Of a stretch of DNA of 44,792 bases, positions 1-44,792 are shown piece after piece. How positions within the stretch are numbered: the stretch's first letter is position 1; each line of letters begins with the position of its first letter. A model generated the notes under the pieces. It was not told the origin of the DNA. It did no database searches and saw nothing but the letters and a program-made list of their open reading frames with translations. Position numbers and translations under genes: made by a program. Location: IMG/VR virus record IMGVR_UViG_3300042567_001773, positions 1 to 44,792 of that record, one strand, 5' to 3'. Source of the DNA: a virus.

Positions 1-1460
1 ATCCCGATGTTCCACTTGATCCTGATGTTCCACTTGATCCAGAAGTTCCTGAAGTTCCAGAAGTTCCTGAAGTTCCACTTGATCCGCTAGTTCCTGAAGT
101 ACCACTAGTCCCTGAAGAACCAGAAGTTCCACTAGATCCCGAAGTACCACTTGATCCGGAAGTACCACTTGATCCTGAAGTTCCACTTGTTCCCGAAGTT
201 CCATCAATACCTGAAGTACCGGAAGTTCCACTTGTTCCCGAAGTTCCATCCGTACCACTTGTTCCGGAAGTTCCGGAAGTTCCATCTGTACCACTTATTC
301 CAGAAGTTCCATCTGTTCCTGAAGTTCCGTCAATTCCACTTGTTCCTGAAGTACCATCAATTCCACTTGTTCCCGAAGTTCCATCAATACCGGAAGTACC
401 GGAAGTACCATCCCCAGAAGTACCAGAAGTACCGTCAGTCCCTACTCCAGAAGTTCCTGAAGTTCCATCAGTTCCTGAAGTTCCGTCAATTCCACTTGTT
501 CCTGAAGTTCCAGCATCTCCACTTGTTCCTGAAGTACCATCAGTTCCGCTTGTTCCTGAAGTACCATCAGTTCCACTAGCACCTCCTCCTCCACTACCCG
601 AAGCAGGATAAAGATATGAAGCAATTTGTGTGTCTATTTTAATATAAACAGGAATAGGATTTATTGCAGGTTTAACATTAGTAACAAAAGAAGGAGATTG
701 AGTTGAATCATAATATAAAACATCACCTTTATTTCCTGGTAAATTGAATTGAGTTTTAATGATTCTACCAAAAGGTCTAACTGTAAGATTACCATCTTCA
801 GGTTCATCAACTGATGTAATTGTACCGAAAGCTTTTTCTGCTTGTGTAGTACTAGCAGTATTAACAAGAGTAAATACTCCACCTGAACTAAGATAAACTA
901 GTTGTCCTACTGAGTATGTAGAGTATGTAGGATTAACAACATCGTTATTATAGTAATGGCTTTTTAGAAGATTTCTTGATTGAAATCTAGCAAAAGCATC
1001 ATCAATCCAATAGCTTATATCTTGAAGATTCGAAGACATATTGACTGATAAGAAAGGAGTCATCGGATATCCGTCTTCAGATAAGCTTATTGATATACTA
1101 TCAGTCTCTTCGATAGGATAGTTATTACCACTTACTGTATAATCACTAAGTAAATTATAAAGATTTACGTCTTTTATTTCTACATCAACCGTAAAATCAT
1201 CCACATAAGTAATAGATCTAATTTCAAATGCATTACCGTTAGGTTGCAAAATCCACATTCCTACCTCTAAATCATTCGCATTATAATTGAATGAAGTTTC
1301 CTGTGAAATTGGAGTTGGTATACAATCTAAAGTACATGAAAATACTGTAGGATAACCATTCCAAACACTAGATGGATTATTGTAAGTCTCAGTTACATTA
1401 ACAGAGCCAGTACGTACATTTACTATAATCGATACTGGTAAAACTGGTAATTGAGCCATT
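1..1460 (-). CDS. Collagen-like fibre protein, 3' end outside window
   Basis: An open frame runs from an ATG at 1460 to the window edge without a stop (486 codons seen), so the C-terminus is missing. The first roughly 285 residues are a non-repetitive domain beginning MAQLPVLPVSIIVNV. After a GSGGGGAS linker the chain becomes a long Gly-X-Y tract dominated by GTSGTSGTDGTSG, GTSGID and, toward the edge, GTSGSSGTS. Collagen-like Gly-X-Y tracts in phages form trimeric rods in tail fibres or head decorations. It lies 47 bp downstream of a second collagen-like gene, which supports a structural module. The Thr/Ser-rich triplets have little proline, unlike the Pro-Thr triplets next door. The identity as a virion fibre is inferred; the repeat and open frame are directly visible. 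Confidence 0.8.
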
Positions 1461-1507
1461 TATATTTTTCTATTTTTTATTCTGATTTCGTTGTTTCTAG
1501 CTGTACT

Positions 1508-3550
<2,043 letters not shown>

Positions 3551-3566
3551 TTATTTTTATATTTTT

Positions 3567-4070
3567 TTAATTGCTTGGGTCGGAATTTGGAGAGACATAT
3601 CCAGCATCAACATAACAAGGATCAACATAAGAATTAAGTCTTACTTTGATTCCGTTATTTACATTTACTGTATATTCATCCATAGATTTATACATCAAAT
3701 CTAAATATCTTTGAATTTCTCTATCATAGATCTCATTTCTAGAATTATCATATTGAATTCGAGTATCGAGTTTTCTGGATTGTGTGATATTGTACCAGTT
3801 ATATGAATTTTTGAATCTAAGATTAACGTTATTTAATGAAAAATTCTCAACAATAGGGAAATCTCCAGAAGAACATAAATATCTTCTATCACCTAAAATA
3901 GATTTATATGTTTCGAAGAAAGAAGTCAAATCAGAAAATGCAAGATATGTAGTTCCTCTGAGCTTTGTATTTTTTGAAATAAGCTTTACTCTGATATTAG
4001 AGACTTTCAATCCTCTCCTATCAAGATTATTCAAAAAATCGTATGTAATTCTTAGTATGAGCCCGTCCAC
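3567..4070 (-). CDS. Hypothetical protein, GTG start
   Basis: A 167-residue protein that I do not recognise. The only convincing start is a GTG at 4070; an in-frame TAA lies 15 nt upstream and no ATG is available before well into the protein. It has no signal peptide or membrane segment. It is rich in Asn, Tyr and Arg, with a mixed alpha/beta character and a C-terminal tail ending SPNSDPSN. It lies directly upstream, in transcription order, of the collagen-like fibre genes with a 16-bp gap, so a structural or assembly role such as fibre attachment is possible but unproven. Confidence 0.6.
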   Translation of the reverse strand: MDGLILRITYDFLNNLDRRGLKVSNIRVKLISKNTKLRGTTYLAFSDLTSFFETYKSILGDRRYLCSSGDFPIVENFSLNNVNLRFKNSYNWYNITQSRKLDTRIQYDNSRNEIYDREIQRYLDLMYKSMDEYTVNVNNGIKVRLNSYVDPCYVDAGYVSPNSDPSN

Positions 4071-4118
4071 AGTTGTAGCAATTTATTCTATATATCAATC
4101 GAAAATTGCTGTCCTGTT

Positions 4119-4895
4119 CTAGAACTGATAATCCACTTTAGTATGAGAATTAGGGAGTAGATCAAAACCTACCTTATTACCTAACATAATTAAGAAAGGT
4201 GTAATTGGAACAGGAATTGGAATTCCTGAAATTGCTATAACTGGAACAACCTTAATAAGATCGACTGATTGTGCTTTTAAGAATGATTTTTCTTTATCTG
4301 AAACTTTATTTCCTTTAGCTATTTCTGAAAGGATTCTAAGAGCTTCTTTGGTTTCTCTACCTTCTCTTTTTGTAGCATTCCAAACGTCCTTAGCAAATTC
4401 ACCACCTTTTGTTACAGCTTTTTTAACCATATCCATAACACCTTCATCTAAATGAGACCAATCAAAAGACTCATTAATGAATCGATTTCCTAATTCAGGG
4501 AAGAAGAAAGTTAATTCTCTTATAGCTGATTCATCTGAATCTGCCCCGTGTATTGCATTCGAACTTACTTCAGTTCCATAAAGATTTCTTATAGTTCCTA
4601 CATTAGCTAATTTAGGATCCGTATCACCTATAAGCTTTCTGAAATCTTCTACGGTATTTGTATTAGATTCTAAAGCAATAACAGTAACTGATGCAGAAGT
4701 CATAAATTTAATTAGATCCTTAAAGAAAGGTTTTTCTGTATGTTCTTTATAAAACTCTTTTGCTTTTTCATCAGTAAGACGAATTGTTTTGATTGCTATA
4801 GTTCGAAAACCTGCATTGGAAATTCTTTTGATAATAGATCCCGTGTGTCCTTTTAGAGTAGAATCTGGTTTGATGATAGTAAGTGTATAAGACAT
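4119..4895 (-). CDS. ndk: Nucleoside diphosphate kinase with C-terminal extension
   Basis: Residues 1-140 form a complete NDK domain, which transfers gamma-phosphate from NTPs to NDPs and dNDPs. Visible signatures are K9 in TIIKPD, TIRNLYG around residue 101, and the active-site stretch N113-AIHG-A-D-S with catalytic His116. Normal NDKs end near residue 140-150; here about 115 more residues follow. The extension contains NESFDW, charged helices, and a Pro/Ile-rich hydrophobic segment at about 213-240 (IPIPVPITPF) followed by a polar tail, somewhat like LETM1-type C-termini. Such an extension on an NDK is unusual. It lies 5 bp after the dCMP deaminase gene, suggesting a dNTP-supply operon. The kinase call is strong; the tail's function is unknown. 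Confidence 0.88.
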   Translation of the reverse strand: MSYTLTIIKPDSTLKGHTGSIIKRISNAGFRTIAIKTIRLTDEKAKEFYKEHTEKPFFKDLIKFMTSASVTVIALESNTNTVEDFRKLIGDTDPKLANVGTIRNLYGTEVSSNAIHGADSDESAIRELTFFFPELGNRFINESFDWSHLDEGVMDMVKKAVTKGGEFAKDVWNATKREGRETKEALRILSEIAKGNKVSDKEKSFLKAQSVDLIKVVPVIAISGIPIPVPITPFLIMLGNKVGFDLLPNSHTKVDYQF

Positions 4896-4900
4896 TCTTC

Positions 4901-5395
4901 TTATTTTATTTTTTCTTCGTATATTTCTTTTAGACGATCGATGTTACCGTATTGAATACCACATTCGTCGAATATACTCAGATGATCTCTTTCTCTGTAA
5001 TCTTCGATCCAATATATGTATTTGAATCCCGAATTAACTAGGATTTTAGTACACATTTTGCATGGGGAAAGAGTAAGAAGAACGATATAATTTTCCGGAT
5101 CATTTTCACGGAATTTTGCAATCATATTAACTTCAGCATGAATGAATCCGGAATTTCCAGGTTCTAAAGAATCTTCTTCTGTTCCTGTAATTGGATTGAT
5201 AGGTGCTCCTGCATATGAACCATTATAACCGAATGAAGCAATTTTGGTGAAATTTTTATGTAGAGTCATACATGCTACTTTCTTAGTAGAAGCATTAGAT
5301 AACTCGGAAATTTCTGTAACTATTCTTGCAAATGTATCGATTTTATGTAAAGATCTTTCTCTCAATCTGCTGTTTTTTTCTATTTCGTTTTCCAT
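4901..5395 (-). CDS. Deoxycytidylate (dCMP) deaminase
   Basis: A 164-residue zinc-dependent cytidine/dCMP deaminase family member, converting dCMP to dUMP for thymidylate synthesis. The zinc-binding and catalytic motifs are visible: H86-A-E88 and P-C112-x-x-C115. GYNGSYAGAP corresponds to the substrate loop of T4-like dCMP deaminases, and length is normal. It overlaps the HAD phosphatase gene by 16 bp and is followed 5 bp later by the NDK gene, so the three are probably co-translated. With the hydroxymethylase-like gene at 17151 and the DHFR-like gene at 34905 it forms part of a T4-style pyrimidine nucleotide pathway. Confidence 0.9.
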   Translation of the reverse strand: MENEIEKNSRLRERSLHKIDTFARIVTEISELSNASTKKVACMTLHKNFTKIASFGYNGSYAGAPINPITGTEEDSLEPGNSGFIHAEVNMIAKFRENDPENYIVLLTLSPCKMCTKILVNSGFKYIYWIEDYRERDHLSIFDECGIQYGNIDRLKEIYEEKIK

Positions 5396-5979
5396 GTAGG
5401 CTTAACTTGTTTAGATTTAATTCTAATTCCTTCTATTTCTTTGTCTAATTCGTTTGCGATTCTTATATTCTCTTTATCATCATCGTAGAAAATAAAGTCA
5501 CGGAATCCCATTTTAACGAATTCCATAAATGCTGCTTTTTTCTTTTCGGCTACAGAACCTTCGAATCCAAGTGAAGGATCGTTAATTGCAAATATGTATT
5601 GAGGATTAACAACTACTCCATGATGAAGTAGAAATTGATAGATCAAATTTCGATCGTCTCTAGCTGTAATGATTCCAACTCTTCTTCCGGCATCCATTGT
5701 TTCTTGAAGAATCTTAAAGATCTTATCGATAATCTTTCCTGCTTTAAGAATATCTAGATTTTTGAAGTCTGAAAAATCCATGCTATGATGAGATTGCTTT
5801 TCAAATTCGTTAAATTCTGCAGGAGTCAAAGAAAATTCTTCGCCTGAAATATCGTCAATAACTTTAATTTTGGATTTTGTAACTACTAATGTATCATCAA
5901 CATCGAAAACAGTAATAGATTCAAATTTGCCTTTTCTAGAAGGATCTACGAAATCCGAGTATTTAAGGAATTTTGGCAT
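5380..5979 (-). CDS. HAD-superfamily phosphatase with possible capsid-targeting N-terminus
   Basis: A 199-residue HAD hydrolase. Motif I is FDVDDTL with nucleophile D26 and D28; motif II is ITARDD with T106; a Lys-rich stretch EKKKA at 145-149 can supply motif III; motif IV is YDDDKEN (D166-D168). The fold resembles phage polynucleotide or 5'-nucleotide phosphatases, but substrate cannot be read. The N-terminus MPKFLKYSDFVDPSRKG is a weaker version of the shared F-x-x-Y-x-x-F-V-N-E motif seen in neighbours and lacks the Glu cleavage position. It overlaps the dCMP deaminase gene by 16 bp. Enzyme class is confident; packaging is speculative. Confidence 0.8.
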   Translation of the reverse strand: MPKFLKYSDFVDPSRKGKFESITVFDVDDTLVVTKSKIKVIDDISGEEFSLTPAEFNEFEKQSHHSMDFSDFKNLDILKAGKIIDKIFKILQETMDAGRRVGIITARDDRNLIYQFLLHHGVVVNPQYIFAINDPSLGFEGSVAEKKKAAFMEFVKMGFRDFIFYDDDKENIRIANELDKEIEGIRIKSKQVKPTWKTK

Positions 5980-6016
5980 GATATTCTTATTTTTAATTAT
6001 ATGTATCTATAAAACA

Positions 6017-6049
6017 AAAGGATTCAGACGCATTGCGACCAAATCCTTT
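6017..6049 (-). terminator. Possible rho-independent terminator or attenuator hairpin
   Basis: In minus orientation an 8-bp stem AAAGGATT/AATCCTTT encloses a 17-nt loop and is followed by TGTTTTA. It lies in the 95-bp gap between the genes at 6075 and 5979. The stem is AT-rich and the T run is short, so termination is probably partial. Confidence 0.45.
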
Positions 6050-6074
6050 AAGTATCTTTAAGTTATAATTGTCG

Positions 6075-6524
6075 TTATATCTCTTGAGCGTCTGATTTAT
6101 TCCATTCACCTTTTTTAATAGCTCCTGTTACCCAGTAATCTGCTCTAGATTTTCCTGTTTCTTTCATAACTTTTGCGATTGCGATGTCTTCAACTTTATT
6201 GTTTCGGATTCCTTTCATGTATCTAAATTTCCAATGCAAATTCTTTTTTGAATCAGTATCAGATACAATAAAGCCATCATAATCTCTAGTCATATCTCCT
6301 TCGTTTACTACTGATTCTGTTATTTTTAAGACTTTTCTAGCCTCTTCATAATCAGCACCTGTAATTTGATCATCAGGAAATTCATCAGATATAAGGTCAT
6401 ATAATTCAGAATCTGTTGAAATTCCTTCTTCTTTAGCCCTTTTTATTAATCTTTTGTAATGAGGAGTAGTTCCTTCATTAAGAGATTCATTAACGAACTC
6501 TTCAAATGTATGTAAATTTTTCAT
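6075..6524 (-). CDS. Capsid-targeted (CTS-like) protein of unknown function
   Basis: A 149-residue protein beginning MKNLHTFEEFVNES, the clearest form of the shared N-terminal motif. In T4, internal proteins begin MKTYQEFIAE and are cleaved after Glu by the prohead protease; here FVNE/S would be the equivalent site. The remainder contains short helical and acidic segments with SESVVNEGDMTRDYDGF in the middle and a KKGEWNKSDAQEI tail. The arrangement of residues 20-70 (RLIKRAKEEGISTD...SDEFPDDQITGADYEEA) looks like a small helical domain. I recognise no catalytic motif. It lies 18 bp downstream of the Lys/Glu-rich CTS gene. Packaging into the capsid is inferred from the N-terminus only. Confidence 0.7.
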   Translation of the reverse strand: MKNLHTFEEFVNESLNEGTTPHYKRLIKRAKEEGISTDSELYDLISDEFPDDQITGADYEEARKVLKITESVVNEGDMTRDYDGFIVSDTDSKKNLHWKFRYMKGIRNNKVEDIAIAKVMKETGKSRADYWVTGAIKKGEWNKSDAQEI

Positions 6525-6542
6525 ATCTTTCGATTTAATTTT

Positions 6543-7067
6543 CTATCCTCCAAGACCAGAAGTTAAGCGACCTATAGCTTCACCCCAATCATTATCTTTA
6601 ACTTTAGAAATAAGACCATTGATTACTTTATCGCCAATTTTTTCGTCGTATTTATCACCATGAGCTTTTTTAAGAACTCCTTCAGCATATTCACGGAAAG
6701 ATTTTTCGTCAGTTACTTCGTCTTGACCAGCTTTTTTCTTAGCTTTTTCAGCATCTTTTTCAGCATCTTCAGCCGTAGCTTCAGCGTCTTTAGCTGCATC
6801 TTCTGCCTTTTCTACTTTCTTTTCAAGATCTTTGGTTTCGTCTTTAACCATTTTCTTAACATCTCCTTTTGAAAGATCTTCTTTCAAAGACTTAACGTAA
6901 GAGTTGAATTTTTCAAGATCTTCTTCGTTAAGATCGAGGATTGTTTTAGCTCCCATTTCTTTCAATTTGGATTCGAATAGAGAGTTGAATTTAGTTTCTT
7001 TAGCTTCTTGTGCTTTAGATTCCAAAATAGTCTTGTGTTCTTTTACGAACTCTGAAAATTTTTGCAT
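6543..7067 (-). CDS. CTS-like, Lys/Glu/Ala-rich coiled-coil protein (internal or scaffold-like)
   Basis: The best start is the ATG at 7067, giving MQKFSEFVKEHKTILES; the longer frame begins at a TTG at 7103 and adds Asn/Lys-rich residues that break the shared motif. The 174-residue product is highly charged, with heptad-like runs (EKKVEKAEDAAKDAEATAED and AEKDAEKAKKKAG) predicting a long coiled coil in the middle and a small C-terminal domain ending GLGG. T4 prohead core and internal proteins are also highly charged, helical and begin with a targeting peptide. It could therefore be a scaffold/core component or an injected internal protein. No enzymatic motif is visible. Confidence 0.7.
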   Translation of the reverse strand: MQKFSEFVKEHKTILESKAQEAKETKFNSLFESKLKEMGAKTILDLNEEDLEKFNSYVKSLKEDLSKGDVKKMVKDETKDLEKKVEKAEDAAKDAEATAEDAEKDAEKAKKKAGQDEVTDEKSFREYAEGVLKKAHGDKYDEKIGDKVINGLISKVKDNDWGEAIGRLTSGLGG

Positions 7068-7100
7068 TTTTTGTAGTTTTTTGTTTACGTTATATTTATC

Positions 7101-7114
7101 CAAGCTTCCGCTTG
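7101..7114. other. Small hairpin in leader of the coiled-coil gene
   Basis: CAAGC-TTCC-GCTTG forms a 5-bp stem-loop. On the plus strand it is followed by T residues, but no plus-strand gene precedes it. In the minus-strand mRNA it sits about 34 nt upstream of the ATG at 7067, so it may shape the leader or mark processing. Significance is uncertain. Confidence 0.3.
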
Positions 7115-7127
7115 TTTTTTATTTATC

Positions 7128-7778
7128 TTAATTAATCGGAGTATAATTACTGCCTGTTCGTTGACCTCTATGTATTACAAATCCATCGCCTCCAGTTTCT
7201 ACTGTCCAATTACCAGGAAGTCTTCTTCCTTGCTTCTTAATATATTCGAAATAGAGTCTACCTCTTTTCGTTTGATTCATTGGTTTTCCACCTTCACCAT
7301 CTTCAAGTTTTGGGAATATACGAATTTCTTGTAGTTTTATCCATTCCCATTCTGTAATTTCTTTAACTACAGATTCCATGATTTCAGTAACTGTAGTTAC
7401 TACTCTAAATTGCTCACCAAAATTGGTTATTGCTTCACCTTCTGAGTTTTTCGTATTAAATGAAACTACAATAACTAAATCGAAATCTTGAGGTTTTGGT
7501 GCATTAGGTCTTCTACTAAAACTGATGTGTACATGCCTTTTCCAACCACCTGCTATACTAACAATATATTCAGCGTTTTCGCTTTTGAATTCATATTGAA
7601 GATTAGGTAGCTGTGTCCAATTAGGGTTTGTATCAGCTTTATCTACCATGGAAATATCAGACATCCAACCACCTATTTTTGTAGGTCCTATTCTTCTCCA
7701 ATCGAAAGGTTTTGATCCTTCACCGATCTCATTTAATTTAGCTTCTGTAAGAAATGAATTGAACTTTAGAAAGGTCAT
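7128..7778 (-). CDS. CTS-like protein of unknown function
   Basis: A 216-residue protein beginning MTFLKFNSFLTEAK, which fits the shared F-x-x-F-L-x-E-A pattern with a possible cleavage after Glu12. The body is rich in Trp, Thr and Ile and looks globular; it contains YIVSIAGGWKRHVHISFSRRP and a C-terminal GRLYFEYIKKQGRRLPGNW region. No known catalytic motif is recognised. Its ATG overlaps the stop of the Acb1-like gene by 4 bp, implying translational coupling between two packaged candidates. Confidence 0.65.
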   Translation of the reverse strand: MTFLKFNSFLTEAKLNEIGEGSKPFDWRRIGPTKIGGWMSDISMVDKADTNPNWTQLPNLQYEFKSENAEYIVSIAGGWKRHVHISFSRRPNAPKPQDFDLVIVVSFNTKNSEGEAITNFGEQFRVVTTVTEIMESVVKEITEWEWIKLQEIRIFPKLEDGEGGKPMNQTKRGRLYFEYIKKQGRRLPGNWTVETGGDGFVIHRGQRTGSNYTPIN

Positions 7779-8350
7779 CTTAACTTAAATCCTGATTGTA
7801 TTTTTGTTCCGTCGGGTTTACTATAAACTACTTTCGTAGGGAATACTTCATAAGATCTTTCACCGAATTCTTCCATGTATTTTTTACCTTTACCAGGTTT
7901 CAAATAAGCTATAGTACAATGTGGATGATAATCTGGGAAATCATTAGTATGTGGAAGTTTAACAAGTTCTTTATTCATATTGTGTAAGAATGAACTTCTT
8001 ACATCGAACTTAAGAACATCATAATCTTTATTTTCAAAACAAGAAACATTATGTAGTAGAACAGAAGAAACTCCTGTAGTACAAGATCGAATAACTTCGT
8101 TATCATCGATATCATCAGAATGTAACCCATAAAGTATTGTTACATGTGGTTCTGTTTCTAATCCATCTCCACTTAAATCTTCAGCTACAATCCTTTCATG
8201 AAAGATTTTCATATCTGGAAAATTGAAATGTAGCATTGCACATCCGTAAGGGTATTTCTTATCCTCATCTTTAATCTTCTTATCTTGTTCAGAAGGATGT
8301 GGATCTTTCTTCTCTAAGAGAAATTGTTGAAATGATAGTATATTTTTCAT
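7775..8350 (-). CDS. 2H phosphoesterase, Acb1-like (anti-CBASS), with CTS-like N-terminus
   Basis: A 191-residue member of the 2H phosphoesterase superfamily. Both HxT motifs are clear: H69-V-T71 in EPHVTILYGLH and H144-C-T146 in HPHCTIAYLKPG. The flanks (YGCAMLHFNFPD, EDL, TEPHVTILYG) recall the phage anti-CBASS protein Acb1, which cleaves cyclic oligonucleotide signals, as I remember that family. The N-terminus MKNILSFQQFLLEKK matches the shared capsid-targeting pattern and is followed by a charged linker (residues 14-33). This suggests an enzyme packaged in the head and injected with the DNA. The 4-bp overlap with the next gene implies coupled translation. 2H fold: strong. CBASS substrate: inferred. 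Other 2H enzymes include RNA ligase-like and cyclic phosphodiesterases. Confidence 0.8.
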   Translation of the reverse strand: MKNILSFQQFLLEKKDPHPSEQDKKIKDEDKKYPYGCAMLHFNFPDMKIFHERIVAEDLSGDGLETEPHVTILYGLHSDDIDDNEVIRSCTTGVSSVLLHNVSCFENKDYDVLKFDVRSSFLHNMNKELVKLPHTNDFPDYHPHCTIAYLKPGKGKKYMEEFGERSYEVFPTKVVYSKPDGTKIQSGFKLR

Positions 8351-8351
8351 A

Positions 8352-8777
8352 TTAAGACATAGTCAATAGATAATTAAGTTTATGCATTTCAGCGATAATC
8401 TCATCTATTATATTTTGAATTTCCGGACTGTCGCCATAAACATCTTTTCTGAAAGATACAAAGTTAGAAACTCCGATATTAACGAATTCAGACACATTAA
8501 CATCTTTAAGATTTTGTAGAGGTTGAGTTGCAGTAGGAGTAAAACTTACTCGGCCATGTTTACCCATACAAACTTCAACTGCTTCGTCTAGCTTACCTAA
8601 GAAAGAATCATAAAATTCTCCTAAAGCTTTATGTTGATCACCTACTTCGGTTTGCCAATGGAATAAGTGAATTTGGTTTCTTAACCAAAGACCATACATA
8701 GCCATATCGGAATGTGTTCTGTCTGGATTGTACTTAGCTGCTTCATTTAAGAAATCTTCGTAATTTTGAATTTTCAT
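8352..8777 (-). CDS. Dps/ferritin-like helical protein with CTS-like N-terminus
   Basis: Start chosen at ATG 8777 because it gives MKIQNYEDFLNEAAKY, matching the shared motif, and avoids overlap with the glycosylase gene; the longer frame adds a Lys-rich 12-residue stretch. The 141-residue product is all-helical, with RNQIHLFHWQTEVGDQHKA followed by LGEFYDSFLGKLDEAVEV. The spacing of His, Trp, Asp and Glu is like the first two helices of Dps/ferritin-like proteins (HW.T...H..L..FYD...DE). Dps proteins bind iron and protect DNA. Phages carry small relatives of this type, but whether the metal site is intact cannot be decided by eye. It follows the glycosylase gene by 13 bp and precedes the Acb1-like gene by 1 bp. 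Confidence 0.65.
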   Translation of the reverse strand: MKIQNYEDFLNEAAKYNPDRTHSDMAMYGLWLRNQIHLFHWQTEVGDQHKALGEFYDSFLGKLDEAVEVCMGKHGRVSFTPTATQPLQNLKDVNVSEFVNIGVSNFVSFRKDVYGDSPEIQNIIDEIIAEMHKLNYLLTMS

Positions 8778-8790
8778 AATTCTCTTTTTT

Positions 8791-9177
8791 TTATTGATCG
8801 ATGAATTCACCATTCAGATATCTTATGAGGATTTTATCAGTAGGATTCACATTAGTGTTTCCTTTAATAAATATCTCATAAGAATCATCTGCATATTTTC
8901 CGATACCGTAAAGTTCGGATGCATTAATGAACCTTTTTTCTATATATTCAAGTGAAAACCGTTGAATTCGATTTGTACGGATATTATAGAATCCTAGAGG
9001 TCTAATTAGATCTCGGATATCATCTGGATTAGCCGAAACCACAGATTGTGGAGTTGGCCATCGATCGAAGAAATCATATATAACTTGACGTACATTCTTA
9101 TTGCTAGTTTGATTTAGCATAATACATCCTATTAGCATTTTCCAAGGATCGTGCTGAAATTCTTGTTGTATAATCAT
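8791..9177 (-). CDS. MBD4-like HhH-GPD DNA glycosylase
   Basis: A 128-residue helix-hairpin-helix glycosylase resembling the catalytic domain of eukaryotic MBD4, which removes T or 5-hydroxymethyluracil opposite G. Matching features are DPWKMLIGCIMLNQTS at 10-25, PLGFYNIRTNRI at 60-71, the hairpin LYGIGKYADDSYEIF at 89-103, and NPTDK with D114 at the position of the MBD4 catalytic Asp. It is short but spans the whole MBD4 core. It has no CTS-like N-terminus although it sits among such genes. With a dCMP hydroxymethylase-like enzyme in the same phage, a role in repair or discrimination of modified or deaminated cytosine is plausible; attack on host DNA is an alternative. Confidence 0.75.
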   Translation of the reverse strand: MIIQQEFQHDPWKMLIGCIMLNQTSNKNVRQVIYDFFDRWPTPQSVVSANPDDIRDLIRPLGFYNIRTNRIQRFSLEYIEKRFINASELYGIGKYADDSYEIFIKGNTNVNPTDKILIRYLNGEFIDQ

Positions 9178-9190
9178 AGTTTTTTATATT

Positions 9191-9802
9191 TTATGCTGCT
9201 ATTTGTTCCTGTGCTTCATTATACATTTGAACAGATTCATTTACAAAATCTTCATTCCACCAATAAGGTTGTGGTGAATAATCCCATTTAAGATTCATGT
9301 AAGTAGTTTTCATTGCATAGTATTTTCGATATCCTTCGATAGGTCCGAATTCTTGATAGCAATCAGGAAAAGCTTGAGCAAAAGGTGTTTGTTCGGATGA
9401 AGGAAGATTAGGTGGATTTTGTTTCATCCATCTCATAATTGCTTTGATTGAATGTTCCTTTCCCCATCTCTGTTCAAATACATCACATAGGTGATCGTTA
9501 CATTCCCAAAGCCAATTGAAATTTTCAATAGATTCTCGAGTCCATATTGTACAAGGATGATTTACATGAGTTATTCCGTAAGGATGATCAGATCCATCTT
9601 CATGTTTTCTTGGCCATCCACTAAATAGATCATCTACGGCTTTTTGATTTTCTGGAATTTCCTTTTTACGACTAATTCCAATAGTTGAATAATAAGCTGA
9701 AGCCATCATTTGTGCATGTTCAATAATCATCTTCAATGCATGTTTATCACAATGCATTTCTGCAGCAATATGTGGATCTTTATCCAATACAAATATGTTC
9801 AT
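9191..9802 (-). CDS. Conserved phage-type protein of unknown function
   Basis: Start chosen at ATG 9802 (MNIFVLDKDPHIAAEMHCDK); the longer frame begins 33 nt upstream inside the terminator tail. The 203-residue product belongs to a type I recall from many large tailed phages, with MNIFVLDxDPxxAAxxHCDKHxxKM at the start and conserved HP and W residues (HVNHPCTIWTRESIENFNWLW). The His/Cys/Asp content (HCDKH, HPC) could suggest metal binding. I cannot name its function. It is the first gene after the terminator at 9822-9854, so it may start a new transcript that continues into the glycosylase gene 13 bp later. Confidence 0.7.
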   Translation of the reverse strand: MNIFVLDKDPHIAAEMHCDKHALKMIIEHAQMMASAYYSTIGISRKKEIPENQKAVDDLFSGWPRKHEDGSDHPYGITHVNHPCTIWTRESIENFNWLWECNDHLCDVFEQRWGKEHSIKAIMRWMKQNPPNLPSSEQTPFAQAFPDCYQEFGPIEGYRKYYAMKTTYMNLKWDYSPQPYWWNEDFVNESVQMYNEAQEQIAA

Positions 9803-9821
9803 ATTTTTTATTTTATTATGA

Positions 9822-9854
9822 CAAAAAAAGGTCATCAGTTTTGAACTAATGACC
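9822..9854 (-). terminator. Rho-independent terminator
   Basis: In minus orientation an 11-bp stem GGTCATTAGTT/AACTGATGACC (one A-C mismatch, TCAA loop) is followed by TTTTTTTGTC. It closes the transcript ending with the glycosyltransferase gene at 9877. The bases after the stem (TTTTTTTGTCATAATAAA) are repeated exactly at the terminator near 40423. Confidence 0.85.
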
Positions 9855-9876
9855 TCTCTGTATAATCTGTTAACAA

Positions 9877-10779
9877 CTAAGAAGGAAGTTTCCCTTTAGC
9901 GTTTCTTAAACGAACTGTTAGCTTAGGCATATAAGCAACCTTTTTGCTTTTTGACATTAAGTTATCTAAACATCTACGAATAAAATCTTCATCTCCACCC
10001 ATTTCTTTAGCTCTTTTAGGTGCAGAACTTTTCATTTCAGGAACTGTACGTCCTTTAATCCATCCACAAGTAGGAGCATGATACATTAAGCTACTATGAG
10101 CTGCACCTATTATTTCACCAGGTAAATCTTCGGTAAAAATAACAGGTTTTGAATACTCTCTACCCCAATAATAAACTCCAGTTCCATTACCTTTAGATCT
10201 AGCTTTAGATCCTCTTGTATAAACAAAAGCAATATCTGGATCTTGTTGGAATGCTCTCATTCCTAATTCAAGGTGAGCAGATTTCCAAACGTCATCATGA
10301 TCGATATGAGCAAGATATTCAAACCCTTCAGATTTTGCAAGGGAAATTCCTTTATTGAGTGCAGCAGTTCCAGCAGAATTACGAAGTACATCGTCAGGAA
10401 CTTTACCTCTTTCACCGGGTTCTTTTAGATTAAAGAATGTATATTGCGAAGGCTTAAGTTTATCTTTTAAGATTGCAACAAGTTCTTCTTCTGGTTGAAA
10501 ACAATCACCAATAATAAAAAGCTTCCAATTCTCATGAGATTGATTTTGCAATCCACCAATCATTGCTGTGATCATTGATTTGAAATTGATATAATTTCCA
10601 CGTCCTCTGTTATTATCGTCGATATTATAGGTTGGACATATGATTCCTACTTTAGGTTTAATTACCTCTGTATCTACTGTAAAAGGTTCAGATTTTTCGT
10701 TAATAGATCCGTCTTCTCCGAAAGAATAAATGATCAGATTATCTTCATTAACGAAGTCTTCGTATTTCTTAAAGTACAT
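9877..10779 (-). CDS. Family 2-like glycosyltransferase with CTS-like N-terminus
   Basis: A 300-residue GT-A glycosyltransferase. The domain begins at about residue 43 with VGIICPTYNIDDNNRGRGNY, continues with QNQSHENWKLFIIGDC, and has the metal/nucleotide-sugar-binding acidic motif in AHIDHDDVW. The ED(E) region (GGDEDFIRRCLDNL) is present near the C-terminus. The first 13 residues, MYFKKYEDFVNED, match the shared capsid-targeting pattern and precede a roughly 30-residue linker not needed for the GT fold. It is the last gene of the sugar cluster before the terminator at 9822-9854. It may glycosylate phage DNA, virion proteins or, if injected, a host component; acceptor is unknown. Confidence 0.8.
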   Translation of the reverse strand: MYFKKYEDFVNEDNLIIYSFGEDGSINEKSEPFTVDTEVIKPKVGIICPTYNIDDNNRGRGNYINFKSMITAMIGGLQNQSHENWKLFIIGDCFQPEEELVAILKDKLKPSQYTFFNLKEPGERGKVPDDVLRNSAGTAALNKGISLAKSEGFEYLAHIDHDDVWKSAHLELGMRAFQQDPDIAFVYTRGSKARSKGNGTGVYYWGREYSKPVIFTEDLPGEIIGAAHSSLMYHAPTCGWIKGRTVPEMKSSAPKRAKEMGGDEDFIRRCLDNLMSKSKKVAYMPKLTVRLRNAKGKLPS

Positions 10780-10826
10780 TTTGATTAATGTTTTTAGTAT
10801 TTATCCTAGACTTATAATCGAATTTT

Positions 10827-11948
10827 CTAAAATAGAGATTGATTTATTCTTGAAGGTCTATCAAAAGCTTTTAGACCAATATCAATTCTCCTTTTAATGG
10901 AATCAGGTAAGAAATCGTTTAGAAGAAGTTCTTTAGCCTTTTTAGCATAAGGTCTACCATCTAAATTTCCACTAATAACATCATCTAGATTCTTTTGATT
11001 AAGGAATATAAAGCATTCTCTTAATTGTTCCCTAGTTACGCCATATTCATCATATTGAAAATGTTCAAATACGTCACTTTCACAAATTAAAGGAATGTCA
11101 TAGTAGATAGATTCTAGAATAGAATACTCCATTTTTCCTTTCTCACAAAGAGTAGTATATCCTGCATAAATACAAAAGTCTTGCTTATCATAGATCTGAT
11201 ACATGTGTTCGAAATAAGGGTGCATTACGATACGTTCGTCAGTAAAGTATTCTTGTAGATTATACCAAATAGTACAGTTATCTCTAACGTTACCTCTAAG
11301 ATTTAATTGGAATTCTGATTTATCTCCTTTGATGTATTTGCTAAAGAAAGGTAGAATGTCTTGAGGTCTTTTATTAGCCGTATACCTAGAATTAAAACAG
11401 ATCTGTAATTTATCTTTTGGATCCGGTGAATCAATAGGTGGATAGAAATCCGTATCAAAAGGTTGTCTAATTAAGAAAGCTTCATAGCCCATATTCGCAT
11501 AAATAGGAATGGAAGCTTTAGTAGAAGTAAATAGAATGATTCGGTTGTTTTGTTCAGCTAAGATTTTGAAAATATCTTCATAAGCATATAACCTCATAGT
11601 ATGTAATCCATATTCAGAGAAGATTAACTTCTTATCTTTTACCTGTTCGAAAACTAAACGAACAGTTTCAAAAGCTTTATTCTGATCCTCTTTTTTCTTC
11701 TTACTTTTAAGGTGAATTGAATTTATGAAGAGTACAATGTCTGCTTCTTTAACACATTCACCGAATTCCTTGTATTTAACACATACTTGATTTTCTAGAT
11801 CTTGCCATCCACTTAATTTTCTTCCACTTGAAGAAGGTGTAATAGATCGGCATTCATGCCCCATTTCCACTAAGATCTTAAAAAGGATCTTAGTGAGAGT
11901 GGTTTCACCTCCAATTAGAGGATTGAATTGTACTATATCGATTTTCAT
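10827..11948 (-). CDS. GT-B type glycosyltransferase (GT4-like)
   Basis: A 373-residue protein starting MKIDIVQFNPLIGGETTLTK, with the N-terminal Rossmann pattern of GT-B glycosyltransferases including a Gly-Gly loop and GHECRSITPS. The C-terminal half has LQICFNSRYTANKRPQDILP (typical of the second domain's first strand), and KMEYSILESIYYDIPLICESD, equivalent to the E(x7)E nucleotide-sugar-binding motif. Its stop overlaps the GDP-mannose dehydratase gene by 4 bp, so a GDP-sugar donor such as GDP-fucose/rhamnose-type product is plausible. It has no CTS-like N-terminus. Acceptor cannot be deduced. Confidence 0.7.
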   Translation of the reverse strand: MKIDIVQFNPLIGGETTLTKILFKILVEMGHECRSITPSSSGRKLSGWQDLENQVCVKYKEFGECVKEADIVLFINSIHLKSKKKKEDQNKAFETVRLVFEQVKDKKLIFSEYGLHTMRLYAYEDIFKILAEQNNRIILFTSTKASIPIYANMGYEAFLIRQPFDTDFYPPIDSPDPKDKLQICFNSRYTANKRPQDILPFFSKYIKGDKSEFQLNLRGNVRDNCTIWYNLQEYFTDERIVMHPYFEHMYQIYDKQDFCIYAGYTTLCEKGKMEYSILESIYYDIPLICESDVFEHFQYDEYGVTREQLRECFIFLNQKNLDDVISGNLDGRPYAKKAKELLLNDFLPDSIKRRIDIGLKAFDRPSRINQSLF

Positions 11949-12973
11949 ACTTTTGCTAATTGTGATTGAATTTCAAATTGAATTAAAGACTTAGCTTCTT
12001 TAACATTTAGGTTTTTGCTTAGCTCCTTGTCTAATTGATATTGAACCATTTCTTCTAATAACTCTTTGAATCCTATTTCGTGTTTCCAATTAAGTTCTTT
12101 TCTAGCTTTAGTAGGATCACCAATTAGAAGATCTACTTCTGCAGGTCTAATAAAAGCAGGATCGATATAAACGTAATCTTTCCAATCTAATCCAACATAA
12201 TCAAAACAAACTTGAACCATTTCTTCAACTGTGTGTGTTTCTCCTGTAGCAATAACATAATCATCTGAATTGTCTGATTGTAGCATTAACCACATAGCTC
12301 TTACGTATTCTTTTGAATGACCAATATCTCGTTTTGCATCTAAATTACCAAGACCTAGATCTGTTTGTAGACCTAACTTAATTCTTGCAGCTGCTTTTGC
12401 AATTTTTTGAGTAACAAACATTTCACCTCTTCGAGGAGATTCATGATTGAATAATATACCTGAACAACAATGCATATTATAGGATTCTCTATAATTTCTT
12501 GTGATTTCAAATCCATAACATTTAGAAACTCCATAAGGAGAACGTGGATGGAAAGGTGTTTCTTCTGATTGAGGAACTTGTCTAACTTTACCGTACATTT
12601 CAGAAGATGCAGCAAAATAAACTCTACAATCTGGCTTATATTTACGAACAGCTTCAAGAACACGTAGTTGTCCGATTGAATTGATATTAGTTACTGCTTC
12701 TGGCATTTCCCACGAAACTCCAACAAATGATATTGCTCCAAGATTGTAAATTTCATCATATTGAAATTCTTCGACAGCTCTATTAAGAGAAGGTGCATCC
12801 GTTAAGTCTCCATTTACTAATTTTAATCGATCTACTATATGCTCGATATTAGTGTAATTTCTTGTTGATCTAGAAGGAACTAATCCATGAACTTCATATC
12901 CTTTACTTAAAAGTAAATCTGCTAAGTAAGATCCATCTTGTCCTGTAATTCCAATAATTAAGGCTTTTTTCAT
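11945..12973 (-). CDS. gmd: GDP-mannose 4,6-dehydratase
   Basis: A 342-residue extended short-chain dehydrogenase. The NADP-binding motif GITGQDGSYLADLLL at 8-22 and VPSRSTRNYTNIEHI are characteristic of GMD. Active-site residues are visible: S123-S-E-M-Y127 and Y147-GVSK151. NHESPRRGEMFVTQKI is the typical GDP-mannose-contacting stretch. The enzyme makes GDP-4-keto-6-deoxymannose, precursor of fucose, rhamnose, colitose and perosamine. No GDP-fucose synthase or aminotransferase is evident in the window, so a host enzyme may complete the pathway. It overlaps the following GT gene by 4 bp. Confidence 0.92.
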   Translation of the reverse strand: MKKALIIGITGQDGSYLADLLLSKGYEVHGLVPSRSTRNYTNIEHIVDRLKLVNGDLTDAPSLNRAVEEFQYDEIYNLGAISFVGVSWEMPEAVTNINSIGQLRVLEAVRKYKPDCRVYFAASSEMYGKVRQVPQSEETPFHPRSPYGVSKCYGFEITRNYRESYNMHCCSGILFNHESPRRGEMFVTQKIAKAAARIKLGLQTDLGLGNLDAKRDIGHSKEYVRAMWLMLQSDNSDDYVIATGETHTVEEMVQVCFDYVGLDWKDYVYIDPAFIRPAEVDLLIGDPTKARKELNWKHEIGFKELLEEMVQYQLDKELSKNLNVKEAKSLIQFEIQSQLAKV

Positions 12974-12996
12974 TTTTCTATTTTTAATTTTTTATG

Positions 12997-14160
12997 TTAT
13001 AATTGAGAGATAGTTTCTGGTAATTGTGAAACTTCTTCGTCGAGAATTTGAAGAATCGTTTCATCTAAAGAGATAGTAATTCCTGGCCATTGTGGATAAT
13101 CTTCTTGGAATTTAGACAAATCTGAGATGTACCATTGATGATCACCGATTCTGTTTTGTGGATCTATTTTGTAGTTATTCCAAGCTTTAGATTTGATTCC
13201 TTTATTGATAAGAATTTCATTTGCTTTATCGATTGCTTCTAAAATCGAAGTACTATTTTCTCTTCCACCACCTGCATTGTATACTGCTCCTGGCTTAGGA
13301 TTTTGATGATAATGCCAGAACATATTTACCAAGTCCCATGAGTGAATGTTATCACGAACTTGTTTTCCTTTATATCCGAAGATCGTATAAGGTTTTTCAT
13401 TAACGATACATTTCATTAAGTAAGAAAGAAATCCATGTAATTCAGCTCCTGCGTGATTAGGTCCTGTTAAACATCCACCTCTAAAAACAACAGTATTCAT
13501 TCCAAAGTATCGGCCATATTCTTGAACCATTACATCTGCAGCGACTTTAGATGCACCGAAGATTGAATGTTTAGTGTGATCGATCGACATTCTTTCAGAA
13601 ACTTCGATTTCTTGTAATTCACCACCATTAATTTCTATATAAGCTTCATATCGAGTAGGTAATTCAATTAAGTTAAGTCTGTTAGGAGTATCACCATAAA
13701 CTTTGTTAGTTGATGTAAAGATAAAAGTAGCTTTTGGTGCATAGAGTCTTGTTAACTCTAACATATTCATAGTACCAATTGCATTTACTGAGAAATCTGT
13801 AAGAGGTTCTTTAGCAGCCCAATCATGTGAAGGTTGTGCAGCAGCATGTACAACCATATCAAAATCAAATTCAACTGGATTGCCTAATAGAGTTGTTATA
13901 TTTTCTGTTAGATACTTAAACACATTTTCTAATCCATCATAATCTCTAATATCGATATTTACAGGATTGAAATTTTCTCTACCGTAATCCGATAACATTT
14001 TTTCTTCGGATTCTTTAGTTGATGCTTCCTTACCGAAGAAATAAGATCTCATATCATTATCGATTCCTACTATGTAATAACCTTTATCAATGAGGAATTT
14101 AACTGTTTGTGAACCGATAAGGCCGGAACTACCTGTTACTATCGCTGCTTTGCGTTTCAT
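12997..14160 (-). CDS. CDP-tyvelose/paratose 2-epimerase-like NAD-dependent epimerase
   Basis: A 387-residue extended SDR. The start KAAIVTGSSGLIGSQTVKFL and GIDNDMRSYFFGKEAST are hallmarks of the CDP-paratose 2-epimerase group, as are TSTNKVYGDTPNRLNLIELP, MSIDHTKHSIFGASKVAADV and GYKGKQVRDNIHSWDLVNMF. In the SDR YxxxK position the residue is Phe201 with K205, which I recall as usual for annotated members of this group. It would interconvert a CDP-3,6-dideoxyhexose or a related nucleotide sugar. Its 5' end overlaps the P-loop kinase gene by 32 bp. The subfamily is clear; the sugar is not. Confidence 0.82.
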   Translation of the reverse strand: MKRKAAIVTGSSGLIGSQTVKFLIDKGYYIVGIDNDMRSYFFGKEASTKESEEKMLSDYGRENFNPVNIDIRDYDGLENVFKYLTENITTLLGNPVEFDFDMVVHAAAQPSHDWAAKEPLTDFSVNAIGTMNMLELTRLYAPKATFIFTSTNKVYGDTPNRLNLIELPTRYEAYIEINGGELQEIEVSERMSIDHTKHSIFGASKVAADVMVQEYGRYFGMNTVVFRGGCLTGPNHAGAELHGFLSYLMKCIVNEKPYTIFGYKGKQVRDNIHSWDLVNMFWHYHQNPKPGAVYNAGGGRENSTSILEAIDKANEILINKGIKSKAWNNYKIDPQNRIGDHQWYISDLSKFQEDYPQWPGITISLDETILQILDEEVSQLPETISQL

Positions 14161-14731
14161 ATACTTTGTTTTTAATTATGTTATGTTGTATTAAGTGTGT
14201 TTCAATAATATCTATCGTTTCATTGATAGAATTTTCGTCTGTATCAATTTCAATGAATCTGTTAGTCCAACAATTTTTCTTATCGATGTTTTTGTAATGT
14301 TCGAAATACCAATAGAAAGAATCTTTTTGCTTATTGAATTCAGAGAAAGAATAAATTCTACGATCTTTAGGTGTTCGATCCATATAATTTTTATGTATCG
14401 TTTGAAGATTGAAGATGACAAAGTTATTATCTAGAAGTAGATCACCTACTACAGTATCTTCTTTGATGTGAGTTTTTCTACCAAAGAATCTTGAATAAAC
14501 TAATTCACTGATGAATGATCTATCGAGAATGAATGTTTTATCATTAAAGGATCTGAAGAATTCATTGCTAATAACGTGAATTCCATGATAGAAATCAGGT
14601 AAAGATTCAACGCATTCTGGCATTTTTTCTTTAAGAGATATGTTATTGAAGCCATATCTTTCTGATAGTTTTTTCGTGATTGTGGATTTCCCTGTACGAG
14701 AAAGACCTTCTAAAATAATTAAGTTTGCCAT
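14129..14731 (-). CDS. P-loop nucleoside/nucleotide kinase-like protein
   Basis: A 200-residue P-loop protein with Walker A GLSRTGKST at 9-17, followed by a deoxynucleoside/thymidylate kinase-like layout: DRSFISELVYSRFFG (a DR[SH] motif as in thymidylate and deoxynucleoside kinases) and a C-terminal acidic helix. It might phosphorylate a deoxynucleotide (compare T4 gp1) or a sugar precursor; substrate cannot be chosen by reading. It is embedded in the sugar cluster between two epimerase genes, overlapping the downstream one by 32 bp, and its tail (QSSDSNR) lies within that overlap. Confidence 0.65.
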   Translation of the reverse strand: MANLIILEGLSRTGKSTITKKLSERYGFNNISLKEKMPECVESLPDFYHGIHVISNEFFRSFNDKTFILDRSFISELVYSRFFGRKTHIKEDTVVGDLLLDNNFVIFNLQTIHKNYMDRTPKDRRIYSFSEFNKQKDSFYWYFEHYKNIDKKNCWTNRFIEIDTDENSINETIDIIETHLIQHNIIKNKVYETQSSDSNR

Positions 14732-14784
14732 ATACTAATTATATGAATTAAAGTGATTGATAATCAAGAACGTGTAACTATTTT

Positions 14785-15831
14785 TTAACAATATAATCTA
14801 TTAAGAAATTCTGGATAGTTGACTACGTGGTCTCTTATTTCACTCAGAATATCATGCATGTCTTTACTAGGTCTGAAACCCCAACGCTTATTTGCCTTTG
14901 CAAAGTTAGTTAAGTAAATTGGAATATCGAAAGGTCTTACTTCAGATGAGGTTTCTAAATGAGAATCATCTTCATCTATATTTTCTTTACACCAATTACT
15001 TAATTCTAGAAGAGACATTGAATTAGATAAACCACCACCTAAATTATAGATCGGATCATCTTCGATTGTTCTATCATGAATTTGTTTATTCATTACTTCA
15101 CATATATCGAAAGGATGAATAACATCTCTTACTTGTTTTCCATTACCACCAAAACCGATATATTTCAGAGGAGTTTTTCGGATCCATGAATAAATCCAAT
15201 AGCTGAAAACACCTTGATCTATTTTACCGAATTGACCGGCACCGGCAATTACACCGCATCGATCAATCCAAACAGGAAAGTTAAACATTCTAGCATATTC
15301 GATTGCAATAATTTCTGATGTAGATTTTGTAGAACCATAAAGTGAAATAGGTGGTTTAGTTGAAAAATCTTCATTGATAAAAGCAGACATTAAAGCAGGA
15401 GAAAATCTCGTTTCATCTTCTATAATTTCTAATTCTGAAAGATCTTTAATTGAATAAACTCTACTCGTACTCATAAGAAGGAATCCACAACCTTTATCTT
15501 TACAAATTTCTAGAAGATTGATTGTTGAAATAAGATTGTTATTGATTAGATTTCTAGATCCACCATCTAATCCTGCAAGAACAGATGGTTCAGCGGCACA
15601 ATCAACTATCCAATCTATATGTTCGTCCTTTAGAAATTCTAAATCTTCTGGTTTTGATACATCACCTCTAACAAAAATTACATCAGGTGAATCACATTGA
15701 GTTTGAGCATTTATTTCGGAACCTTTACGTGAAAGATTATCGATTCCTACTACTTTATGACCTTTGGAAACGAGGTAATTTGTTACGTAATTACCGAAGA
15801 ATCCTGCAGAGCCTGTTACTAATATATTCAT
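14785..15831 (-). CDS. NAD-dependent sugar epimerase/dehydratase
   Basis: A 348-residue extended SDR with NILVTGSAGFFGNYVTNYL and GIDNLSRKGSE at the NAD-binding end, MSTSRVYS, SLYGSTKSTSE (Y-x-x-x-K catalytic pair), and GFGGNGKQVRDVIHPFDI. The last motif and VIAGAGQFGKIDQGVFSYW match the CDP-tyvelose-epimerase branch seen in the gene at 12997, so the two are probably distant paralogues acting on related sugars. Its ATG overlaps the stop of the GT gene at 15828 by 4 bp. Product sugar is unknown. Confidence 0.78.
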   Translation of the reverse strand: MNILVTGSAGFFGNYVTNYLVSKGHKVVGIDNLSRKGSEINAQTQCDSPDVIFVRGDVSKPEDLEFLKDEHIDWIVDCAAEPSVLAGLDGGSRNLINNNLISTINLLEICKDKGCGFLLMSTSRVYSIKDLSELEIIEDETRFSPALMSAFINEDFSTKPPISLYGSTKSTSEIIAIEYARMFNFPVWIDRCGVIAGAGQFGKIDQGVFSYWIYSWIRKTPLKYIGFGGNGKQVRDVIHPFDICEVMNKQIHDRTIEDDPIYNLGGGLSNSMSLLELSNWCKENIDEDDSHLETSSEVRPFDIPIYLTNFAKANKRWGFRPSKDMHDILSEIRDHVVNYPEFLNRLYC

Positions 15832-17129
15832 TTTTTTCTATTGATTAAGAGATTAAGATCTTTAACGATGATATTTGCTGAATTTTCATATGATGCATAT
15901 TTATATGCTAGTTCTTTATTCATTTCTGAATAGTATTCCATAGATGTAGGAAATGCTTCGTTTTTTGCACAATGAACAGCATTCGATAAACATTGAACGA
16001 AGGATCCCATATTAATTTGTCTATCTTCGATTTGAATTAAGAAAGGATAATTTTCTCGATTACCACTATCTTCGTATTTATGAAGATAATCATTTAGAGC
16101 GGGTGCAATCATGATATTTCCAGCCATCATAGCTTCGATATGTGTAAGTCCACCGTGAACTTCGTTTGTAAATAGATTACAACTAATATGTGCATTGTTA
16201 ATGAATTCGATATACTGTGAACGTGTAAATGATTCGTTATTGGAAAGAACTTTTACATGACCTTTAGATAGTTTATCGATTAGATTTTGTTGTTCTTCGG
16301 TTACCTTTCTAGTTGGATTAAGAATGATAGCTTCGACATTAGTCATATCAATAAGATCCGAAAGTTTACCAATTCCTTCAGCGAATATATGCCAATTAGT
16401 GTATCTATTAGCTGAATCTGTGATTCGATTACCGAAGTAAATTGTTACTTTATCTTTTGGTTTTTCAACATGCCCTTTAGCAACTTCCTTATAGAAAGCA
16501 CCAATATTCCAAACTGTAGGAATTCCTAACCATTTACGATCCTTAAACATAAAATCATAAGCTTCGAGTGCTTCATCTAAAGCAGATTGAACTGGATATG
16601 CGAACATATCCGAACACATAAGAGATTCCATTTGTCTTTCGTAATATCGAACCTTTGGATCTGATTTCGGTGAGATAGGAGAATCCATAAAGTAATTTGT
16701 AGAAACGATAGGAACTTCCATTCCAATTGATTGAAAGAAGATTCGCCAATTCTTAGTTAACGTATTTTCATCGTTAATCATTACATCGATTCCTTTGAAT
16801 GAATCTTTACGAGTAATATATCGAAATATATCGAAATGGAATCGACTAGTTACAGGTGAATGTGGGATATTATCTCTGAAGAATTCAATTCGATCTAAAT
16901 GTTTTTTATCGAATAAATCTTCTAGGTGTTTAACATCTGATGTGTCTGATGCTGCTGGAATTTTAATTAAAAATTCATAATCATCTGGGTAAGCATCTAA
17001 TATAGACGAAACAATACCGATACAGATATTCATACAAGCATCATTTCGTAATAACCATTTTGGTGTGCCATCAACTACGGTAAAGTTAGAAACTTGGACC
17101 GCATAGAAGACTCTAGTCTTTTTCTTCAT
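15828..17129 (-). CDS. GT-B glycosyltransferase (GT4-like)
   Basis: A 433-residue protein. The C-terminal half shows GT-B features: VTIYFGNRITDSANRYTN, IILNPTRKVTEEQQNLI, and VHGGLTHIEAMMAGNIMIAP, the E(x7)E-like nucleotide-sugar site. The N-terminal half (RVFYAVQVSNFTVVDG, DVMINDENTLTKNWR) is divergent. It is the first gene of the sugar cluster in transcription order, 21 bp after the hydroxymethylase-like gene. That placement leaves open a role in glucosylating modified cytosines as T4 AGT/BGT do, but the family also serves polysaccharide synthesis. Confidence 0.68.
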   Translation of the reverse strand: MKKKTRVFYAVQVSNFTVVDGTPKWLLRNDACMNICIGIVSSILDAYPDDYEFLIKIPAASDTSDVKHLEDLFDKKHLDRIEFFRDNIPHSPVTSRFHFDIFRYITRKDSFKGIDVMINDENTLTKNWRIFFQSIGMEVPIVSTNYFMDSPISPKSDPKVRYYERQMESLMCSDMFAYPVQSALDEALEAYDFMFKDRKWLGIPTVWNIGAFYKEVAKGHVEKPKDKVTIYFGNRITDSANRYTNWHIFAEGIGKLSDLIDMTNVEAIILNPTRKVTEEQQNLIDKLSKGHVKVLSNNESFTRSQYIEFINNAHISCNLFTNEVHGGLTHIEAMMAGNIMIAPALNDYLHKYEDSGNRENYPFLIQIEDRQINMGSFVQCLSNAVHCAKNEAFPTSMEYYSEMNKELAYKYASYENSANIIVKDLNLLINRKK

Positions 17130-17150
17130 TTGTTTTTTAATTTATATGAA

Positions 17151-17888
17151 CTAATTGATTGAAGTATATACGTTTCCTAAAGTAGTAGTGGGAAACAGAG
17201 TTTGTAGATAATCGAAATCCTTTTCAAATACATGAGCAGAAACAATTGAACAACTAAATTTACCGAATTGTAAATTAAGTTCTTTTGCTAATTCAGTAGT
17301 GAATCTACCCCATAAATACATGTCTAGTTTAATTACTTGACCCATGTTTTGAGAACGCATATGTAAGTGAACGTTTAGCTTTCCGTCACGAATAAAGAAT
17401 GTAGCGGAATCCGTACAAGGAAATTCTAATGATTCATCTTTATCGAGAAGAAGCAAATCTTCTTTATAGATAATTGAGATAACAGCTCGACGAGTATCGG
17501 GATTTCTTACTAATTCTGATTTGACTAATGGGAGTTGTTCTAAAATACGAGGTCCGTAGAATGTATTGAAGTTTTCAGGAAGACCTTTTGATTTAGGTTT
17601 TTCCATGAATTTAGCTACGTTAGGATAGTCTTTAAGAAGAGCTTCGTTATCGACAGCACCTGATATCATCCATTGATAGAATTTATCAGCATAGTTATAA
17701 TCTAAACGACCAATGGATTCATTTTCAAATTGAAAGGTTGAAAGATCTTCGACTTCGTAAGTTAATCCTGAGATTTCATGAACAGATCCAATTCGAGAAG
17801 AGGTTTTGAATTCTGGTTCATTAACAATTTTTTCTACATTACCTAAGAAAGCTTCTTGGAAGCTTTTGTAGACATTATGCTTTTCCAT
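17151..17888 (-). CDS. Thymidylate-synthase-fold dCMP hydroxymethylase-like enzyme
   Basis: A 245-residue protein, close to the 246 of T4 gp42 and shorter than ThyA (264 in E. coli). Catalytic Cys158 lies in EFPCTDS, the phosphate-binding arginines in NPDTRRAVIS (R133, R134), FFIRDGKLNVHLHMRS matches the TS core, and FYGPRIL the TS YGxxW region. At the position of ThyA Asn177 there is Asp189 (VIKLDMYLW); Asp here is the known marker for dCMP rather than dUMP as substrate. The enzyme would use methylene-tetrahydrofolate to make 5-hydroxymethyl-dCMP. This implies possible 5hmC-type DNA, with the kinases and glycosyltransferases as partners. A dCMP- or dUMP-methylating variant remains possible. 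Confidence 0.78.
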   Translation of the reverse strand: MEKHNVYKSFQEAFLGNVEKIVNEPEFKTSSRIGSVHEISGLTYEVEDLSTFQFENESIGRLDYNYADKFYQWMISGAVDNEALLKDYPNVAKFMEKPKSKGLPENFNTFYGPRILEQLPLVKSELVRNPDTRRAVISIIYKEDLLLLDKDESLEFPCTDSATFFIRDGKLNVHLHMRSQNMGQVIKLDMYLWGRFTTELAKELNLQFGKFSCSIVSAHVFEKDFDYLQTLFPTTTLGNVYTSIN

Positions 17889-17925
17889 GTTTTTTTTAAT
17901 TTAATGAAAAAATAAGGATGAAGTA

Positions 17926-18267
17926 TCAACTAAGTTTACAACTCAGTTTCCACATGTTTTCTTTGATATTAGTAATTTTTGAATTTCCTGTTCTTGCAAA
18001 TTTCATACGAGTCATTACTTCGTTTATCTTCTCTATAACAGAATCCATATCTTCGTTTTTTAATTTCTGATATGTTCTTAGAGAGAAAACGTTATCTCCT
18101 TTATGATCGAATATAGACGTAGTATTTTCGTAAAATAAACGACGAGCATTTTCATAATCCCTTTTTAATTCGATATTATTCATGAATTCATTAGTCATAG
18201 ATCCCTTAAGATCCAGAAACACTAATGATTCATTTAAGAATTCGTCATATTTTTTGAATGTGCTCAT
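17926..18267 (-). CDS. Small CTS-like protein of unknown function
   Basis: A 113-residue protein beginning MSTFKKYDEFLNESLVF, an excellent match to the shared N-terminal motif with a potential cleavage at LNE/S. The rest is helical and basic (NIELKRDYENARRLFYEN, VIEKINEVMTRMKFARTGNSK) without a recognised motif. It is small and basic after the predicted cleavage, reminiscent of T4 internal proteins IPI-IPIII. It lies 37 bp before the hydroxymethylase gene and after a 106-bp gap. Confidence 0.7.
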   Translation of the reverse strand: MSTFKKYDEFLNESLVFLDLKGSMTNEFMNNIELKRDYENARRLFYENTTSIFDHKGDNVFSLRTYQKLKNEDMDSVIEKINEVMTRMKFARTGNSKITNIKENMWKLSCKLS

Positions 18268-18310
18268 ATTAATTTTCGTTTTTGAAACTGTCTAGTTAGA
18301 ATGGTCATAT

Positions 18311-18324
18311 AACCAATATTGGTT
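18311..18324. repeat. 14-bp perfect palindrome in intergenic gap
   Basis: AACCAATATTGGTT lies in the 106-bp gap 18268-18373 between two CTS-like genes. A perfect inverted repeat with no loop is more like an operator or protein-binding site than a terminator. No T run follows. Nothing else was recognised in this gap. Confidence 0.4.
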
Positions 18325-18373
18325 GTTTAGGTAAAAGGAAATAGAGTTTACTGATAGACTAGGTCAATTAAGT

Positions 18374-18766
18374 TTACTTTGAAGGTTCTGGCTTTTCACC
18401 TTTTCCTTTTAACCAATCTGCTATATCTGAATCAGTAGTTTCGTACCCTTTCGTTTTTTCTATAAATGCATTTAGTCTTGCATAACCCCAAGCGTTATAA
18501 GCAGCAGGTTTTCCTAGTTTCTTGATATTAGGATTTACTGCTCCCCAATTTGTTTGTGCAGCACCATAACCTCTTTTGAAAAGGATCATTAAAGCATCTT
18601 TCAACTTAGCTGCAGAAGCTCCTAATTTAGCTTGAACTTTTGGATCATTAGCTAAATCGTCGATTCTTTTTTCAGGTCCACTTTCATCAGCTTCATTAAG
18701 AAGATATTCTTCATTCATTGCAATTGAACGTTTGAAGTTGTTAAGTAAGATAGGTTTTGATAACAT
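18374..18766 (-). CDS. Small helical protein, weak CTS-like N-terminus
   Basis: Start taken at ATG 18766 (MLSKPILLNNFKRS), which avoids overlapping the upstream gene; an internal ATG at 18718 would give MNEEYLLNEADES, which carries the Y-L-L-N-E-A core of the shared motif. The body is Ala/Lys-rich and helical (AKLGASAAKLKDALMILFKRG), followed by a sequence with conserved look (GKPAAYNAWGYARLNAFIEKT) and a basic/acidic tail. No function is recognised. It belongs to the second run of candidate packaged proteins. Confidence 0.6.
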   Translation of the reverse strand: MLSKPILLNNFKRSIAMNEEYLLNEADESGPEKRIDDLANDPKVQAKLGASAAKLKDALMILFKRGYGAAQTNWGAVNPNIKKLGKPAAYNAWGYARLNAFIEKTKGYETTDSDIADWLKGKGEKPEPSK

Positions 18767-18780
18767 ATTACGATTTAATT

Positions 18781-19455
18781 TTATGCGTAAGCTTCGATTG
18801 CCCATTGAATTACCGCTAAAGGATCTTCACCTGGATTGTTTTTTCTAACATAATCAAGTAGACTTGGATCTTGTTTAGCATTTTGTGCCATATCAAAAGC
18901 ATGTTCTGCACCACCGTTACCAGACATATCTTTTATCCATTTGTCATATTCTTTTTTGTTCCATCTTATAGATTGACGTTTCTTAGCATGTGGTCCATCT
19001 CCTAATCTAGATGTTACTGCATCATAAGTACCAGGTACAAAAACTTCCACGTTAGATCCATCTCCATATTTGATATCTTTACGGAATTTTCTAAGCATAT
19101 AATCAGCCGTTTCTATTTGTTTAGTAATAGTTACTTCTCCGGTACTTTTACCATAAGCAATTTTAAGATCTTCTTGCTTTTTAGGATCTGTTTCAAAATG
19201 GATATCTTTGAGTTTATCTTGATATCCTTCATTAAGAGAATCTTCGTTCATTTGCTTTCCAAGATCCCATATTTCTTTAAGGAATTCATCAGAATCTTTC
19301 ATTTTTGCAATTTCCTTAAAATCAGATTTTGCGTTCTTAATGAAATCATTAAGTGTTTTCGATTCTTGACGAGTGATATCTAATTCACTCATAAATCCTT
19401 CATCTACTTTACGAGATTCATTAACGAACTCTTCGAATGTGTATAATTTTTTCAT
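18781..19455 (-). CDS. CTS-like protein of unknown function
   Basis: A 224-residue protein starting MKKLYTFEEFVNESRKVDEG. Besides the possible FVNE/S site, further prohead-protease-like sites appear at VDE/G and LNE/G within 80 residues, so the N-terminal helical part may be trimmed in steps. The C-terminal 100 residues are a distinct domain with GPHAKKRQSIRWNKKEYDKW and SGNGGAEHAFDMAQNAK. I recognise no enzyme. Its ATG overlaps the stop of the next-upstream CTS gene by 4 bp. Confidence 0.68.
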   Translation of the reverse strand: MKKLYTFEEFVNESRKVDEGFMSELDITRQESKTLNDFIKNAKSDFKEIAKMKDSDEFLKEIWDLGKQMNEDSLNEGYQDKLKDIHFETDPKKQEDLKIAYGKSTGEVTITKQIETADYMLRKFRKDIKYGDGSNVEVFVPGTYDAVTSRLGDGPHAKKRQSIRWNKKEYDKWIKDMSGNGGAEHAFDMAQNAKQDPSLLDYVRKNNPGEDPLAVIQWAIEAYA

Positions 19456-19835
19456 AATTTACCGTCTTTAACTCTATCTCTAGATATTGATTTAAGAAGA
19501 TCTTTCTCTTCTGTATTTAATTTTTTGTCTATTAGCTTTTGCCATTTTCCTTTTTGTTCTCTCATTGGTAAATTAAGAAATGCTAAAACGTCTGCATCGT
19601 CTTTAAGTCGATCAAGTACTTTGTTTACTCTCCTGTCTTTCTTCCAACGGTTCCACCATTCTTTAATCGATCCAGTATCTCCTCCACTAAAACCTCCAGA
19701 TTTTTGGATTGCCAAAGTAAGCATTAAGGTGGATTGCATAAGCAACATAAAAGAAGTTATCAAAGAAGAACTATCTTCATTTAACATTTCCTCTTGTTCA
19801 TTAACAAATTCTTCAAATGTGTGTAAGTTTTTCAT
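19452..19835 (-). CDS. CTS-like protein with hydrophobic segment
   Basis: A 127-residue protein beginning MKNLHTFEEFVNEQEEMLNED; the first 13 residues are identical to those of the protein at 6075-6524. Residues 23-46 (SLITSFMLLMQSTLMLTLAI) are hydrophobic and could be a membrane or amphipathic helix, followed by a Gly-rich turn and a basic helical tail (WWNRWKKDRRVNKVLDRL). A packaged protein with a membrane-active helix could act in DNA entry or superinfection control, but this is only inference. Confidence 0.68.
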   Translation of the reverse strand: MKNLHTFEEFVNEQEEMLNEDSSSLITSFMLLMQSTLMLTLAIQKSGGFSGGDTGSIKEWWNRWKKDRRVNKVLDRLKDDADVLAFLNLPMREQKGKWQKLIDKKLNTEEKDLLKSISRDRVKDGKL

Positions 19836-19837
19836 AG

Positions 19838-20188
19838 TTATGTCATGTAAGCGTATTGTGAATAGACTTTACCGTCTATTTCGTATTGGTATAGAATAAC
19901 TGGATCCTTAAAAGAATCTGTTGTTTCTAATCTGATAGCTTTTGCACCAATGTTTTGTGGTTTGTGTGTAGTTTTGTGAAAAGTTTTATTAGGTTCAAAT
20001 GTTGAAAAATCTTTAGATACCGAAGTCCAAGGATTTGAATAAGTTTTCTTCGGTTTGAATCCTACCTCTACAACTTTACATTTTCCTAAAACAGGTAATT
20101 CTATTTCATCCCCAACTTCATGTTCAATTGTGTAAGGATGATTATATCCTTCATTTACAAACTCTTCGAATGTGCTTAAGTTTTTCAT
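19838..20188 (-). CDS. CTS-like small beta-rich protein
   Basis: A 116-residue protein starting MKNLSTFEEFVNEGYNHPYT, with an ideal T4-type cleavage context (VNE/G). The rest is beta-rich with EVGDEIELPVLGKCKVVEVGF and a C-terminal VILYQYEIDGKVYSQYAYMT, resembling a small SH3/barrel-like domain. No functional motif is seen. It overlaps the upstream CTS gene by 1 bp and precedes the next by 2 bp. Confidence 0.68.
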   Translation of the reverse strand: MKNLSTFEEFVNEGYNHPYTIEHEVGDEIELPVLGKCKVVEVGFKPKKTYSNPWTSVSKDFSTFEPNKTFHKTTHKPQNIGAKAIRLETTDSFKDPVILYQYEIDGKVYSQYAYMT

Positions 20189-20526
20189 TATTTCAAGATT
20201 TGAATTTTGTATTTATCGTAACCGTGATCAGCAAGAACTTTATTAGCAGCAACAATAATATCTTCAGTTTTTAGCTTAGTACTAGTCTTTGGAACGAAAT
20301 TAATTGAAGCTGAAAACATTCCACGACCTTTCGGGTGTGCCATAGGTGATCCTATAAGTTGAAAAGGCATTTTTGTTTTAAGTTCCTTTTCTAATGCTTC
20401 TAATCCCTTTCCTCTTGAAAGAAATGAAATTGCATCTAACATGGAATTCATATCGTTTCCTTCTAGTTCTCTCCAATCGTCTCTTGATTCATTAACGAAT
20501 TCTTCGAATGTGTTTAAGTTTTTCAT
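20188..20526 (-). CDS. CTS-like small protein of unknown function
   Basis: A 112-residue protein starting MKNLNTFEEFVNESRDDWRE. The rest has a small alpha/beta look (MLDAISFLSRGKGLEALEKE, MFSASINFVPKTSTKLKTED, IVAANKVLADHGYDKYKIQIL), as in compact ferredoxin-like folds. No catalytic motif is seen. It is the fourth of five tandem genes whose first 13 codons are near-identical. Confidence 0.68.
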   Translation of the reverse strand: MKNLNTFEEFVNESRDDWRELEGNDMNSMLDAISFLSRGKGLEALEKELKTKMPFQLIGSPMAHPKGRGMFSASINFVPKTSTKLKTEDIIVAANKVLADHGYDKYKIQILK

Positions 20527-20527
20527 A

Positions 20528-20794
20528 TTAGTTATATTTGTCTGATTCTATTTGATCTGCCGTCATTAGATCTACTAGAGCTTTGAAAGCAGCAAATGTT
20601 TTTTTCGAATATTCTAAATCTCCCATCATTCTATCAGCGTAGTCATCTAGGTGATTAGCTAAAGGAACTAGAACTTCATCAAAAGTAACAGAATTAACTC
20701 TATCATCTTTATATTTAGATGTTACGTATTTAAGAGCCTCATTGCTTCTTGCAGCTTCATTTAAGAACTCTTTGAATGTTGATAAATTTTCCAT
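20528..20794 (-). CDS. CTS-like small helical protein
   Basis: An 88-residue protein starting MENLSTFKEFLNEAARSNEA, with an LNE/A site exactly of the T4 prohead protease type. The mature part would be 75 residues, acidic and helical (VLVPLANHLDDYADRMMGDL, AFKALVDLMTADQIESD). It is the first of the five-gene tandem in transcription order and abuts the gene at 20795. Function unknown. Confidence 0.67.
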   Translation of the reverse strand: MENLSTFKEFLNEAARSNEALKYVTSKYKDDRVNSVTFDEVLVPLANHLDDYADRMMGDLEYSKKTFAAFKALVDLMTADQIESDKYN

Positions 20795-21487
20795 TTATAT
20801 TTCGTCTTCTTTTTTAGCAGGTGGTTCAAAATCCACCCATTCTTTTTGTAATCCATATGAAGGCCATGACCATTGAAGTAAAGCTTGTCTTTGACGAGGT
20901 CTACATTCCATATCATTAGCGTCGCAGTTAGCTTTTACCTGACCGAAGTGACGAGCAAAAGTTTTCCATCGATTAATTTGATGTCTATCATAAGGTTGTC
21001 CTTGAAAATCTTCTTCAATTCGACGACCTAAATAATATCTCATATACCATTCAAACCAACCTCTTGGATCGTAAGTGCTTAGCATTTTATCTCTTTCCCA
21101 TGCCCATAAAGGCATTCTACTTTCGGCTTTGAAACGATTAATTTCTGTGTTATTTCCTTCAGGACAAAGACGACTATCTTCATACCAACTAGCAGGAAAT
21201 TCGAGTATTTGATCATTGCAGTATTTACCACCAAAAACGCCTTCGGTAAGCATTTGAGAAGGTGTATATCGAGGCTTAAAATCCGATGCAAAATTTTCAC
21301 CCATAGGCTCGACTAGCTCGTATTCGTAATCTTTTTGCATCTTGTTTACCACGACGATTTTAGTTCCTACTTTGTAATCACCATCGTTATTTCCGTATTC
21401 CTTAAGTATATCCATCATCTCATCAACAGTCTTTATTTTCAAGACTCTTTCCAAGGCTGTAGGATTTGGTTTGATAGTATTTGCCAT
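20795..21487 (-). CDS. Conserved protein with RPRQRQALLQW motif
   Basis: A 230-residue protein without a CTS. The C-terminal half is rich in Trp, Tyr and Arg: CPEGNNTEINRFKAESRMPL, DPRGWFEWYMRYYLGRRIEE, and RPRQRQALLQWSW. I recall the PRGWFxWYxxYYxGRR...RPRQRQALLQW combination from conserved hypothetical proteins in large phages and some eukaryotes, with no known activity. A nearly invariant Arg/Trp pattern suggests a real enzymatic or binding site. It ends exactly where the CTS tandem begins and starts 13 bp after the tiny ORF at 21500. Confidence 0.7.
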   Translation of the reverse strand: MANTIKPNPTALERVLKIKTVDEMMDILKEYGNNDGDYKVGTKIVVVNKMQKDYEYELVEPMGENFASDFKPRYTPSQMLTEGVFGGKYCNDQILEFPASWYEDSRLCPEGNNTEINRFKAESRMPLWAWERDKMLSTYDPRGWFEWYMRYYLGRRIEEDFQGQPYDRHQINRWKTFARHFGQVKANCDANDMECRPRQRQALLQWSWPSYGLQKEWVDFEPPAKKEDEI

Positions 21488-21499
21488 ACATTATATATC

Positions 21500-21583
21500 T
21501 TATGCAAATAGGACAGCTACAGTAGTAACTAAAGAAAACCAAAGTACAATAAACACAATTTCTGAATTTTTAGGTGCTTTCAT
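21500..21583 (-). CDS. 27-residue single-span membrane peptide
   Basis: The ATG at 21583 overlaps the ligase stop codon (TAATG), a typical coupled arrangement. The product begins MKAPKNSEIV and continues with one hydrophobic span of about 17 residues (FIVLWFSLVTTVAVLFA), ending with the stop at 21500. Position, overlap and composition support a real small gene. A single-span peptide could be a holin-like, lysis or membrane-defence factor; nothing specific can be assigned. Confidence 0.5.
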   Translation of the reverse strand: MKAPKNSEIVFIVLWFSLVTTVAVLFA

Positions 21584-23475
21584 TATTTTATAGATTTAAG
21601 AATTTCTTCGTATGTTTTGATTTCGATTCCTAGTTTTTGTGCCTTCGACATTTTACTAGAAGATGAAGTAAGATCATCAGTGATAAGAATAGTGGTAGAC
21701 TTATCGAGGCCTGTGTGTATGTAACCATGTTTTTTGATTAGATTTACAAAATCTTCTTTTGTTTTGAAACCGTAAGGTTTAGGAGATCCTGTCATTTCAT
21801 ATTTAACAGTATCTGAGGTTATAATTACTTGTTCTTCTGATTGGATATTGAATCCATTTGAATTAAGAATTTCGATAAATTGATTAACAGATTGGAATTC
21901 TGTAGAATTAGAATTTAAGAATGGTTCGTAAGCTGCGGAATTAAGACCTGTGAAATCCGGTTCTTGATTTTCGAATAACTTAGATATTTGAATTGCTGTT
22001 GACCAACCGACGTTATCGAAAGCTAGTGAATTAACAACGAGTGGAAGTGTTATTTTATTAGTTGGATTATTTCGACTTCCCATTAAGATTTCTAATTGTC
22101 TTCCTTCTTTGAATTCACCTGATTTAATTAGATTTCCTTCGTTGAATTTTTGATTATCGAAGATATCTAAGATTGTTTTGAATCCTGCATTATATAGCTT
22201 ATTGATTGTAGATCCGGCAACGTTTCGAAAACCGAATGATGCGATTCCACGAGATAATCGATGGATTTGACGATCTGTACAATTAGGATTGGTACAAACG
22301 AGATGTATATCATTTTGAATTTCTAATTTACATTCTGGGGTTGTACATTGAGTAGGAATACATTTTTGTATATCCTCGAATACAGGTTCGATAATTTTTT
22401 GAACGATAGGAATTATATCTCCTGACTTAACGATAATTACTTTAGCTCCTGGGAATAAACCATTTTGAATTACATTTCCATAGTTATAAAGTGATACATT
22501 AGAAACTGTAGTTCCATCTAAATCTATTGGTTCTAGGTTTCCTACTGGGGTGAATTCACCTGAGATTCCTGAATTCCAAGTGATTTCTTTAATCGTTGTA
22601 ATAGCTTCTTTAGGAGGAAACTTAATTGCGATTGCCCATTTAGGATGGTGATCTGTTTCGCCAATTCCATTCCTTTCGAATTCTTGGAATTTAATAACCA
22701 TTCCATCTAATTGATATAAAGATGTTTTTCTGAATTCAGAGAATGTGTTATAAACAGATTGGAAATCTTTTTGATTAAAGAGTTGTACGAGTGGAGTTGT
22801 AATGAATCCATTTTCTTTAAGAAATTGGAATGTATGTGGGTGATGGTAATAATCGTTATCTGAGTGAATTCTACATTCGAAAGAAACGAAGTGAAAATCT
22901 TTCATTGTTTCTTCTTCATATTCATCTCGACCTAAGACACCGGCAACGAAGTTACGTGGATTCTTATAGATGTCTGAGTATTTTTGATTAAATAGAGAAG
23001 TTGGAATAACTACTTCTCCTCGAATTTCTATTTTACCTTTGATATTGATATTTTGAGGAACGATAAATTTCATTTTTTCAATGATATTTTGTCCTTTCGC
23101 TTTATCACCTCGGGTTAATGCCCATTGTAATTTTCCATCTTCGTAAATAAGATTACAAGAGGATCCATCGAATTTAGGTGTAGCTTCTAATTCTGAATTA
23201 GATATTTTGTTTTGATTATACCAAGAGGTAAGTGCAGATTGTGGAAATTCTACGTTATGATGTACTTGAATCTTGTTAAGAGAAAGCATCGGTGTAACGT
23301 GATTAAATTTGGCATCTTTAAGATTTGCCGAACCCACGATTTTGGTTACTTGAGAATTAAGTGATTTAAGATTTTCTTCGAGTATATCGAATTCGAAATC
23401 TGAAAGGATAGGATCTCCTTCGTAATACTTTTGTTTTGCGAGTAAGTATTGATTTTCGAGGTCTTTAATGTTCAT
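21583..23475 (-). CDS. ligA: NAD+-dependent DNA ligase
   Basis: A 630-residue LigA-type ligase. Domains in order: Ia region with YYEGDPILSDFEFDILE (NMN binding); adenylation domain with nucleophile K101 in TPKFDGSS; OB-fold; a four-Cys zinc finger (CTTPECK...CTNPNC); helix-hairpin-helix repeats (RGIASFGFRNVAGSTINKLY); and a C-terminal BRCT domain from about residue 558 (KYEMTGSPKPYGFKTKEDF). Slightly shorter than bacterial LigA (about 670) but all domains are present, so it seals nicks without host help. T4 uses an ATP-dependent ligase instead. It is the first gene downstream of one of the six promoter-like modules. Confidence 0.95.
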   Translation of the reverse strand: MNIKDLENQYLLAKQKYYEGDPILSDFEFDILEENLKSLNSQVTKIVGSANLKDAKFNHVTPMLSLNKIQVHHNVEFPQSALTSWYNQNKISNSELEATPKFDGSSCNLIYEDGKLQWALTRGDKAKGQNIIEKMKFIVPQNINIKGKIEIRGEVVIPTSLFNQKYSDIYKNPRNFVAGVLGRDEYEEETMKDFHFVSFECRIHSDNDYYHHPHTFQFLKENGFITTPLVQLFNQKDFQSVYNTFSEFRKTSLYQLDGMVIKFQEFERNGIGETDHHPKWAIAIKFPPKEAITTIKEITWNSGISGEFTPVGNLEPIDLDGTTVSNVSLYNYGNVIQNGLFPGAKVIIVKSGDIIPIVQKIIEPVFEDIQKCIPTQCTTPECKLEIQNDIHLVCTNPNCTDRQIHRLSRGIASFGFRNVAGSTINKLYNAGFKTILDIFDNQKFNEGNLIKSGEFKEGRQLEILMGSRNNPTNKITLPLVVNSLAFDNVGWSTAIQISKLFENQEPDFTGLNSAAYEPFLNSNSTEFQSVNQFIEILNSNGFNIQSEEQVIITSDTVKYEMTGSPKPYGFKTKEDFVNLIKKHGYIHTGLDKSTTILITDDLTSSSSKMSKAQKLGIEIKTYEEILKSIK

Positions 23476-23565
23476 ATATTGATTATTTAATTATAAAGTA
23501 AATATAATCATTATTCCCGAAGTAAAAAAATTCTAGTCAAACTTTTTTTCAAAAGTTATTAACAA
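23476..23565 (-). promoter_or_regulatory. Promoter-like module, copy 1 (ligase operon)
   Basis: Contains the two blocks shared by six modules: block A, TTGTTAATAACTTTT at 23551-23565, overlapping the 3' end of the flavin reductase gene, and block B, a 24-nt sequence at 23487-23510 with core TTATATTTACTTTATAATTA in minus orientation. Block B ends 11 nt before the ligase ATG. Block B contains both a TAtaTTTa element close to the Bacteroidota -7 box (TAnnTTTG) and a TATAAT. Promoter role is inferred from position and conservation. Confidence 0.7.
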
Positions 23566-24010
23566 AATTAAGAACTTCTTCATTCATTCTTTCATCAACA
23601 TCGATATCGTTTTTAGCGAACTTACGATTGATAAAAGGAACACAAACAGGTTTGCTATAGACATTAGCTCCTACCCATCCGAGTATCGAGGATAGTTGAG
23701 TGATTCCCATTAAATTTCCAAAGGTTGAAGATGAGGTTCCTACTAAAAGAATTGGTTTCTCTTCTAAGACAGAAGGATATCCAGAGAAATCAATCAATCT
23801 CTTGAATGTCCAGGGAAATGATCCATTCCATTCAGGAACAATCATAATAATCTTATCGGCTTTTTCTAGATCTGTATGTTCTACTTTATCAGCTTCTTTG
23901 AATGTACGTATATCTAGACCTTTACCACCTAAGATATTCACAATCTCCATCATCTGAAGATTGTTTAAACCCTCAGATGATATTTGTGATATAATTAAAA
24001 TTCGTTTCAT
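23549..24010 (-). CDS. NADPH-dependent FMN reductase-like flavoprotein
   Basis: A 153-residue flavodoxin-like protein. KRILIISQISSEGLNNLQMM is the phosphate-binding first loop, KADKIIMIVPEWNGSFPWTFKRLID the second flavin loop, and EKPILLVGTSSSTFGNLMG the third. These match the NADPH-dependent FMN reductase (ArsH/SsuE/azoreductase) family. Phage copies might supply reduced flavin for nucleotide reduction or interfere with redox signalling. Its ATG overlaps the stop of the upstream gene by 4 bp. Confidence 0.78.
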   Translation of the reverse strand: MKRILIISQISSEGLNNLQMMEIVNILGGKGLDIRTFKEADKVEHTDLEKADKIIMIVPEWNGSFPWTFKRLIDFSGYPSVLEEKPILLVGTSSSTFGNLMGITQLSSILGWVGANVYSKPVCVPFINRKFAKNDIDVDERMNEEVLNFVNNF

Positions 24011-24432
24011 GATTCTCTACGATCTACCATTTTTGAGATATCAGCTAATCTCTTATCGTATGCTCTTATAGTCTCCTCGGAATTAACGGTTGCAATCCAC
24101 ATATCAGTTGATTCAGCAAGATAAATCATGAAATCCGTTGCTTCTTTTAATGTATGGAAGTATTTTAGACCTAATGCAGGTTTTGTATTGATAGATCCTC
24201 TTACTGTATAAGAATAACTTAAATTGTGATTTGACCAATGATTAAGATTGAATTCGTTGAATGTTATCCAGAAGCTAACAGGCTCTCCATTATGATGAGC
24301 TTTAGCCCATTTAACAAAAGAAGTTCCTGAATATCTGATTTGTGATTGTTGTTCTAGGCAATTCCAACCTTCACCTAAATAAGGCCTATGAGTCATTGGT
24401 TCCCAGGTCTTCGTTGATTTGATGTTATCCAT
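24007..24432 (-). CDS. Hypothetical protein
   Basis: A 141-residue protein with no family I recognise. It is rich in Trp, His and Tyr (YLGEGWNCLEQQSQIRYSG, SFWITFNEFNLNHWSNHN) and looks globular, with a C-terminal helix (EETIRAYDKRLADISKMV). It lies between the guanylate-kinase-like and flavin reductase genes, overlapping the latter by 4 bp, hence one operon. Confidence 0.65.
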   Translation of the reverse strand: MDNIKSTKTWEPMTHRPYLGEGWNCLEQQSQIRYSGTSFVKWAKAHHNGEPVSFWITFNEFNLNHWSNHNLSYSYTVRGSINTKPALGLKYFHTLKEATDFMIYLAESTDMWIATVNSEETIRAYDKRLADISKMVDRRES

Positions 24433-24446
24433 TATGTATTTTTATT

Positions 24447-24938
24447 TTAGAAGTTGTGATCTGTTATTCTGATATCGAAATCTTTGAATGTTTCGAAATC
24501 CTTTTCGTCTGCTTGAATCCTACGTTCAATAGAATCGTTACTATCGTTTCTACCACCTAGTCTTTCACGACGGATATTTACATCAACGTCTATATAAATT
24601 ACAAATGAAGATTTTCTATCTGCAGCATGTAACTTAGAAATTCCTGAAGGAGTCATAATGAATACGTCATCTAGCTCATGCCATTGTTCTTTCGATGTTC
24701 CATAGAACCATCCATTGAATGTTACATGTTCATAAAAGAATCCTTGTTCAATCATTGTTTTGAATTCGTTTTCTTCGAGGAAATAGTAATCAACTCCATC
24801 AATTTCACCTTTACGAGGTGGACGAGTAGTATACGATACTCCATAACGAAATCCTCTACCTTCGAGGATTCTTCTTAGATGATCTTTACCTGCAGCAGCT
24901 TTACCGCATAGTATGATCCTAGACTTTGTGTTTTTCAT
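24447..24938 (-). CDS. Guanylate-kinase-like (d)NMP kinase
   Basis: A 163-residue kinase with P-loop G12-KAAAGKD19, the guanylate-kinase signature SYTTRPPRKGEIDGVDYYF at 35-53 (nucleotide-binding Arg and acidic residues), TFNGWFYGTSKEQW equivalent to the GMK Y-G-T/V motif, and RRIQADEKDFETFKDFD at the end. It probably phosphorylates GMP/dGMP, or a modified deoxynucleotide as phage gp1-type kinases do. About 30 residues shorter than cellular GMK. Overlaps the preceding gene by 20 bp. Confidence 0.82.
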   Translation of the reverse strand: MKNTKSRIILCGKAAAGKDHLRRILEGRGFRYGVSYTTRPPRKGEIDGVDYYFLEENEFKTMIEQGFFYEHVTFNGWFYGTSKEQWHELDDVFIMTPSGISKLHAADRKSSFVIYIDVDVNIRRERLGGRNDSNDSIERRIQADEKDFETFKDFDIRITDHNF

Positions 24939-25185
24939 TAATTATTTCTTTTAGGGATCTGATAATTTCTTCGAATGCTTCTTTACGTCCTACATCATAT
25001 GAATGTAATTGACTTCCTTCAATATCTTCAAATGAAAGTTCGAGTGTAAATGGATCTTCAATAAGAGCTTCACGTAAACCTTCATCCGAAAAGTAAGAAG
25101 ATTTGATTCGATCAATTACCATTTCTTCTAATTCCTTACAATCCGATTCGAGTGTATCGATAAGATTTTTGATAGATGATTTCAT
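24919..25185 (-). CDS. Hypothetical small acidic protein
   Basis: An 88-residue acidic helical protein (KNLIDTLESDCKELEEMVID at the start). No motif is recognised. It begins after a 27-bp gap with an A/T-rich leader and overlaps the kinase gene by 20 bp, so it is probably co-transcribed with it. Confidence 0.6.
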   Translation of the reverse strand: MKSSIKNLIDTLESDCKELEEMVIDRIKSSYFSDEGLREALIEDPFTLELSFEDIEGSQLHSYDVGRKEAFEEIIRSLKEIINEKHKV

Positions 25186-25212
25186 TTAATTGAATTTTAA
25201 TTTATATGACAA

Positions 25213-25548
25213 TTAGTTGGAGACAGTTTCTTCTACATTGATATTGATCCCTAAGTTATAGATCATTAACATATAAAATTTCAAAGCACGTTGATTGATA
25301 TTATCCGCATTTGCAAAAGCACGAGAAAGGTTATTATCGATAACTGCTTGAACAAATCCACCAGGTTCAAAACCAATTCCTAAACGAGCATTCATAATAG
25401 AACAACCTATGCTTTTGATATGATCCATTTCCTCTTCGTTCATAAAGGCAAATTCAAAGACAGAAAGTGGTGCCATTTTTTCAAAATAGGTTTCAACCGC
25501 ATCTTTAACGATTGCCATTTGTTTAAATTCTAATTCGATATTTCTCAT
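25213..25548 (-). CDS. Hypothetical helical protein
   Basis: A 111-residue protein, mainly helical, with MNEEEMDHIKSIGCSIMNAR and GFEPGGFVQAVIDNNLSRAF in the middle. The latter has a compact DNA-binding-like look, but no firm family match can be made. It is 1 bp after the VirE-N-like gene. Confidence 0.6.
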   Translation of the reverse strand: MRNIELEFKQMAIVKDAVETYFEKMAPLSVFEFAFMNEEEMDHIKSIGCSIMNARLGIGFEPGGFVQAVIDNNLSRAFANADNINQRALKFYMLMIYNLGININVEETVSN

Positions 25549-25549
25549 G

Positions 25550-26077
25550 TTATAGATTAATTAGTGATGAATTTTCGTTGATGTAAAGTTCTGGATCGTA
25601 AGAAACGAATTGAATTCTTGCGATATCCTTGCAATGATTATCTCGAATAGCTCCTGTGTCGTGTTGAAAAGCTGTGGCAACTTTTAATTCGATGTCTCGG
25701 TAGTTTTCTGAGGTTGCATTTGTTTTGATTAAGACTTTAAGTCCTTTGCCTGAGGGTGTAACGAATGCAGAGTAAACGTAGTTTAGTTTTTTGCATTTTA
25801 CTTTTAGACTTTCAGGATCTTCGATATGATCGATATCTAAACACATTAAACCATTGTATTCTTCTAGACCGGCCATTGAACGATAGTTGAATTGACCTGT
25901 TGGTGTGAATACAGGAAGTTTATCTTTAAGTGGATTTTTCGAAGGATTTTCGGATTGACGAATTTCTTCGATTAGCTTTTGATATTTATCTGAAGCAATT
26001 TCTTGAAGAACTTCTGTGATAGGAACGACCTTTTCAGGCTTTGTGTTACGTAGAGATTTGAAACGTGTACAATTCAT
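25550..26077 (-). CDS. BT4734/VirE-N-like (primase-related) domain protein
   Basis: A 175-residue protein resembling the N-terminal domain of Bacteroidota VirE/BT4734 proteins, a primase-polymerase-like fold. Visible features are GLMCLDIDHIEDPESLK with D81 and D83 as the acidic pair, and SAFVTPSGKGLKVLIKT (S109-GKGLK), the characteristic second motif; a third conserved block is HCKDIARIQFVSYDPELYIN. In full-length relatives a helicase or unknown C-terminal domain follows; here the domain stands alone. It might prime or process DNA replication, but activity has not been assigned to this truncated form. Confidence 0.72.
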   Translation of the reverse strand: MNCTRFKSLRNTKPEKVVPITEVLQEIASDKYQKLIEEIRQSENPSKNPLKDKLPVFTPTGQFNYRSMAGLEEYNGLMCLDIDHIEDPESLKVKCKKLNYVYSAFVTPSGKGLKVLIKTNATSENYRDIELKVATAFQHDTGAIRDNHCKDIARIQFVSYDPELYINENSSLINL

Positions 26078-26078
26078 A

Positions 26079-26336
26079 TTATTTGTTTTTAGAAGATTTG
26101 TTTACTAATGAATACATTTCGGTGCAATCGACTAACTTTGAATTGTGAGTTAATCTAAAGGATCCATTCGAAGAATCGAATTGTTGACAACGAGAAACTG
26201 TAAAGGTAAGACCGTTTGTGATGATATCACTGGCATCGTCGTTATGAATAATGTTAACTGATACCTTGTACCAATCCTTTAATTTGTTTGCGAGTCTTTG
26301 TGAAACCGCTTGATGACCGAAAAATTTGTTTTGCAT
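26079..26336 (-). CDS. Hypothetical small protein
   Basis: An 85-residue basic protein starting MQNKFFGHQAVSQRLANKLK. No family is recognised. It is the first gene after promoter-like module 2 and is followed by the VirE-N-like gene 1 bp later, so it leads that operon. Confidence 0.6.
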   Translation of the reverse strand: MQNKFFGHQAVSQRLANKLKDWYKVSVNIIHNDDASDIITNGLTFTVSRCQQFDSSNGSFRLTHNSKLVDCTEMYSLVNKSSKNK

Positions 26337-26430
26337 AATTGTTTAGTTTAATTAATTATAAAGTAAATATAATCATTATTCCCGAAAGAAAAAAATTCTT
26401 GATGATAAAAGAGTTAAAAGTTATTAACAA
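26337..26430 (-). promoter_or_regulatory. Promoter-like module, copy 2
   Basis: Block B occupies 26352-26375, 15 nt upstream of the ATG at 26336; block A is at 26416-26430 and overlaps the last codons of the gene at 26414 (its protein ends VNNF, as does the protein ending in copy 1). Between the blocks is a T-rich stretch with CGGGAATAATGA. Confidence 0.7.
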
Positions 26431-26725
26431 TTTTAAGTTTACAAATTGGAATCTTAACAAACTCGGACTGAATAAAAGCATGTGGATATTCCACTACATC
26501 GGCTTCTATTAAGGCATCTAGAATTCCTTCGTTTTCTGAATAGTCTTTGATGGCTACTTCGTCTTCTTTAAGAAGATCATCTTCGACGCATAGTGATGCA
26601 GTTGCATAAGGGAACCCATCGGTCATATCCCATAGTTTAATTGCAGTTTGACCGTTTGCATATTTCGCAAAGGTAAGAGATAATTCGTACGTTCCTCCGA
26701 ATTTTGATTTGTGTGTAATTGTCAT
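26414..26725 (-). CDS. Hypothetical protein
   Basis: Start chosen at ATG 26725 (MTITHKSKFGGTYELSLTFA), because the longer frame begins with a TTG inside the GIY-YIG gene. The 103-residue protein has a beta-rich start with YANGQTAIKLWD and an acidic centre (VEDDLLKEDEVAIKDYSENE). I do not recognise the family. It follows the GIY-YIG gene by 4 bp. Confidence 0.62.
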   Translation of the reverse strand: MTITHKSKFGGTYELSLTFAKYANGQTAIKLWDMTDGFPYATASLCVEDDLLKEDEVAIKDYSENEGILDALIEADVVEYPHAFIQSEFVKIPICKLKIVNNF

Positions 26726-26729
26726 ATGT

Positions 26730-27050
26730 TTATTTATTAGATGCAAGATTAAGTTGTGGTTTAAGTTCGTGAATAAGTTGAACTTCTCGAAAGTGTGCTT
26801 CGGCCTTACCTCGGATTACTTCGAGAATAGAAATTGTAAATGAATCTGGACCGTGTTGACGTATCGAATTACATAAGGTCCAATCAAGATCTTGTGTTTT
26901 GGCTCGACTGATATGTTGTTTCCAACGTTTTTCTATTGACCACTTGTATGCTCGTCCCTTAAGAGCGGTAATACCGATATAGAATTCTTCAGTTTCTTTG
27001 TTTCTGATTTGGTAAACAATGTGATTCCTATCTGAACGTTTCTTTCGCAT
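26730..27050 (-). CDS. GIY-YIG nuclease domain protein
   Basis: A 106-residue protein that is essentially one GIY-YIG domain: IVYQIRNKETEEFYIGITAL (Y13, Y24-I-G in the first motif), the catalytic Arg/His region EKRWKQHISRA (R42, H46), AIR-like NSIRQHGPDSFTISILEVI, GKAEAHFREVQLI with E89, and PQLN. Free-standing GIY-YIG proteins in phages are often homing endonucleases; DNA repair roles also occur. No DNA-binding extension is present, which argues for partner-dependent or small-site action. First gene after promoter module 3. Confidence 0.8.
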   Translation of the reverse strand: MRKKRSDRNHIVYQIRNKETEEFYIGITALKGRAYKWSIEKRWKQHISRAKTQDLDWTLCNSIRQHGPDSFTISILEVIRGKAEAHFREVQLIHELKPQLNLASNK

Positions 27051-27128
27051 TATTGATTAATTAATTATAAAGTAAATATAATCATAATTCCCGAAAGAAA
27101 AAAATCTAGATCAAAAAGTTATTAACAA
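27051..27128 (-). promoter_or_regulatory. Promoter-like module, copy 3
   Basis: Block B at 27061-27084 ends 10 nt before the ATG of the GIY-YIG gene. Block A at 27114-27128 sits 2 nt beyond the stop of the gene at 27131. The central part contains TCTAGATTTTTTTC and CGGGAATTATGA. Confidence 0.72.
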
Positions 27129-27130
27129 TT

Positions 27131-27391
27131 TTAAGGTAAAGTAGGAGTAGTCCATTCTGATGTTAATAAAATTAGAATGATTTCATCATAGGTATAAGGA
27201 CCTTCGAATGTTGTTAAGCTTCTTACGCACACTGGCATCACTCCGTCCCATTTAACAAATGTTTTGGTTCGATCTACCGATTTTCTAACTGTATCTAATG
27301 AGGTCTCTAAGACCTGATCGAAATCAATTTGATTTAATTCTGATACATTAAATATCATAAATCTTCTATTTTCAAATTCTTGTGTTGTCAT
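27131..27391 (-). CDS. Hypothetical small protein
   Basis: An 86-residue protein (MTTQEFENRRFMIFNVSELN...). It has Asp/Thr-rich helical segments and ends SEWTTPTLP. No family is recognised. It lies 8 bp after the LamG gene and may be the last gene of that transcript. Confidence 0.58.
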   Translation of the reverse strand: MTTQEFENRRFMIFNVSELNQIDFDQVLETSLDTVRKSVDRTKTFVKWDGVMPVCVRSLTTFEGPYTYDEIILILLTSEWTTPTLP

Positions 27392-27399
27392 AATAAAAA

Positions 27400-28383
27400 T
27401 TATATTCCAAATCTTGTTCTTTGTGCGTTAAAATTTTGAGCTATTTCGGTTGCGTTTAAAGCTCTATTATAAACACCTACATAGCCGATATTTCCTTGGA
27501 AAAGTTCTTGAGTTGAACTAAAAGCACCAACAAGAAAACTACCTACCAAGTAAGACGGTGCAAATGCAGTACTGTTTGATTGTACTAAACTACCATTTAC
27601 ATACATCCGTAACCCTGTAGTAGAAAAAACCCCGACAGTATGATACCAATTATTTATTGAATATGTAGATGGAGAAGTAATTGTATTTCCATTAGAGTAC
27701 ATCCAAAAGGCACCATTACTTTCGAATCGCATTCTATATCCTAGATTACTACTTTTAGATGTGATGTTACCTTGATTAGAAAATGCCGAAGGTTTAACCC
27801 AAGCAGATACCGTAACATTAGTAGGAGCCAAACTTGTGCTTAACCCAGCAGTACAATAATCATTTGAACCATCAAAAATAAAACTACCTCCATTTGAGGA
27901 ATTGTAAGTTGGACTATTCCATAAACTTCCTTTATTTCCATATGAACTTAAATCATACCAAGTACTTCCGGATCCTGGATACGATCCATCTATAGAAGCA
28001 TCTAAACTTAATACTAAACCGTCTATTATGATAGTATTATAAGAAGTCCAAAATCCATTAGAATTCAACCAGGTTTTTGCAGCAGTTACACCAACAAAAG
28101 AAGTCGAACCGATGAAATTTGCTAAGTCGAGAAATGAAGGATCAGTTTTAGCGGTAGATCTACTGAAACCAATAGAAGCAGTAATTCCTACTGGAGTTGG
28201 TTGATTATTAAGAGGATTCCTTTTAGCAATAATATAACCGGGATCTTCGTTAGGTCCCATCCAAGAAGTCAATCCAGTAGATGCGAATCCGGAATCAGGC
28301 CATCCAATAGATATAAGTCCTAATTGTTCAGTTCCATTTACCGTAGCTCCAGGGTTATATGCAAAAGGTCTCGATGTAGGCAT
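27400..28383 (-). CDS. LamG/concanavalin-like domain fibre protein
   Basis: A 327-residue protein. Residues 1-115 form an N-terminal domain (MPTSRPFAYNPGATVNGTEQ...SWMGPNEDPGYII) like virion-attachment domains of Bacteroidota phage structural proteins. Residues 118-320 are a LamG-like jelly roll: GLVLSLDASIDGSYPGSGST, FDGSNDYC, TVSAWVKPS, NWYHTVGVFSTTGLRMYVNG, and GNIGYVGVYNRALNATEIAQNFN. LamG domains bind carbohydrates. It is thus a likely receptor-binding or decorating protein, standing apart from the collagen-like fibres. The terminator at 28424 just upstream separates it from the coiled-coil gene. Confidence 0.8.
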   Translation of the reverse strand: MPTSRPFAYNPGATVNGTEQLGLISIGWPDSGFASTGLTSWMGPNEDPGYIIAKRNPLNNQPTPVGITASIGFSRSTAKTDPSFLDLANFIGSTSFVGVTAAKTWLNSNGFWTSYNTIIIDGLVLSLDASIDGSYPGSGSTWYDLSSYGNKGSLWNSPTYNSSNGGSFIFDGSNDYCTAGLSTSLAPTNVTVSAWVKPSAFSNQGNITSKSSNLGYRMRFESNGAFWMYSNGNTITSPSTYSINNWYHTVGVFSTTGLRMYVNGSLVQSNSTAFAPSYLVGSFLVGAFSSTQELFQGNIGYVGVYNRALNATEIAQNFNAQRTRFGI

Positions 28384-28423
28384 TTATAGTCTTTCTTCTA
28401 TATATCCATCAAGAAGTTCAGAC

Positions 28424-28450
28424 AAAAAAAGCCTGGATTTCTCCAGGCTA
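28424..28450 (-). terminator. Rho-independent terminator
   Basis: In minus orientation AGCCTGGA-GAAA-TCCAGGCT forms an 8-bp stem followed by a T run and GTC. It lies 24 nt after the stop of the gene at 28474 and isolates it from the LamG gene. Confidence 0.9.
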
Positions 28451-28473
28451 CTTAATACGTTTTGACAATGGGT

Positions 28474-28917
28474 TTATGAGTTGATTTGTTCTATTTTATC
28501 TTCTGAGACTTTTTTATCAGTCTCTAATTCTGCTAATCGTGCATCATGCTGTTCAACGACCTTAATAAGTTCATTGTCTTGCATATCCATACGTTCACAT
28601 AGCTTATCGATTGTTTTATCGAATCTCGAATCTGTATAAGAACTTAATTCATCAATAATTCTTCTAATTTCATTATTGAGGCTTTCCACTTCTCTACACA
28701 TATCATCCATTCGATCATGTAGGTGTTTTTCTAAATGATTAGTTCTTTCATCAATAGTTCGATGAGTTTCTCCAAATTCGTTTTCTACTTCTTTGGATTT
28801 TTCGTTTAATTGGTTTACTGTTTTGTTTATCCTTAGCACTGATACGAAACTATACCCTAACCCGATTAGAGCTAGAGCACTTGCAGCACCAAGAACAAAT
28901 GTTTGAATTGTTTCCAT
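28474..28917 (-). CDS. Membrane-anchored coiled-coil protein
   Basis: A 147-residue protein with one N-terminal membrane span at about residues 7-27 (FVLGAASALALIGLGYSFVS), followed by a long heptad-rich coiled coil to the end. Such spanin-, RmuC- or sensor-like architecture is common but no catalytic motif is visible. The span lacks a lipobox. It is the gene just downstream of the tRNA-Leu/tmRNA island and has its own terminator. A role at the inner membrane, such as superinfection immunity or lysis regulation, is possible. Confidence 0.7.
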   Translation of the reverse strand: METIQTFVLGAASALALIGLGYSFVSVLRINKTVNQLNEKSKEVENEFGETHRTIDERTNHLEKHLHDRMDDMCREVESLNNEIRRIIDELSSYTDSRFDKTIDKLCERMDMQDNELIKVVEQHDARLAELETDKKVSEDKIEQINS

Positions 28918-28961
28918 TTGTCTTAATTTTTTTTGTTATGTCAAAGAACGTATTAAGTTTG

Positions 28962-29043
28962 TACTCCCTGAGAGACTCGAACTCTCATACCTCTCGGCAC
29001 TAGATCCTAAGTCTAGCGTGTCTACCAATTCCACCAAGGAAGC
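28962..29043 (-). tRNA. tRNA-Leu(UAG), type II
   Basis: An 82-nt cloverleaf with a 7-bp acceptor stem GCTTCCT/AGGGAGT including G-T pairs, the D arm GGTGGAATTGGTAGAC, anticodon stem-loop CTAGA-CTTAGGA-TCTAG with anticodon UAG and G37, and a long variable arm (TGCCGAGAGGTAT) typical of Leu. T arm GAGAG-TTCGAGT-CTCTC. No CCA is encoded. Reads CUA codons. Confidence 0.92.
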
Positions 29044-29048
29044 AATTG

Positions 29049-29462
29049 TGGACCCAGAGGGATTCGAACCCTCGTCCAAAATGAACGTACTAAGAAAATC
29101 ATTCACAGGCTTAGTTTATTTTTCTAAACAAACAAAATTTGCCTTAAAGTTTAAAGACTGTTTTAGCTTTAGTCTTGTGCATTTCTATTAAGGAATTAAT
29201 GCTCATTCCGGTTTACTCTAAGGTATTACCAAATTTCACCATTTTCAAATTTCTGTTCCTAGGTAATTGAGACCCGATGGTTAAGCAGCGTAAGCGTACT
29301 CTACCGCTTCAACTTTCGCTGAAGTCGAGATGTTGTGCATGTTCTCGATAACATATAATGCTTTAGCATTTATCTTTCGTATAGGTTATTAAAGTGTTTC
29401 CAATACTAACACTGCCTGCATTTCAAAGAACTGACTCCACCTGTCAAAACCGGGTTGGGCCC
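29049..29462 (-). ncRNA. ssrA: Phage-encoded transfer-messenger RNA (tmRNA)
   Basis: A 414-nt one-piece tmRNA. The 5' end GGGCCCAACCCGGTTTTGAC pairs with the 3' acceptor TGGGTCC (7 bp with one G-T), and the T arm GAGGG-TTCGAAT-CCCTC is perfect. GGTTTTGACAGG matches the conserved tmRNA 5' region. A stem AGTGTT/AACACT fits the PK1 region, and pseudoknot-rich sequence follows the tag. The tag reading frame ends at 29281 with the peptide AKVEAVEYAYAA. CCA is not encoded. It rescues stalled ribosomes, adding a degradation tag. It sits next to tRNA-Leu with a 5-bp gap, so the two are probably processed from one transcript. Confidence 0.9.
29281..29319 (-). other. tmRNA tag reading frame
   Basis: GCG to TAA, encoding AKVEAVEYAYAA. 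The resume codon is a best guess; in-frame codons continue upstream (ATC TCG ACT TCA GCG) and the E. coli-type A at -4 is not present. The last three residues are YAA, whereas typical bacterial tags end LAA. Confidence 0.7.
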
Positions 29463-29493
29463 ATATAAAGCTGGGATTTCACCAGCAAACTTT

Positions 29494-29652
29494 TTATTTA
29501 ACTGATGTAGTATCAGTAGATACTGAAGATGAATCTGTAACTGTTGCTGTTGAGTCAACGTTAGAGCTTGCATTTTCAGTAGAAGATCCGTTAGATCCAC
29601 ATGATGTTAAAGCTAAAGCGATAACAAGAGCAAAAACTGTAATAGTTTTCAT
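29494..29652 (-). CDS. Small lipoprotein, 52 residues
   Basis: The ATG at 29652 opens a frame with signal peptide MKTITVFALVIALALTSC and lipobox L-T-S-C18, followed by GSNGSSTEN and a Ser/Thr/Asp-rich tail to the stop at 29494. CGSN after the lipid-modified Cys is a common Bacteroidota lipoprotein start. It should be exported, lipidated and perhaps moved to the outer membrane. Short Ser/Thr-rich phage lipoproteins are typical of superinfection-exclusion or receptor-masking factors. It is adjacent to, and upstream of, the tmRNA. Confidence 0.75.
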   Translation of the reverse strand: MKTITVFALVIALALTSCGSNGSSTENASSNVDSTATVTDSSSVSTDTTSVK

Positions 29653-29695
29653 AGGTAATTGTATTATGTTTGTCGATAGTTTAACCTATATCGAC

Positions 29696-29875
29696 TTAAG
29701 GTTTTGTAACTTTATTTATCCATCTTATTAGATCTGCAAAGCCAACTAAAGGCCAAATACAAATCATAGCAAAAGGTTGCATAGGTGACCAAAAATCAGG
29801 CATAAGATCCGATATGTATTTGAAGTAAATATAACCGAATCCCAATATGATATAAGACATTATGTAAATTTCCAT
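29696..29875 (-). CDS. 59-residue membrane protein
   Basis: The ATG at 29875 overlaps the stop of the preceding gene (TAATG). The product has two hydrophobic stretches, MEIYIMSYIILGFGYIYF and MQPFAMICIWPLVGFADLI, separated by a short polar loop with Pro residues, and a basic end (RWINKVTKP). Two-span topology with inside-facing ends is likely. Function is unknown. Confidence 0.65.
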   Translation of the reverse strand: MEIYIMSYIILGFGYIYFKYISDLMPDFWSPMQPFAMICIWPLVGFADLIRWINKVTKP

Positions 29876-30180
29876 TATCCAATTTTTGTAACGTTCCTTT
29901 TAAGGATATGTTCTTCATTAACAGATTCTTGATCCCATGCATCCGATTCTCTAAGAATGTAAATAGACTGACCGATTTGTTCAGCAATTTTCTTTAGATC
30001 TTCTTCGTCTTTAGTGATATCTAAATCACCCCACCAAATAATTCCTTCGGAAAGAGTACAAATTCTTGCATTAAAAACAATAACATTTCCTTTGTTTCTA
30101 GATGCATAACCTGACTTAGATCCGGAAATCATTCGGCCTGAACGAAATCCATTTTCTCTAAAAATATCTTCAATCTTCAT
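29875..30180 (-). CDS. Hypothetical protein
   Basis: Start chosen at ATG 30180 (MKIEDIFRENGFRSGRMISG); the longer frame begins with a TTG overlapping the upstream gene. The 101-residue product has FNARICTLSEGIIWWGDLDI followed by an acidic helix (KDEEDLKKIAEQIGQSIYIL). No family is certain. It is coupled to the downstream membrane protein by TAATG. Confidence 0.62.
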   Translation of the reverse strand: MKIEDIFRENGFRSGRMISGSKSGYASRNKGNVIVFNARICTLSEGIIWWGDLDITKDEEDLKKIAEQIGQSIYILRESDAWDQESVNEEHILKRNVTKIG

Positions 30181-30181
30181 A

Positions 30182-30448
30182 TTAATCAATTATATCGAAT
30201 TCAAAAGTTTCCATATCTAACTGAATGTTACCGTATTTGTTCTTCAACTTATCATCAAGAATTTTTTCTTCTTGTTTAGCAATATCCATTTCAGCAGTAA
30301 GTCTTTCAATTTCTGTTACAAGACTTTCACGTTCTTTTGTAAGTTCTTCGAGTCTTTTTGATGAATCATCTGATCTAACCCATAGGTCTGAATACTTACG
30401 AACTAAATACATTACAGAATCAATTTCTTCCTCAGTTAATCTCGGCAT
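30182..30448 (-). CDS. Small coiled-coil protein
   Basis: An 88-residue protein that is mostly one coiled coil from residue 28 to 75 (RLEELTKERESLVTEIERLT). It overlaps the KTSC gene by 17 bp and is 1 bp upstream of the next gene. No enzymatic motif. Confidence 0.62.
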   Translation of the reverse strand: MPRLTEEEIDSVMYLVRKYSDLWVRSDDSSKRLEELTKERESLVTEIERLTAEMDIAKQEEKILDDKLKNKYGNIQLDMETFEFDIID

Positions 30449-30671
30449 GGTTTTCTAATTTTGTTCCTTCGTATTTACGAATGTTATCATTAAATCCTTT
30501 ACCTGTAGATTCCGATTCGGAAAATAGCTTGTAGTCTTCAACTGTTACTCCTTGATATTCATATACCGATTCAGTATTGAATTCAACTAAGAGTTTCTGT
30601 GATTCGTAGTTGTACATAGATGATACAATCATAGACGAATCATATGTGCAGATTTCTGTTTGTTTCTTCAT
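30432..30671 (-). CDS. KTSC-domain protein
   Basis: A 79-residue protein matching the KTSC domain: SSMIVSSMYNYESQKLLVEF, NTESVYEYQGVTVEDYKLF and SESTGKGFNDNIRKYE, where the K-G-x-F-N-x-x-I-R end is the most typical part. KTSC domains are found alone in phages or fused to lysyl-tRNA-synthetase relatives; their biochemical role is not established. Confidence 0.78.
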   Translation of the reverse strand: MKKQTEICTYDSSMIVSSMYNYESQKLLVEFNTESVYEYQGVTVEDYKLFSESESTGKGFNDNIRKYEGTKLENHAEIN

Positions 30672-30697
30672 TTTTATTGATTTTAATTTATATGTAC

Positions 30698-30949
30698 TTA
30701 ATTAGATCTGGAATCAAACTTAAATTTAACTCCCGTGGCAACACCAAAACCTTGTCGACTTTGCATTCGATAAAGATTAGCAGATGTTTCTCTGTCTACC
30801 AGTTGAATTTCTGAATATGTATTTTTACCCGAAATTATAGTATGACAACCGATACGTTCAGTGTCTGAGCATTGAACACAAGTCTTCGCATTAGGAAGAG
30901 CTTTTATCCTTCCTTCTGGAATAGGATTAGAACATTTTACGCAATTCAT
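30698..30949 (-). CDS. Small DksA/TraR-like zinc-finger protein
   Basis: An 83-residue protein with four zinc-ligand cysteines C3-x2-C6 and C24-x2-C27 flanking PIPEGRIKALPNAKT, the pattern of the C4 finger in DksA/TraR-type proteins, but without the long coiled-coil arm. It may bind RNA polymerase or nucleic acid. It is the first gene after promoter module 4. Confidence 0.68.
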   Translation of the reverse strand: MNCVKCSNPIPEGRIKALPNAKTCVQCSDTERIGCHTIISGKNTYSEIQLVDRETSANLYRMQSRQGFGVATGVKFKFDSRSN

Positions 30950-31029
30950 ATATTGATTGTTTAATTATAAAGTAAATATAATCAAAAAACCCGAGACTAA
31001 AAAATCTCGGGTCTAAAAGTTATTAACAA
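30950..31029 (-). promoter_or_regulatory. Promoter-like module, copy 4, with embedded terminator
   Basis: Block B at 30961-30984 ends 11 nt before the ATG at 30949. Block A is at 31015-31029, just after the stop of the T9SS gene. Between them lies the strongest hairpin of the six copies. Confidence 0.72.
30984..31013 (-). terminator. Rho-independent terminator between T9SS gene and module 4 promoter
   Basis: In minus orientation ACCCGAGA-(8 nt)-TCTCGGGT forms an 8-bp stem followed by TTTTTGAT, directly before block B. It ends the T9SS cargo transcript. The other module copies keep a degenerate CGGGA/TTGGAGA in this place. Confidence 0.85.
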
Positions 31030-31033
31030 TTTT

Positions 31034-33247
31034 TTATCTTAACATAGTAACATTTCCTTCGATCATATACTTACCGTCGTTTGTCTTATCTCCAAATCTT
31101 ATTTGATAAACATAGATTCCATCCGGACAATAAGACATTCCATATGTTCCGTCCCAGTATCCATTTGGATCATAACTTTCAAATATCAATTCTCCCCATC
31201 GATTGAAGATTGTAACATGGAATTCAGTAGGATCGAATCCACTAGTGAAAATCCATTTGAATGTGTTATTATGTTCATCACCATCTGGAGTAAAAGAATT
31301 AGGAACATAAAAAAGAAGTTCAGGACATCTCGCAATAGTTATTCCTGTAGATTGAGGGAGTGAAGAGCATCCATTTGCCCAATTAACAACCGATATCTCA
31401 AACATTCCTGGAGAGTTCCAAGTAACGTCTAGATTTTGAACTTGATATGTTTGATTCATAAAAGTCCATTCGTTATAGCCGTTGGAATTCGATGCTGTTA
31501 TGAATGTACTTAAAACAGAATCACCTTCACATAATTCAAAGAATACGTTATCAGGAGATATTGGTGTGATGATAGGTCTAGGGAAAACAACTGTTGTGAT
31601 TGTATCATCGAATAAACATCCCGATTGAATGTAAGTGTAGATGATCGTGTCAGAACCAATGTTATTAATAGAAGGACAAAATTGATTTCCATTCACACCA
31701 TTTCCACTGAATGTACCGTTAAGAGGTATAGCATTAAGATTAACACAATCATCATATTCACAAAGATTGCTTATTAGTGTTATTGTAGGGATAACATTAA
31801 AGACTGTTAAATCGAAAGAAACAGGAAGACTAAGACATCCATTAGGGTTTATTGAAATTACATCAATAGCTCCAGGAATAAATCCTGAAGTTGTAGAACT
31901 CCAATCGACTTCAACTTCATAAGGGTTTGGATTTGTAATGATATTACCTACAGATGACCATTGATAATTCCATCCAGCTCCAAGATTAGGAACTGAATAA
32001 AATTCAGAAGGACTACCAAAACAAACAGTATCGGATCCGACGATAGGACCAACAGTAGGAACAGGAGGATTAGTTAAAATTACATTACCATTTACCGTAC
32101 ATCCGGCAGCATCTGTTATTAAGAAGTTATAAGGTCCTGAACAAAGTCCTGTTAAATTAAAGTTAGGTGGGGGTCCATTCCAAGAAATTGTTTGTATTCC
32201 AGATCCACCGATCGGTGTAATGTTAATAGTTCCGTCACAAGAACCTGAACATAGAGGATTTGTAAAGTTAATTATTGGTGGTGCTAGATTGGGTGGTCCA
32301 GGTAGAACGAATACCGTATCAGGTCCTAGACCTATTCCTGCATTACAAGTCGACCAACCAGCATTACATATAGGATAAACAAAATGACAAGTATAATTTG
32401 CACCTGCAGGTGGAGGAGTAACTGTAATTGTGGGTCCTGTTCCTATTGCCACGGGATTACCCACCTGATACCAAGTGAGTATCGGAGTGACTTGAGGTCC
32501 AGAAGGAGTCCATCTCCAAGCATCATTGTTAGCTGTCCATGCTGTTGAGTTTCTACCAGGAACGGTAACCGATGCAGATCCTGCTGCATTATGAATCCCT
32601 TCGACTGAAGTTCCTCCTTGCCATTGAGTACAAGCTGGTTTGCTTTGTATGAAGTTATCAATGTTGTTTGTTGATTCATATATGACGATATGGAAGGTTC
32701 CTTGATTTCCTGTACATGAAAACATAGGAACCCCAATCCAACTAACTGTAAGTTTTCTGCATGGTGCAACTCCTGAAGTTTGATATTTGATTTGACCTCC
32801 AATTCCAGGATGCCAGTCTTGCCAAGGTCCCATAATACAGTTCTTCGGAACGAGTCCGTTGATTGTAGGTAATGGTGCTGAGGTGAAAGTCGTTGGTTGT
32901 CCTCCACTAAATGATATCCAACCGTTTGAGCCGATATAGAATTGTGTGTAGGTTGAACCATAAAAACAAAAATTAAAGCCAATCGGAAAAGGGCCTTGTT
33001 GAGAATCATCGGACATAAAAACCGAAGTTCCTGTATTAGTTTGTGCAACATAAGGTATATTAGTTACTGAATAATTAGTAGTTTGATTTGGTCCAGGACC
33101 TCCAGGTCCACATTGACTTAAATCTGCAATTAAGGTAGTCGAATTTATTCCACATGGAAGAAATTGATCAGGGCCTAATGCAGGGCAAAATTGAGCAGAT
33201 ACTGAAATTTGCAGAAAGACTGCAATTCCAATTAGTAGTTGTTTCAT
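31034..33247 (-). CDS. Secreted adhesin-like protein with SprB-type repeat and T9SS type B sorting domain
   Basis: A 737-residue protein of a kind normally found on Bacteroidota cell surfaces. Signal peptide MKQLLIGIAVFLQISVSA is followed by QFCPALGPDQ. Residues 70-255 form a nidogen-like beta domain (FPIGFNFCFYGSTYTQFYIG, SNGWISF). Around 325-395, NPLCSGSCDGTINITPIGGS and LCSGPYNFLITDAAGCTV match the SprB repeat of gliding adhesins. Ig-like segments follow. The C-terminus, FYVPNSFTPDGDEHNNTFKW and FNRWGELIFES...YWDGTY...CPDGIYVYQIRF, is the CHU_C/T9SS type B sorting domain, so export through the host type IX system and surface attachment are expected. It is transcribed with the second T9SS gene (9 bp apart). 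Confidence 0.88.
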   Translation of the reverse strand: MKQLLIGIAVFLQISVSAQFCPALGPDQFLPCGINSTTLIADLSQCGPGGPGPNQTTNYSVTNIPYVAQTNTGTSVFMSDDSQQGPFPIGFNFCFYGSTYTQFYIGSNGWISFSGGQPTTFTSAPLPTINGLVPKNCIMGPWQDWHPGIGGQIKYQTSGVAPCRKLTVSWIGVPMFSCTGNQGTFHIVIYESTNNIDNFIQSKPACTQWQGGTSVEGIHNAAGSASVTVPGRNSTAWTANNDAWRWTPSGPQVTPILTWYQVGNPVAIGTGPTITVTPPPAGANYTCHFVYPICNAGWSTCNAGIGLGPDTVFVLPGPPNLAPPIINFTNPLCSGSCDGTINITPIGGSGIQTISWNGPPPNFNLTGLCSGPYNFLITDAAGCTVNGNVILTNPPVPTVGPIVGSDTVCFGSPSEFYSVPNLGAGWNYQWSSVGNIITNPNPYEVEVDWSSTTSGFIPGAIDVISINPNGCLSLPVSFDLTVFNVIPTITLISNLCEYDDCVNLNAIPLNGTFSGNGVNGNQFCPSINNIGSDTIIYTYIQSGCLFDDTITTVVFPRPIITPISPDNVFFELCEGDSVLSTFITASNSNGYNEWTFMNQTYQVQNLDVTWNSPGMFEISVVNWANGCSSLPQSTGITIARCPELLFYVPNSFTPDGDEHNNTFKWIFTSGFDPTEFHVTIFNRWGELIFESYDPNGYWDGTYGMSYCPDGIYVYQIRFGDKTNDGKYMIEGNVTMLR

Positions 33248-33256
33248 ATTCTAAAT

Positions 33257-34324
33257 TTATTGTTTCCAAATTTTATCGATTACTCCATTGAATTCTCGTA
33301 TATAGATTCCAGCAGAAGCTTTTTCGATGTCTATTTTTTGTCCATCCATTGTGTAGTAATTAAATTGGTAAGATTTGTTCGAATTTATCTCGACTGATGT
33401 AATATCATAAAGCTTATTCTTACCATCATTATCGACTTGATTTAGGCGGTAATAATACATCATTGGATCTAGATTTTTATCGACAAAATCATAACGAAGT
33501 TTTTGATTGCTATTTCCAGCAGCATTTATAATTCCAACTACTTTCCAGTTTTCACCGTCAACAGTTCTTTGAATTTCATAGTAGTATGAATTAGATTCAG
33601 ATGCCGTTTCCCATACAAGAACAGCATTATTTTCTACAGCCTTACCTTCAAAATAAATAAGTTCAACAGGCAAAGGTGTATTAATTATTTCATGAAGTTC
33701 GAAATTATCTAACCACCATTCTTCACCAGCAGAATTAACTCGACAATAAATATCAATTGCTATATTGCTTGTTGCTGGAGGAATGTTTAGACGGATATTA
33801 GAATAACCGTCACCTGTACTTGTTCTATTTCCTCCTGCAGCAGGACTTATCGTTGTAAGTGTTCCATTTGCTGTTTTCGTATAGGATGAACTGTTATAAT
33901 CCCAAAATGCATTAGAAGCTCCTGTAATTCTTAATTCATTTACATATGAGGTTCCTCCATTTGTGCTTAATTGGACCGTAATATAATCTGCTGCATCAAC
34001 CCCTCTAGTAGTAGCAGTTGAAGTAAATCGATAAGATCCTAAACGAAAAGTTAGGTAATAATCATTAACTGGATTCACTGCAAGATTAGGGAATGAATAC
34101 CAATCCTGTTCTATTGCTGATGAAGCATTACCTGCTCCATATATAACAGCACTAGAAGTAGATGAAACAAATGCGTTTGTGTAGTAATTTGTTGTTGCAG
34201 CGGGAATAAACCATAATCCCGACCAATCGGCATCGAAAGTTTCTATGTAATCTTTACGGTATATTGCTTGTGATATCGATATATTACTCATCAAGATCAC
34301 AATTAAAAAAAGGACGTTCTTCAT
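33257..34324 (-). CDS. Secreted protein with T9SS type A-like C-terminal sorting domain
   Basis: A 355-residue protein. Signal peptide MKNVLFLIVILMSNISISQA precedes a beta-rich domain (residues 27-215; ETFDADWSGLWFIP, WWLDNFELHEI) like carbohydrate-binding or MAM-type domains. Residues 220-325 have the fibronectin-like LPVELIYFEGKAVENNAVLV, WETASESNSYYYEIQRTVDG and YYYRLNQVDNDG typical just before T9SS signals. The end YTMDGQKIDIEKASAGIYIR...IWKQ is a T9SS type A-like sorting signal, with only about 35 residues. Together with the following gene it forms a two-gene surface-protein unit inside a phage operon. Its function is unknown. Confidence 0.82.
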   Translation of the reverse strand: MKNVLFLIVILMSNISISQAIYRKDYIETFDADWSGLWFIPAATTNYYTNAFVSSTSSAVIYGAGNASSAIEQDWYSFPNLAVNPVNDYYLTFRLGSYRFTSTATTRGVDAADYITVQLSTNGGTSYVNELRITGASNAFWDYNSSSYTKTANGTLTTISPAAGGNRTSTGDGYSNIRLNIPPATSNIAIDIYCRVNSAGEEWWLDNFELHEIINTPLPVELIYFEGKAVENNAVLVWETASESNSYYYEIQRTVDGENWKVVGIINAAGNSNQKLRYDFVDKNLDPMMYYYRLNQVDNDGKNKLYDITSVEINSNKSYQFNYYTMDGQKIDIEKASAGIYIREFNGVIDKIWKQ

Positions 34325-34419
34325 CTTTTGTCTTTATTGTTATGTATCTATTTTATGAAATATACCACGACAAAGACAACTTACCACGGATTAGATTATC
34401 GTACTGTACCTCTAGATTA
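34325..34419 (-). promoter_or_regulatory. Possible promoter upstream of the T9SS pair
   Basis: This 95-bp gap contains, in minus orientation, GGTATATTTCATAAAATAG ending 23 nt before the ATG at 34324. It resembles block B of the promoter-like modules (TATATTTACTTTATAA) but is not identical. A separate promoter for the surface-protein genes is plausible. No terminator hairpin was seen. Confidence 0.35.
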
Positions 34420-34908
34420 TTATTTAACATCGGTAGTGTTTGATGTATACCAAATCTGATTTCGATTAGGACATTGAATAGAACCGCAAGGATTATTCTT
34501 ATTTTGGCCACATACAAAGCAATTTGATGGATAAGGATTATATGGTAAGATCGGTGTTGGTGTTGGTGAAGTGGGAGGAATAAAAAGAATTTGTGGAATA
34601 AATTCCTTATAAAGACTCATAACTATTTCCTTCCTTTCTTCTTCCGTAAGTTGAAGCAGAATTGATTTTATTTTTTCCGTCTCACATTTAATATTGAATT
34701 CATCCTCAGTAATTTCTTGGAATATCTCTGGATTCTTCTTAACTAATCCAATAGTCAGATGGATGCTCTTATTAAGGACTGTACATTTCTCGATTTTGTC
34801 AGTCGGAAAGTTGAAGTGACTAAATACGATATCACCTTCTTTCAATTCAGATAAATTTTCTCCATCAACTAATGTGATGTCCTTTGTAATTCTGTAGTAT
34901 TTTTTCAT
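34420..34908 (-). CDS. Protein with Pro-rich linker and C-terminal Cys cluster
   Basis: Start chosen at ATG 34908, overlapping the DHFR-like stop by 4 bp (MKKYYRITKDITLVDGENLS); the longer frame adds a basic stretch inside the upstream gene. The 162-residue product has an N-terminal globular domain, a helical acidic middle (LQLTEEERKEIVMSLYKEF), a Pro/Thr-rich linker (PPTSPTPTPILPYNPYPS) and a CFVC-x7-C-x4-C cluster that may bind zinc. No family is recognised. Confidence 0.6.
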   Translation of the reverse strand: MKKYYRITKDITLVDGENLSELKEGDIVFSHFNFPTDKIEKCTVLNKSIHLTIGLVKKNPEIFQEITEDEFNIKCETEKIKSILLQLTEEERKEIVMSLYKEFIPQILFIPPTSPTPTPILPYNPYPSNCFVCGQNKNNPCGSIQCPNRNQIWYTSNTTDVK

Positions 34909-35366
34909 TTTTTCTTTTTTTCTAATTTTGCGTATGACCATATTTTATTTGAAAAGTAATCGATCGGTTTCCAATCTTTCATATTGAATGGAATCCAATC
35001 TTGATTTCCTTCTTTGTTATTGAAAACGTAAAGATGTATTTCATCTACGTTCTTCTCTAGTTGTTCATAAAGAGACATTCCACCAATCACATAGAGTTTA
35101 TCTTCTACCCAAAGATGAATATCATCTATACTGTGTATTGTTCCTACTCCATCTCTTTTCCAATTACGATCTCGAGTTAGAACCCAACTATTTTTTCCTT
35201 TCCAATTAGTTTGATCGAATGTTTTTCTACCGATTAAGCAAGATTCCCTTTCGAGAAGATCCTTAACGAATTTTTCATGATGCCATATTCGTTGAGACAT
35301 CTCTTCTTTATATCGATTTTGATTATCGACTACTACAACGAAAGATATTTTAATTTCATCAAGCAT
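34905..35366 (-). CDS. Dihydrofolate reductase-like protein
   Basis: A 153-residue DHFR-fold protein: ISFVVVVDNQNRYKEEM at the start, CLIGRKTFDQTNWKGKNSWVL (G46-R-K-T, NADPH-binding) in the middle and KLYVIGGMSLYEQLEKNVDE (GG95-96) as the second cofactor motif. The usual catalytic acidic residue and LPW motif after the first strand are replaced by QRIWHHEKFVKD, so activity may be altered. In T4-like phages DHFR regenerates tetrahydrofolate used by thymidylate synthase; here it would serve the dCMP hydroxymethylase-like enzyme. The bifunctional-reductase RibD fold is an alternative. Confidence 0.75.
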   Translation of the reverse strand: MLDEIKISFVVVVDNQNRYKEEMSQRIWHHEKFVKDLLERESCLIGRKTFDQTNWKGKNSWVLTRDRNWKRDGVGTIHSIDDIHLWVEDKLYVIGGMSLYEQLEKNVDEIHLYVFNNKEGNQDWIPFNMKDWKPIDYFSNKIWSYAKLEKKKK

Positions 35367-35736
35367 TGAGTTCTTTTATTTGTTGAATGAGATAAGGATT
35401 CGACCAACCTCTAAAATTAGGTGAAGATTCTATTTCTGATATACGAGGAATGGTATTAGGATCCCCAATCATAAACATTTCTTTCATCATTCCAGTTCCA
35501 TCTTCCATCATAGCTTTTTGCTTATTAGCTTCATTCCAACCTCTTTGAATGACGGTATTCATATCTCCTATTGCTTTACTCGGTTCATACATATGATTCA
35601 TTATCGTGGCATTAAGTGCATCTGATACGTTTTTCTGTCTAAGCTTTTCTAGATCTTTCTCAGAAAGCTCATGAGATGTCTTCTCGTACCAATAGATTAA
35701 TCCTAATGCACCAGGATTGATTTCATTAAGTATCAT
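35359..35736 (-). CDS. Hypothetical protein
   Basis: A 125-residue helical protein with GLIYWYEKTSHELSEKDLEK and NPYLIQQIKELNA near the end. A Met-rich central stretch (KAMMEDGTGMMKEMFMIG) is notable. No family is recognised. It overlaps the DHFR-like gene by 8 bp and lies 3 bp after the SSB-tail gene. Confidence 0.6.
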   Translation of the reverse strand: MILNEINPGALGLIYWYEKTSHELSEKDLEKLRQKNVSDALNATIMNHMYEPSKAIGDMNTVIQRGWNEANKQKAMMEDGTGMMKEMFMIGDPNTIPRISEIESSPNFRGWSNPYLIQQIKELNA

Positions 35737-35739
35737 ATA

Positions 35740-36033
35740 TTAAAAGGGTAGATCATCATCATCCTCGACTTTAACAGTAACAGAAGGTTTATCGGCAATG
35801 AGAACATCTTCTCTCGATTCAATCAGTGTAGGTGTTTTTAAGAGATTGTTTTTCTTTGTAACTTGGAAATAAACAGTTCCGTCTCCATTATCCCAAAGTG
35901 CAATTCTTGTATCTTCATTTTTGTCAATCCAAAAAGAGATATGTGGTTTTTCTCCACCGAATTTACCGATTTCTCCTTTCGTAACAGTTGTCTTTCCACT
36001 GTTAATTACTAACCAAGGTTTTGTGTTTTCCAT
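35740..36033 (-). CDS. Small protein with SSB-like acidic C-terminal tail
   Basis: A 97-residue protein. The first 75 residues are a small beta-rich domain (PHISFWIDKNEDTRIALWDN, TVYFQVTKKNNL). The C-terminus VEDDDDLPF at 89-97 is almost the same as the SSB tail (E. coli SSB ends DFDDDIPF), the docking site for RecO, RecQ, PriA, ExoI and others. It may be a compact ssDNA-binding protein or a mimic that recruits or titrates host SSB partners. It sits 7 bp after the UV endonuclease gene, consistent with a DNA repair/replication operon. Confidence 0.65.
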   Translation of the reverse strand: MENTKPWLVINSGKTTVTKGEIGKFGGEKPHISFWIDKNEDTRIALWDNGDGTVYFQVTKKNNLLKTPTLIESREDVLIADKPSVTVKVEDDDDLPF

Positions 36034-36040
36034 ATTTATT

Positions 36041-37006
36041 TTATGATGTGATAAGTTCGTAGGTTTCTATATAAGATGATTCCATTACACCTTCTTTGAG
36101 ATAATGAAGAATCGCTTTTTCTTTAGCTTTTGCTTCGACCATAATCCAAGCACCTGTACCATAATCAGTTACTTCTTCATAAATCCAATCTGCATGTGCA
36201 CGAGCCATAGAATCCGGCATTTCGTGATTTATCGTAGAAGAGAAGTGAAAACCTGCAGGAACATTACCCCAAGTCGAAGCAGCAAGTTTAGCAGCTTCTT
36301 CGTGAGTTAGATTACCCGAACAGAATTTATGATGATGAGAATCGAATGTAATAGGGATTCCGATTTCTTTGTAAAGAAGATCATAAAGATCTTTTACAGA
36401 ATACTGAGAAGCTTTATCATCGTTTTCGATAACTAATCTAGCTTTAGTGTTTGGGTGTAGCTTGTTGAATCCTTTAATGAATCGTTTAGCGCATTCTTCC
36501 TTTCCACCTTGAGTTGTGTTTAAGTGGATGTTGATTTGATTCCAATGAGAAGGTTCGAAACCCATTGAATCGAAGATTTCAGAATGTTGATTAAGTTCTC
36601 GAACGGTTTTATGAACAACGAAGTTATTAGCAGAACCTAGAACATTAAAAGGACCTGGATGAAATTCAAGTCGTTGACCATATTGAGTTGCTAAAGATCC
36701 AGCTAATTGAAGATTTTTTTCGATTAAAGGCCAATCCTTAAGAGACTTTAATTCATATTCGGACATCCAAGGAAACATATTCGAAGACATACGGAAGAAT
36801 TTGATTCCGTTGCGTTCATTCCATTGAATGATTTTTACGAGGTCTTTTACATTCATTAGAGCTAATTCGGAAACTACTTCATTTGTTTCTCGTTGTGCTT
36901 CGAATGTTCGTTTGATAATGTGTCGATTAGTTGAAATCCCTTCGCTACCTTGTAGTTCGAGATTAATACAACAATAACCGATTCGTTCTGCTATTGGATT
37001 GTTCAT
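36041..37006 (-). CDS. uvsE: UV damage endonuclease (UvdE/UvsE family)
   Basis: A 321-residue TIM-barrel endonuclease that nicks 5' of UV photoproducts and some abasic sites. Matching features: RIGYCCINLELQG at 8-20, RMSSNMFPWMSEYE at 72-85, LEFHPGPFNVLGS (H116-P), NQINIHLNTTQGGKE (H161), LVIENDDKASQYS (E194-N-D), ITFDSHHHKFCSG (D222, H224-H226) and GFHFSST. All metal ligands expected for the family are present. It is the first gene after promoter module 5. Confidence 0.92.
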   Translation of the reverse strand: MNNPIAERIGYCCINLELQGSEGISTNRHIIKRTFEAQRETNEVVSELALMNVKDLVKIIQWNERNGIKFFRMSSNMFPWMSEYELKSLKDWPLIEKNLQLAGSLATQYGQRLEFHPGPFNVLGSANNFVVHKTVRELNQHSEIFDSMGFEPSHWNQINIHLNTTQGGKEECAKRFIKGFNKLHPNTKARLVIENDDKASQYSVKDLYDLLYKEIGIPITFDSHHHKFCSGNLTHEEAAKLAASTWGNVPAGFHFSSTINHEMPDSMARAHADWIYEEVTDYGTGAWIMVEAKAKEKAILHYLKEGVMESSYIETYELITS

Positions 37007-37086
37007 ATATTGATTTTTTAATTATAAAGTAAATATAATCATAATTCTCCAAAGAAAAAAATCTCGAGTCTTAAAGTTATTAACAA
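37007..37086 (-). promoter_or_regulatory. Promoter-like module, copy 5 (UvsE operon)
   Basis: Block B at 37018-37041 ends 11 nt before the UvsE ATG; block A at 37072-37086 (one mismatch) abuts the stop of the upstream gene. Between them are CTCGAGATTTTTTTC and TTGGAGAATTATGA. Confidence 0.7.
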
Positions 37087-37087
37087 T

Positions 37088-37441
37088 TTAGTGTTTGAAT
37101 TCCATATTCTCGGAAACATCAACTAACTCTAAGAAGTAATTAGTCACTTTACTTTTTGTAGGGTTATATCTCCCTTTTGTAGTAAGTTTCGTTACACCCA
37201 TTTGTTCTGGATTATGTGACATTCCCCACATAGCATAGTAATGAGGACGTTTTGATCGGCCATCTTCTCTAGAATCTCTCCATTTTTCTTCAGTAGTCCA
37301 CCAAGTTCTTCTACTCCATGAAGTTTTAGTTTTCTTAACTTGGTAAGTTTCTATAAGCTTAAAGCATTTGCCGTTGTTATGTGTAACTTCAAGTAGAACG
37401 TTACATTCACCTAGTTTTTCGTGTTCTATTTTATTCACCAT
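37088..37441 (-). CDS. Hypothetical protein
   Basis: A 117-residue basic protein with a Trp/Arg-rich middle (KTSWSRRTWWTTEEKWRDSR). No family is recognised. It overlaps the HExxH gene by 7 bp and ends just before promoter module 5, thus last in its operon. Confidence 0.62.
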   Translation of the reverse strand: MVNKIEHEKLGECNVLLEVTHNNGKCFKLIETYQVKKTKTSWSRRTWWTTEEKWRDSREDGRSKRPHYYAMWGMSHNPEQMGVTKLTTKGRYNPTKSKVTNYFLELVDVSENMEFKH

Positions 37442-37842
37442 TTTTTGTTCGATATGTAATGTTCAAAATATAAATCATTTGCCAATTCTTCTGCTAGTGT
37501 TATGATTTCCTCTTCTCTTTCGACGTCATAATTATTCAACATAAAAGCTAAATGAGAACATTCATGCATTAAAGACGTAACATCAACGAAACTGTTTTGA
37601 AATCTTTTTGCATTCATAAAAAGAAAAGGCTTCATATGAGAAGGCATAGTTAGATCTTTGTCCGATGGATGATAATTACAAAGACCACATATATAAGCAC
37701 TTTCTTCAGTATCTACTTTTTTAATAGCACCTCTTCTACTTAGTCCATGCATTGTATTGACTCCATAATAATCAAATATATCTATGGAGCTTTCACCTAT
37801 GAGGAAAACAAAATCGTTGTATTCTTTCTCTACTAAAATCAT
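37435..37842 (-). CDS. Putative zinc metallopeptidase-like protein (HExxH)
   Basis: A 135-residue protein with H93-E-C-S-H97 in a helix (SLMHECSHLAFML), followed by a helix rich in Glu (EREEEIITLAEELANDL) where a third ligand could sit. A second feature is C52-x2-C55-NYH, possibly an extra metal site. The layout is like small ImmA/IrrE- or SprT-type metalloproteins, but similarity is limited to the motif. It overlaps the AAA+ ATPase gene by 4 bp. Confidence 0.55.
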   Translation of the reverse strand: MILVEKEYNDFVFLIGESSIDIFDYYGVNTMHGLSRRGAIKKVDTEESAYICGLCNYHPSDKDLTMPSHMKPFLFMNAKRFQNSFVDVTSLMHECSHLAFMLNNYDVEREEEIITLAEELANDLYFEHYISNKKW

Positions 37843-38921
37843 CTTCCGAATCCGATTAGTTTTTCTTCTTTCTTTTCTAGATCGCTTAGCTTATCTTCTT
37901 GATTGTAAATTTCTGCAAGAGTCATACTGTCTTCGATTTTTGATTTGAATCCTAAATGATCAGATACTCGTTGAGAATCTTCGATTGATAACTTATTGAA
38001 TTCGTGTTTCAAGATAAGTCGACCTTTACGAAGAAGAGCTTCATCAATAGTTGTAATATCAGAATTGAATGTACAGATGATTTGCATTCCTAAGAAATCT
38101 GATAGAATACCATCAGCTAAATTAAGTAGCTTATCAACTGTTCCACCTCCATTTTTTCTAGCTCTAATAGCTTCATCAGCATCTTCAATTACGAGAATAG
38201 ATCCACTATATTCTGCCATAAGAGGAATGAATCCAGGATCTGTAATACAAGGGATCAGCTGATTCGGTAGATAAACAACAGTCTTTCTATCACAAAGATA
38301 AGAAATTAAGTGTCGAATATACATTGATTTTCCCGTACCTGGGAGACCGTGAAGGAGGGCGATACCTTTCTTCTTTTTATTAGTCAGAACCTCGATTAAA
38401 TCTTCGTGTTTATCTTTCCATTCTTTACCGTAATTCATTTCGATATCTACAGTTGGAATTTCAATATCGAATGATTGAAGATCTAATCCACCATGACGTT
38501 GAACCACCATATAGACTTGAGATTTTTTCTCTTCGTCTAGCTTATACATTGAAAGTTCTTCATCTAAAAGAGAAAGATCAAATTCAGGAGTAACCAAAGG
38601 TGAATAAAGAACTATGAAATCGTGTAGATTAATATTGTCTTTTACTCGAGATCCTACTCCCCAACTCAGAATAACCGAAGGATTTCTTTTCAGAGTACCG
38701 ATGATAGTACTCGGACTTACTTTTTGTTCGTTTGGTTTTACCCTTTGAGTTACTGTAAGTATGTTAACGTTTTCATCCATCCACTTACTCCATTTCTCCT
38801 CATTAGCTGTAAATCCTCGATACTTAGCTTTAGACGGGAAACAATCATGTTTCATCCACCAAATAGCTTCAGCCTCAGAGTATATAGAAGCTAATTCTAC
38901 TACGTTAGTTGTTCTGTTCAT
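37839..38921 (-). CDS. AAA+ ATPase
   Basis: A 360-residue ATPase. Walker A is GLPGTGKS at 192-199, Walker B SILVIEDADEA at 241-251, sensor 1 CTFNSDI with N286, and the arginine-finger region LRKGRLI around 298-303. The N-terminal 170 residues are unique (RTTNVVELASIYSEAEAIWW). The C-terminal part is a short helical lid. The overall scheme matches BCS1/katanin-like AAA+ enzymes that remodel protein or DNA complexes. Its role in the phage is unknown. Both its ends overlap neighbours by 4 bp. Confidence 0.82.
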   Translation of the reverse strand: MNRTTNVVELASIYSEAEAIWWMKHDCFPSKAKYRGFTANEEKWSKWMDENVNILTVTQRVKPNEQKVSPSTIIGTLKRNPSVILSWGVGSRVKDNINLHDFIVLYSPLVTPEFDLSLLDEELSMYKLDEEKKSQVYMVVQRHGGLDLQSFDIEIPTVDIEMNYGKEWKDKHEDLIEVLTNKKKKGIALLHGLPGTGKSMYIRHLISYLCDRKTVVYLPNQLIPCITDPGFIPLMAEYSGSILVIEDADEAIRARKNGGGTVDKLLNLADGILSDFLGMQIICTFNSDITTIDEALLRKGRLILKHEFNKLSIEDSQRVSDHLGFKSKIEDSMTLAEIYNQEDKLSDLEKKEEKLIGFGR

Positions 38922-39238
38922 ATTTCTGTATTAACTCGATATTTCAAAGCAATTCGACGCATTTCTTTACCGAAATCGTGATCGTTAGGAATCGATTTTG
39001 ATTTTTCGTTTAGATTGAAATCTTCTTTATCCACTTCAATTCCAAATTTTTCTTTGATTTGTTCGGCGTTAAAAAGACCTTTATATTCAGTGTCTTCAGT
39101 ATCACCGAACTCAATTAGAACATGATATGTTTGTGGTTTAGTCCATCCTGCACGTAGAATTCTTACGGCAATAGGTTCGTTATCTGCATAAATAGATATT
39201 GAGTTTTCCATAAATGCTTTTGCTGATTCTTTTATCAT
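38918..39238 (-). CDS. Hypothetical protein
   Basis: A 106-residue protein with an alpha/beta look (SISIYADNEPIAVRILRAGW, TYHVLIEFGDTEDTEYKGLF). It overlaps the AAA+ ATPase gene by 4 bp, suggesting a functional partner of that ATPase. No family is recognised. Confidence 0.6.
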   Translation of the reverse strand: MIKESAKAFMENSISIYADNEPIAVRILRAGWTKPQTYHVLIEFGDTEDTEYKGLFNAEQIKEKFGIEVDKEDFNLNEKSKSIPNDHDFGKEMRRIALKYRVNTEI

Positions 39239-39241
39239 AGT

Positions 39242-39457
39242 TTAATTGTTTGTTGATCTAAATTTTTTCTTAGTGGCCCAAAATAGATTCGATAGAGATT
39301 TGCTGTATTCGCTACTAATTCCATATATAGTTTGAAAGTTCTGAACTAACTTATTCAAAGCTAATACATGTTCTGATGTATTGTCAGTGTGTAATAAGGT
39401 TGCTTTTACTTTATCGTAATCTCTAAGGATATTAAGCTGTTGCTTTGAATTTTTCAT
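39242..39457 (-). CDS. Hypothetical small protein
   Basis: A 71-residue basic helical protein (MKNSKQQLNILRDYDKVKAT...). Its first 26 bp overlap the end of the DnaQ-like gene. No family is recognised. Confidence 0.55.
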   Translation of the reverse strand: MKNSKQQLNILRDYDKVKATLLHTDNTSEHVLALNKLVQNFQTIYGISSEYSKSLSNLFWATKKKFRSTNN

Positions 39458-40205
39458 AAAGTGATTTTGCTATTCGTTTAACATCGTTTGGCATTTCGGA
39501 TTTTTCAAATATCCATTGGAAATATCCTGCATCATCTCGATAAATTTGTTGAACTGTTTTGTCTTTATGTTTACCGAAGGTTAGAACAATCTCTTTGTTT
39601 TCAGTGATTCGAAATTTACCACTTAGATCTAGCTTATCTTTTAGTTCAGAAGTGATTTCGGATAATTGATCCATATCGTCATAAAGATGACCGAATACAT
39701 TAAGTTGAGATTCGAAAATCTTTGCTGTTGCAATGACATCGTTTTTAGCTTGGTGAGCTCCTTCAAGGTCTTCACCTGTAAATCTTTTAACGGCACCTTT
39801 CAAGTTTCTTTGTTCAGACATAGTCCAAATTTTCCATGAATCGAAAATACGATGAGTTCGGAAAGAGTAATTAATTCCTGAACGAATAAGTTCTTCTGTT
39901 AAGAAAGGTAAATCGAAGTTGATGATATTATAACCACCGATATCCGAACCCGAAAGAAATTCAAGTATATCTTTAGCTCTTTCAGAGAAAGAAGGTTCGT
40001 TTTGTAGAACTTCCAAAGAAAGACCATGCATTTCTTCTGCTTCTTTACCAACAGGAACTGGATATGGATTAAATCGAGAATAGAATTCATCTTCTGTTCC
40101 ATCTGGATTTTTCTTCAACATATAGATTTCGACTATACGATCAGATGTTGTACTTAGACCTGTAGTTTCAAGATCAAAAAATACGATTGGTTTATTTATT
40201 TTCAT
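39432..40205 (-). CDS. DnaQ-like 3'-5' exonuclease (DEDDh)
   Basis: A 257-residue protein. The exonuclease domain (1-175) has FFDLETTGL with D11 and E13, INFDLPFL with D98, and GAHQAKNDVIATA with H151 and D156, which completes the DEDDh set. The C-terminal 45 residues (VLTFGKHKDKTVQQIYRDDA...YFQWIF) form a second small domain that often accompanies such exonucleases in Bacteroidota and resembles DUF3820-like zinc-free modules. Proofreading or end-trimming roles are possible. Confidence 0.88.
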   Translation of the reverse strand: MKINKPIVFFDLETTGLSTTSDRIVEIYMLKKNPDGTEDEFYSRFNPYPVPVGKEAEEMHGLSLEVLQNEPSFSERAKDILEFLSGSDIGGYNIINFDLPFLTEELIRSGINYSFRTHRIFDSWKIWTMSEQRNLKGAVKRFTGEDLEGAHQAKNDVIATAKIFESQLNVFGHLYDDMDQLSEITSELKDKLDLSGKFRITENKEIVLTFGKHKDKTVQQIYRDDAGYFQWIFEKSEMPNDVKRIAKSLYEKFKATA

Positions 40206-40398
40206 TCTTTAAATTTTCGTGAATTTGTTTTCTTATTTCCTCTTTTTCTTGTGTATATTCCTTATAGAATTTATATGTCCAATCATCGGTTAAGAATGCA
40301 GCATCTGGGTTTAACATATACATATCAAAAGAATTAAAGGTTCCTTCTGCATTTGATCGGATATTCTTTTCTGAAAAAAATCGTTTATTAAAGCTCAT
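40192..40398 (-). CDS. Hypothetical small protein
   Basis: A 68-residue protein (MSFNKRFFSEKNIRSNAEGT...) with a basic helical end (EEIRKQIHENLKNENK). It overlaps the exonuclease gene by 14 bp and is the first gene after the terminator at 40423. No family is recognised. Confidence 0.58.
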   Translation of the reverse strand: MSFNKRFFSEKNIRSNAEGTFNSFDMYMLNPDAAFLTDDWTYKFYKEYTQEKEEIRKQIHENLKNENK

Positions 40399-40422
40399 TT
40401 AATTTTGTATAAATTTATTATG

Positions 40423-40453
40423 ACAAAAAAAGGCAGCTTTATTCAAAGCTACC
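40423..40453 (-). terminator. Rho-independent terminator
   Basis: In minus orientation GGTAGCTTT/AAAGCTGCC (9 bp with one G-T pair) is followed by TTTTTTTGTC. It overlaps the last codons and stop of the metallophosphoesterase gene at 40439. Confidence 0.85.
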
Positions 40454-41071
40454 TAAAATCTTATTAACATCTTTCCGACGTTCGGTTATGTTTTCTACTA
40501 TCTCTTCGACGTGATATGGTCGGAATTCCGGATGTCCACATATTCCTATATCCATTCGATCGTTCTGTGAGAATCGATTATCACCTTTTAAGTGTTGATG
40601 GCCGTGTAACATCATAACACCATGATGCATACCATTCCAACTTACTATCGGATAATGACAAAGAACAAATTGGTATGACGGTTTATTGTCCCTCGTTATT
40701 TTCAGCTCTTCGTAATGTGTTACGTGAGTAAATAACTTTCTTATTTTTTCTTTGTCTTTCTGAATATGATGATCGTGATTTCCAAGAATAAGAACGATGT
40801 TTTTACAATTGATTTTTTCTCGGAATTCTCGAATCTTTTCAAATCCACCAAAGGACCAATCACCTAAGTGAACTAACCAATCATTTTCATCAACATTATC
40901 GTTTATGTTATTGACGAGAGCTTCATCCATTTCTTCAACGGTCATAAAATCTCTAGTCATTTCAACATCAGCTCCTGGATTGGTTAGCCAATTAGAAACA
41001 CCTCGACATATGTTGTTATGTGAGTAATGAGTGTCTGATGTAAACCAGAGGTTATTTGCTTGTAATTTCAT
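40439..41071 (-). CDS. Metallophosphoesterase
   Basis: A 210-residue calcineurin-like phosphoesterase with the full metal set: D13-x-H15 in TSDTHYSH, D71 in HLGDWSF, LGNHDHH (N98-H99), LCHYPIVSW and GHQH. The NHxxCRG insert and WNGMHHG loop resemble phage and plasmid phosphoesterases of unknown target; nucleotides or phosphoproteins are possible. It overlaps the upstream gene by 20 bp. Confidence 0.88.
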   Translation of the reverse strand: MKLQANNLWFTSDTHYSHNNICRGVSNWLTNPGADVEMTRDFMTVEEMDEALVNNINDNVDENDWLVHLGDWSFGGFEKIREFREKINCKNIVLILGNHDHHIQKDKEKIRKLFTHVTHYEELKITRDNKPSYQFVLCHYPIVSWNGMHHGVMMLHGHQHLKGDNRFSQNDRMDIGICGHPEFRPYHVEEIVENITERRKDVNKILGSFE

Positions 41072-41426
41072 TTTCTTCTTTTATTCTACTTAATTCATAA
41101 ACGCTATTTTTCGTTTTGAATTTAATATAGTCGTCTCGTTCTTCGACAATCTCTGTTATATCAGTAGTTTGCCAAGTAAAAGAATTGTTAAAAGGCGACA
41201 TAATAAGAGATCTACCCATAGCCGGTTCGTCATATTTGGCTTTGAAACTCTTGTCTTCGTTAAATTCTAACCAAAGAACCTCTTTGGATTTTGCTGTCAT
41301 TCCATCACCTTCTCTAACGAGTTTCCAATTGAATGTTGGTTCGATTACTCCTTGTTCAATTGCAATTTTTAATAAATTGTCATTCGTAAGAACCATAGGA
41401 ATTTTGTCTTGTTTAAGCTTGCTCAT
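41052..41426 (-). CDS. Hypothetical protein
   Basis: A 124-residue protein starting MSKLKQDKIPMVLTNDNLLK; beta-rich second half with MGRSLIMSPFNNSFTWQTTD. No motif is recognised. It lies between two metallophosphoesterase genes, overlapping them by 20 and 14 bp. Confidence 0.6.
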   Translation of the reverse strand: MSKLKQDKIPMVLTNDNLLKIAIEQGVIEPTFNWKLVREGDGMTAKSKEVLWLEFNEDKSFKAKYDEPAMGRSLIMSPFNNSFTWQTTDITEIVEERDDYIKFKTKNSVYELSRIKEENEITSK

Positions 41427-42057
41427 AATCTATAATTATTGGTTTGTTTGTATAATCGTATCTTAAATCTAGCAATGAAGCATTGATGTAAGTAATTTCA
41501 TTTATAATTTCCATACCGTATGCTTCGTGTATATGACCGAATGCAACGACTTTAGGTTTCACTTCAAGAATTCTATCTCTTAGCAATTCACAACCTACAT
41601 GTTCTCCGCCTCTTGCGACTACATCTAGAATTCCCTTTGGTGGTGAATGAACAACTAGAATATCTGTATCTTCAGGGATATCAGACCATTTTTCTTTTAA
41701 CTCATTACCACTTCTAGGTAGATTAAATGCCCAATCGAAAAACCAAGGTTGCCATGGAGATCCATAAAATTTAATTCCTTCTATAAGAACTGAAGAGTCC
41801 TCAAGATAGTGAATGTTTTCAGGAATTACAATCTGACTTTTTATGTAAGGCTTTTCAAATCCAAAATCGTGATTTCCTGCAATGAAGATTTTATGCGTAT
41901 AAGGAAGTTCGGAAAACCATTCTAAAAATTCGTTTATCTCACGAACATTTCCTCTACTAGAAACATCACCACAATGAACAATGACAGGTCCACCTGGAAG
42001 ATCATTAGTCATTTCATAATGCTTAGTATGTGTATCAGATATAAACGTTATTTTCAT
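41413..42057 (-). CDS. Metallophosphoesterase (MPPED-like)
   Basis: A 214-residue calcineurin-like phosphoesterase: FISDTHTKH (D8, H10), IVHCGDVSSRG (D31), IAGNHDFGF (N62-H63), LVVHSPPKGILD and FGHIHEAYG. HSPPxGxLD and the FYGSPWQPWFFDWAFN segment are typical of the MPPED1/2-like group of cyclic-nucleotide or phospholipid-type phosphodiesterases. If it acts on cyclic nucleotides it could add to anti-defence functions, which is speculation. Confidence 0.87.
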   Translation of the reverse strand: MKITFISDTHTKHYEMTNDLPGGPVIVHCGDVSSRGNVREINEFLEWFSELPYTHKIFIAGNHDFGFEKPYIKSQIVIPENIHYLEDSSVLIEGIKFYGSPWQPWFFDWAFNLPRSGNELKEKWSDIPEDTDILVVHSPPKGILDVVARGGEHVGCELLRDRILEVKPKVVAFGHIHEAYGMEIINEITYINASLLDLRYDYTNKPIIIDYEQA

Positions 42058-42379
42058 TCTGTAAATAATTTTTTAAGTAATTAGGATCCTTACGCATCTT
42101 TTCTGTTTCTTCGTTTACTAGACATTTAACAATTTCTTCGTAGTGCTTAGGATCATCACCTTTCATTGAAATAGGATAATTACCTAACTGATAAGTTTTC
42201 TTCCCAGTATGATCAATGATCCAAGCATTATTCCAAATAGCAGAAAGGATTTCCTTTGCTGTTGTTATATGATGTTGACGAGATCCATTGAATTTGTAAT
42301 GCCAATTCCCTTGAATTTTTTCTATCTTAATAATCGGTCCTTCCGAATTTAAGAGGTCAAATGATTTTTCTATTTTCAT
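42035..42379 (-). CDS. Hypothetical protein
   Basis: A 114-residue protein (MKIEKSFDLLNSEGPIIKIE...). It has a compact beta start with GNWHYKFNGSRQHHITTAKE and a charged end. No family is recognised. It overlaps the phosphoesterase gene by 23 bp. Confidence 0.58.
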   Translation of the reverse strand: MKIEKSFDLLNSEGPIIKIEKIQGNWHYKFNGSRQHHITTAKEILSAIWNNAWIIDHTGKKTYQLGNYPISMKGDDPKHYEEIVKCLVNEETEKMRKDPNYLKNYLQNENNVYI

Positions 42380-42382
42380 ATG

Positions 42383-42709
42383 TTATTTATTTTTCGATTT
42401 GATTGAAAACCTAAAGGATGCAGGGTAAGATCTATCGTTATCCCATTCGACTTCATAATCATCATAATCGTTAATTTCCATTTCACTGTCTTCGGCTTTC
42501 GAATTGAATTCTTTTACCTTTTCATTTATGTTATTAACCTCTATTTCGTCCCAATATCGGAATCCATAGACTCGCATATAATTAGATTCGACTGAATTTC
42601 CATTAGATGCTGAAGAAGCTAATCTTACCTCATTGTAATCGAAAAGCGATTTGAATAAATTACGATCCGATTCTGTGAGATTTCCTACTGTGTTGTTAAT
42701 TGTTACCAT
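42383..42709 (-). CDS. Hypothetical acidic protein
   Basis: A 108-residue protein with an acidic middle (KAEDSEMEINDYDDYEVEWD) and Ser/Asn-rich stretches. Strong acidity suggests a DNA-mimic-like property as one possibility. It is the first gene after promoter module 6. No family is recognised. Confidence 0.6.
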   Translation of the reverse strand: MVTINNTVGNLTESDRNLFKSLFDYNEVRLASSASNGNSVESNYMRVYGFRYWDEIEVNNINEKVKEFNSKAEDSEMEINDYDDYEVEWDNDRSYPASFRFSIKSKNK

Positions 42710-42787
42710 ATTGATTATTTAATTATAAAGTAAATATAATCAAAAGTTTCCAAAGAAAAAAATTCTAGAGTCAAAACTTATTAACAA
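42710..42787 (-). promoter_or_regulatory. Promoter-like module, copy 6
   Basis: Block B at 42719-42742 ends 9 nt before the ATG at 42709. Block A at 42773-42787 (one mismatch) directly abuts the stop of the TPR-like gene. The central part contains CTAGAATTTTTTTC and TTGGAAACTTTTGA. Confidence 0.7.
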
Positions 42788-43381
42788 TTAAATTATTTTT
42801 TCTAACCAAGAGGGAGCCATTCGATGTAATTTGATGTATGAATAAACTAATTGACTCTGTTCTTCTGATAAAGGATCCCAATACGATTCTGCGATAGCTA
42901 TAACCGCTTTTTTGCTTTCTTCAAATCGACCTGCATGATAGCCGGAAATCATTTTGAAAAGCAAGAAATCTTGATATCCTAAATAACCTAAACCCTCGAT
43001 GATATCTAAGCTGAAATTACAAGTCCTTAAACAATTGATGCTATGAGAAAAACATTCTTGCCATTCGCCATTTTCTTTATAAAGTCTGATGTATAGAAAC
43101 CAAGCTTCGGGCCTTTCAGGTAATATAGAAATAGCATGAAGAAGAAAACCTCTAAGTGAGTGTTGTCTGTTTCCTAGAAAATGTAAACATTCAGAACACA
43201 TAATAAGAGACTTATAAACTAATTGATTATCATCACTTAACTCAGAAGTTCTTAAAAAGAAATTAAGTGCCGAAGGATAATGACCTCTTCGATAAAAAGA
43301 AAGTCCCATTTCAAAATTAAGTATTGGATTTTCTACGTCGTTAGCATAAGCTAAAGTTAGTTCGTTTATATTTTTTACCAT
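42788..43381 (-). CDS. TPR-like protein, partner of beta-propeller protein
   Basis: A 197-residue helical protein with tetratricopeptide-like units: NFEMGLSFYRRGHYPSALNF, ERPEAWFLYIRLYKENGEWQ and a hairpin near the end. Similar helical modules accompany glycosyltransferases in Bacteroidota and phages (RPEAWF...GEWQEC). It overlaps the propeller gene by 7 bp, so the two probably work together. No catalytic motif. Confidence 0.68.
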   Translation of the reverse strand: MVKNINELTLAYANDVENPILNFEMGLSFYRRGHYPSALNFFLRTSELSDDNQLVYKSLIMCSECLHFLGNRQHSLRGFLLHAISILPERPEAWFLYIRLYKENGEWQECFSHSINCLRTCNFSLDIIEGLGYLGYQDFLLFKMISGYHAGRFEESKKAVIAIAESYWDPLSEEQSQLVYSYIKLHRMAPSWLEKII

Positions 43382-44430
43382 AATCGATTAAGTAATTTTT
43401 CTATAAGATCTTTAGTCATTCTTACAGTGAAAGCTGATGAATCACACATACCAAATGTTATGATTACATTATCTTCGTTTAGGCGATCTAATCCTGTAGT
43501 AAATTCAATTCTTCCATCTAAGAAAGAAAATGGTGGAGATGTTTTCTTTATGTTCCATTCAGAATCCCAATAAATAAACCGACTTAAATAAACAGCATCT
43601 TTATGATTGAATGGATTTTCATGAGATTTCATGATCAGCTCGTGTGTTATAGCTAACCAACCTTCATTCCAACTTATAACCTGAGATCCACCTCGTAAAT
43701 CTCTATCGATTGAAATTGTTTTTCCGCTTATATGTTGTTGAGTAGAATCGTTTTTTTCTAGATCTGCTTTAACTATTTCAGTAGGATTAGTCCATTTAAC
43801 AAATTCAAAAGGTCTGTCTAAAATAGGCATCCAATTCTTCTCACAATAAGATGGAGTAGGTGGCTCAATTCGATTTCGACTTATCTCTTTTGCATATGAA
43901 TTTTCATTGAATTTATATTCTACTTCTTGGAATTGCATACGACCTTCTCCATCAGGCTTAACATCTCGACGTACACCTATACAGTAAAGTTTATCATTCC
44001 AAAAAGCTAATCGAGCATCTTCTAATCCATGAAAAGTCCATTTCGGTTCGGTATCTAATTCAGATGTATCAATTCTTGCATGATTTTCTACCTCAAGGGT
44101 TTCTGAATTAAGTTTGCAAAGAACGTTAAACGTCTTTAGTGCATTTATATTTTCAGCATGTGAATAAGTTAGAGGTCCCCAACGACTCCAGAATTTTTGA
44201 TTCTTATCTGAGTGAATAAGAGCATATTCAACACACCTAAGATTAATGAGAATCTCATCGCCTTTAACTATAACTGAAGGGTTAGTTATTCCCCATCCTT
44301 GAGAGACTTTACTAGGAATAAGAATAGGAACTATTGTTCCTCCTTCTTCGATGATAGTTTTACCTAGATTAGGAATATAATCGATCATTGATTTCTTAAT
44401 TTTATGTATATATCGATCAATAGTTTCCAT
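43375..44430 (-). CDS. Predicted five-bladed beta-propeller glycan-related protein
   Basis: Start chosen at ATG 44430 (METIDRYIHKIKKSMIDYIP), 4 nt after the tRNA-Arg 3' end; the longer frame runs through the tRNA. The 351-residue product has repeated blades: ITNPSVIVKGDEILINLRCV, HGLEDARLAFWNDKLYCIGV, LRGGSQVISWNEGWLAITHE and FTTGLDRLNEDNVIITFGMC. GLEDARL and GGSQVI recall GH130-like mannoside phosphorylases/mannosyltransferases, but exact family and activity cannot be told. It is paired with the TPR gene and may modify surface or DNA sugars. Confidence 0.55.
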   Translation of the reverse strand: METIDRYIHKIKKSMIDYIPNLGKTIIEEGGTIVPILIPSKVSQGWGITNPSVIVKGDEILINLRCVEYALIHSDKNQKFWSRWGPLTYSHAENINALKTFNVLCKLNSETLEVENHARIDTSELDTEPKWTFHGLEDARLAFWNDKLYCIGVRRDVKPDGEGRMQFQEVEYKFNENSYAKEISRNRIEPPTPSYCEKNWMPILDRPFEFVKWTNPTEIVKADLEKNDSTQQHISGKTISIDRDLRGGSQVISWNEGWLAITHELIMKSHENPFNHKDAVYLSRFIYWDSEWNIKKTSPPFSFLDGRIEFTTGLDRLNEDNVIITFGMCDSSAFTVRMTKDLIEKLLNRLW

Positions 44431-44433
44431 TTG

Positions 44434-44506
44434 TACTCTGTAGAAGATTCGAACTCCTATCTCATGATCCGTAGTCATGTGTTCTATCCAATTGAACTAA
44501 CTGAGT
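44434..44506 (-). tRNA. tRNA-Arg(ACG)
   Basis: A 73-nt tRNA. Anticodon arm CATGACTACGGATCATG with anticodon ACG, T arm AGGAG-TTCGAAT-CTTCT, acceptor ACTCAGT/ACAGAGT (one A-A mismatch). No CCA encoded. Reads CGU and, with A34 edited, CGC/CGA. Confidence 0.85.
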
Positions 44507-44511
44507 AATTG

Positions 44512-44585
44512 TACCTCGAGTGGGATTCGAACCCACACTGTCTAGATTCTAAGTCTAGTGCCTCTGCCAATTGGGCTACCAAGGT
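44512..44585 (-). tRNA. tRNA with anticodon UAG (Leu CUA), short variable loop
   Basis: A 74-nt tRNA with acceptor ACCTTGG/TCGAGGT, D arm AGCCCAATTGGCAGAGGCA, anticodon stem-loop CTAGA-CTTAGAA-TCTAG and T arm GTGGG-TTCGAAT-CCCAC. Anticodon UAG would read Leu CUA, but the variable loop is only about 5 nt and position 37 is A, unlike the genuine type II tRNA-Leu at 28962. Amino-acid identity is uncertain. Confidence 0.75.
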
Positions 44586-44591
44586 ATATTG

Positions 44592-44665
44592 TGGTCCATA
44601 CAGGACTCGAACCTGTGACCTTCTCGTTATGAGCGAGCTACTCTAACCAACTGAGTTAAAGGACC
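44592..44665 (-). tRNA. tRNA-Met(CAU)
   Basis: A 74-nt tRNA with anticodon loop CTCATAA (anticodon CAU), T arm ACAGG-TTCGAGT-CCTGT, acceptor GGTCCTT/ATGGACC with one T-T mismatch. Could be elongator Met or Ile2 (lysidine-modified). Confidence 0.85.
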
Positions 44666-44669
44666 ATAG

Positions 44670-44743
44670 TATCCCCGATGAGATTCGAACTCATACTGAA
44701 CAGATTTTAAGTCTGATGCCTCTGCCTATTGGGCTACGGGGAT
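44670..44743 (-). tRNA. tRNA with anticodon UAA (Leu UUA), short variable loop
   Basis: A 74-nt tRNA with perfect acceptor ATCCCCG/CGGGGAT, D arm AGCCCAATAGGCAGAGGCA, anticodon loop CTTAAAA (anticodon UAA) and T arm ATGAG-TTCGAAT-CTCAT. It closely resembles the tRNA at 44512 and also has a short variable loop instead of the long arm expected for Leu. Confidence 0.75.
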
Positions 44744-44747
44744 ATAG

Positions 44748-44792
44748 AGCTTTCGGCCAGAATCGAACTGACATTTCCTGATTACAAAGCAG
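44748..44792 (-). tRNA. tRNA-Thr(UGU), 5' part outside window
   Basis: The 3' portion of a tRNA: anticodon region CTTTGTAA with anticodon UGU, T arm GTCAG-TTCGATT-CTGGC and 3' acceptor strand CGAAAGC. The 5' half is cut off by the window edge. Confidence 0.7.

Follow-up and report, generated by a model that had tools for sequence, protein, structure and literature searches.

Can a phage head carry, together with its DNA, an enzyme that destroys the nucleotide signal of a host immune system? The question is raised by a small gene in a viral record (IMGVR_UViG_3300042567_001773), in which a 2H phosphoesterase domain resembling that of the anti-CBASS protein Acb1 follows an N-terminal peptide resembling the leaders of T4 internal proteins. 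We judge the chances to be somewhat better than even that this Acb1-family 2H phosphoesterase is head cargo, i.e., targeted to the capsid, probably cleaved, co-injected, and acting on a nucleotide immune signal.

The tagged gene and its protein

The window, by which we mean the whole 44,792-nucleotide stretch analyzed here, is an IMG/VR record in the form of a linear 44.8-kb fragment with 65 ORFs. When 22.5 kb of the window was compared with annotated phages by megablast, nothing matched, and PADLOC gave no match either. The sequence points to a Bacteroidota host, because the protein encoded at 31034–33247 carries a CHU_C type IX secretion domain. This minus-strand product (737 aa, with a signal peptide, SprB/PKD-like repeats, and the CHU_C domain at its C-terminus) is apparently exported by the host T9SS, and the C-terminus of a second signal-peptide protein (33257–34324, minus strand) resembles, by eye, a T9SS type A sorting domain. 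The minus-strand ORF at 1508–3550 encodes a 680-aa protein with collagen-like GPTG/GIQG repeats; this protein and the contig end (1–640), where similar repeats occur, are probable fibres.

The ORF of the 2H protein is real, and the features read from it in the original prediction are present (Table 1). The N-terminus reads MKNILSFQQFLLE/KK (here and below, a slash marks the end of the tag), with a prohead-protease cut predicted after E13 of FLLE, and is followed by a charged linker. Both HxT motifs (H69-V-T and H144-C-T) are in place, and the pair is not due to chance, because H69, T71, H144, and T146 are all invariant in a 58-member alignment. In the full-length AlphaFold model, computed with the 58 relatives, pLDDT exceeds 90 over most of the chain beyond residue 32, whereas the N-terminus is modeled with low confidence and contains one short helix at residues 7–13. 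The next in-frame Met, M39, lies within the first strand of the domain, and a start that omitted the tag would therefore harm the 2H domain. The stop codon of the upstream tagged gene lies one base ahead of the 2H ATG.

Table 1. Positions in the window of the 2H gene, its parts, and the other tagged genes
Feature	Position	Strand	Details
Tagged Acb1-family 2H phosphoesterase ORF	7775..8350, stop codon included	minus	191 aa; ATG at 8350, stop ending 7775
Putative capsid-targeting sequence MKNILSFQQFLLE, residues 1–13	8312..8350	minus	Window tag, T4 IPII/IPIII MKTYQEFIAE, homologs
Charged disordered linker, residues 14–32	8255..8311	minus	AlphaFold pLDDT <50 at residues 15–27
2H phosphoesterase domain, residues 33–191	7778..8254	minus	Truncated model pLDDT 94.6, pTM 0.86; Foldseek 2H fold
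First HxT motif, H69-V70-T71	8138..8146	minus	H and T invariant in 58 sequences
Second HxT motif, H144-C145-T146	7913..7921	minus	H and T invariant in 58 sequences
Tagged gene, MKNLHTFEEFVNE/S	6075..6524	minus	Shared N-terminal tag
Tagged coiled-coil-like gene, MQKFSEFVKE/H from internal Met	6543..7103	minus	Shared N-terminal tag
Adjacent tagged gene, MTFLKFNSFLTE/A	7128..7778	minus	Homologs near tagged 2H genes
Adjacent tagged DUF5856/Dps-like gene, likely start M13 (MKIQNYEDFLNE/A)	8352..8813	minus	Shared tag
Tagged family-2 glycosyltransferase, MYFKKYEDFVNE/D	9877..10779	minus	Shared N-terminal tag
Second tagged cluster (MKNLxTFEEFVNE type): 17926, 18781, 19452, 19838, 20188, 20528	17926..20794	minus	Shared tag

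Enzyme family and candidate substrates

The 2H protein scores 36.5 bits against the Pfam Acb1 model (PF23474, cut-off 27), in line with the Acb1-like phosphoesterase originally proposed, and falls barely inside the 2_5_RNA_ligase2 family (27.2 bits, cut-off 27). All 58 aligned relatives match both models (E ≤ 0.01), and only 8 match LigT_PEase. In addition, the protein matches PHROG 755 (E = 3.7e-13), to which T4 gp57B, which is Acb1, also belongs by its match (E = 5e-68). PHROG 755 is labelled RNA ligase in PHROGs v4; the label hides the Acb1 family, as the match of T4 Acb1 indicates, and annotations taken from it may mislead. In a profile search of the PDB, chains named Acb1 rank first, weakly (E = 9e-4 and 0.02), and hhalign against T4-type Acb1 gives E = 6e-6 across the second HxT block. 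Judged by its sequence, we accept the window enzyme as a member of the Acb1 family.

The likeness to Acb1 (T4 gp57B and FBB1 Acb1) extends to the 2H fold, the HxT/HxT tetrad, the DFxDYxPHxT block, and the phage origin. The tetrad of T4 Acb1 is formed by H44, T46, H113, and T115, the bases are stacked by Y12, W74, F107, and W147, the adenine is read by E141, and a C-terminal lid is present (PMC9117128). By eye and sequence, F105 and F138 of the window enzyme are plausible counterparts of W74 and F107, respectively, and F105 is invariant among the aligned 2H relatives. Unlike in Acb1, however, the position of Y12 is occupied by an alanine (A38), and no counterparts of E141 and W147 in the lid could be recognized, either in sequence alignments or by eye. 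The window enzyme further differs in its low identity to Acb1 and in its N-terminal tag and linker, neither of which T4 Acb1 has.

In Foldseek, the domain-only AlphaFold model (residues 33–191) has a 2H fold, with human Usb1 as the top match by E-value (2.0e-5) and Acb1 at 2.8e-5; TMt is highest for Acb1 (0.63) and TMq for Usb1 (0.66). The E-values of Usb1, plant CPDase, Acb1, viral 2′,5′-PDEs, a poxvirus cGAMP PDE, and LigT differ by no more than roughly tenfold. On the strength of these models, the comparison confirms the 2H superfamily and does not separate its branches; because Usb1 and plant CPDase stand level with Acb1, structure alone does not pick the substrate. The 2H fold anticipated by the original prediction is thus borne out, and the refuting outcome named alongside it, a structural best match to RNA enzymes, is half reached. 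As an arbiter between Acb1 and the RNA CPDases, the structure search was set aside, the scores being tied for both the full-length and the domain-only models.

The rank of Usb1 would suit a packaged Usb1-like RNase that trims host RNA on entry. However, Usb1 uses HxS, whereas the site is an invariant HxT/HxT in the 58 sequences, and the identity of the 2H protein is 10% to Usb1 versus 15–21% to the Acb1 group. Although a Usb1-like RNase role was suggested by Iyer et al. for phage 2H domains (PMC5512222), we regard such an activity here as very improbable.

A second alternative retains the packaged enzyme and assigns it another immune signal, either the linear or cyclic oligoadenylates of type III CRISPR systems or the NAD/ADP-ribose-derived signals of TIR systems. 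The Foldseek matches include 2′,5′-oligoadenylate PDEs (4ye2, 4z5v) and the ADP-ribose cyclic phosphate CPDase (1fsi, 1jh6), both with scores like that of Acb1, and degradation of nucleotide signals was among the proposals of Iyer et al. for phage 2H domains (PMC5512222). We nevertheless consider these substrates unlikely, since the sequence families put the protein nearest to Acb1 and two of the base-stacking positions appear to be kept.

The enzyme might instead serve in RNA repair, as a 2′,3′-cyclic phosphodiesterase that heals RNA ends before a phage RNA ligase joins them, a role proposed for jumbo-phage 2H enzymes (PMC7824862). It shares the 2H fold and motif with ThpR/LigT, and a T4 Rnl1-type ligase is encoded by 11 of the 18 long relatives. 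The match to TIGR02258, the NCBIfam equivalog for RNA 2′,3′-CPDases, is weak, however, and at 19.5 bits lies far under the cut-off of 65.7. The ligase is absent from the other 7 long records, which are possibly fragments, and none was found in the window; in the 256-kb contig G001, it is encoded far from the 2H gene and lacks the strict F-type tag (described below), its N-terminus MNKKILDKYVEE fitting the loose pattern only. We find RNA repair quite unlikely, and take a CBASS-type cyclic oligonucleotide as the most likely substrate.

The N-terminal tag and its link to head genes

The tag of the 2H protein is shared by other genes of the window. The pattern [FYLM]xx[FLY][VILMF]xE within the first 25 residues matches 13 of the 65 ORFs, of which 12 are convincing, the match at 37435 appearing fortuitous; when the N-termini are shuffled, 1.0 ORFs are tagged on average and 5 at most (2000 shuffles), and the pattern matches 1% of internal windows. 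The 12 tagged ORFs start with versions of MKNLxTFEEFVNE and lie in two stretches (6075–10779 and 17926–20794), the second of which also includes a gene at 18374 that lacks the strict tag. Homologs of both neighbors of the 2H gene recur near 2H genes elsewhere. The homologs of the 7128–7778 gene occur near tagged 2H genes (adjoining in L045, and also in L040) and each carries the tag of its own genome, MKHIHLFEDFINE from a GTG start and MKHIQLFEEYMLINE, so that this protein may possibly be a functional partner of the 2H enzyme; a homolog of the DUF5856/Dps-like gene lies beside the 2H gene in L011/L012. Outside the two stretches, a minus-strand ORF at 4119–4895 encodes a nucleoside diphosphate kinase domain (residues 4–134), and its C-terminal extension opens with a tag-like RFINES stretch.

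Among the 80 nearest relatives, collected by scanning viral contigs with the 2H-domain alignment, a strict tag ending in hydrophobic-x-E precedes the 2H domain in 52, being of the F-type (MKHIKLFEEFVTE/KK) in 28 and of the L-type (MIKLKDLLTE/Q) in 24. The remaining 28 include variants missed by the strict patterns, such as MKTIKDFITE/KK, MRFLKTYAGLFES, and MNLNEELSKMKSIMGINE/NK. A relaxed pattern was dropped, as 36% of unrelated genes match it too. In the untagged relatives L003, L006, and L010, the 2H domain begins 8–15 residues past the first Met, which argues that the tag is a separable extension. ORFs were called simply (mostly ATG starts, greedy removal of overlaps) and the contigs are metagenomic. 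In one of them, L083, five consecutive genes (839–2576) begin with MK(V/I/L)(V/L/I)I(T/S)E, possibly the head signal, in very short form, of a further group of phages.

The tag follows the genome in which it is found. In G001, the loose tag pattern occurs in 50 of 331 ORFs (shuffle mean 13.4, maximum 24; 300 shuffles), and the 2H gene belongs to a row of small tagged genes (193,196–200,277). Across the loci, the 2H tag is closer to the N-termini of neighboring genes than to those of other loci (observed 23.8, permuted 20.1 ± 0.5; 0 of 20,000 permutations, p < 1/20,000), whereas an internal 2H segment, used as a control, shows no such effect (p = 0.94); kinship between loci inflates these tests somewhat, and would inflate the control segment likewise. 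With 35 of its 59 inner branches open, the 2H-domain tree has little resolution; on it, the tag style needs several changes, exact numbers being unsafe. At the level of sequence, the wording of the tag is genome-specific, and the 2H gene carries the wording of its own genome.

The same wording is found in head genes of several relatives. A gp21-type (S77) prohead protease is encoded by 14 of the 18 long relatives and a gp23-type capsid gene by 15; in the 44.8-kb window fragment, the prohead protease was not detected and the capsid gene likewise lies outside, so the link to the protease rests on the relatives. In L103, L104, and L182–L186, the S77 protease is part of a 600–680 aa protein, far longer than T4 gp21. 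In G001, G002, and G014, the gene directly next to the S77 protease, on the side of the presumed portal gene, carries the tag style of the 2H gene, starting with MKKLIKTFEQFIFE/AEAV, MKTYIKTFEQFIFE, and MKTIKTFEQFIN, respectively. The 2H protein of G004 starts with MIKLKNLIKEE, and genes between its large terminase and capsid genes start with MIKLTNIIKEE, MKLKNLLNEE, and MIRLSKIVNEG. In the huge phage LR745206, the 2H protein starts with MKLKKYKQFIKES and a gene shortly past the capsid gene with MKINKYKKFLEK. With self matches excluded, the 2H tag resembles its own head cluster over those of others (p = 0.004–0.005).

The peptide could also be a different lineage-wide signal, for partner docking, turnover, or compartment targeting, in which case the enzyme would act only when newly made. 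Some tagged genes of the window, such as the glycosyltransferase and the Dps-like gene, are not obvious head cargo. Set against this are the T4-like wording of the tag, its presence on genes inside the portal–protease–capsid cluster, and the prohead protease in most relatives, and we hold such a signal to be quite improbable. The capsid-targeting N-terminus of the original prediction is, instead, strongly supported by comparative genomics, through the recurrence of the tag, the relatives, and the head clusters.

Proposed course and precedents

The analysis shows the domain and its catalytic motif, the tag and its recurrence, and the ties of the tag to the protease and the head-gene clusters in relatives; packaging, cleavage, injection, substrate, and benefit are inferred. 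Residues 1–13 would act as a T4-type capsid-targeting sequence that binds the prohead core and brings the 2H enzyme in. A gp21-type prohead protease would probably cut after E13; the P1′ residue at the predicted cut is Lys, not Ala, Ser, or Gly, which counts against the proposed course, as does the lack of a tag on the 2H gene of some phages that encode an S77 protease, L003 and L006 at least. The mature enzyme would be packed with the DNA and leave the virion with it at infection, and its HxT/HxT site would hydrolyze a phosphodiester of the immune signal ahead of any phage protein synthesis. Comparison between phages supports the first of these steps. The pool of enzyme made late in infection could also act ahead of packaging. 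A pre-emptive benefit would matter most against signaling that begins at DNA entry or that blocks early expression.

The closest precedents for the tag are the T4 internal proteins. IPII and IPIII begin with MKTYQEFIAE (followed by A), and the leader sends proteins into the prohead, where it is cut off by gp21 (PMC5694885, PMC12373910). As in IPI–III, a short leader ending in hydrophobic-x-E is here found on unrelated small clustered proteins. Ip1–3 are directed into the head by their leader, injected, and active against type IV restriction enzymes (PMC12373910), whereas none of the known T4 internal proteins is a 2H phosphoesterase. In T4 itself, ipI is the gene next to 57B/acb1, and Acb1 has no leader. 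For the 2H domain, a precedent of delivery with the phage DNA is the prediction by Iyer et al. of 2H domains in injected polyvalent proteins, with degradation of nucleotide signals as one option (PMC5512222). Those proteins combine at least two disparate domains and are multidomain MuF or portal fusions, whereas the window ORF consists of a single 2H domain behind a short T4-type leader. Among the relatives, Tunturi_5 gp321 (L009, 4552–8640), annotated as MutT/NUDIX, has 1362 aa and several domains, one of them a 2H domain; it is encoded beside a head–tail connector gene and is likely such a polyvalent injected protein by its sequence.

Our literature search, from which subscription journals and preprints were largely absent, found no report of a packaged, virion-associated, or tagged Acb1-type enzyme, nor a paper on the phosphodiesterase of Burkholderia phage BCSR5. 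Within that search, the novelty originally claimed holds for a tagged Acb1, but not in the sense of a strategy wholly lacking precedent, given the injected 2H domains (PMC5512222) and T4 Ip1–3 (PMC12373910). What appears to be new, since we met no earlier description of it, is the placing of a T4-type capsid signal before an Acb1-family enzyme of one domain, in a combination that recurs among large phages and follows the head signal of each.

Related phages share the tag and the enzyme, and so may deliver a destroyer of immune signals with their DNA. We would give slightly less than an even chance to the wider proposition that large T4-like phages, at least those of Bacteroidota and huge metagenomic ones, widely preload their heads with Acb1-family enzymes, whose tag co-varies with the head-targeting signal of the same phage, and thereby disarm nucleotide immune signaling from the first moment of infection. 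To our knowledge, the proteins with which phages answer nucleotide-signal immunity are understood to be made anew in the infected cell; a head-packaged enzyme would act without delay, even where the defence halts the expression of phage genes, and would bring together two known themes, the injected internal proteins of T4 and Acb1. Through the genome-specific tag, effectors that uncultured large phages may inject could also be listed with little effort, the tagged candidates including GNAT, zeta-toxin-like, and ATP-grasp proteins.
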